From contig CAIUPP010000061.1 of the NCBI GenBank assembly GCA_903901045.1, positions 1-38,373 of the forward strand: a stretch of DNA of 38,373 nt. Reading direction: 5' to 3'. The notes below the pieces were generated by a model. That model was not told where the DNA came from and did no database searches. It saw only the letters and a list, made by a program, of their open reading frames with translations. This document shows positions 1 to 38,373 of this stretch, piece after piece (within the stretch, counting starts at the first letter, position 1; every line of letters begins with the position of its first letter). This DNA comes from an uncultured Planctomycetota bacterium (GTDB lineage: Bacteria > Planctomycetota > Brocadiia > CAIUPP01). The translations under genes and the position numbers were made by a program.

Positions 1-25
1 GTCATACGGGACGGCGGCGGTTTCA

Positions 26-1006
26 TTATGCGGGCCCGGGCGCGTTGGGGGCCCCCAGGTATTTCTCCACCGCCGCCATGTAATCCGTCACGTTCGAGAG
101 TTTCTGCACCGCGAGGTTGAATGGCTTGCCGTTGGCGAGCACTTTGGAGTAGTGGCAGGACTGCTTGCGCATCATGACCGTTCCTTTGCGTTCGCCGTGC
201 AATTCCACCAGTCCGCGGTAATGCTCCAGCAGGATGGCGCGGATTTCCTCGTCGGCCGGGGGCGGGGGGAGGAGGCCCGTCGCGATGAGCGCTGGGGCCT
301 GGCGGAAGATCCAGGGACGCCCGATGGCCGCCTGCCCGATGGCGACCGCGTCGCAGCCGGTCTCGCTGAACATCTTCTGCACATCCGCGGCGATGTGGAT
401 TCCGCCGTTGCCGATGACGGGAATCTTCACCGCCTGCTTCACCTGCGCGATGACCGCCCAGTCCGGAGCCGCGACGGCCGCCCCCTCGGAGAAACGCGGG
501 TGGATGCAGAGCGCCGCCGCGCCGGCCGCCTCGCAGCGGCGCGCGGTCTCCACCGCGGTCACCTCCCCCTTCCAGCGCCCGGCGCGCATTTTGACGGTGA
601 TGGGGACGCGGCTCGCCTTCACCATCGCGGCGACGACCTGCTCCACCTTCTCCGGGAACTCCATCATCGCGCCCCCCAGCCCGTCGCCGATGACGCGCCG
701 CTTCGGACAGCCCAGGTTGAGGTCCACCATGTCGAAGCCCAGTTCGTTCATCACCCGGGTCGCCTCGGCGGCTTCGTCGGGGTCACCGGACATGAACTGG
801 CCGGCGATGGGGTGTTCGTCGGGCTTGAAGGCGATGTAGTCGTACGTGGCCTGCATGCGGCGCACGAGTTCGCGTGCCTTGACCACCTCGGTGGTGACCA
901 GCGCCGCGCCGAAGCGCCGGCAGATGCGCCGGAAGGGCCAACTCGTGTACGCCGCCATCGGGGCGAGCGTCAGGTTGCCGGGGATTGTCACCGAACCGAT
1001 TTGCAT
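26..1006 (-). CDS. dus: tRNA-dihydrouridine synthase (Dus family)
   Basis: The protein is 326 aa and should reduce specific uridines in tRNA to dihydrouridine using FMN and NAD(P)H in the cytoplasm. It is a TIM-barrel Dus protein. The N-terminus has the LAPMA motif (about residue 14). The catalytic cysteine lies in NLGCP (C100). FMN or substrate contacts are K139 in VKMRAG and H169 in IHPR, and the FMN-phosphate region reads IGNGGI followed by IGQAAIGRPW. The open frame runs on upstream to 1963, but the Dus fold begins at the ATG at 1006, which has GAGG 8 nt upstream, so that start is used. The upstream neighbour is the toroid protein on the same strand, 176 nt away; a shared transcript is possible but unproven. 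Family assignment is firm; the DusA/B/C subgroup is not decided. Confidence 0.95.
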   Translation of the reverse strand: MQIGSVTIPGNLTLAPMAAYTSWPFRRICRRFGAALVTTEVVKARELVRRMQATYDYIAFKPDEHPIAGQFMSGDPDEAAEATRVMNELGFDMVDLNLGCPKRRVIGDGLGGAMMEFPEKVEQVVAAMVKASRVPITVKMRAGRWKGEVTAVETARRCEAAGAAALCIHPRFSEGAAVAAPDWAVIAQVKQAVKIPVIGNGGIHIAADVQKMFSETGCDAVAIGQAAIGRPWIFRQAPALIATGLLPPPPADEEIRAILLEHYRGLVELHGERKGTVMMRKQSCHYSKVLANGKPFNLAVQKLSNVTDYMAAVEKYLGAPNAPGPA

Positions 1007-1182
1007 CCAGGAATCCTCGTTGTTCTCACCGCAGGCGCAAAGGACAACAACAGACCGGACAAGATAACAAGATAACGCAAGATATGGGCAAAGGACGCCG
1101 TTGATATCTTGAGAATCTGGTAATCTTGTCCGGCCGTAGCCGTTCTCTGCGTCCGCGGTGAGCTTGAAGCGCGCCACGCCGC
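1007..1182. repeat. intergenic inverted repeat between dus and toroid gene
   Basis: The arms CCGGACAAGAT (1055-1065) and ATCTTGTCCGG (1123-1133) are perfect reverse complements around a 57-nt spacer that itself holds related AAGATA-type words. At 1138-1166 there is a copy, in reverse, of the dispersed 'GCAGAGAACGGC' type repeat seen in other gaps. No gene is seen here. Confidence 0.6.
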
Positions 1183-2148
1183 TTACTGCGCCTCGCGCAG
1201 CGCCTCGACCAGACAGAGCGCGTTCTGGATCGTCAGCGCGAGGCCGGCGGCCTCGTCGCGCCCGACGCGCCAGGAGCCGTCGGAGCGCTGCTGCTGAATC
1301 AGCCCCTGCGCGATTTTCTCGGCGGCATCGTAGCAGACGCGGCGGCGCGTGATGCCGTAGAGCGCGGCGGCGGCCCAGGCCAGCGTGGCGCTCTCCTCGC
1401 CGACGAGCGCTTCGTCGCGCAGCCGTTCCGTGAACAGGAAGTAATCCATCGCGGCGTCGAGCCACTCCGTCTCCCCGGTGGCGAGATGGAGGCGGCAGAG
1501 GAAGATGACGGGCCCGGCCAGATAGCTCAACTGCTGCGTGCGGCGCTTGGCGCGCAGCGCGGAGGCGGAGGCGAGCCCGTGGGCGTCCATGCGCACGAAG
1601 AACACCTCCTGGTCGGCCTGGAGCTCGACGGCGCGCAGGAGGAACTTGCCCGCCATGCGCGCGTTGAAGTCGAGGCTCGCCGCCTGGAAGAGCAGGCCCG
1701 CGCAGGCGGCGGAGCGCACGTCGGCGGTCTCCTCGCGGGCGCCGGAGGGGTCCACATCGTACACGGCGCCACTGGTCGGCCCCTGCTGAGAGGCCAGGAA
1801 CCGCGCCGCCGGCAGGGAGATGTCGTAGCGCGCGGTGACGTGCGCGGCCAGTCCCAGCCACGCTTTCTCGCGGACGGGGGCGGGCGCAGGCGCGGCCCCT
1901 TCCCTGGGCGCCGGAGCGCTCAGGAAGTCCCCGTTCGGGAGCATCAGGTTCGTCTTGGTCCACATCAGCAGCCGGCGGCCGTGCTCGGTGCGCCCGCAGC
2001 CGAAGTAGAGGCTGGGCAGTTTGTGGAAGACCGACAGCGGCTGCTCCGGGGCCGGCCAGGTTTCCTGCTCTTTCGATTTTTCATCCAGCCAATTCATGGC
2101 CGCATTGACCGCCTTGCAGCAGGCGGCGGCGTTGCGCAGTCGGGGCAT
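1183..2148 (-). CDS. alpha/alpha-toroid (squalene-cyclase-like repeat) protein, function unknown
   Basis: The protein is 321 aa. The ATG at 2148 is chosen because GGAGG lies 8 nt upstream; the longer frame to 2292 runs through repeat DNA. It consists of helical hairpin repeats rich in Ala and Leu, with a C-terminal segment QQRSDGSW (about residue 285) that resembles the QW motif of prenyltransferase/squalene-cyclase repeats. There is no DxDD or DCTAE motif of a true class II terpene cyclase, no signal peptide and no membrane segment. A proline/alanine-rich stretch at about residues 75-90 separates an N-terminal part containing the motif FGCGRTEHGR from the toroid. It is probably a cytosolic binding or uncharacterised enzyme fold. 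I do not recognise a specific function. Confidence 0.7.
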   Translation of the reverse strand: MPRLRNAAACCKAVNAAMNWLDEKSKEQETWPAPEQPLSVFHKLPSLYFGCGRTEHGRRLLMWTKTNLMLPNGDFLSAPAPREGAAPAPAPVREKAWLGLAAHVTARYDISLPAARFLASQQGPTSGAVYDVDPSGAREETADVRSAACAGLLFQAASLDFNARMAGKFLLRAVELQADQEVFFVRMDAHGLASASALRAKRRTQQLSYLAGPVIFLCRLHLATGETEWLDAAMDYFLFTERLRDEALVGEESATLAWAAAALYGITRRRVCYDAAEKIAQGLIQQQRSDGSWRVGRDEAAGLALTIQNALCLVEALREAQ

Positions 2149-2452
2149 GTGCGGGACCTCCGTTAGCGTACCGTAGAAACAAAGGACAGAGTACAAAATG
2201 ACGAATGACGAAACCCGAATGCCGAAGGAATGTCCAAAACGGCAAGCCCGAAAACGCCAGCTCCCGTGGAACGGGTCGAGGTGGGGACACAAAACTTTCC
2301 TTTGGAAAGTATTGTGTCCCCACCGGCCCGGCCTGTCACCCCGGATGGCTTCAACAGAGCAAAACAGCCTCTATTCAGGACTCTTGTCATTGGCGTTTCT
2401 TTCGTCGTTTGAGCATTTCACTCCCCCACGGAGCCCGATGCCGGACCGGCGG
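2149..2452. repeat. repeat-filled gap with 45-bp palindrome and half MITE end
   Basis: This 304-nt gap carries no credible gene. Positions 2280-2324 are an imperfect palindrome that begins GGTGGGGACACAAAAC and ends GTGTCCCCACC. The same 45-mer, with one base different, occurs at 11388-11432. TCAACAGAGCAAAACAGC at 2351-2368 is the exact reverse complement of the left end of the MITE-like unit at 3933. The stretch 2196-2245 is a dispersed 'AATGACGAATGACGAAACCCG' type phrase. Confidence 0.75.
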
Positions 2453-3289
2453 CTAGAAGAGCCTCGAAATTCCGGTAGCGATAAATATCCGGTCTCCCCA
2501 CAGCATCGCGATGATCGCGGCCATCGAGAGGAACGGGCCGTAGGGGATGTGATGGTCCTTCGTCCGGATCAATTGAATCACCCCGATGATTAGCCCGAAG
2601 AAGGGGGCGAGGAAGAAGGTGACCAGCACCAGCTTCCATCCCAGGAAGCCGCCGATCATCGCCATGAATTTCACGTCGCCGAAGCCCATCGCCTCGCGCT
2701 TGAAGAGCATTTTCCCCAGCACACCGGAGAGCCAGACCGGGAGCGCGCCGACGGCCATCCCCACCAGCGAGGCGCAGAGCGGACCCAGGACGTTGTCGTC
2801 GAAGAAGACGTAGGCGCGCCCGAAGGGCGGATTGCTGTGCAGCCAGGGAACCAGCACGCTGACGACCGGGGCCAGCACCGCCACGCCCAGGGTGAGGGAA
2901 TCCGGAATGATCCGCAGTTCCAGGTCGATGAAGCTGGCGGCGATCAGGAGGCTCATCAGCGCCAGGTAGACGGCGGTCACCGGCAGCGCCTCGTCGCGTC
3001 CGTTGAGCACCCAGAAACTCAGCGCGAACAGCGCCGCCGTCAGGAATTCCACCAGGATGTAGCGCGGCGAGATGTACGAGCCGCATTGCCGGCATTGCGC
3101 TCCGAGCAGGAACCAACTGACCAGCGGGATGTTGTCATACCAGGCGATCAGCTCGTGGCAGTGCGGGCAATAGGAGCGCTGCGGACGCCAGGGAGCCTTG
3201 TCGCGCGGGAGCCGATAGATGCAGACGTTCAGGAAGCTGCCGACGATGGCGCCGAGGAGGAACAGCACAATGGTCCAGAAGATCAGCAT
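2453..3289 (-). CDS. pilD: prepilin peptidase / N-methyltransferase (A24 family)
   Basis: The protein is 278 aa, an inner-membrane aspartic protease that removes the leader of type IV pilins and pseudopilins and methylates the new N-terminus. An N-terminal membrane segment (residues 2-22) is followed by the cytoplasmic methylation domain with a four-cysteine zinc site (C41, C44, C66, C69), then several membrane helices. The catalytic aspartates are D122 in IDLELRIIPD and D205 in GFGDVKFMAMIG, matching the GxGDxK signature. IPYGPF near the end is also typical. The start at 3289 gives a normal length; the frame upstream to 3361 enters repeat DNA. No pilus assembly genes adjoin it; the likely substrate in this window is the pseudopilin at 25331-26140. 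Confidence 0.95.
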   Translation of the reverse strand: MLIFWTIVLFLLGAIVGSFLNVCIYRLPRDKAPWRPQRSYCPHCHELIAWYDNIPLVSWFLLGAQCRQCGSYISPRYILVEFLTAALFALSFWVLNGRDEALPVTAVYLALMSLLIAASFIDLELRIIPDSLTLGVAVLAPVVSVLVPWLHSNPPFGRAYVFFDDNVLGPLCASLVGMAVGALPVWLSGVLGKMLFKREAMGFGDVKFMAMIGGFLGWKLVLVTFFLAPFFGLIIGVIQLIRTKDHHIPYGPFLSMAAIIAMLWGDRIFIATGISRLF

Positions 3290-3417
3290 CCGGGAGATCG
3301 CTCCGAGTGAATTACCAGGCGACGCTCGACAGATTCTAGCAGGCGCTCCCCCGCGCGGCAAACGGGTGCAGGGCGGGCTTTAGCCCGCCTTTGCCGCGCA
3401 CCGGCTGAAGCCCGCGC
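3290..3417. repeat. GGGCTnnAGCCC hairpin repeats between pilD and HIT gene
   Basis: GGCGGGCT (3372-3379) and AGCCCGCC (3382-3389) form a perfect 8-bp hairpin with a 2-nt loop. A second copy, GGCTGAAGCCCGCGCCTA, follows at 3403-3420 and overlaps the HIT stop region. The same unit recurs near 10306, 12265, 17718, 29023 and 37537. Confidence 0.65.
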
Positions 3418-3834
3418 CTATGCCTTGAGCGCGGCGGCAATCTTTGCGCGCCACGTCTGCAATTCTCCCGGCGCATATTTGCCGGCGACCCAGCGGAAGG
3501 AGTAGCCGTCCCCCTCGTGGCGCGGGATGATGTGGATGTGGACGTGCGGCACCACCTGCCCGGAGCAGGCGCCGTTGGTCTGGAAGAGGTTGAACCCGTC
3601 CGCCTTCGCCGCCGCGACCACCGCGCGCGACAGGGCAGGCAGCTTGCGCCCAAGCGCCGCCGCCAGATCCTCCGGCAATTCCGTGAACCGCTCGTAATGC
3701 TTCTTCGGGATCAGCAGAACATGCCCCGGCTGAACCGGCCCGATGTCCATGAACGCCAGCAGCGACTCATCTTCGTACACCTTTTCCGAAGGGATCTTGC
3801 CAGCCACGATCTTGCAGAAAATGCAGTCGGACAT
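3418..3834 (-). CDS. HIT family nucleotide-binding protein (HINT-like)
   Basis: The protein is 138 aa, a cytosolic histidine-triad hydrolase or transferase of the HINT type, acting on nucleoside phosphoramidates or AMP-linked compounds. The catalytic triad HVHIH sits at residues 97-101, followed by IIPR. C4 and C7 near the start are the usual zinc cysteines of this subfamily, and PGHVLLIPKKH (residues 36-46) is the conserved nucleotide-binding strand. The frame opens five codons earlier at 3849, but those codons form the ribosome site (GAGGAG, 8 nt before the ATG at 3834), so 3834 is preferred. It is flanked by repeat-filled gaps and is probably monocistronic. Confidence 0.95.
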   Translation of the reverse strand: MSDCIFCKIVAGKIPSEKVYEDESLLAFMDIGPVQPGHVLLIPKKHYERFTELPEDLAAALGRKLPALSRAVVAAAKADGFNLFQTNGACSGQVVPHVHIHIIPRHEGDGYSFRWVAGKYAPGELQTWRAKIAAALKA

Positions 3835-3932
3835 GTCATGTCTCCTCATGTGAAGTTGCCACTGCGTTGACCGCTAATATACACCGGCACAATGCAGAGG
3901 GAAAGTGGGAGGAGGATGACGAATGACCAGGA

Positions 3933-4052
3933 GCTGTTTTGCTCTGTTGAAATCATTCTGCGAACCCCCGCAGGGGGTGACGGATAGTAGCCCACGGCCG
4001 CTTCGCGGCCTGACGAACGGAACAGGATGATTTCACCAGAGCAAAGTTGTTT
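3933..4052. mobile_element. MITE-like unit with imperfect terminal inverted repeats
   Basis: The left end GCTGTTTTGCTCTGTTGA (3933-3950) continues AATCATTCTG. The right end CAGGATGATTTCACCAGAGC (4023-4042) is its imperfect reverse complement. About 120 bp in total, with an internal hairpin-rich core (CCCCCGCAGGGGG at about 3965-3977 and GGCCGCTTCGCGGCC near 3997). It has no coding capacity. The same end sequence is found at 2351-2368, 11365-11380, 34411-34430 and 34584-34605. Confidence 0.65.
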
Positions 4053-4087
4053 CATAACTCGGCGGGTGGAACCACGCGCAGAAGCGC

Positions 4088-5116
4088 TTATCTCGTCGGC
4101 ACCAGGACAAACAGCTTGCACCTCGGGCACTGGGCGCGCTTGCCGGCTTGCTCGGGGGGAGCCTTGAGCGACTTGCCGCAGCGGCAATGGAAGCGAATGA
4201 AGTGCGCGTCGCCTGTTGCGTCGGCGGGCGCATCGCTCGGCGCGGCGGGCAGTTCGAGGGGGGGCGTCTGCTCCTGCTTCTTGCGCGCTTCCGAGGGAAG
4301 AATGAGCGGCTCATGCTCCGCCAGCGGGAGCGGCTGGGGCGGCGCCGTGACCGCCGGCAGGGGCGCGTGCGCCCCGGAGCCCAGCGCCGTTTTGTTGGAC
4401 GCGTGCACGCGGGAATACTCCCGGCCGCGCTCAGTGGCGGAGTTGCGCCGGCGCAGGATATCCAGCAGCGTGCGCTCCCCCTCCTCGATCGTCACCCATC
4501 GCAGCTCCGTCAGGAACACGGCCAGGAACATGCCGGCGGCGAAGCCCCCCAGGTGCGCCCAGTAGGCCACGTCCCCGCCGCCCAGCACCGCCCCCGCCAG
4601 GTCGAAGAGCAGCCAGAGCAGGATCATCCAGTAGCTGCTCAGGTCGAACCAGCCGTACCAGACCTTGACGATGAACCAGGTGAGGTAGAAGCAACTGATT
4701 TCGTTGATGGGGAACCAGATCAGGAACATCCCCACCACGCCGTTGATTGCTCCGCTGGCGCCGATGACCTGGGCGTCGCTCATGAGGTTGTGCGCCGCGC
4801 CGGCCAGCACCCCCAGGCCGACGAAGACAAACGGGTAAGCGATGTTCCCCACCTTCTCGCAGACGGCGTTGCCGAAGACCCACAGGAAGAGCAGGTTCCC
4901 CGCCAGGTGCATGAGGCCGCCATGCAGGAAGATGTGGCCGATAAGCCCCAGCGGCTGCCAGCCGTCCAGGACAAACGGGACGCCCTCCAGGTCGGTCACG
5001 TGGCCGGTGGCTTCCTGCGCCACGTAGCAGGCAATGATGACCGCGACGATGACGTAGTTGGCGATGGGGTACCGGTACAGCGGCACGTCCACGCGGTACG
5101 GGATCAGCAGAAACAT
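4088..5116 (-). CDS. rhomboid family intramembrane serine protease with C-terminal zinc ribbon
   Basis: The protein is 342 aa. Residues 1-205 are a rhomboid core: the HxxxN motif HLAGN (70-74), the catalytic serine S121 in GASGAINGV and the catalytic histidine H188 in AHLGGFAAG, spread over about six membrane helices. It should cleave membrane proteins within the bilayer. After a Pro/Ala-rich linker (about 225-305) comes a four-cysteine ribbon, CRCG (C311, C313) and CPRC (C330, C333), of a type common in PVC-group proteins. The ribbon is probably cytosolic, but topology is not proven. The start at 5116 is the first ATG before the helix; a GGGAGA lies about 12 nt upstream, which is long. The substrate is unknown. 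Confidence 0.93.
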   Translation of the reverse strand: MFLLIPYRVDVPLYRYPIANYVIVAVIIACYVAQEATGHVTDLEGVPFVLDGWQPLGLIGHIFLHGGLMHLAGNLLFLWVFGNAVCEKVGNIAYPFVFVGLGVLAGAAHNLMSDAQVIGASGAINGVVGMFLIWFPINEISCFYLTWFIVKVWYGWFDLSSYWMILLWLLFDLAGAVLGGGDVAYWAHLGGFAAGMFLAVFLTELRWVTIEEGERTLLDILRRRNSATERGREYSRVHASNKTALGSGAHAPLPAVTAPPQPLPLAEHEPLILPSEARKKQEQTPPLELPAAPSDAPADATGDAHFIRFHCRCGKSLKAPPEQAGKRAQCPRCKLFVLVPTR

Positions 5117-5329
5117 CGCAGTTCATTCTCCCGCCCGGGAAGGGGCGATTGCCGGCGAACGACAAGATGATAGCTTAATCGGGAGGGGATGTTCTAACGC
5201 CGAATTACTGAGTCGGGACCGCGTGCCCAACCACCCAATCTCCTAATCTCCCCTGCGAACACGCCAGGGAGACTGGGTAATTGGGAGATTGGGTGATTGA
5301 GGCATTCCTTCGTCCTTCGTCATTCCGCC
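5117..5329. repeat. hairpin repeat downstream of hypE
   Basis: CACCCAATCTCCTAAT (5232-5247) pairs with ATTGGGAGATTGGGTG (5280-5295), 15 of 16 bases. It sits between the hypE stop and the rhomboid start and could end hyp transcription, but there is no clear U-tract. It is followed by a 'CCTTCGTCCTTCGTCATT' dispersed phrase. Confidence 0.55.
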
Positions 5330-6340
5330 CTAGCAGATCCTCGGCAAGTCCTCGCCGACCGGAACGGTGAGGATGCGCTCGCCGCCGATGGTGGTGCGCA
5401 GGAGGGCGACGCCGGCGGGGGAGGCGATCACCTCTCCGATGACGGCGGCCTCGCGCCCCAGCGGCATCGCCCGCAGAAGGTGCAGCGCCTGGTCGGCATA
5501 TTTCGCGGGGAGGACCACCACCGCTTTCCCTTCGTTGGCGACCCCAAGCGGGTCCAGCCCCAGCAGCCCGCAGGCGCCGCGCACGGCAGGATTCACCGGC
5601 ACCGCAGTCTCGCGTATCCGCACGGCCACCTTGGAGGCCTGGGCGATGTCGCACAGCGCCGCCGTCAGCCCGCCGCGCGTCGGGTCGCGCAGGGAATGAA
5701 TCTCCGGGAGCGCCTCCAGCAGCGCGCGCACCATCGGCCAGAGCGGGGCCACGTCGCTCACGATTTCCGATTCGAACCGCAGCCCCTCGCGGCGGCTCAT
5801 CACGGCCATGCCATGGTCGCCGAGGGTCCCGGTGATCAGCACCGCGTCGCCGGGGCGCGCCGCGGCCACGCTGCCGCTGGTCGCGTACCGCCGCACGCCC
5901 AATCCGGTGGTGTTGATATAGACGCCGGAGCCCTTCCCGCGCTCCACCACCTTCGTGTCCCCCGTCACCACCTGCACGCCCGTCTCCTTCAGCACCGCCG
6001 CAAAGGAGCTGAGCAGGCGCTCCAGGTCGGCCACCGCCAGCCCCTCCTCCAGAATCAGCGCGAGGGTCATGTACAACGGCTCCGCCGCCTGCATGGAGAG
6101 ATCGTTGATCGTCCCGCATGCGGCGAGCCGGCCGATGTCCCCGCCGGGGAAGAAGATCGGGTCCACGACGTAGCTGTCGGTGGTCAGCGCCAGTTCCGTG
6201 CCGGGCATGCTCAGACAGGCGGAGTCATCCAGCCGGTCCAGGATGGGGTTGCGCAGCAGGGGGAGCATGAGGTTGCGGATGAGCTCCGACGTACGCTGCC
6301 CGCCGCCGCCGTGGGAAAGAAGAATGCGTTCGTTCTTCAT
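5330..6340 (-). CDS. hypE: [NiFe] hydrogenase maturation protein HypE
   Basis: The protein is 336 aa, the usual HypE length. HypE receives a carbamoyl group from HypF on its C-terminal cysteine and dehydrates it with ATP to a thiocyanate, which is the source of the CN ligands of the active-site iron. The protein ends PRIC with the acceptor cysteine C336 intact. The AIRS/PurM-type ATP-binding region is visible (LSHGGGGQ at 8-15, TTDSYVVDP, GTINDLSM and the DPTRGG motif). GGAGG lies about 4 nt before the ATG. It is the last gene of the hyp cluster, 211 nt after hypD; the gap is repeat DNA, so the operon link is likely but not certain. Confidence 0.97.
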   Translation of the reverse strand: MKNERILLSHGGGGQRTSELIRNLMLPLLRNPILDRLDDSACLSMPGTELALTTDSYVVDPIFFPGGDIGRLAACGTINDLSMQAAEPLYMTLALILEEGLAVADLERLLSSFAAVLKETGVQVVTGDTKVVERGKGSGVYINTTGLGVRRYATSGSVAAARPGDAVLITGTLGDHGMAVMSRREGLRFESEIVSDVAPLWPMVRALLEALPEIHSLRDPTRGGLTAALCDIAQASKVAVRIRETAVPVNPAVRGACGLLGLDPLGVANEGKAVVVLPAKYADQALHLLRAMPLGREAAVIGEVIASPAGVALLRTTIGGERILTVPVGEDLPRIC

Positions 6341-6551
6341 AGGACCTCCAGGCCGGCTAATTCACACAGACGAACATGGTCAAAGATGGACACACGAACG
6401 GACACGGTAAACCTGCAACGCCGAGATGCTCCGCAACTCAATACGAAAGCGAACCGCCGAACTCCTGACTTTCAGTTCTCAGTTTTCAGTTTTCAGTTCT
6501 CGCCGTTCTCCGTGGCCCTCCGTGGCTCTCCGTGGTGAAACAAGCCGTGGC
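6341..6551. repeat. dispersed repeat block between hypD and hypE
   Basis: This 211-nt gap has tandem TTCAGTT(C/T)TCAG words (6470-6499) and three consecutive CTCCGTGG units (6505-6540), the reverse of the CACCACGGAG phrase seen in other gaps. There is no gene and no convincing promoter. Confidence 0.6.
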
Positions 6552-7621
<1,070 letters not shown>

Positions 7622-7625
<4 letters not shown>

Positions 7626-7867
7626 GGCTTCTCCTCCTGGTCGCACTCGGCGGCGGCCTCCTCCACCTCCTTCATGATGCGGTCGAACTCCGCCACATCT
7701 TCCGCCGACCACTTGCGAATGGCGAACCCGGCATGGAGCAGGACGAAATCCCCCACGGCGGGGTCGTCGATGAACGCGACGTTGGCCGTGCGGGTGAGGC
7801 CGCGCACCTCCACGGTCGCGTTCGGGCCATCGAGCTTCACGATTTTGGCGGGAACGGCGAGGCACAT
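7622..7867 (-). CDS. hypC: hydrogenase maturation chaperone HypC/HybG
   Basis: The protein is 81 aa. HypC shuttles the iron centre from HypD to the hydrogenase large-subunit precursor, and its N-terminal cysteine (after Met removal) is essential. The MCLAVP start is present if translation begins at the ATG at 7867; an ATG two codons earlier (7873) would give MTMCLAVP and block that cysteine. AAGGAGT ends 6 nt before 7867, which supports 7867. The C-terminal tail is long, acidic and helical (VEEAAAECDQEE). It overlaps hypD by 4 nt and lies 13 nt after hypF. Confidence 0.96.
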
Positions 7868-7880
7868 GGTCATACTCCTT

Positions 7881-10259
7881 CTATTGGCACTGCGCCAGCG
7901 CGACGGCGGCCTGGCCCAGGCACATTCCTCCGTCGTTGGGAGGCACTTGCGTCTGAAAATACGCCTGGAACCCCTCGCGCGCCAGCGCGTCGAGCGTCAG
8001 TTCCAGCAGCAGCGAGTTCTGGAACACGCCGCCGCTGAGGGTCACTTTCTCCAATTTCTCGCGCTCGCGGATCATGACGCAACTCCGCGCGACGGCTTCG
8101 GCGAGCGTCCGATGGAACGCCCCGGCGATGAGACGGCGGTCCCTTCCCGCGCGCAAGTCTTCTGCGATATGCCTGATCATCGGGCCGAAGTCGAGCTGGT
8201 GGAGCGCGCTGTCCTCAGCGCGCTGGGGACACAGGGAACGACAAGCGCGCTGAGAACAGCGCGCTCCACCAGCGTCGGGAGCGGAACGAAGCTCGAATTC
8301 GTACGCCTCCGCCTCGCGCGCCGCCATCGCCTGCAGCCGGATCGCCGCCTGCCCTTCGTAGGAGACGGGCTGGTTCAGGCCGACCAGCGCCGCGACGGCG
8401 TCGAACAGCCGCCCCGCGGAGGAGGTCATCGGCGAGTGCAGCCGGCGCGTCACCATCTGCGCCAGCAGGGCGCGCTCCGCGCCGGGCAGCGCGTCCGCCA
8501 GCAACTCCAATTCCGGGGCCTCCGGGCCGAACTCCTCCACCAGGTACGCCAGCGCCATCCGCGCGGGATGCCGCACCGCTTCCTCGCCCCCCGGCAGCGG
8601 GACCTGCCGGAAATGCGCCGCGCGGCGGAATTGCTTCAGGTCCGCCACCAGGAACTCCCCGCCCCAGATCGTCCCGTCCGTCCCGTAGCCAGTGCCGTCG
8701 AGCGCGACGCCGATCACCGGCTCGTTCAGACCGTTGTCCGCCATGCAGGAGGCGACGTGCGCATGATGATGCTGCACGGCGACATGCCGCCCGGGGAGCG
8801 CCAGCGCAAGGCGCGTGGAATGGTAGTCCGGGTGCATGTCGTGGGCGATGATCTCCGGCTTGAGCGCAAACGTGCGCTGCCAGTCCGCGACCGATTCCCG
8901 GTGGAAGCGGTTGGTGGAGAAGTCCTCCAGGTCGCCGATATGCTGGGACATCAACGCGCGGTCGCCCCGCGTGATGCAGAAGGTGTTCTTCAGATCAGGC
9001 CCGACCGCCAGGACGCACGGTCCCGAAAGAGGCAGGGAGACTTCATTGGGCACATACCCGCGCGACCGCCGGATGAACTGCGTCCGCCCGCGCACGATGC
9101 GCAGCACGGAGTCGTCGCAGCGGCGGAGAATGACGCGGTCATGGTCCAGCGCGTAGTCGGCGATCGGGCCGAGGATCGGCGTCAACTCCTCCAGGTTGCG
9201 CGCCACCGGCTCCTCGCTGACGTTGCCGCTGGTCATCACCAGCGGGCTGATGCGGTCGAGGAGCATCCGGTGCAGCGGGGTGTAAGGGAGGAACGCGCCG
9301 ACGTCCGGGGTGTCCGGAGAGATCAGCGCCGAGAGGGTGGATTCCGCGCGGCGCGGCAGGATGACGATGGGGCGGGCGGGGTGAAGCAGTTCCTCCTCTT
9401 CCGTCTTCCCCACGAGACAGTGCTCGCGCAGTTGCGCCATCGAGGCGAACATGACGGCCAGCGCCTTGGCCGGGCGAACCTTGCGCTCGCGCAGGCGGCG
9501 CACGGCGTAGTCGCTGCGCGCATCGCAAGCGAGATGGAAGCCTCCCATTCCCTTGATTGCGACGGTCGCTCCTTCGGCAAGGAGACGGACGGTTTCGGTA
9601 AGCGGGTCGAGGGATCCGTTGGTGGAGCGCGCTGTCCCAGGTGCGCCGCAGTCCGGATTCTCGCGGGCGATTTCGCGTCCGGAGGCATCCAGCAGCCGCA
9701 GGCGCGGGCCGCAGGTGGGGCAGGCGTTGGGCTGGGCGTCGAAGCGCCGGTCGGAGGGATCGCGATATTCGCGGCGGCACTCCGGGCACATTTCGAACTC
9801 CGCCATCGTGGTGCGTTCGCGGTCGTACGGCAGCCCCTCGATGATCGTGAAGCGCGGCCCGCAGTTGGTGCAGTTGGTGAAGGCGTAATTGTGGCGGCGG
9901 TTGGCGGGGTCGGCCACGTCCGTTTCGCACTCGGCGCAGGCGGCCAGGTCGGCGGGGACGGTGGCGGCGGATTGCCCGCCCTGCTCGCTGGCGACGATCT
10001 CGAACCCCTTCAACCCCGCCGGTTGGAGTTCGCGCTCCAGGAAGCTCTCCATCTTCGCCTGCTTCGGGGGGTGGGTTTTCAATTGCTCGATGAAACGCAG
10101 GATGCTCTCCGCCTCCCCCTCCAGGTCGATCACGACGCCGCGCGGCTCGTTGCGCACGCTGCCGGCAAGCCCCAGTTCCTGCGCGTAGCGGTACACCGTG
10201 GGGCGGAACCCCACGCCCTGAACGCGCCCGCGGATTACCAGTTCGACTCGCTTGGCCAC
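7881..10259 (-). CDS. hypF: carbamoyltransferase HypF, with in-frame palindromic insertions
   Basis: The protein is 792 aa; HypF is usually about 750. It makes the carbamoyl group for the CN ligands from carbamoyl phosphate and ATP and passes it to HypE. Order of parts: acylphosphatase domain with RVQGVGFRP (residues 12-20); two zinc fingers (C108/C111 with C130/C133, C158/C161 with C180/C183); YrdC-like domain with KGMGGFHLACDA (from about 236); Kae1-like domain with HHHAH near residue 496 and ending in NDGGMCLGQA. It starts at GTG 10259 with AGGTG upstream. Two extra segments coincide with palindromic DNA: residues about 664-688 (8198-8270) and 205-213 (9621-9647). Neither breaks the frame nor hits a catalytic motif, so the enzyme is probably active. 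Confidence 0.97.
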   Translation of the reverse strand: MAKRVELVIRGRVQGVGFRPTVYRYAQELGLAGSVRNEPRGVVIDLEGEAESILRFIEQLKTHPPKQAKMESFLERELQPAGLKGFEIVASEQGGQSAATVPADLAACAECETDVADPANRRHNYAFTNCTNCGPRFTIIEGLPYDRERTTMAEFEMCPECRREYRDPSDRRFDAQPNACPTCGPRLRLLDASGREIARENPDCGAPGTARSTNGSLDPLTETVRLLAEGATVAIKGMGGFHLACDARSDYAVRRLRERKVRPAKALAVMFASMAQLREHCLVGKTEEEELLHPARPIVILPRRAESTLSALISPDTPDVGAFLPYTPLHRMLLDRISPLVMTSGNVSEEPVARNLEELTPILGPIADYALDHDRVILRRCDDSVLRIVRGRTQFIRRSRGYVPNEVSLPLSGPCVLAVGPDLKNTFCITRGDRALMSQHIGDLEDFSTNRFHRESVADWQRTFALKPEIIAHDMHPDYHSTRLALALPGRHVAVQHHHAHVASCMADNGLNEPVIGVALDGTGYGTDGTIWGGEFLVADLKQFRRAAHFRQVPLPGGEEAVRHPARMALAYLVEEFGPEAPELELLADALPGAERALLAQMVTRRLHSPMTSSAGRLFDAVAALVGLNQPVSYEGQAAIRLQAMAAREAEAYEFELRSAPDAGGARCSQRACRSLCPQRAEDSALHQLDFGPMIRHIAEDLRAGRDRRLIAGAFHRTLAEAVARSCVMIREREKLEKVTLSGGVFQNSLLLELTLDALAREGFQAYFQTQVPPNDGGMCLGQAAVALAQCQ
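8198..8270. repeat. near-perfect 27-bp inverted repeat inside hypF
   Basis: The left arm (8198-8224) starts GGTGGAGCGCGCTGTCC; the right arm (8244-8270) ends CAGCGCGCTCCACC. They are reverse complements at 26 of 27 positions around 19 nt. The 73-bp unit is translated in frame as an Arg/Cys-rich insert in HypF. Related half copies are at 9621-9647 (also hypF) and 14089-14114 (trpB-trpA gap). Confidence 0.85.
9621..9647. repeat. degenerate half copy of the hypF palindrome
   Basis: GGTGGAGCGCGCTGTCC at 9621-9637 is identical to the first 17 bases of the left arm at 8198; the rest has diverged. It is read in frame in the linker between the HypF zinc fingers and the YrdC-like domain (about residues 205-213). 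Confidence 0.7.
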
Positions 10260-10260
10260 G

Positions 10261-10322
10261 GTGCACCTGCAAGAATTGGACGGACGCGGACGACGCGCGC
10301 AGGCACGGGCTTCAGCCCGCCC
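10261..10322. repeat. REP-like hairpin between hypB and hypF
   Basis: CGGGCTTCAGCCCG at 10306-10319 is a 6-bp hairpin of the GGGCTnnAGCCC family, with flank CCCTAC. On the minus strand this reads GTAG followed by the hairpin. Confidence 0.6.
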
Positions 10323-10997
10323 CTACGCGCTTCCCTTGCCCAGCCCTTCGCGCTGGGCGGCCACCCACTCGATCCAGGGCGCCACCCCCTCCCCCTTCAG
10401 CGCCGAGAGGGGGAAGACCGGCACCTGACCGTTCACCTGCCGGATGAACTCCATGCAGCGCTCCATTTTGAAAGGCAGGTAGGGGATCAGGTCAATCTTG
10501 GTCAGCACCACCGCCTTGGCCTCGCGGAAGAGCATGGGGTACTTGGCCGGCTTGTCCTCCCCCTCGGTCACGCTCAGCACCGCCACCTTGCCCATCTCCC
10601 CGAGGTCGAATTCCGCAGGACAAACGAGATTCCCCACATTCTCCACCACCACCACTTCCAGCGCGTCCAGCGGCAGGTCGAGCAGCGCCTGGTGGACCAT
10701 GCGCGCCTGAAGGTGGCAGCCGCCGCTGGTGAGCAACTGGCTGGCCTGGATGCCGATGCGCACGAGCCGCTCGGCGTCGTACGTCGTCTCCACGTCCCCT
10801 TCGAGCACGGCGAAGCGGAACTTCCCCGCCAGCCGGCCGACCATCGCCTCTAGCAGCGCGGTCTTCCCCGCGCCGGGCGAGCCGATGAGGTTGAGCATCA
10901 GCAGGCGGCGCTTCAGGAGCAGTTCGCGCGTGTGCTCGGCCCAGAGGTCGTTCTCTCCCATGAGATGGCGATAGACCTTGATTTCACTTCGGCTCAT
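10323..10997 (-). CDS. hypB: hydrogenase nickel incorporation GTPase HypB
   Basis: The protein is 224 aa. HypB is the GTPase that, with HypA, delivers Ni2+ to the hydrogenase large subunit. Walker A is GSPGAGKT (39-46), and the metal-site region SGGCHL and the switch region ENVGNLVCPAEFDLGE are intact, as is LTKIDL (guanine recognition, KxD). There is no N-terminal histidine-rich stretch, so it is the non-storage form. The ATG at 10997 lies inside the hypA end, a 14-nt overlap, with GGAGG within hypA, indicating coupled translation. A GGGCTnnAGCCC hairpin separates it from hypF. Confidence 0.97.
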   Translation of the reverse strand: MSRSEIKVYRHLMGENDLWAEHTRELLLKRRLLMLNLIGSPGAGKTALLEAMVGRLAGKFRFAVLEGDVETTYDAERLVRIGIQASQLLTSGGCHLQARMVHQALLDLPLDALEVVVVENVGNLVCPAEFDLGEMGKVAVLSVTEGEDKPAKYPMLFREAKAVVLTKIDLIPYLPFKMERCMEFIRQVNGQVPVFPLSALKGEGVAPWIEWVAAQREGLGKGSA

Positions 10998-11343
10998 TCT
11001 CTTCCACCTCCAGAGATTCCAGGTGCAGTTCCCGGCCGGTCAGCAAGTCCAGGTTATGGCTGGCGCATTTGGGGCAGATGAAGTAGTTCTCCCCCACCGC
11101 GCCCTCCCATGCGCACGAGCCGCACCGAGCCGTGATCGGCACATGTCGTATTTCGAGCGTCGAGCCGGCCAGTCGGGTGCCCGCGACGAGCGCCTCGTAG
11201 GCGAAGGTCAGCGTCTCCGGAATCACCTGACGCAGGTCGCCCACGGCGACAACCGCCTTGAGCAGTTTCGCCTCCGGGGCTTGGCGCTGCAACTCCGCCG
11301 AAACCAGCTCCACGAGGGCGGTGCAGATGGAAAGTTCATGCAT
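10984..11343 (-). CDS. hypA: hydrogenase nickel incorporation protein HypA
   Basis: The protein is 119 aa. HypA is the nickel metallochaperone that partners HypB. The N-terminal MHEL motif supplies the nickel-binding His2, and the zinc site is C74/C77 and C90/C93 in two CxxC pairs. AGGTG lies 8 nt before the ATG. It is the first gene of the cluster; the 397-nt upstream gap is shared with the divergent DUF523 gene and is largely repeat DNA, and I could not place a convincing promoter on this strand. Confidence 0.97.
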   Translation of the reverse strand: MHELSICTALVELVSAELQRQAPEAKLLKAVVAVGDLRQVIPETLTFAYEALVAGTRLAGSTLEIRHVPITARCGSCAWEGAVGENYFICPKCASHNLDLLTGRELHLESLEVEENEPK

Positions 11344-11740
11344 AAAGCGTTCACCTGACTAGAAGCTGTTTTGCCCTGTTGGGTCGAGGTGGGGACACAA
11401 AACCTTCCTTTGGAAAGTATTGTGTCCCCACCGGCCTAACCGAGCGTACCGTAAGGCGTAAGACGAAGCAACAACTAACGTTCGGCGCTATCACAGAGAG
11501 CATGAAATCAAGCGTCAGCAAGCGGAAAGCGCGCGGGCTGAGAATAGTTCTTATTCCCGACTAATTCCATCATATATGCCCCAGGGCTGTTGCGCAAGGA
11601 GCAACTTCAGATTCTGCGCAACATAGCATACTCTAATGTGTAACGACAAAGCGTTCATCTCGGAATGGCGGAGAGTGTATAATACCGGCAAGAGTATTTT
11701 GCGTTCCACCGTTCAGGCGCCCAATCATCAGAAAGGCGCG
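11344..11740. repeat. repeat-rich divergent intergenic region between hypA and DUF523 gene
   Basis: This 397-nt region holds no supported gene. It contains a MITE end (GCTGTTTTGCCCTGTT, 11365-11380), then the 45-bp palindrome GGTGGGGACAC...GTGTCCCCACC (11388-11432). Further right is an inverted repeat, GTTGCGCA (11589-11596) with TGCGCAAC (11615-11622), in AT-richer DNA that could be an operator or an RNA hairpin. A short frame at 11379-11564 reads straight through the palindrome and is not believed. Confidence 0.7.
11654..11683 (+). promoter_or_regulatory. possible sigma70-type promoter for DUF523 gene
   Basis: A perfect -10 TATAAT (11678-11683) is preceded at 18 nt by a weak TTCATC (11654-11659). 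It would give a leader of about 50 nt before the ATG at 11741. Confidence 0.45.
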
Positions 11741-12223
11741 ATGAATACGCCCGTGACCAGACTCCGCCTCGGCATCAGCGCCTGCCTCCTCGGCCAGTCG
11801 ACCCGCTACGATGGCGGGCATAAGCTGGACGCTTTCCTGCGCGATACGCTGGGGGCGCAGTTCGAGTTGGTGCCGCTCTGCCCGGAGGTGGAGGCGGGGT
11901 TCGGCGTTCCGCGCGAGGCGATGCGGCTGGGGGGTGATGCGCCGGATGTCCGCCTCGTGACGCGCCGGACGCGCCGCGATATGACCGAGAAGATGGAGTC
12001 CTGGGCGGAGAGGCGCGTGACGGAGTTGGAGAAGGAGAAGCTCGCGGGGTTCATCTTCAAGTCGCGCTCCCCCAGTTGCGCGGTGCATGGAGGGGCCGTG
12101 GGGCTTTTCGCGCGCGCCTTCATGGAGCGCTTCCCGCAATTGCCGGTGGAGGAGGATGAACGCCTGCATGACGACGCGCTCCGCGCCGCGTTTCTTGGGA
12201 AGCTGCTCGCCGCAGGGCGCTGA
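11741..12223 (+). CDS. DUF523 family protein
   Basis: The protein is 160 aa. It matches the DUF523 pattern: an N-terminal strand with ISACLLG, then TRYDGGHK, then LCPEVEAGFGVPRE, and the SPSCAVHG cysteine motif later. The two conserved cysteine motifs suggest a metal or thiol site, but the function of the family is not settled. The ATG at 11741 (AAAGG 5 nt upstream) starts just before the conserved strand; the frame open from 11636 includes the promoter and is too long for the family. A helix-forming insert (RRTRRDMTEKMESWAERRVTE) is normal for the family. It is followed after 100 nt by the esterase gene. Confidence 0.9.
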   Translation: MNTPVTRLRLGISACLLGQSTRYDGGHKLDAFLRDTLGAQFELVPLCPEVEAGFGVPREAMRLGGDAPDVRLVTRRTRRDMTEKMESWAERRVTELEKEKLAGFIFKSRSPSCAVHGGAVGLFARAFMERFPQLPVEEDERLHDDALRAAFLGKLLAAGR

Positions 12224-12323
12224 GGCGGCGGAGACGCGAGCGGCAAGTCCGCGCCAATGAATTCGCGGGTTTGATAACCCGCGCTACATCTGCAAAATCG
12301 GTTCCAGAAAGAAGGAGGACCTC
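12224..12323. repeat. hairpin repeat between DUF523 and esterase genes
   Basis: GCGGGTT (12265-12271) and AACCCGC (12276-12282) form a perfect 7-bp stem, followed by GCTAC. It belongs to the same family as the unit at 29023-29042. Confidence 0.6.
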
Positions 12324-13112
12324 GTGGCGCTGATTCACTGCGATTTCTTTTCCACCGCCCTGAGCTTGAACACGTCCATGTGCGTCATTCTGCCCAATCC
12401 CGCCGAGCCCCCCGATGGGGGGTTCATCAGGACGCCGGACCGGAGGCGGCACCCGACGCTCACCCTTCTTCACGGGCTGTCGGACGACCACACGATCTGG
12501 CAGCGGCGCACCTCCATTGAACGCTACGTCGCCGGCATGAACCTGGCGGTGGTGATGCCGACGGTGCACCGGAGTTTCTATGCCGACATGGCGCGCGGTT
12601 CCCGCTATTGGACTTTCGTGAGCGAAGAACTGCCCGCCCTGGCGCGCTCCTTCTTCCCGCTGTCGGACGCCCGGGAGGAGAATTTCGTGGCGGGCCTTTC
12701 CATGGGAGGCTACGGGGCTATGCGGCTGGCGCTGACTTATCCGGAGCGTTACGCCGCCGGGGCAAGCCTGTCGGGCGCGCTGGACCTAGTTGGCCTCGTC
12801 GAAATGCCGGCGTATGAGCCGATACGGGCGGAGTTCGAGAATATCTTCGGCGATCCGCATGCGATCGCCGGAAGCTCCCATGATCTGCTGCATCTCCTGG
12901 ACCAGCTCCCCGCGCGCGGCGGAGCTCGGCCGCGCTTGTTCCAGTGGTGCGGCACGGAGGATGCTCTGTACGCGGGCAACGCGCGTTTTCGCAGCCGCGC
13001 GAAGAAGGCGGGGGTGGAAGTGACGTACGAGGAAGGGCCGGGAGGGCATGAGTGGGGCTGCTGGGACCGGCAGATTCAGCGCGTGCTGGCCTGGCTGCCG
13101 CTGCCGCGCTGA
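12324..13112 (+). CDS. esterase family protein (alpha/beta hydrolase, esterase D-like)
   Basis: The protein is 262 aa, a cytosolic serine hydrolase related to tributyrin esterase and S-formylglutathione hydrolase. The nucleophile S126 lies in GLSMGG, the acid D213 in GTEDALY and the histidine H242 in GGHEWGCWD. The oxyanion-region motif [12 protein letters not shown] is at about 48-59. The start is GTG at 12324, with a strong AAGGAGG 5 nt upstream; the first residues ([13 protein letters not shown]) match the family start. The substrate cannot be read from sequence. It converges on trpA. Confidence 0.93.
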
Positions 13113-13199
13113 GGCGCGGCCTTCACTGCGGCGGAGCGTCCGCCGCCGGAGGAGGCCTCGGCGCTCTTTCGCGCAACTCGCATCCGCCGGCGTGGCCGA
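13113..13199. terminator. GC hairpin between convergent esterase and trpA genes
   Basis: GCGGCGGA (13128-13135) and TCCGCCGC (13139-13146) form a perfect 8-bp stem with a 3-nt loop. It could end transcription from both sides, but has no U-tract. Confidence 0.3.
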
Positions 13200-14009
13200 T
13201 CAGTTCTTCTTCGTCGCCGCGGCGAGCTTCTTGACGAACCGCCCCACTTCCTGCACCAGTTCCGGGAGTGGGCGGCCCGCGCTTTCGGCGACCTTGCGGA
13301 CGATGGCGCTGCCGACGATCACCCCGTCGGCCGCCTGCGCCACCGCGGCCACCTGCTCGGGAGAGGAAACGCCGAACCCCACGGCCACCGGCTTGTCCGT
13401 CGCCGCTTTGACGCGCGCGATGTGCTGCGCCAGGTCCAAAGGGAGCGCGGCGCGCGCGCCGGTGGTGCCGGCGACGGCGATGTAATAGATGAAGCCGCGC
13501 GAACGCCGGACGATCCCCTTCATGCGTTCATCGGGGGTGGTCGGCGCGACCAGGAACACCGGGTGCAGCCGGGCCTTCTCGGCCAGCCGCGCCACCGCGG
13601 CCCCCTCCTCGATGGGCAGATCGGGGATGATCACGCCATCCACCCCCGCCTCCGCCGCGCGCCCGAAATACGCCTGCGGCCCGTGGCGCGAGACGATGCT
13701 GAAGCTGACCATCGTCAGGATCGGCAGCTCGCAGCGCTCGCGCACGCCGCGCAGCATGTCGAAGATATCCTCCAGCCGGCAGCCAGCGCTCAGCGCGCGC
13801 CCGTAGCTGGCCTGGATCGTCGGGCCGTCGGCCACCGGATCGGAGTAGGGGATGCCCAGCTCCAGCATGTCCGCCCCGCAGCGCTCACACTCCTCGATCA
13901 GCGCCGCCGTCGCGGCCAGAGTGGGGTCGCCTGCGGTGAGAAAGGGCATGAACGCCGCGCGATTCGCCGCGCGGCATTTCTCGAAAGCAGCATCAATTCT
14001 GTTCTTCAC
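13200..14009 (-). CDS. trpA: tryptophan synthase alpha subunit
   Basis: The protein is 269 aa. TrpA cleaves indole-3-glycerol phosphate to indole and glyceraldehyde 3-phosphate and passes indole to TrpB. Catalytic E50 (LELGIPYSDP) and D61 (VADGP) are present, as are PDLPIEE, the flexible-loop region VAGTTGAR and the phosphate-binding GFGVS and GSAIV segments. It starts at GTG 14009, preceded by AGGAAGAGG. It lies 189 nt downstream of trpB; the gap is filled by repeats, so trpBA may still be one transcript. No other trp genes are present here. Confidence 0.97.
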   Translation of the reverse strand: MKNRIDAAFEKCRAANRAAFMPFLTAGDPTLAATAALIEECERCGADMLELGIPYSDPVADGPTIQASYGRALSAGCRLEDIFDMLRGVRERCELPILTMVSFSIVSRHGPQAYFGRAAEAGVDGVIIPDLPIEEGAAVARLAEKARLHPVFLVAPTTPDERMKGIVRRSRGFIYYIAVAGTTGARAALPLDLAQHIARVKAATDKPVAVGFGVSSPEQVAAVAQAADGVIVGSAIVRKVAESAGRPLPELVQEVGRFVKKLAAATKKN

Positions 14010-14198
14010 ATCCTCTTCCTTCTGTTCGCGAAATGTTCACCACAGAGACACGGAGGCACGGAGAACGTCGGCTTGCGATCTAACAGTAAGCGCGCTGGGA
14101 CAGCGCGCTCCACTACGTTCTGCATTCTGCACTCTCGGGAGCGCTTGCGCGCCCCTCTCGCGTTCTGCACTCTGCATTCCATCCCCCTCCGTGGTGAG
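14010..14198. repeat. three dispersed repeats in the trpB-trpA gap
   Basis: 14040-14066 is a CACAGAGACACGGAGG-type phrase. 14089-14114 (AGCGCGCTGGGACAGCGCGC plus flank) is a half copy of the hypF palindrome, followed by a CACTAC foot. 14118-14178 is a 61-bp unit whose reverse complement recurs at 19659-19719 with one mismatch. No gene. Confidence 0.8.
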
Positions 14199-15386
14199 CT
14201 AAATCTTTTGCCCAAGTTTCTCCGCCACCTCGACGCAGTCCTTGTCGCCGCGCCCGGAGAGGCAGATGACCATGATCTGCTCCGGCTTCATTTTCGGCGC
14301 GGCCTCGACGGCGTGCGCGATGGCGTGCGCCGATTCCAGCGCCGGGATGATCCCCTCCAGCCGCGAGAGCAGCCCGAAGGCTTCCAACGCCTGCCGGTCC
14401 GTGGCGGAGTTGTAAGTGACCCGCCCGGTCTCCTTCCAGTAGCTGTGCTCGGGGCCGACGCCGGGGTAATCCAGCCCGGCGGAGATGCTGTGCGCCGGGA
14501 GCGTCTGCCCTTCGGCGTCCTGCAGCACGTAGGAGCGGCTGCCATGCAGCACGCCGATGCTGCCGCGCTCCAGCGTCGCCGCGTGCTCGGGGGTGTTCAA
14601 GCCGCGCCCGGCGGCCTCGACGCCGATCAGTCGGACCTCCTTGTCCTTGATGAAGGGGGAGAACATCCCCGCTGCGTTGCTCCCGCCGCCGACGCAGGCC
14701 AGGATCACGTCGGGCAGGCGCTTCTCCGTCTGGAGCATCTGCCGGCGCGTCTCACGGCCGATCACGGTCTGGAAATCGCGCACCATCATCGGGAAAGGGT
14801 GCGGCCCGCCGACGGAGCCGAGGATGTAATGGGTCGTGGCGACCGAGCCCATCCAGTCGCGCATCGCCTCGGTCATCGCCTCCTTCAGCGTACGGGTGCC
14901 GCTGGTGACGCTGACGACGCGCGCGCCGAGGGTGCGCATCCGGAAGACGTTGAGCGCCTGGCGGCGCATGTCCTCCTCCCCCATGTACACATCGCATTCG
15001 AAGCCGAACAGCGCGGCGACCACCGCAGTGGCCACGCCGTGCTGCCCCGCGCCGGTCTCGGCGATCACCCGCTTCTTCCCCATGCGCCGGGTCAGCAGCG
15101 CCTGCCCCAGGGTGTTGTTGATTTTGTGCGCGCCGGTGTGGAGCAGGTCTTCGCGCTTGAGGTAGATCTTCGCGCCGCTGAGGCGTTTCGTCAGCCGCTC
15201 GGCGAAATACAGCGGCGTGGGGCGCCCGGCGTACTGGCGCAGGTAGTACTCCAGTTCGCGCCGGAAGGCGGGGTCGCGCCGGGCGGCGCGGTACGCCTTG
15301 TCCAACTCGACCACGGCGGGCATGAGGGTCTCGGGGATGTATCGGCCCCCGAACGGGCCGAAATGTCCTTTGGCATCGGGCAGCAT
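14199..15386 (-). CDS. trpB: tryptophan synthase beta subunit
   Basis: The protein is 395 aa, TrpB1 type. It is the PLP enzyme that joins indole and serine to form tryptophan. The PLP lysine is K88 in HTGAHKINN; the COMM-domain start [10 protein letters not shown] and the glycine-rich GGGSNA phosphate loop are present. The start at 15386 (GGAG 6 nt upstream) fits the usual MLPDxxGxFGPFGG beginning; the frame open to 15557 is not homologous. A TACAAT at about 15431-15436 (minus strand) could be a -10 site but lacks a good -35. trpA follows on the same strand. Confidence 0.97.
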
Positions 15387-15485
15387 GGCAACTCCAGTCA
15401 CAAACAGACGAAAGGCACAACGCAACGAAAATTGTAATCCGATGGGGTCGGAAATGAAAGAGAGAACCTCAGGAAGCCGAAAAAC

Positions 15486-15515
15486 TTGACGAATTGAGCC
15501 TGAACCCGGTAAACT
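15486..15515 (+). promoter_or_regulatory. possible sigma70-type promoter for 15604 gene
   Basis: TTGACG (15486-15491), 18-nt spacer, TAAACT (15510-15515). It lies in the divergent gap between trpB and the unknown gene. Confidence 0.4.
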
Positions 15516-15603
15516 GGATCGGTTCGTGAAAGCGAGGCCGCTCGTGCCGTGCGGCATGACGCGCTTGGCGTTCGGACCGTTCGTTCGCCTGAAAGGCGTG
15601 CCG

Positions 15604-16302
15604 ATGCTTGACCCGGTGTTTGATGCGCCCGATCGTCAGGAATGGGACGAATTGGATTGGGAGCGTTTCCTCCAGCGCGCCGACGCCCGCACCGCCAAGT
15701 ACCAGGAACTCTACGAAACCCTCGCCCAACACCCCAACCGCGACCTCCTGATCGCCCATGAGATGGGTTGGGAGGAGGAGCTGCGCCGCTGCGGAGGGGA
15801 ACGCAACTGCCCGGCCTGCGAGGACCGCTTCGACTGCGAGGCGTACGAACTCATGCGCCTGATGTCCGACCCGCAGAGCCTGGAGGAGGACCCGGACGCC
15901 GCGGAGTTGATGGCCTGCTTCGAGCAGTTGCGCGATATCCCCGCCTATTGCCGCGCTCAGGAATTCGCCGCCGCCCTCGAAGAGAAGCTGCGCGCCTCCG
16001 TACCGCGCTGGGCGAACGACGAAGAGGCGCGCAACGCCGCTTTCCACGCCCAGATGGTCCCCGCCCAGATCGCCGGAGGGCACGGCATCGGCTACGAGCG
16101 GGATTCCCTCTGCGGCAACATCGCCAACTGCAAACGCGCCCTGCGCAGCCTGGACCAGTGCCTGGATGAACTGGCCGGTCTGACCGCGCGCGGCCTGCTG
16201 GGCGCGCCCGACCTGGAGCAGGTTCGCACCCAGGCCGCCTCGCTGGTCCAGGAGGTCACCTGCTGGATCGACCAGTTGCGCGGCCGCATCTGGTGGCGAT
16301 GA
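15604..16302 (+). CDS. uncharacterised protein with cysteine cluster
   Basis: The protein is 232 aa, acidic, mostly helical, with no signal peptide or membrane segment. Cysteines are grouped near residues 55-75 ([21 protein letters not shown], spacing C-x5-C-x2-C-x5-C), which could be a metal site. A second half with regularly spaced Leu/Ala suggests helical bundles and includes an NxxNC element ([10 protein letters not shown]). The ATG at 15604 has GAAAGG upstream; an in-frame GTG at 15526 and ATG at 15556 would add residues with no structure, so the shorter start is preferred. I do not recognise the family. It reads toward the HEAT-like gene, which has its own promoter. Confidence 0.6.
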
Positions 16303-16355
16303 ACGCGCCCTCCGCCGCGCCTCTCTGTCCGGCCCAATGTGAATGCTCCGGCCCC

Positions 16356-16385
16356 TTGACATGGCTTCTTCGGCGCGGCTATAGT
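16356..16385 (+). promoter_or_regulatory. strong sigma70-type promoter
   Basis: TTGACA (16356-16361), 18-nt spacer, TATAGT (16380-16385). Transcription would begin near 16392, about 35 nt before the ATG at 16427. The -35 is perfect and the -10 matches 5 of 6. Confidence 0.75.
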
Positions 16386-16426
16386 GCGTCTTGGGATTCC
16401 GATTTCACGAGACGGAGGATGTCCGA

Positions 16427-17668
16427 ATGCGTCCGGCGCGCTCCCTGCTGACGGCCCTGATTGCCCTGCTGCTGCTGGCCCCCACCTGCCTCCTGGCGCA
16501 AACCGCCGCGCCCGCCAAAGATCCGATTGACGCGGCGATCGATACGTTCTGGAATACGGGCAAGCAGGATTACCTGGACGTCAAGTTCTCCATGGAACTG
16601 GACCGCGCGCGCAAGCTGCTGATCGAGCAGCGCGACCAGTCGCTCAAGAAGGTGGCGGCGCTGCTGGACAATAATGAAGTGCAGGTTCGGCTGAACGCGG
16701 CCGTGGTCCTGGCGGGGATGGCCCAGGCCGGCGGCGACAGCCCCGAGCTGCTGCAAGCGCTGAAGCGCTGCGTGGGGGACAGCAGTCCTGCGCTGGCGCT
16801 GTGGGGCGCGCAGGGGATCATCGCCAACCCGCAGTTCCCGGACACCGAAAAACTGGCCACCCTGACGCTCTGCCTGAAGTCCACGCGCCCGCGCCCGCTG
16901 CGCGTGGCGGTGGCGCTGGCCGCCAGCGATGCGAAGCTCAAGCCGGCTATTCCGGTGATCATCAAGTACATGGAGAGCCTCAAGGATGAATACCGAAAGC
17001 AGATCGACACGGCGCTGACGCCGAAGAGCGAAGGCCGGATTGAAGTCGGCCCCGGCGGAGCCGATGCGAGTTTCCCCGGCGCAGGCGCAGCCGCGCGGCC
17101 GGGCGCAGGCGGCCGTCCCGGCGCGGCGCAACCCCCCGGGGCCACGCCGCCGGGCGCCACCCAACCCGCTGGCTCGTCCACCCAACCCGCCGGTACGTCC
17201 ACCCTGCCTGTAGCAACGCCCACGCCGAAGAAGGTGCTGCCCCCCATCGACCCCGCGAAGCTGACGATGCAGGAGCAGGAGACGCTCATCCGCGATTTGG
17301 AGACGCTCCCGACCGTGATGGAGCTTCACCACATCGGCTTGGCGCTCGAAGCGCTGGTGAACAGCGCTTACGCCCTGCAGCGGGCCTCCTTCGATTTTGA
17401 CGCCACTCCCCCCTGGGCGCTGAACGTTTGCGTGGATGCTGCAAGCAAGTGGCTGACAAGTCACCCGGCGGAGGAGTTCACTCCGGCGGCGACCGTTCGT
17501 CCCGCGCCGGCCCCCGCCGCTCCGGGCGCAGCTCCCGCCGCTCCGGGCGCAGCTCCCGCAACGCCGGGCGCACCGGCCGCGACGCCGCCTGCGTCCGAAA
17601 AGCCGGCGGCATCACCGGCCACGCCGGCGGCCCCAGCCGCGCCCGCCGCTGGGGAAAACGCGAAATAG
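16427..17668 (+). CDS. secreted HEAT-like repeat protein with Pro/Ala-rich tails
   Basis: The protein is 413 aa. An N-terminal signal peptide (about residues 1-24, hydrophobic core then CLLAQT) sends it out of the cytoplasm. Residues about 50-200 are helical repeats of HEAT type (VRLNAAVVLAGMAQ, PALALWGAQGII, PLRVAVALAA). Two low-complexity Pro/Ala/Gly stretches follow, at about 210-260 and in the last 60 residues, probably disordered linkers. The ATG at 16427 has GGAGG 8 nt upstream. No catalytic motif. It sits 101 nt before the peptide-binding protein gene and could share its transcript. The function is unknown; a scaffold in the periplasm is a guess. Confidence 0.75.
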   Translation: MRPARSLLTALIALLLLAPTCLLAQTAAPAKDPIDAAIDTFWNTGKQDYLDVKFSMELDRARKLLIEQRDQSLKKVAALLDNNEVQVRLNAAVVLAGMAQAGGDSPELLQALKRCVGDSSPALALWGAQGIIANPQFPDTEKLATLTLCLKSTRPRPLRVAVALAASDAKLKPAIPVIIKYMESLKDEYRKQIDTALTPKSEGRIEVGPGGADASFPGAGAAARPGAGGRPGAAQPPGATPPGATQPAGSSTQPAGTSTLPVATPTPKKVLPPIDPAKLTMQEQETLIRDLETLPTVMELHHIGLALEALVNSAYALQRASFDFDATPPWALNVCVDAASKWLTSHPAEEFTPAATVRPAPAPAAPGAAPAAPGAAPATPGAPAATPPASEKPAASPATPAAPAAPAAGENAK

Positions 17669-17769
17669 GCTGCGCCGCGGGTGCAGGCGCGGGCTGCAGC
17701 ACGCACAACGCGGCCTCGGCGGGCCAAGGCCCGCCGCTACACATGCCACTCCCCGTGAGGTCATCAGAC
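17669..17769. repeat. REP-like hairpin before the binding-protein gene
   Basis: GGCGGGCC (17718-17725) and GGCCCGCC (17728-17735) form a perfect 8-bp stem with a 2-nt loop, followed by GCTACAC. The reverse complement reads GTAG at the foot of the hairpin. Confidence 0.65.
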
Positions 17770-19653
17770 ATGGCTGGAAGATCGCTCTTCGCCAACGTAA
17801 TGCTCTTCATCATCGCCGTGCTTCTGGCCGTGGGCCTCTACCTGACGGTCGGGGCGGTGGACCTGTTCCGCCAGCGCGAGGAGCGGCTCATCGCCGACCT
17901 CGCGGATATGCGCGCCGACCTCGCGCGCCTGCACGAGGAGATGGCCTCCGGCCGCCTCAGCGCGCCCCCTTCCAATTCTTCCGCGTCCGTTCCGGGCGTA
18001 GCCGAGCGGGCGAGCGCGCTGCCGCATTTCCCCAATATGGAAGTGCGCGATCCGGCCGCCGTCTCCGGCGACGGGGTGGTCAGCGCGACCGGCGCCGAGA
18101 CGGGCAATATGAATTACATCATCAACAATGAGGCGCAGGTCGCCGATTACTGGGGGATGACGTACGATACGGTGGGCACGCGCAACTTGATCGACCCCGA
18201 CCGGTGGGAGCCGCTGCTGGCCGAGCGCTGGGAGATCAGTCCGGACAAGCTGACCTACACCATCCACCTGCGCAAGGGGGCGCTGTGGCACGATTTCACC
18301 GACCCCACGACCGGCGAGTCGTTCAAGGACGTGGAGGTGACGGCGCAGGATTTCAAGTTCTACATGGACGTGATCCAGAACCCCAAGATTCCCTGCGATT
18401 CGCAGCGCGTCTATTACGAGGACCTGGACCAGGTGAAGGTGCTGGACAATTACACGTTCCAGGTCATCTGGAAGCGCCCGTACTTCAAGTCCGAGGAGCT
18501 GACGCTGGGGCTGCTGCCGCTGCCGCGGCATTTCTACCGGTTCGATCCGGACAAGGCGTATGAGCAGTTCGCGCAGAACAACGAGCGCAACCGGATGATC
18601 GTCGGCTGCGGGCCCTGGATTTTCCGGGGATGGGAGAAGGGGAAAGAGATCGTATTCACGCGCAACGAAAAATACTACGCCCCGAAGCCGTACCTGAAGA
18701 GCCGCATTGTGCGGGTCGTCAAGGAGCCGACGGCGCGGCTGGAGTCGCTGCGCAACGGCGAACTGGACCGCATCGGCCTGCTGCCGGAGCAATGGGTGAA
18801 GCAGACCGGCGACGCGGCGTTCGCGGCGAAGTTCTCCAAGTTCCGCTATGCCGCGCCGAACTATTTCTACATCGGCTACAACCAGCGCAATGACCTGTTC
18901 AAGGACCGACGCGTCCGGCTGGCGCTGACGGAATTGACCGACCGCGAGCGCATCCTGCGCGAGGTGTACCTGGGGCTGGGCCGCATCACCACCGGCACGT
19001 TCTACGTGGACAGCCCCGCCTACGACAAGAGCATCGAGCCCTGGCCGTTCGACCCGGCGCGCGCCAAGGCGCTGCTGGCCGAGGCCGGCTGGGCCGACCA
19101 TGACGGCGACGGCATCCTGGACAAGGATGGCAAGAAATTTGAGTACACCTTCCTGGTCCCCAGCGGCGGCTCGACGATTTTCGAGCAGATCGCGGAGATC
19201 GTCCGCCAGGAATGCTCCAAAGCCGGGATCATCGTCAACGTCAATCCGATCGAATGGTCCGTCTTCCTCCAGCGGCTGGAGGAGTGGAACTTCGACGTGT
19301 GCAGCCTGGGATGGCAGCTCAGCTGGGACGACGACCCGTACCAGCTCTGGCACAGCTCCCAGGCGGACCTCAAGCGCTCCAGCAACCACATCGGCTTCAA
19401 GAACGCCGAGGCGGACAAGCTGATCGAGGCGGCGCGCGTGGAGTTCGACCCGGCCAGGCGCAACGCCCTCTATCACCGGTTCGACCGCATCCTGCACGAG
19501 GAGCAGCCGTACACGTTCCTGGTCTCCCCCGATTCGCTCATCGCGCAGGACAAGCGCTACCGCAATGCGAAGGTGTACCCGCAAGGGCCGGACAGCGGGA
19601 TGGACGTGAACAGCTTCTGGGTGCCGCTGGCGGAGCAGAAGTACAGAGAGTGA
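17770..19653 (+). CDS. peptide-type ABC transporter substrate-binding protein (family 5), membrane-anchored
   Basis: The protein is 627 aa. It captures the ligand, probably oligopeptides, for the permease encoded next. The SBP-family-5 body (from about residue 110) shows LIDPDRWEPLLAERWEIS, LTYTIHLRKG and the YYAPKPYL region. Instead of a lipoprotein signal with cysteine it has an uncleaved-looking membrane segment (about residues 7-33) followed by a charged coiled coil (about 34-60) and a Ser/Pro linker, so it is likely tethered to the inner membrane. The ATG at 17770 has TGAGG 9 nt upstream; an ATG at 17743 would add nine residues within repeat DNA. Substrate choice (di-, oligopeptide, nickel) is not decided by sequence. 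Confidence 0.92.
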   Translation: MAGRSLFANVMLFIIAVLLAVGLYLTVGAVDLFRQREERLIADLADMRADLARLHEEMASGRLSAPPSNSSASVPGVAERASALPHFPNMEVRDPAAVSGDGVVSATGAETGNMNYIINNEAQVADYWGMTYDTVGTRNLIDPDRWEPLLAERWEISPDKLTYTIHLRKGALWHDFTDPTTGESFKDVEVTAQDFKFYMDVIQNPKIPCDSQRVYYEDLDQVKVLDNYTFQVIWKRPYFKSEELTLGLLPLPRHFYRFDPDKAYEQFAQNNERNRMIVGCGPWIFRGWEKGKEIVFTRNEKYYAPKPYLKSRIVRVVKEPTARLESLRNGELDRIGLLPEQWVKQTGDAAFAAKFSKFRYAAPNYFYIGYNQRNDLFKDRRVRLALTELTDRERILREVYLGLGRITTGTFYVDSPAYDKSIEPWPFDPARAKALLAEAGWADHDGDGILDKDGKKFEYTFLVPSGGSTIFEQIAEIVRQECSKAGIIVNVNPIEWSVFLQRLEEWNFDVCSLGWQLSWDDDPYQLWHSSQADLKRSSNHIGFKNAEADKLIEAARVEFDPARRNALYHRFDRILHEEQPYTFLVSPDSLIAQDKRYRNAKVYPQGPDSGMDVNSFWVPLAEQKYRE

Positions 19654-19796
19654 GGAAGAATGCAGAGTGCAGAGCGCGAGAGGGGCGCGCAAGCGCTCCC
19701 GAGAGTGCAGAATGCAGAACTGCACGGCGTTCCCCCTTCTTCCCTTGTCCTTGCAGTCTTTGCAGTCCTTTATGTCCTTGAGTCTGCCAACCCCGC
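19654..19796. repeat. 61-bp dispersed repeat between binding-protein and permease genes
   Basis: 19659-19719 is the reverse complement of 14118-14178 with one mismatch; its centre GAGAGGGGCGCGCAAGCGCT is partly self-complementary. 19735-19790 is a TCCTTGCAGTCTTTGCAGTC phrase, also seen near 23890. No gene. Confidence 0.8.
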
Positions 19797-20852
19797 ATGA
19801 AGAACTACATCCTCAAGCGCCTGGCGTTCATGGTGCTCACGCTGTTCGTGATCACGCTGGTGAGCTACACCATGATGCGCCTGGCCCCCGGCGACCCGAC
19901 CCGCCCCAAGGCGCTCGGCTCGGAGGGCGCCGGCGTGCAGCGCGCCGACCAGCGCGATACGCTGGCCGGCAAGCTGATGCGTGAGAAGTACCACCTGGAC
20001 AAAAACCCCCTGATCGGCTATGGCTACTGGCTCAAGGACGTCGTCACGCGCTTCGACTGGGGCAGTTCCATCGTGGTGGACCCCGGCGCGCCGGTGATGA
20101 AAGTGATCGCCAGCCGCCTCGCGCCGACGCTCAAGATCAACATCCTCAGCATCCTGCTGGTGTACCTGTGCGCCATCCCGCTGGGGATTTACGCGGCGGT
20201 GCGGCGCAACAAGCTGGATGAGCGCGCCGTGACGGTGATGCTCTTCCTGCTCTACTCGCTCCCGGGGTTCTGGGTGGGGCTGCTGCTGCTCATGTTCTTC
20301 GCCGCGCCGCACGTCCTGAGCATCCACCTCGGCTTCATTCAATTCGTCCTGTGCTCCCCCACGCTCCCCGTGGCCGGGCTCGCGCCGGCGGAGTATCTGA
20401 CCTGGGGAAAGAGCACCTGGGAGATCCTCTGGGCCACCTCCAAGCACTTCATCCTGCCGGTGCTCTGCCTCTCGTACGCCGAACTGGCGGGGCTTTCGCG
20501 GTACGCGCGCGTGGGGATGCTGGAGATCATCCGCCAGGATTACGTGCGCACGGCGCGCGCCAAGGGGCTGCCGGAATGGAAGGTGATCGGCAAGCACGTT
20601 TTCCGCAACGGATTGATCCCGCTGGTGACGCTCTTCGCCGGGCTGCTGCCGGAGCTGATCGCCGGCTCGGTCATCGTCGAGTACATCTTCTCCATCAACG
20701 GGGAGGGGAACCTGTCGCTGCTGGCGCTGACCAGCCGGGACTACCCCCTGATGATGGCGCTGTTCACGATCGGCGCGTTTCTGACCCTGCTGGGCATTTT
20801 GCTTTCGGATATTCTCTATGCCGTCGTCGACCCGAGAATCAGCATCCAGTGA
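19797..20852 (+). CDS. dppB: peptide ABC transporter permease (DppB/OppB family)
   Basis: The protein is 351 aa, an inner-membrane permease half. It opens with the classic KRLAFMVLTLFVITLVSYT helix and APGDP. Further helices follow, and the EAA loop (YVRTARAKGLPEWKVIGKHVF) contacts the ATPase. An extracytoplasmic segment between helices (about residues 165-215) is longer than usual. No clear ribosome site precedes the ATG. Its 3' end overlaps the next permease by 35 nt. Opp versus Dpp specificity is not resolved. Confidence 0.93.
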   Translation: MKNYILKRLAFMVLTLFVITLVSYTMMRLAPGDPTRPKALGSEGAGVQRADQRDTLAGKLMREKYHLDKNPLIGYGYWLKDVVTRFDWGSSIVVDPGAPVMKVIASRLAPTLKINILSILLVYLCAIPLGIYAAVRRNKLDERAVTVMLFLLYSLPGFWVGLLLLMFFAAPHVLSIHLGFIQFVLCSPTLPVAGLAPAEYLTWGKSTWEILWATSKHFILPVLCLSYAELAGLSRYARVGMLEIIRQDYVRTARAKGLPEWKVIGKHVFRNGLIPLVTLFAGLLPELIAGSVIVEYIFSINGEGNLSLLALTSRDYPLMMALFTIGAFLTLLGILLSDILYAVVDPRISIQ

Positions 20853-22095
20853 GACGCCCGAGCGCGGGCGCTCCTACGGCGAACTGGTCTGGCGACAGTT
20901 CCGGCGGGAGCATCTTGCTATCGTCGGGCTGGCGCTGATCATCCTGCTGTTCCTGGTGGCGATGGGCGCGCCGCTGCTGGCGAGCAACAAGCCGGTGCTG
21001 GCGCGGGTGGATGGCCAGTGGCAGGCCCCGTTGCTGCGCGAGCTTTTCGCCCCCAGCCCGGAGACGCCGGAGTTGTTCCTGGAGCGGCTGTTCAACTTCG
21101 GCCTCGTAACTCTGCTCGCGTCGCTCCTCCTCGTCCTGCCGGTCTGGGGAATTGTTTGTATCGTGAGGCGGCGGTGGCGGGCTGTTGTAGGGGCAAGGCA
21201 TGCCTTGCCCCTGCGTATGGGCGCGGCGTGGATCGCCCTCGGGATTGTCGCCGCCGCCTGCATGGTTCCCTTCTTCACCGTGCAAAGCCGCCTGGACAAT
21301 ACGGACTACCGCGCGGCGCTGGCCGACGCGGCGAAGCGGCCGGGGAATTTCGCGCTCTGGCCCGTCGTGCGCTACGGCCCCTTCGAAAGTTCGGGCACGC
21401 CGTTCCAGCCCCCCGGCCGGGAGCACACGCTGGGGACGGATCGCTCCGGGCGCGACGTGCTGGCGCGGCTGATCCACGGGTCGCGCGTGTCGCTATCGGT
21501 CGGCTTCCTCTCGGTCGCGGTGGCGGTGGCGCTCGGGCTGTTTGTCGGCTCCCTCAGCGCTTATCACGGCGGACGCGTGGACCTGGTCCTTCAGCGCGTG
21601 GTGGAGGTGGTCATCTGCTTCCCCACCTTCCTGCTGATCCTGACGATCATGGCGTTCGTGGACAAGCGCTCCATCTTCAACGTGATGCTGGTGATCGGGC
21701 TGACCGGCTGGACAGGCATCGCCCGGCTCGTGCGCGGGCAGATGCTCGGGGAGAAGGCGAAGGATTACATCACCGCCGCGCGGGCGCTCGGCGCGGGCTC
21801 CTGGCGCATCATCTTCCGCCACCTGCTGCCCAACAGCATCGCCCCCGTCCTCGTCTCGGCCACGTTCGGCGTGGCCGGGGCGATTCTCACCGAGAGCGGC
21901 CTCTCCTTCCTGGGTTTCGGCGTGCGCCCCCCGACGGCCAGCTGGGGCGAGCTGCTCAACCAGGCCCAGACCTGGCCCACCGGCTACTGGTGGCTGACCA
22001 TCTGGCCCGGCGTGATGATATTCCTGACGGTGACGGTATATAATCTCGTGGGTGAAGGATTGAGAGATGCGCTGGATCCGAGGATGAAGGCGTGA
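20818..22095 (+). CDS. dppC: peptide ABC transporter permease (DppC/OppC family), enlarged
   Basis: The protein is 425 aa against roughly 300 for usual DppC. The core is present: HTLGTDRSGRDVLARLIHG, then the EAA loop DYITAARALGAGSWRIIFRH with LLPNSI. Two additional hydrophobic segments (about residues 94-115 and 132-152) and a long extracytoplasmic part precede it. Between these two segments the DNA is a perfect 24-bp palindrome (21189-21212) read in frame. The ATG at 20818 is the only plausible start; it overlaps dppB by 35 nt, so translation is probably coupled. The stop TGA (22093-22095) abuts the inverted-repeat cassette. Confidence 0.92.
   Translation: MPSSTRESASSETPERGRSYGELVWRQFRREHLAIVGLALIILLFLVAMGAPLLASNKPVLARVDGQWQAPLLRELFAPSPETPELFLERLFNFGLVTLLASLLLVLPVWGIVCIVRRRWRAVVGARHALPLRMGAAWIALGIVAAACMVPFFTVQSRLDNTDYRAALADAAKRPGNFALWPVVRYGPFESSGTPFQPPGREHTLGTDRSGRDVLARLIHGSRVSLSVGFLSVAVAVALGLFVGSLSAYHGGRVDLVLQRVVEVVICFPTFLLILTIMAFVDKRSIFNVMLVIGLTGWTGIARLVRGQMLGEKAKDYITAARALGAGSWRIIFRHLLPNSIAPVLVSATFGVAGAILTESGLSFLGFGVRPPTASWGELLNQAQTWPTGYWWLTIWPGVMIFLTVTVYNLVGEGLRDALDPRMKA
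21189..21212. repeat. perfect 24-bp palindrome inside dppC
   Basis: AGGGGCAAGGCA pairs exactly with TGCCTTGCCCCT. GTAG lies at its left foot (21187-21190), as in REP units. Translated in frame as part of the enlarged N-terminal region. Confidence 0.85.
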
Positions 22096-22637
22096 CGGAT
22101 TCAACGTTCGACATCCGACGTCCGACGTTCAACGTTCGAAGAACGGCAACAAACGACGAAAGGCAACGCGGTGGCGGTGTTCGATCTGGAAGAGCGGCTG
22201 TTGGACTATGCTGCGCGCATCATGCGGCTGGCCGAGAAGCTACCAAACACACGCGTAGGCAACCATGTGGCCGCGCAACTTCTGAGGTGCGGAACATCGG
22301 CCCTGCCCAACCATGGGGAGGCGCAGGGGGCGGAGTCGCCCCGGGATTTTATCCACAAGATGCGCATCTGTCTGAAAGAGCTCCGCGAAACGCGGCGTTG
22401 GCTCAGGCTCATCCAACGTGTTCCTATGGTAAAATCCCCCCGCCAGGTTGAACCGTTGCTTGAAGAAACCGAAACGCTCATTAAGATATTCTTCACCAGC
22501 ATCCGCACCGCCCAAAGGAAGCAGGACGCTATCAAGGGTTGATCTGTCGGCCCTTGTCGTTGTTGCCGTTACTTGGACGTTGAACGTCGGACGTCGGATC
22601 AGGTGCGCAGTGCGCACCGCGTCGAACGTTGAATCCG
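22096..22637. mobile_element. inverted-repeat-flanked cassette carrying a four-helix-bundle gene
   Basis: The left end 22096-22153 begins CGGATTCAACGTTCGAC, then ATCCGACGTCCGACGTTC, and runs into AACGGCAACAA. The right end (22560-22637), read in reverse, has the same three blocks in order, plus a 21-22 bp palindromic insert (GGTGCGCAGTGCGCACC, 22602-22618). The left end begins the base after the dppC stop. The interior encodes one protein (22171-22542). No transposase is present, so movement would need help in trans. Confidence 0.7.
22171..22542 (+). CDS. four-helix bundle protein (S23 / 23S rRNA intervening-sequence protein family)
   Basis: The protein is 123 aa. It has the S23/IVP pattern: QLLRCGTSALPNHGEAQG, SPRDFIHKMRICLKELRE, then TRRWLRLIQR. 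It is a small basic helical bundle related to DGR accessory proteins (Avd); the biochemical role of the stand-alone members is not known. It starts at GTG 22171, with AAAGG upstream. It lies between the permease and ATPase genes of the peptide transporter and is unrelated to transport; matching inverted repeats flank it. Its position suggests an inserted cassette rather than an operon member. Confidence 0.9.
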   Translation: MAVFDLEERLLDYAARIMRLAEKLPNTRVGNHVAAQLLRCGTSALPNHGEAQGAESPRDFIHKMRICLKELRETRRWLRLIQRVPMVKSPRQVEPLLEETETLIKIFFTSIRTAQRKQDAIKG

Positions 22638-22659
22638 TTTCTTGAAAGTTGAGCGTTGA

Positions 22660-23640
22660 ATGTTGAAAGTTGAATCCGTAAACCTGCTCCAGGTCAAGGA
22701 TCTCCACACGAGTTTCCACACCCTCGACGGCATCGCCCGCGCGGTGGATGGCGTCTCCTTTGAGGTCGGCGAGGGGGAGACGGTGGGGCTGGTGGGGGAG
22801 TCGGGGTGCGGCAAGTCGGTCACCGCGCTCTCCATCCTGCGGCTGGTGGATGCGCCGGGGCGGATCGAGAGCGGCGAGATTCTGCTGCGCGGGCGGAACC
22901 TGCTGACGCTGCCGAAGAAAGAAATGCGCGCCGTGCGCGGCGGGCAGATCAGTATGATCTTCCAGGAGCCGATGACCAGCCTGAACCCCGTCTTCACCAT
23001 CGGCGATCAGGTGATCGAGGCGGTTCGGCTCCACCAGAAGCTGGGGGTGGCCGAGGCGCGGCAGGAGGCGATCGAGATGCTGCGCAAGGTGGGCATCCCC
23101 AGCCCCGAACAGCGGATCGACAGCTACCCGCATCAACTGTCCGGCGGGATGAAACAGCGCGTGATGATCGCGATGGCGCTGGTCTGCCGCCCGTCGCTGC
23201 TGATCGCCGACGAGCCGACCACGGCGCTGGATGTGACGATCCAGGCGGAAATCCTGGATCTGCTGGCGGCGTTGCAGGGCGAGTTGAAGATGGCGGTGCT
23301 GCTGATTACGCACAACCTCGGGATCGTGGCGGGGATGGCGCGCCGCGTGGTGGTGATGTACGCCGGGAAGGTGGCCGAGAGCGCCGAGACGGCGGACCTC
23401 TTCGAGAACCCGCGCCACCCCTACACGATGCTGCTGTTCAAGGCGGTGCCGCGGCTGGACACTCCCCGGCTGTCGCGGCTGGAGGATATCAAGGGGGTCG
23501 TGCCGAACCCGAAGCGCTGGCCCGCCGGCTGCCGCTTCCACCCGCGCTGCCCGTACGCGATTGAGAAATGCTCCCGGCAGGAGCCGCCGCTGGAGGAGAA
23601 ACGCCCGAACCACTGGGCGGCCTGCTGGGTGTTGAAGTGA
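22660..23640 (+). CDS. dppD: peptide ABC transporter ATPase (DppD/OppD family)
   Basis: The protein is 326 aa, a cytosolic ATPase of the transporter. Walker A is GESGCGKS (46-53), the signature is LSGGMKQR and Walker B is [13 protein letters not shown]. The C-terminal oligopeptide-transporter extension with [15 protein letters not shown] supplies three of the cysteines usually linked to an FeS cluster in this family. The first seven residues (MLKVESV) are encoded by repeat DNA (GTTGAAAGTTGAATCCG, 22663-22679), so the original start may have been replaced when the repeat arrived. No good ribosome site is seen. Confidence 0.94.
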
Positions 23641-23945
23641 GGGAAACGGCGGTGAACCGCCAAGACGCCAAGTCAGGTTAACGGCAACGACTTTCACCGC
23701 AGAGACACAGAGGACGCAGAGAACGGCAAGGCCGGTTAACGAAGACGGCAACGGCGTCTCACGCAAAGACCGGAGCGCGCGGCGTACCGCGCGCGGTGCA
23801 AAGGCGCAAAGAACGAAGCAAGATGGCAACAACCAGAGAGGCTTGTCTGATGAACGCATGCTGGCAGCAAGGACTTCTTCACCGCTCCTCGTCCTTGCCG
23901 TCCTTGCAGTCTTCTTGGTCCTTTGGAAAGTAGAGTGGCCCACTG
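23641..23945. repeat. dispersed repeats between the two ATPase genes
   Basis: This 305-nt gap has no supported gene. It strings together ACCGCCAAGACGCCAAG (23656-23672), CACCGCAGAGACACAGAGG, CACGCAAAGACCGGAG, a CGCGCGGCGTACCGCGCGCG palindrome (about 23777-23796) and TCCTTGCAGTCTTCTTGGTC. The same phrases occur near 14040, 19740, 24960, 25180 and 26285. A short frame at 23843-24079 mostly overlaps dppF and is not believed. Confidence 0.75.
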
Positions 23946-24947
<1,002 letters not shown>

Positions 24948-25270
24948 AGACGGCCGCGGCGCTCACCGCGGAGACGCGGAGAACGCAGAGAACGGCGGGG
25001 GCAGGGTGACGGCAACGGCGGATTGCATCGCAAAATCCACGAAGGACGGAAACGACAACGAACGACGACAGAGCTCACGCAAGGACCGGAGCGCGCGGTG
25101 CAAAGGCGCAAAGAACGGAAAGCCGTAGATTAACAAAGGGAATCACGTCGTTGTGTACTTCGCCATGAACGGCCCTTCTCTGCGTCCTCCGTGTCTCTGC
25201 GGTGAAATCCCCCGGCCTTCTCCGCGTCTCCGTGGTGAGAACCGCCGCCGTTAACACGCCCCCTTAAAAC
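24948..25270. repeat. dispersed repeat block downstream of dppF
   Basis: The block contains CACCGCGGAGACGCGGAG (24964-24981), CACGCAAGGACCGGAG (about 25076), and in reverse orientation CTGCGTCCTCCGTGTCTCTG (25182-25201) and CTCCGCGTCTCCGTGGTGAG (25219-25238). Repeats in both orientations can pair. No gene seen. Confidence 0.7.
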
Positions 25271-25273
25271 ACC

Positions 25274-25301
25274 AGGAGGTGGCTCTTGCGAGCCACCTCC
25301 T
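25274..25301 (-). terminator. Rho-independent-type terminator of the pseudopilin gene
   Basis: AGGAGGTGGCTC (25274-25285) and GAGCCACCTCCT (25290-25301) form a perfect 12-bp stem with a TTGC loop. On the minus strand it is followed by GGTGTTTTAA, a short U-tract. It begins 29 nt after the pseudopilin stop. Confidence 0.75.
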
Positions 25302-25330
25302 AGGTGCAACAACAAGGCAAGGATGCCCAA

Positions 25331-26140
25331 TTACGGAGCAACCGTACCCACGCGGGTGTCAACGCCGTCCCACAGATACGCGTCAGTGTCAGCGCCCCAG
25401 CCCATTTCGGACTGGTACATGTTGTCCTTCGGCTCGTCACTGCCGTAGACCGTATCGGCCCAACGGACGTGACCATCGAAGTACATGACGTTCTGACCGT
25501 TCTCGTGGTTCGACTTGTTCGGCAGACGCGACCAAGCACCAGTATTCGTACCAGTCGAGGTCGTAGCGGAAGTCGAATAAGTCGGATACTGACCGGTCCC
25601 CAAGAGCCACGTCTGACCATCGGCGTCGCTCGCCATGGCCTGGCTCGGACCCACGTCGCGGAAGTGAGTGAACTCATCGTACAGATAACTGCACTTCCCT
25701 GCCGTGGTGACGGACGACGTGACCAGACCGATGATCTGTGCAGTCGTAGTCGCCGTCGAACCGATCGCACCGAACGACACGAAACGCCCGCCCTGATCCA
25801 CAACGGTGAAGATCTGGGGGTTGTCGCCGGTCGACGGGCAACGGAACACCTTCACGTTATCCACATAGCCCGGATACAGTATAGCCAGAGACGGCATGGG
25901 ACTAAAGGCGTCCGTAGTGCCGCTGTTATACTGCGAATGGGCCGGGAAGAAGTCGCCGTTCGGTTCCTGGTAGGTCGTGCAAGCCTTGACCAACTGACCC
26001 AGGTTACTATTACACTGCTTCCGGCGAGCTTCCTCGCGAGCTCTTGCCAATGCCGGCAACAGAAGGCCGGCCAAGATAGCGATAATGGCGATCACGACCA
26101 AGAGCTCGATCAACGTGAATGCTGATATCCATTTTCTCAT
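25331..26140 (-). CDS. type II secretion/pilin-like pseudopilin with H-X9-DG motif
   Basis: The protein is 269 aa. It has a short basic leader, then the prepilin site A7|FTLIELLVV with the conserved glutamate at +5, and a long hydrophobic helix (8-30). The residue before the cut is Ala instead of the usual Gly. The C-terminal part carries H212, nine residues, D222-G223 ([13 protein letters not shown]), the H-X9-DG signature of large pseudopilin families in PVC and neighbouring phyla. It should be processed by the prepilin peptidase at 2453-3289 and displayed in the envelope; its role is unknown. SD AGGAGG (26150-26155) is nearly perfect, 9 nt before ATG. Third-position bases look less GC-biased than in the neighbours. 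Own promoter and terminator. Confidence 0.95.
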
Positions 26141-26209
26141 TTGATTTCACCTCCTTTCCATTTTTTTCTGAAGAACCCCTGCTAACTATACGAACCCCAA
26201 GCAATAGTT

Positions 26210-26237
26210 ATTATAGCCCCCCCAACAGGGAAGTCAA
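26210..26237 (-). promoter_or_regulatory. sigma70-type promoter of the pseudopilin gene
   Basis: Read on the minus strand: TTGACT (26237-26232), 16-nt spacer, TATAAT (26215-26210). This predicts a leader of about 60 nt that contains an extended AAAGGAGGTGA ribosome site. Confidence 0.7.
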
Positions 26238-26464
26238 CAGAATTTTAGCTTAAATTGCGCCCCTGGGAGGGGGGAGGGGGAGGAGTGCACCGCCAAGACG
26301 CCAAGGCCGCCAAGAACGCACCGTCTGCGTTGTCTCCGCTGCCTTTTTTCGCCGTTTTTGGCGTCCCTGGCGTCTTGGCGGTTGAATCCGTCGTCTTCCG
26401 CTTGTTGCATTCTGCCGCACTCCGCCGGTACACTGCGCTAACGACCCCTTTCAGGAGTAATTCA
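26238..26464. repeat. repeat-bearing divergent gap before the FG-GAP gene
   Basis: GCACCGCCAAGACGCCAAGG (26285-26304) and, in reverse, CCTGGCGTCTTGGCGGTTGA (26366-26385) are inverted copies of one dispersed phrase. TTGAATCCGT at 26382-26391 matches the end of the 22.1-kb cassette. A weak promoter, TTGCAT (26405-26410), 18 nt, TACACT (26429-26434), may serve the FG-GAP gene. Confidence 0.55.
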
Positions 26465-28798
26465 ATGCGTAAATCGCTCTTTCCGGCGTTCTTAACCCTG
26501 GCGCTGACGGGGACGGGCTTGTTCGCGGCTGAACCGGCCTCCCCCCCGAACTCCACCGCATCGGCCTTTTCCGCTCCCGCGATCGGCTTCGCCGGGGTGA
26601 AGGTCCATAAACTTGATTTCGACACGCTTGATTTGCACCTGGCCGACGTGAACGGCGACGGACGCCTGGACGTGGTGGTGGCCAACAACGCGCGCACGCG
26701 CATCGAATGCCTGCTCCAGGCGACCGATAAGCTCAAGCCGCAGGCGGAGGGGGATGTCGAGGCGAATGAGCTGCTGAATGACCCGCTCTTCGTCAGCCGC
26801 CCTTTCCTGGTGGACAAGAAGATTTTCAGCCTGGAACTGGGCGACCTCAACGGCGACGGGCGGACGGATATGGTCTACTACGGCGACCCGCGCGAGCTGG
26901 TGGTGGTGTATCAGGATGAGAAGGGGGAGTGGGGGGCGCGCCGGACGTTCGATATCGCGGATGGCTCCTCCCAGCCGGCGGCGCTGGCGATCGGCGATGT
27001 GAACGGCGACGGACGCAACGATATCGTCCTGCTGGCGAACGACGGCATCTATTTCATTCTCCAGAACGCCGAGGGGAAGCTGGAGGCGCCGGTGAAGGAG
27101 TCCGGCCTGCCGGAGGGGGCGTTCGCGGTGGTGCTGCGCGACTTCAACGGCGACAAGCGCAAGGACTTGATGTACGCCTGCTCCAGCGATACCGCGCCGA
27201 TCTGCTTCCGCTTCCAGGGGGCCAACGGCCGCCTGGGGCCGGAGGTGCATTGCAAGGCGCCCGCCATGCGCGGGCTGGTGTTCGGCGATGCCGATGGCGA
27301 CGGCGCGGACGAACTGATCGTGGTCGAGCAGGCCTCCGGCCGGCTGGTGATCTACAAGGTGGTCACCCAGCCCGACGGAGCGACCGGGCTGGAAGGGCCG
27401 CTGGAACGCTACACCTTCAGCACCACCGGCTCGCGCCGCCCGCGCGTGCTGGCCATCGGCCCGCTGACCGATCCCAAGCGCCCGGATATCCTGGTGAGCG
27501 ATCCGGACGCCGCCGAGGTGGAGCTGTTCACCCAGACGCGCCCCGGCTACTGGCAGCGCAAGGCTTCCTTCCCCTGGTACCAGGGGGTGACCGATATGGC
27601 CGTGGCGGACCTGAACGGCGACGGAGCCTCCGACGTGCTGCTGCTCAGCCCCGACGAAGGGAGCCTGGGCTGGTCCACCCTCGATCCGGCGACCGGCCGC
27701 CTGAGCTTCCCGCGCGCGATCAGCACCGCCGGCAAGCCGAGCTGCATGACCGTGGCGGATGCGGATGGCGACGGGAAGCCGGAGATACTCTACTGCGCCG
27801 TGGACGCGAACAAGGAGCGCGCAATCCACATCCTCTCCACCGGGACCTTCGCGGAGAAGGGGAAGGTGGTGGTGACCGACGCGCGCGCCGACCCGGACGG
27901 CCTGCTGGTGGCCGACGCGAACCAGGATGGGAAGATGGATATCCTCCTGTTCACCCCCTTCCAGGAAATGCGCATCTTCAAGGGGACGGGGAGCGGCTTC
28001 GCGGATGTCTCGCGCGGCGCGGATTACGGCAAGGGGCTGGTGCAGAACGTGAAGCTCAAGAGCGTCACCATGGCGGATATCAACGCGGATGGCAAGCCGG
28101 AGATTCTCATCGCCATCAAGAACTTCGCGCGCGCGCTCAAGCTGGACGAGCAGGACCGGCTGCAGGTGGTCGAGCAACTTAACGGACGCTCTCCCACCAG
28201 CCAGATCGTGGGGGTGGCCTCGGCCGACCTGGATGGCGACGGCGTGCCGGAGGTGGTGCTGGCCGACGCGGCGGGCCGCTGCCTGAGCGAACTCAAGCGG
28301 GATAAGATGGGGATGTACAACATCGTCGAGAACTTCCAGATCGGGCCGCTGAACCTGGAGCGGTTCCTCGCCGGAGACCTGGCCGGGACGGGCAAGCCGC
28401 TGTTGCTGCTGCTGGGGCAGAACGATTTCACGCTGCTCCGCCCCGGCGAGCCGGTGACGGCGCTCAAGGAGTTGGCCTCCTACGAGACCCCGGTGCGCAA
28501 CGGGCGGCTGGAGACGCTGGCCGCCGGCGATTTGAACAACGACGGACGGCTGGAGTTCCTCGCCTCGGAGGGGACGCACAACCTGATGGAGCTGCTGGTC
28601 TGGAAGCCGGAGGAGAAACGGATCGTGCGCGCGCTGAACTGGCAGATATTCGAGAGCCGCAGTTTCGCCGGGAGCCGCCACGCCGGCCCCGGCGGCCCCG
28701 AGCCGCGCGAGATCGAGATCGGCGACGTCACCGGCGACGGCAAGCCGGATGTGGTGCTGCTAATCCACGACCGCGTGCTGGTGTATCCGGGGGAATGA
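26465..28798 (+). CDS. secreted FG-GAP/VCBS repeat beta-propeller protein
   Basis: The protein is 777 aa. A signal peptide (about residues 1-22, ending GLFAAEP) is followed by about twelve calcium-loop motifs of the DxNxDGxxD type, for example DVNGDGRLDVV, DLNGDGRTDMV, DVNGDGRNDIV, DADGDGKPEIL, DANQDGKMDIL and DVTGDGKPDVV. Such repeats form calcium-stabilised propellers in extracellular or surface proteins. The propeller alone fills the chain; no enzyme or anchor domain was seen. The start at 26465 has AGGAG 7 nt upstream; the longer frame from 26255 reads repeat DNA. Divergent from the pseudopilin gene and convergent with hflX. The partner is unknown. Confidence 0.9.
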   Translation: MRKSLFPAFLTLALTGTGLFAAEPASPPNSTASAFSAPAIGFAGVKVHKLDFDTLDLHLADVNGDGRLDVVVANNARTRIECLLQATDKLKPQAEGDVEANELLNDPLFVSRPFLVDKKIFSLELGDLNGDGRTDMVYYGDPRELVVVYQDEKGEWGARRTFDIADGSSQPAALAIGDVNGDGRNDIVLLANDGIYFILQNAEGKLEAPVKESGLPEGAFAVVLRDFNGDKRKDLMYACSSDTAPICFRFQGANGRLGPEVHCKAPAMRGLVFGDADGDGADELIVVEQASGRLVIYKVVTQPDGATGLEGPLERYTFSTTGSRRPRVLAIGPLTDPKRPDILVSDPDAAEVELFTQTRPGYWQRKASFPWYQGVTDMAVADLNGDGASDVLLLSPDEGSLGWSTLDPATGRLSFPRAISTAGKPSCMTVADADGDGKPEILYCAVDANKERAIHILSTGTFAEKGKVVVTDARADPDGLLVADANQDGKMDILLFTPFQEMRIFKGTGSGFADVSRGADYGKGLVQNVKLKSVTMADINADGKPEILIAIKNFARALKLDEQDRLQVVEQLNGRSPTSQIVGVASADLDGDGVPEVVLADAAGRCLSELKRDKMGMYNIVENFQIGPLNLERFLAGDLAGTGKPLLLLLGQNDFTLLRPGEPVTALKELASYETPVRNGRLETLAAGDLNNDGRLEFLASEGTHNLMELLVWKPEEKRIVRALNWQIFESRSFAGSRHAGPGGPEPREIEIGDVTGDGKPDVVLLIHDRVLVYPGE

Positions 28799-28802
28799 GG
28801 AA

Positions 28803-28850
28803 AGGGGGTCTGGCTGCTTTTCGCCGTTGCGAAAAGATGCCTGACCCCCT
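28803..28850. repeat. REP-like hairpin, first of a pair
   Basis: AGGGGGTCTGGCTGCTTTTC (28803-28822) pairs with the block 28831-28850 ending GCCTGACCCCCT, about 18 of 21 positions. It immediately follows the FG-GAP stop. Confidence 0.75.
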
Positions 28851-28913
28851 ATCCCGCCCAACACCACGGATTGAATTTGGCCATCCACCCCGGAGGCAGG
28901 CCGCGCGGGAGAC

Positions 28914-28970
28914 GGAAAAGAGGGTCAGGCAACTTTTCCAACGGAGGAAAAGTAGCCAGACCCCTTTTCC
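28914..28970. repeat. REP-like hairpin, second of a pair, opposite orientation
   Basis: GGAAAAGAGGGTCAGGCAAC (28914-28933) pairs with GTAGCCAGACCCCTTTTCC (28952-28970). It is the reverse of the unit at 28803-28850, giving a head-to-head pair between the convergent FG-GAP and hflX genes, where it may also stop transcription. Confidence 0.7.
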
Positions 28971-29022
28971 TCCCAGGGCGCAGCATGCTGCGCCCCTGCA
29001 ACGATTGCACGCCGCGGTCTTC

Positions 29023-29044
29023 GCGGGCTGAAGCCCGCGCTACA
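29023..29044. repeat. GGGCTnnAGCCC hairpin with CTAC foot
   Basis: GCGGGCT (29023-29029), GA, AGCCCGC (29032-29038), then GCTACAC. It reaches into the last codons of hflX. In reverse it reads GTAGCGCGGGCTTCAGCCCGC-like, with the GTAG foot typical of REP units. Confidence 0.65.
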
Positions 29045-30317
29045 CCGCTCGCTTCTTCACCTTGCACGTCACCCCCATCTTCTTCAGGATGCCGAGATGC
29101 CAGGGGGCGATGCGGAGCTCGAGGGTCACTTCGTCGTCGGCGTAGTCACGCGCGAGGATTTCGGCGTGCTCGGCCAGGTAGGCCTGGGCGCGGCCGGCGG
29201 AGGGGCTCATGCGCGCCACGACGGTGACGGCCTGCTTGTCGAAGAACTCCCGGATGAGCGTGCGCAATTCCTCCAGCCCCGTCCCGTTCAGCGCCGAGAC
29301 CGCCGGCCCCTCGCCGAATTTCCGCCTCAGCAGCGGCAGGGCGATCTCGTCCGCCAGGACATCCGTCTTGTTGAAGACGTTCAGCGTCGCCTGCTCGGCG
29401 CAGCCGATCTGCCCCAGCACCTCCACGACGCTGGCCATCTGCTGCTCCGCCTGAGGCGAGGAGGCGTCCACGACGTGCAGGAGCAGGTCGGCCTGGCGCG
29501 CTTCTTCGAGCGTGGCGTGGAAGGAGGCGACCAGGTTGTGCGGCAGCCGGCGGATGAAGCCGACGGTGTCGCTGAGCAGCACCTTGCGCCCCTCCCCCAG
29601 GGTGCAGGCGCGGGTGCGCGTGTCGAGGGTGGAGAAGAGCTTGTCGTCGGCCAGCACCCCCGCGCCGGTGAGGGCGTTCATCAGCGTGGACTTGCCGGCG
29701 TTGGTGTAGCCGACGAGGCAGACGGTCTGCTCGTCGGCGCGCGCGGCGACTTCCTGGCTGTGGCGGCTCGCGCTCAGGCGGATGCGCTCTTTGAGGTCCT
29801 GAATGCGCTTGCGGATGAGGCGGCGGTCGGTCTCGATCTGCCGCTCGCCGGGCCCGCGCATGCCGATGCCTCCCTCGATGGTGTCCAGGTGCGTCCACAT
29901 CTTCTTCAGGCGCGGGAAGGCATACTCCAGTTGCGCCAGCTCCACCTGGTCGCAGGCCATGGCAGTGCGCGCGCCGCGCGCGAAGATGTCCAGAATGAGC
30001 TCCGTGCGGTCGATCACCTTGCGGTCGGTGAGTTCCTCCAGGTTGCGGACCTGCGCGGGGGAGAGATCGGCATCGATGACGATGCTGTCCACCTTGAGCT
30101 CGTCGCAGAGCGTGACGAGTTCCTCGACCTTTCCGCTGCCGAGGAAGGTGTCCGGATCGGCGCTGCGGCGGCGCTGGAGCATCTCGCCGACCACCACCGC
30201 GCCGGCGGTATCGGCCAGACGGCGGATCTCTTCCAGCGATTCGGTCTCGTCGTGGGCCACCCCCACCAGCAGGACGCGCTCGCGCGCGACGGCAAGCTCT
30301 GTGCGTTTCAGTTTCAC
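29040..30317 (-). CDS. hflX: ribosome-associated GTPase HflX
   Basis: The protein is 425 aa. HflX binds the 50S subunit and splits stalled ribosomes. The N-terminal HflX domain (LLVGVAHDETES..., then DPDTFLGSGKVEEL) is followed by the GTPase. G1 is GYTNAGKST (203-211), G3 DTVGF (250-254) and G4 NKTD. GGIGMRGPGERQIETDRR, the linker signature of the family, is present at about 149-166. A C-terminal domain of about 60 residues completes the chain. It starts at GTG 30317; the nearest AGGAG is about 12 nt away, rather far. It is flanked by repeats and is probably transcribed alone. Confidence 0.97.
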   Translation of the reverse strand: MKLKRTELAVARERVLLVGVAHDETESLEEIRRLADTAGAVVVGEMLQRRRSADPDTFLGSGKVEELVTLCDELKVDSIVIDADLSPAQVRNLEELTDRKVIDRTELILDIFARGARTAMACDQVELAQLEYAFPRLKKMWTHLDTIEGGIGMRGPGERQIETDRRLIRKRIQDLKERIRLSASRHSQEVAARADEQTVCLVGYTNAGKSTLMNALTGAGVLADDKLFSTLDTRTRACTLGEGRKVLLSDTVGFIRRLPHNLVASFHATLEEARQADLLLHVVDASSPQAEQQMASVVEVLGQIGCAEQATLNVFNKTDVLADEIALPLLRRKFGEGPAVSALNGTGLEELRTLIREFFDKQAVTVVARMSPSAGRAQAYLAEHAEILARDYADDEVTLELRIAPWHLGILKKMGVTCKVKKRAV

Positions 30318-30352
30318 CGGGCCGGTTCACTCCTGCGTGAAAGAACGGGGGC

Positions 30353-30395
30353 GATGGGGACACAGTACTTTCCAAAGAAAGGCATTGTCCCCATC
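30353..30395. repeat. 43-bp imperfect palindrome upstream of hflX
   Basis: It begins GATGGGGACACAGTACTTTC and ends GGCATTGTCCCCATC. It is a diverged relative of the 45-bp unit at 2280-2324 and 11388-11432. Confidence 0.65.
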
Positions 30396-30474
30396 TCTCA
30401 ATGCGTCTAGCGCGATTATGACAGAGTTGGCGCGGCGGCTCAAGACGCGCGGCGGCGGCGCGTGTGAATAAGTG

Positions 30475-30678
30475 GTCATCGCGAGCGAGCGCCGCTGAAG
30501 ACGATGTTTGCGGACAGACGCCCCTCGGCGCGAACGTGGCGATCTTCCTTATTTCCGACCCACTCGCCGCGAGGGCGTTGGCTCCGGGGAAGGTCATCGA
30601 AAGCGGAAGATCGCCACGGCCGACCGACGCCGCGCCTTCCCGCCAACACCGTCCATCATCGGTCGGCCTCGCGATGAC
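30475..30678. mobile_element. 204-bp MITE-like element with GTCATCGCGAG ends
   Basis: The ends GTCATCGCGAG (30475-30485) and CTCGCGATGAC (30668-30678) are perfect inverted repeats. Inside, GTGGCGATCTTCC (30536-30548) and GGAAGATCGCCAC (30605-30617) are perfect inverted arms. A frame at 30464-30757 reads through the element and is not believed to be a gene. Confidence 0.65.
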
Positions 30679-30711
30679 ATTTATTGACGACGCCGTCCGC
30701 CGTCGCCGGAA

Positions 30712-30770
30712 TTGGACGTTGCGCGTCGGATCAGGTGCGCCGTGCGCACCGCGTTGAACGTTGAATCCGT
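30712..30770. repeat. solo copy of the right end of the 22.1-kb cassette
   Basis: TTGGACGTTG, then CGTCGGATCAGGTGCGC, a GGTGCGCCGTGCGCACC palindrome, and GTTGAACGTTGAATCCGTT: the same order as 22573-22639 with a short deletion. It contains no gene. Confidence 0.75.
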
Positions 30771-30779
30771 TCCCCCGTC

Positions 30780-30808
30780 TTGACGCCGCCTCTCCCCGGT
30801 TCTACGAT
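30780..30808 (+). promoter_or_regulatory. probable sigma70-type promoter of the AsmA-like gene
   Basis: TTGACG (30780-30785), 17-nt spacer, TACGAT (30803-30808). It would give a leader of about 30 nt. It begins 10 nt after the solo repeat. Confidence 0.55.
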
Positions 30809-30844
30809 GTTCTGGTTCTCTTGACCACTATGGGGAGATGAAGA

Positions 30845-33800
30845 ATGAACCCGACCGAGCCGACCGCTACGCCGCAGGAATCGAAGCCCCCCGTGAAGCG
30901 CCGCCGCCGCTGGCTCTGGGCGCTGCTGGCGCTGTTCGCGCTGGGGGTGCTGCTGGTGGCGCTGGCGCCGACGCTGCTCTCCACCGGCCCGGCGCGCCGC
31001 TTCGTGCTGGGGAAGGTGAGCGGCCAGATAAACGGAAGCGTGACGGCTTCCTCCTGGTCGTTCGGCTGGTTCTCCGGGGTGCGCATGACTGATCTGAAGG
31101 TCTCCGACGCAGCCGGGAAGGAGATGCTGACGGTCAGTTCCATCTCAGCGCCCGCCGGGCTGCTCTCGATGGCGCGCTCGACCAAGGAACTCCAAACCGT
31201 GGAGGTGGTGAGGCCGCAGGTGGAGTTGGTGGTGGATGCGGATGGACAGACGAACTTTCAGAAGTTGATGAAGCCAACCGCACAGACGGGCACACCGTCC
31301 TCTTCGTCGTCCGCGCCTTCGTCCGTGTCCGTCCATGAGCGTCCATCGGCCCCCGCGCCGAAGCCGCTGGGGTTCGATGTGAAGGGGCAGTTCAAGGTGA
31401 CCGACGGCCGCGTGACGGTGCGCGCGGCGGGGAGCGACCAGGCGTTCGAGATCAAGGGGCTGAATGTCGCGGTGGGGATCGATGGAGTCAACAACCCGGT
31501 GACGTTCGACGTCAACGCCCTGCTGGGGCAGGCGAACGCTCCGCTGAAGGTCACGGGCAGCGCGAAGGTGATGGAGAACGGCGTGGCGAAGCCGGAGGCG
31601 CTCGACGCCAGTTTCACCGCCGACCTGACGGGGCTTCAGTTGCGCGAGTTCCAGCCGCTGGCGGCGCAGTTCAAGGCGCTGGACAAGCTCTCCGGCTCGG
31701 TCAGCGCGCACGTGCAGGCGCACGCGAAGGGCGCGGACCAGGCGCAGGCGGGCGGCTCGGTAAAGGTGACCGCGTTGGCGATGGGGGGCGGGCTGCTGGG
31801 CAAGGATGAGCCGACGTTCGATCAGGTGACGCTCGATTTCGACGTGGCGCGCGAGGGGGCGAACGTCGCCATCAAGAAGTTCAAGGTGGACTCGCCGGTC
31901 GCCAAAATGGAGTCGAACGGCACGCTCTCGCTACCGAAGCCGGGGGAATTGCCGGCGGGGGATGTGAAGCTGCGCACGGAGGTGAACCTCCCGGCGCTGG
32001 CGCAGCGCTTCCCCAACACGCTGCGGCTGCAGCAGGGGCTGACGCTGACGGGAGGCACGCTGACGGCGGAGTCGTGGCTCTCCTCGGCGACGGGGGCGGT
32101 GCGCGCATGCGCCGTCACGAATGTCACGGTCACCGGGCTTGCCGCGAAACGCGACGGGCGCGAGTTCGCGCTGGAGAAGCCGATTTCGCTGGTCGCGGAG
32201 CTTTCGCAGACGCAGGCCGGGGTGAGCCTGGACCGGTTCGAGTTCTCCTCCTCGTTCGCGCAGGCCAAGGGGGCGGGGAATGCGGAGAAGTTCGACCTGA
32301 CGGCCTCCAGCGACCTGGCCGCCGCGACGGCGGAGGCGCGCAAGTTCGTGGACATGGGCAAGCTGGACGCCTCCGGCAAGCTTCAGTTCGAGGCGCACAT
32401 GACCTCCCCCGCGCCGCAGCAGCGCGCGCTGCGCGCCGTCGCGCAGGTGAGCGACCTGGTGCTGACCGGCCTGGGGCCGCAGCCGGCAAGCATTTCAAAG
32501 GGAACGCTTTCGCTCGACGCGCGCGCGATGCTGGACGCGAAGAACGCGCCGCAATCGATCGAGGGGCTCAAGATCGCGCTGGAGTCCCCGCTGGCGATTT
32601 TCTCCATGACCTCGGACAAGCTCACCTTCCCGCAGGGGCAGTCGCTGCCGGTCGCGGGGAAGCTGGCGATCGAAGCCTCGGCGGAGCTTTCGCAGGTGAT
32701 GGCGACTGCGCGCGCGGCGGGCGCGGCGCCGGCGGACCTGGACGTGGCGGGGGCGCTGGCGTTCAAGGGTGAGGCGCTGCTCGACCAGGGGAAGGCGCTG
32801 CTGGCCCCGGCGAAGCTGACCATCGCCAACTTGATCGTGACGCAGGGGACCAAGCGGATGACCGAGCCCTCGGTGGAGCTCTCTTTCGCGCTCGCCGCCG
32901 CCCCGGCGACGCGCAGCGTGAAACTGAGCGACGTGAAGTTCGCGCTCTCCAGCGGGCAGGTGACCGGTTCGGCCGAGGTTCCCGACTGGACCGCGCCGCA
33001 GCAGGCCACGGCGGCGTTCCATGGGCAGTTCGATGTCGCGAAGCTGCTGATTTCGCTGCATGATTTCGCGCCGCTGCCGCAGGGGACGACGGTGGCCGCC
33101 ACGGCGAGTTTTGACCTGAAAGTGACCGCGGACAAGGGAAGCCAGAAGGCTGATGTGACCGCGCAATTGGCCGACCTGAAAGTGACCAGCCCCGGCAAGC
33201 CGGCTGTGACGGAGAAGAAGATCGAACTGGCCGCCGCGGCGATTTTCACCCCCGCCAAGCCCAATACCGCCGGGGGAAGCTGTTTGGCGCTCGACTCGCT
33301 CAAACTCTCCTCCGAACTGCTCGCGGTGCAGGCGAAGGCGCGCATTGACGACCTCGAAAAGAGCCGCAAGTTGCAGGCGGACGGAAGCTGGACGCCGAAT
33401 TTCGACAAGATCGGCCCGCTGGTCGCCGCGCTCAGCGGCCAGCCGGTCGAACTGAGCGGCAACGAGTCGCGCGAGTTCCACGTGAAGGCGGAGCTCGGCG
33501 CGACGGATATTTCCGCGCTGCTGCGCGCGCTGTTCGCGCAGGCGGGGGTCTATATCAAGCGCTTGTCGGTGATGGGGATCGAGACGGGGGTGATGGACGT
33601 GCCGCTGCACTTCGAGAACGGCGTCGGCACGATGAAGGTGGATACCACCGTCAGCGGCGGCAAGCTGCTGCTGCCGCTCCAGGTGGATGCGCGGCCGAAG
33701 GTCGCCGTGGCGACGGTGCCGGACAACACCGCCGTGCTGACGGGGGTGAAGATCACCGACTCGATGGCCGACCAGTTCCTCTCCCGCGTCAGCCCGCTGT

Positions 33801-34357
33801 TCAAGGGAGGGGTGGTGTCGGCCGGATCGGTGGGGCTGACGCTGCGCAAGACGACCGTCCCCCTCGCCCCGCCGATCCTCACGGCGGCGTCGCTGGACGG
33901 GGAGATGGCGCTGAACGGCGTCCGCATGAGCGCCAGCGGCTTCCTTAAGGAGCTGGCCTCCGCCGTGAAGCTGGGCCAGACAGAACTGCTGGTGCTGCCG
34001 GACCAGAAGGTGGGGTTCACGCTGCGCAACGGCGTGATCCGCCAGGAGCCGCTGACGATGATCCTCGCGGGGTATCAGATCAAGCTCTCCGGCTCGGTGG
34101 GGCTGGTGGACATGCGGCTGGATATGCTGGCGGAGGTGCCGGTGACGCGCGAGATGCTGGGCGGGCGCGCCGACCTGTACGCGATGGTAAAGGACCAGAC
34201 GATCAAGGTGCCGATCAGCGGCACGACCTCGCACCCCACCGTTTCGCGCGAGGCAATGGCCAACGCGCTCGCGCCTCTCATCGAAGCGGCCGGCAAGCAG
34301 ATGCTGAAGGAAAAGGGGGGAGCGATCCTCGAAGGGCTTCTCAAGAAGAAGAAATGA
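30845..34357 (+). CDS. large AsmA-like envelope protein
   Basis: The protein is 1170 aa. A short basic N-terminus (KRRRRW) is followed by one membrane helix (about residues 23-45); the rest is predicted beta-rich and extracytoplasmic, with repeats of the type GSVTASSWSFGWFSGVRMTDLKVSDAAG that mark the AsmA/TamB-like superfamily near the start. The C-terminal part (QIKLSGSVGLVDMRLDMLAEVPVT... then VPISGTTSHPTVSREAMANAL) matches the usual AsmA ending. Such bridge-like proteins are linked to lipid transport or homeostasis between the membranes of diderm cells. Start ATG at 30845 with GGGGAG upstream. The Ala/Lys/Asp-rich composition is uniform. The exact family member is not resolved. Confidence 0.85.
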   Translation: MNPTEPTATPQESKPPVKRRRRWLWALLALFALGVLLVALAPTLLSTGPARRFVLGKVSGQINGSVTASSWSFGWFSGVRMTDLKVSDAAGKEMLTVSSISAPAGLLSMARSTKELQTVEVVRPQVELVVDADGQTNFQKLMKPTAQTGTPSSSSSAPSSVSVHERPSAPAPKPLGFDVKGQFKVTDGRVTVRAAGSDQAFEIKGLNVAVGIDGVNNPVTFDVNALLGQANAPLKVTGSAKVMENGVAKPEALDASFTADLTGLQLREFQPLAAQFKALDKLSGSVSAHVQAHAKGADQAQAGGSVKVTALAMGGGLLGKDEPTFDQVTLDFDVAREGANVAIKKFKVDSPVAKMESNGTLSLPKPGELPAGDVKLRTEVNLPALAQRFPNTLRLQQGLTLTGGTLTAESWLSSATGAVRACAVTNVTVTGLAAKRDGREFALEKPISLVAELSQTQAGVSLDRFEFSSSFAQAKGAGNAEKFDLTASSDLAAATAEARKFVDMGKLDASGKLQFEAHMTSPAPQQRALRAVAQVSDLVLTGLGPQPASISKGTLSLDARAMLDAKNAPQSIEGLKIALESPLAIFSMTSDKLTFPQGQSLPVAGKLAIEASAELSQVMATARAAGAAPADLDVAGALAFKGEALLDQGKALLAPAKLTIANLIVTQGTKRMTEPSVELSFALAAAPATRSVKLSDVKFALSSGQVTGSAEVPDWTAPQQATAAFHGQFDVAKLLISLHDFAPLPQGTTVAATASFDLKVTADKGSQKADVTAQLADLKVTSPGKPAVTEKKIELAAAAIFTPAKPNTAGGSCLALDSLKLSSELLAVQAKARIDDLEKSRKLQADGSWTPNFDKIGPLVAALSGQPVELSGNESREFHVKAELGATDISALLRALFAQAGVYIKRLSVMGIETGVMDVPLHFENGVGTMKVDTTVSGGKLLLPLQVDARPKVAVATVPDNTAVLTGVKITDSMADQFLSRVSPLFKGGVVSAGSVGLTLRKTTVPLAPPILTAASLDGEMALNGVRMSASGFLKELASAVKLGQTELLVLPDQKVGFTLRNGVIRQEPLTMILAGYQIKLSGSVGLVDMRLDMLAEVPVTREMLGGRADLYAMVKDQTIKVPISGTTSHPTVSREAMANALAPLIEAAGKQMLKEKGGAILEGLLKKKK

Positions 34358-34410
34358 GCGCGGCGACGACGGCGGGAACCGCCGATGAACGCGGATGAAC
34401 GCCGATAGAA

Positions 34411-34605
34411 GCCAAGCTGCTCTGTTGAAACGACCAGCATGTCTCGCTGTTCGTCCCGTAGGGACAGAATGAAAATAGCCCGCCAGTGAACTGCCGGGCT
34501 ATTATCCTGCCGTCCCTACCCTTCGATAAACTCAGGGCCGTGAGCAAAGTCGAACGGCGGGACGGCTCATCGAACGACAATGGTTTCAGCAGAGCAAGAC
34601 TGCTT
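34411..34605. mobile_element. MITE-like unit with GCTCTGTTGAAA ends
   Basis: The left end GCCAAGCTGCTCTGTTGAAA (34411-34430) and right end TTTCAGCAGAGCAAGACTGC (34584-34603) are imperfect inverted repeats, about 195 bp apart. The core has a hairpin (GGGACAG... / ...CGTCCC with AATAGCCCG/CGGGCTATT, 34460-34518) and a 'TTCGATAAACTCAGGGC' phrase. The right end abuts the flavodoxin stop codon. Confidence 0.65.
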
Positions 34606-35043
34606 CTACTTCTTCGCCCCCGCCAGTTTCGCGCCGAGCGCCTTCAATGCGGTCAACGTCGCGCCTTCCGGCTTTCCCTTGATCAGCGCCGCGTCCGCAA
34701 TCTTCTTGAGCTTGAAGGACTGGGCGACCGATTCGATGCTCGCAATGGCCTTTCCCCCGCCGCCATGCGTCAGGAAGGCGGCATAGGGCTTGTCCGTTAC
34801 CTGGCCCTGGGTGGGATAGTACGCGCGGTCGAGGAAGTCTTTCAGCCCGCCCCCCATGTAGCTGAAGGCGTCGTAGGAACCGAGCGCCACGGCGTCGCAG
34901 TCGGTCAGGTCCTTCGGCTGCGCCTCCACCCCGCTCTTCAGCGTGACCTTCGCCCCCGCGCCTCTGGCGCCCACGGCAATCGCCTCCGCGGCGGCTTTGG
35001 TGTTGCCGGACATGCTGCAATAGACCACCAGCACTTTCGCCAT
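34606..35043 (-). CDS. flavodoxin
   Basis: The protein is 145 aa, an FMN electron carrier in the cytosol. The FMN-phosphate loop YCSMSGNTK is at residues 8-16. LGSYDAFSYMGGGLKDFLD supplies the aromatic loop near the isoalloxazine, and THGGGG is the second loop. ATG 35043 has GAGGAGG 7 nt upstream; the open frame to 35316 lies in the promoter region. It is divergent from hydB, 274 nt away, so it may be a redox partner of the hydrogenase, but that is inference. Confidence 0.92.
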   Translation of the reverse strand: MAKVLVVYCSMSGNTKAAAEAIAVGARGAGAKVTLKSGVEAQPKDLTDCDAVALGSYDAFSYMGGGLKDFLDRAYYPTQGQVTDKPYAAFLTHGGGGKAIASIESVAQSFKLKKIADAALIKGKPEGATLTALKALGAKLAGAKK

Positions 35044-35239
35044 GATCGCACCTCCTCTGTTCTGTTCCCCGGATGGACCCACTCGCCATTCTCGTCTGAG
35101 CCGTCCGCGATAGTAGCCCGCTCCTCGGCAGCGGGTCAAGCGCTTTCTGGCGGTGGTCCACGGACGCGGCGTCATTGTGAGGAGTTTCGCCGCGGCGGGG
35201 TCCTCGCAAGGGCGGCGCGCCGCCTGTTTTTTCTTGTTC

Positions 35240-35268
35240 TTGCACTGGCCGGTGTTTCCCGGTAGAAT
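35240..35268 (+). promoter_or_regulatory. possible promoter of the hydBA operon
   Basis: TTGCAC (35240-35245), 17-nt spacer, TAGAAT (35263-35268). The -10 is good, the -35 weak. It would give a leader of about 40 nt with AGGAG (35308-35312) 5 nt before the ATG. Confidence 0.45.
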
Positions 35269-35317
35269 GGAACTTTCGGGGCGCAGCAGTTGAAGATTCA
35301 TAACGTCAGGAGTCATT

Positions 35318-37501
35318 ATGTCAACAGCAGTTATGACAAACTATCAACGTCTTTCCGACGAGGCGGAGCGGGTTCTGGCCGAGCGTGCAAGCACGACCAA
35401 GATTCGCATCCAGGTCGGTTCGGCGACGTGCGAAAACGCCTCGGGGGCCGACGGGGTCCTGGCGGAATTCCGCAAGCACATCGCCGCCAGCGGGCGCACG
35501 GACATCGTCCTGCGCCAGACCGGCTGCACCGGGCGGTGCAGTTGCGAGCCGATCGTCGGCATCCTCATCCCCGGCCAGATGCCGGTGAAATACGAAAAGG
35601 TGGACCGCGAGCTGGTCCATGAAATTTTCAAGTCGCACGTGCTGGGGGGCCAGCCGCTGGTCAACCGCATTCTGGACCACGACCGCGACACCCTGCCGCA
35701 GTACGAACTGCTCTTCTGCGGCGGCGGGCGCTGCGGACGCAGCCTGGAGACGCCGTTCAGCGAGCTCTTCGTCGAGAAGCTCGACAAGGCGGGGATCGGG
35801 CCGGAGCGCGCGCGGGTGGTGACGGCGGGCTGCTTCGGGCTCTGCCGCTCGGAGGACCTGGCGAAAGTGACGCACGTGCTGGTGCGCCCGACCAAGACGC
35901 TCTACCGCCTCACCGACCCGGCCGATCTGGATGAGATCATCGAGAGCCACATCCGCGGGGGCAAGCCGGTCGAGCGCCTGCGCCTCAAGGGGCACACGAT
36001 CAGCCAGCGCTTCTTCGACATGTACGGCGACGTCGCCTTCTTCAACCGGCAGAGCCGCGTGGCGCTGCGCAACAGCGGCATCGTGGACCCGGAGAGCCTG
36101 TTCGAGTACATGCACTACAAGGGATTCGCCCCGCTGGCCAAGGTGCTGGAGAAGGGGAGCGCGGCGTGGGTGGTGGAGGAGATCACGCGTTCGAAGCTGC
36201 GCGGGCGCGGCGGCGCGGGCTATCCGACGGGCAAAAAATGGGCGATGGCGGCCGCCGCCAAGGATGAGACGCGCTACCTCATCTGCAACGCCGACGAAGG
36301 GGACCCGGGCGCGTTCATGGACCGCAGCATGCTGGAGGGGGACCCGTACAGCGTGGTGGAGGGGATGCTCATCGCCGGCTACGCCATCAGCGCGCATCGC
36401 GGATTCTTCTACATCCGCGCGGAATACCCGATGGCGATCCAGCGCGTGCAGAACGCCATCGAGCAGTGCCGCAAGCACGGCCTGCTGGGGAAGGACATCT
36501 TCGGCAGCGGGTTCGATTTCGACCTGGAGATCCGGCTCGGCGCGGGCGCGTTCGTCTGCGGCGAGGAGACGGCGCTGATTCACTCCATCGAGGGGCAGCG
36601 CGGCGAGCCGCGCATCCGCCCCCCTTATCCGACCGAGAGCGGGCTGTTCGGCAAGCCGACGGTGATCAACAACGTCGAGACGCTCGCGAATATTCCGCCG
36701 ATCATCTACTACGGGGCGAACTGGTTCAGCCGCATCGGCAGCGAGAAGAGCGGCGGGACGAAGGTGTTCGCGCTGGCCGGCAAGGTCCGCCACACCGGGC
36801 TGGTGGAGGTGCCCATCGGCACCACGCTGCGCGAGGTGGTCAACGAGATCGGCGGCGGCGCGCCGGCGGGCAAGAAGCTCAAGGCGATCCAGACCGGCGG
36901 CCCCGCGGGCGGCTGCATCCCCGAGACGCTGCTGGATACGCCCGTGGACTTTGACACGCTCTCCAAGGTCGGCGCCATCATGGGCTCCGGCGGCATGATC
37001 GTGATGGACGAGGATGACTGCATGGTGGATATCGCCAAGTACTTCCTGGGCTTCAGCCAGGACGAGTCCTGCGGCAAGTGCAGTCCCTGCCGCGAGGGGA
37101 CGACGCGCATGCTCGAAATCCTTGAGCGGATCACGACCGGCCAGGGGAAGATGGAGGACATCACGAACCTGGAGCGGCTGGCGAAGCTGATCAACAAGGC
37201 GGCGCTGTGCGGGCTGGGGCGCAACGCCCCCAACCCGGTGCTGAGCACCCTGAAGCACTACCGCCACGAGTACATGGCGCACGTGCTCGAGAAACGCTGC
37301 CCGGCCAAGAAGTGCTCCGCGCTGATCCGCTACGAGATCGACCCGGGCAAGTGCGTCGGCTGCTCCGCCTGCGCGCGCCACTGCCCGGTCTCCTGCATCA
37401 GCGGCGAGCCGAAGAAGACGTACCTGATCGACCAGTCCCGCTGCATCAAGTGCGGGAAGTGCTTCCAGATCTGCAAGTTCCATGCGGTGAAGCGGACGTA
37501 A
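35318..37501 (+). CDS. hydB: NAD(H)-binding [FeFe] hydrogenase subunit HydB (NuoF-like), two thioredoxin-like ferredoxin domains
   Basis: The protein is 727 aa, longer than the usual 550-630. It has two N-terminal thioredoxin-like [2Fe-2S] domains. The first has C38, C70, C74 and C76; the second has C134/C139 and C172/C176, the canonical C-x4-C and C-x3-C. The NuoF-type flavin and NADH core follows (GRGGAGYPTGKKW, 296-308; GAGAFVCGEETAL, 408-420). Then comes the [4Fe-4S] site C585, C588, C591 and C631, and a C-terminal 2x[4Fe-4S] ferredoxin (C679-C689 and C709-C719). It passes electrons between NAD(H) and the H-cluster subunit. AGGAG lies 5 nt before ATG. No separate hydC (NuoE) is seen upstream; the next gene is hydA. 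Confidence 0.95.
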   Translation: MSTAVMTNYQRLSDEAERVLAERASTTKIRIQVGSATCENASGADGVLAEFRKHIAASGRTDIVLRQTGCTGRCSCEPIVGILIPGQMPVKYEKVDRELVHEIFKSHVLGGQPLVNRILDHDRDTLPQYELLFCGGGRCGRSLETPFSELFVEKLDKAGIGPERARVVTAGCFGLCRSEDLAKVTHVLVRPTKTLYRLTDPADLDEIIESHIRGGKPVERLRLKGHTISQRFFDMYGDVAFFNRQSRVALRNSGIVDPESLFEYMHYKGFAPLAKVLEKGSAAWVVEEITRSKLRGRGGAGYPTGKKWAMAAAAKDETRYLICNADEGDPGAFMDRSMLEGDPYSVVEGMLIAGYAISAHRGFFYIRAEYPMAIQRVQNAIEQCRKHGLLGKDIFGSGFDFDLEIRLGAGAFVCGEETALIHSIEGQRGEPRIRPPYPTESGLFGKPTVINNVETLANIPPIIYYGANWFSRIGSEKSGGTKVFALAGKVRHTGLVEVPIGTTLREVVNEIGGGAPAGKKLKAIQTGGPAGGCIPETLLDTPVDFDTLSKVGAIMGSGGMIVMDEDDCMVDIAKYFLGFSQDESCGKCSPCREGTTRMLEILERITTGQGKMEDITNLERLAKLINKAALCGLGRNAPNPVLSTLKHYRHEYMAHVLEKRCPAKKCSALIRYEIDPGKCVGCSACARHCPVSCISGEPKKTYLIDQSRCIKCGKCFQICKFHAVKRT

Positions 37502-37631
37502 GAAGAGCGCCGCATTCCTCGGGCGGATCAGTGCAGGCACGGGCTTTAGCCCGTGCGCCTGTGGCGCGCTTGAGCGCGCCGCCACACACGGCGCCGGCGG
37601 ACGCGAGGCGCTCACTCACGATGACTTTTAT
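37502..37631. repeat. hairpin repeats in the hydB-hydA gap
   Basis: GCACGGGCT (37537-37545) and AGCCCGTGC (37548-37556) form a perfect 9-bp stem; GGCGCGCTTGAGCGCGCC follows (about 37563-37580). They lie inside an operon, so they do not have to stop transcription. Confidence 0.65.
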
Positions 37632-37646
37632 ATGGAAACGAATCGG

Positions 37647-38373
37647 ATGGAAAAGAAAATGATCTCGCTGACGATTGACGAAAAGAAGGTCTCCGTCCCC
37701 GAAGGGATGACGATCATGGAGGCGGCCGAGACGCTGGGGGTGCGCATCCCGCGCCTCTGCTACCACCCGGATTTGAGCCTGGCTGGCTCCTGCCGCGTCT
37801 GCATCGTGGATGTGAAGGACATGGGGATCTACATGACCAGTTGCTCGGTGAAGGTGTGGGAGGGGATGGTGGTGCAGACCAGCTCGCCGGAGATCCGGCA
37901 GGCGCGGCGCGATATCGTCGAGCTGCTGCTGGACAACCACCCGATGGACTGCCAGACCTGCGAGCGCGACGGCAATTGCGAGCTGCAGAACCTCGCCTAT
38001 TCGCTGGGGGTGCGCCAGCGCTTCTTCGCGGGGGAGCGCAAGCGCTTCGAGAAAGAGGACAGCAGCGACTCCGTCGTGCGCGACTCGGAGAAGTGCGTCC
38101 TGTGCGGGCGCTGCACGCGCGTCTGCTCCGAGGTGCAGGGGGTGCACAACCTCAGCCGGCACGGGCGCGGTTTCCACTGCGTCGTCACCCCCGCCCACGG
38201 CGCCAAGATGAAGGACTCCGTCTGCATCCAGTGCGGGCAGTGCATCAACGTCTGCCCGACCGCCGCTTTCCTGGAGAAACGCGCCACCGAGGAGGTCTTC
38301 GCCGCGCTGGCCGACCCGGAGGTGCACGTGGTCGTCCAGGTCGCCCCCTCCATTCGCGCCGCCCTCGGCGAGG
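37647..38373 (+). CDS. hydA: [FeFe] hydrogenase large subunit HydA, N-terminal part (cut by window end)
   Basis: Only the first 242 codons are in the window. They give a [2Fe-2S] ferredoxin domain (C38, C49, C52, C66), the His-ligated [4Fe-4S] site (H98, C102, C105, C111) and a 2x[4Fe-4S] domain (C150-C160 and C193-C203). The H-cluster domain begins at VVVQVAPSIRAALGE and runs off the edge, so the catalytic cysteines cannot be checked. The start is uncertain: ATGs at 37632, 37647 and 37659 are in frame and none has a strong ribosome site. This subunit reduces protons or oxidises H2 and works with HydB. A [FeFe] enzyme needs HydE, HydF and HydG, which are not in the window. Confidence 0.92.
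   Translation, partial: MEKKMISLTIDEKKVSVPEGMTIMEAAETLGVRIPRLCYHPDLSLAGSCRVCIVDVKDMGIYMTSCSVKVWEGMVVQTSSPEIRQARRDIVELLLDNHPMDCQTCERDGNCELQNLAYSLGVRQRFFAGERKRFEKEDSSDSVVRDSEKCVLCGRCTRVCSEVQGVHNLSRHGRGFHCVVTPAHGAKMKDSVCIQCGQCINVCPTAAFLEKRATEEVFAALADPEVHVVVQVAPSIRAALGE

Follow-up and report, generated by a model that had tools for sequence, protein, structure and literature searches.

S23 genes between inverted heptamer arrays: a putative mobile unit in a dpp operon of an uncultured Planctomycetota bacterium

An S23 gene and its arms between dppC and dppD

The window, i.e. the whole analysed stretch of 38,373 nucleotides from an uncultured Planctomycetota bacterium, carries an S23/IVP gene on the forward strand between a dppC-like permease gene and a dppD-like ATPase gene (Table 1). 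The gene and its flanks form a unit of about 545 bp with inverted ends at 22095-22152 and 22560-22638, and no transposase is encoded inside. The original prediction had described a cassette with three-block inverted ends, an S23/IVP-type cargo and a left end placed directly after the dppC stop. The cargo matched both profiles of the family (PF05635, 1.3e-13; TIGR02436, 4.5e-23), and the left end starts at once where the TGA stop codon of dppC ends (22095). Blocks in inverted orientation were likewise confirmed at both sides, with 18 nt at 100% and 40 nt at 90% complementarity. Their anatomy, however, is another one than three plain blocks: they consist of degenerate tandem arrays of 7-nt units with an inner motif (AACGGCAACAA), and the right arm, but not the left one, is split by a 21-nt palindrome.

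The left array reads TTCAACG, TTCGACA, TCCGACG, TCCGACG, TTCAACG, TTC, with a lag-7 array at 22100-22137. For the ends of the unit a local match score of 64 was obtained, compared with at most 26 in 2000 shuffles. No other position in the window exceeded 64, the positional maximum being the S23 unit itself. For the unit as RNA, a fold of -269 kcal/mol was predicted (z = -10.3 against shuffles). In the predicted fold the complementary ends form a single long stem, which is characteristic of S23-coding 23S rRNA intervening sequences (IVSs). A third heptamer array is located outside the right end. The reading frame of dppD starts within it, so that the start codon and the codons next to it are derived from repeat sequence.

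The empty sites in relatives that the original prediction had proposed for comparison were found. In the three genomes G001, G002 and G003 the dppC/dppD junction contains no unit, and both genes overlap or stand at most a few bases apart.

Further observations were made elsewhere in the window. Repeat-like sequence (CAGAGACACAGAGGACGCAGAG, AACGGCAACG) is also present in the gap between dppD and dppF (23641-23945). A lone heptamer array, TCAGTTCTCAGTTTTCAGTTTTCAGTTCTC, is located at 6472-6501; it belongs to the family of another S23 unit (L035), has the same CTCGCCGTT ending, and no inverted partner was seen. At 8386-8471 on the reverse strand, a tRNA-Val (cac) overlapping long mechanical ORFs was predicted by ARAGORN.

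Table 1 Features of the S23 unit and its host genes in the window
Feature	Position	Strand	Evidence or remark
dppC-like ABC permease, host gene	20818-22095	+	PF00528 9.7e-34, PF12911; stop abuts left end
Left outer arm ACGGATTCAACGTTCGAC, heptamer array	22095-22112		perfect inverse of 22621-22638
Left inner arm, heptamer array to about 22141, then inner motif AACGGCAACAA	22113-22152		90% complementary to 22560-22599
S23 / 23S rRNA-intervening-sequence protein gene, GTG start, 123 aa	22171-22542	+	PF05635, TIGR02436; A1 profile matches PDB 2rld
Right inner arm, inner motif TTGTTGCCGTT and heptamer array	22560-22599		pairs with left inner arm
Nested palindrome CAGGTGCGCAGTGCGCACCGC in right arm	22600-22620		related to palindromes of L002, L008 and L013
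Right outer arm GTCGAACGTTGAATCCGT	22621-22638		perfect inverse of 22095-22112
Extra heptamer array beyond right end	22642-22679		lag-7 array with dppD start codon (22660)
dppD-like ABC ATPase, host gene	22660-23640	+	PF00005 5.1e-32, PF08352

Copies of the ends and other S23 genes in the same genome

The end sequence of the window unit gave 60 matches in the 4.77-Mb genome. Sixteen complete gene-less pairs with these ends were identified (128-174 bp), and two further copies have the same ends and other interiors (L010 with 278 bp and L004 with about 416 bp). By eye, a small ORF on the opposite strand is visible in the interior of L004 (about 1500-1920, G000:C89). Three gene-less copies (L002, L008 and L013) contain in one arm a palindrome related to that of the window unit, which suggests common descent. 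Concerted evolution of the two arms was not detected in the gene-less family, as the own partner of an arm was no better match than other copies (permutation p 0.80).

All six compact S23 genes of the genome are flanked by inverted heptamer arms, with scores of 40-83 compared with shuffle maxima of 23-28, and the six genes have six different heptamers. Four of the six units were found in one Flp/Tad pilus operon (L225, G000:C61:47500-63500), each with a heptamer of its own and all in the direction of the operon. As no two of the six genes share a heptamer, a single fixed transposon end was rejected. The idea of a mobile unit held insofar as the unit is inserted, lacks a transposase inside, has ends that recur in the genome and is missing in relatives. 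The ends are, however, not those of one S23 transposon: the recurring copies are mostly without S23, and the other S23 genes have different heptamers. Hence, S23 is linked to inverted heptamer arrays in general and not to one end sequence.

Besides the compact genes, longer ORFs of 219-285 aa with partial PF05635 matches (L037-L041) were noticed. L037 and L039-L041 are without arms and L038 has a weak arm; possibly, these ORFs have a different role. With PADLOC no match was obtained.

S23 loci in other phyla and their empty sites

A contig scan yielded 80 S23 relatives in many phyla, picked by similarity to the S23 proteins of the window genome. The arms were surveyed at the 76 loci with enough flanking sequence, covering more than ten phyla and mostly from metagenome bins; 578 ORFs of the same contigs served as control, and a score of at least 30 was used as cut-off. 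Inverted flank matches of this score were found for 91% of the S23 loci and for 0.7% of the control ORFs, where 91% need not apply to every PF05635 gene, since the loci were chosen by similarity to the window genome's S23 proteins. The median score was 44.5 for S23 loci and 18 for control ORFs. Inverted heptamer arms are thus near-universal for the S23 genes of this group.

The arms matched themselves at lag 7 (0.61) and lag 14 (0.57), compared with 0.29-0.31 in shuffled arms. Lag 7 was best in 83 of 93 upstream and 77 of 93 downstream flanks, compared with 24 of 199 random stretches. The array length showed a sharp mode at 36-40 nt, i.e. about five heptamers, at the two stricter of three mismatch settings; at the loosest one the peak was still at 36-41 nt, with a longer tail and a median of 46. 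The pattern of inverted arrays recurs in class relatives of the window's genome, by eye with some units of 8-9 nt. A was more frequent than T in 60 of 71 5' arms. Outer end motifs common to several phyla and independent of the heptamer were also observed, either CCATAAGCGCTAACTT-like (L077, L081, L091) or GAACCGCAGA-like (L086, L090, L105, L126).

The distance between heptamer motifs tracks the distance between proteins weakly (Mantel r 0.25; none of 2000 permutations as high), which could partly be due to shared descent. In the S23 protein tree the phyla are intermixed, with 30 label changes at a minimum of 15. Regarding orientation, 36 of 54 units are located between two genes co-directional with S23 and three between two opposed genes, the neighbours having been called mechanically. 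Seven of ten annotated cyanobacterial plasmid loci are sense and three antisense. The orientation bias is strong but not absolute. None of the five 23S rRNA landmarks used was present in any fetched S23 locus. Carriage by phages was not confirmed in viral_contigs; there were two weak phage matches, and the one examined was without arms.

Plasmids provided a direct comparison of filled and empty alleles. Inverted arms, mostly plain heptamer arrays, were found at all 11 fetched plasmid S23 loci (scores 31-63). Ten of these loci are from cyanobacteria (Nostoc, Calothrix and others), and the cyanobacterial heptamers, including AACAGGG, AGTAGGG and CAGAAGT, are STRR-like. Ten Nostoc plasmids have one three-gene cluster in common, whose alleles with and without a unit are 91-99% identical at the DNA level. 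Between genes 1 and 2 an S23 unit follows directly behind the stop codon in L207, L214 and L217 (TTCTA/AATCAGGAGTCAG...CTTCTGGATTCTA/GTTATG), and the same site is empty in L206 (TTCTAGGTTATG), L213, L215, L216 and L218. Only L206 carries a unit between genes 2 and 3; this S23 unit is not the one found between genes 1 and 2, and its heptamer is another one. The plasmids of L206 and L207 belong to one strain. In L217 (840-1470) a gene-less hairpin in turn interrupts the S23 gene; it consists of the same heptamer, and its junctions are clean. Target-site duplications were TTCTA-like at the Nostoc site and absent or 1 bp long at the L217 hairpin; none was consistent across sites.

Within the class of the window's genome, several genomes have an S23 unit inside a gene that was named methylase-like from reading its sequence, and others have this gene without a unit. 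Thus, presence/absence polymorphism was found for this class of units both in Nostoc and in the methylase-like gene. For six filled alleles (L177-L180, L185, L186) the host frame is open through the unit, which adds about 140-150 codons, and S23 is encoded in another frame; in L188 the host frame is not open. By a simple Nei-Gojobori count, dN/dS was 0.08-0.52 for the S23 frame and 0.46-1.64 for the host frame. At this one site tested, S23 is under purifying selection. In L181-L184 the loop of the methylase-like gene that takes up S23 units elsewhere was observed to contain other, unrelated palindrome-like inserts in frame.

S23 units were also found at cas genes. Two cyanobacteria (L204, L212) have the arrangement cas6-S23-cas4, and in L152 an S23 unit adjoins a gene read as cas1.

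Mobility of the unit, role of S23 and relation to known elements

The window feature is best explained as a small mobile S23 unit between inverted heptamer arrays, with an S23 pentamer that binds the arms and promotes the spread; we assign this reading a probability of about 0.6. Mobility of the unit is highly probable. Binding of the heptamers by S23 is probable, and S23 as the driver of movement stands at somewhat below even odds. The S23 unit is inserted in sense immediately downstream of the dppC stop, and according to this model its arms would pair to a single long stem once the host operon is transcribed. RNase III cuts the stem of the Coxiella IVS (PMC4990558), and by analogy it could cut the stem of the window unit, so that the insertion would be tolerated. 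Each subunit of the S23 homopentamer would bind one heptamer, and the whole pentamer an arm of about five. This binding would help host DNA enzymes to copy or insert the S23 unit itself and, in trans, gene-less hairpins.

The solved S23 structure 2rld has five chains, and the Coxiella paper cites the S23 protein of Xanthomonas as a homopentamer (PMC4990558). The agreement between a five-unit array and a pentamer may be coincidence. Against the preferred reading speak the lack of a catalytic domain in S23, the lack of a target-site duplication constant between sites, and the gene-less copies, whose arms match their own partners no better than other copies. Furthermore, S23 need not move the gene-less copies, because within their end family these are far more numerous than copies with S23.

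This numerical dominance of gene-less copies also fits another explanation, which is unlikely but more serious than the others: the heptamer hairpins would be the entity that moves or expands, as STRR- or MITE-like hairpins do, driven by some activity of the host or of a transposon, and S23 would be a passenger that entered them and benefits from being expressed within operons. Copies with the window's ends and other interiors (L004, L010) and the S23-less heptamer arrays (STRRs) long known in cyanobacteria agree with such hairpins. In contrast, the near-universal association with S23 and the independent heptamer of each S23 gene argue against it. Neither the uniform arm size, clustering near five units at S23 genes, nor the protein-motif correlation would be needed by a gene that merely travels along.

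Considerably less probable is S23 as an RNA-binding regulator, with the arms as RNA hairpins that control operon expression and are kept by selection on regulation instead of mobility. The sense bias inside operons, the short spacing to stop codons, the purifying selection on S23 and the strong predicted stem are consistent with this role. But the host genes, among them dpp, Tad pilus, cas, nrd, conjugation and methylase genes, are mutually unrelated. Moreover, filled and empty alleles occur side by side in a single strain, and antisense units exist.

The original prediction had also pointed to diversity-generating retroelements (DGRs). The DGR accessory protein Avd has a four-helix-bundle pentamer fold similar to that of S23, and the sense bias would fit copying at the RNA level. 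S23 would then work like Avd together with a reverse transcriptase that copies the RNA of the unit. This link was not borne out, as no match to PF00078 was found in the window's genome (G000), nor in G005, G013, G019, G023 and G029, which all bear S23; some of these six genomes are incomplete bins. A reverse transcriptase thus seems not to be needed, and the DGR-like route is very improbable. Movement of the hairpins by a Y1 tyrosine transposase, as in REP/RAYT systems, is the least credible explanation: Y1_Tnp genes are present in the genome, but none of the four examined has the heptamer ends as paired flanks, and the long inverted repeats on both sides of three of them are of another type, so that no transposase partner with the same ends was found among the Y1 transposases checked.

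Returning to the preferred reading of a mobile S23 unit, its nearest counterparts are the S23-coding 23S rRNA IVSs of Coxiella and Leptospira. Like the window unit, these have an S23 ORF, complementary ends that form one stem, and sense orientation to the host transcript. The Coxiella IVS contains tandem GACAGAT heptamers in the 5' arm and a terminal stem of 28 bp, and the old idea of IVSs as mobile elements is quoted in that paper (PMC4990558). In contrast to the IVSs, the window unit is located in an mRNA operon (dppC/dppD), six heptamer families occur in one genome, and gene-less copies exist. As it does not lie in an rRNA gene, the window feature is regarded as a variant of the IVS kind and not as an IVS itself.

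Similarities exist to two further groups of elements. The STRRs of cyanobacteria consist, like the S23 arms, of tandem 7-nt units dispersed in the genome, and such arrays flank the plasmid S23 genes of Nostoc and Calothrix. As its same-class relatives show, the host of the window unit is not close kin of these cyanobacteria. To our knowledge, STRRs have not previously been tied to S23. MITE-like and other palindromic elements resemble the window family in being short and intergenic, with inverted ends and many gene-less copies. However, the ends of S23 units are degenerate arrays and not a fixed terminal sequence, no transposase partner was found among the Y1 transposases, and there is no consistent target-site duplication.

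In the best reading, the window unit belongs to a cross-phylum population of which the S23-coding 23S rRNA IVS of Coxiella is one case. More tentatively, and with less confidence than in any part of the preferred reading, S23 units could form a class of mobile DNA of their own that extends across phyla. In such a class, five S23 subunits arranged as a ring would read five heptamers, and the ring would mobilise both the unit that encodes it and gene-less hairpins, with no known transposase or reverse transcriptase involved. S23 genes are listed in cas loci in one paper, and the family is named in a figure on CRISPR association in another (PMC3936711, PMC10910872). In the cases found here, such CRISPR-associated S23 genes have the appearance of cas operon insertions, and the units in or beside cas operons (L204, L212, L152) may explain these reports. 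In our literature search, largely outside subscription journals, no paper was found in which a general link between S23 genes and inverted heptamer arrays is described.

We know of no function for the S23 family since the IVSs were described. The link between S23 and heptamers across phyla leads to the concrete question if the pentamer binds five heptamers. A striking example of overprinting is the methylase-like gene with its in-frame S23 insertions. In general, the results point to S23 units with inverted heptamer arrays as widespread, overlooked mobile DNA. If the preferred reading is true, it would explain the S23 genes in rRNA IVSs, the heptamer arrays of cyanobacteria and the CRISPR-associated S23 genes together. 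If S23 units even form a separate class, 23S rRNA IVSs, STRR arrays and 'CRISPR-associated' S23 genes would be three faces of one class of mobile DNA.
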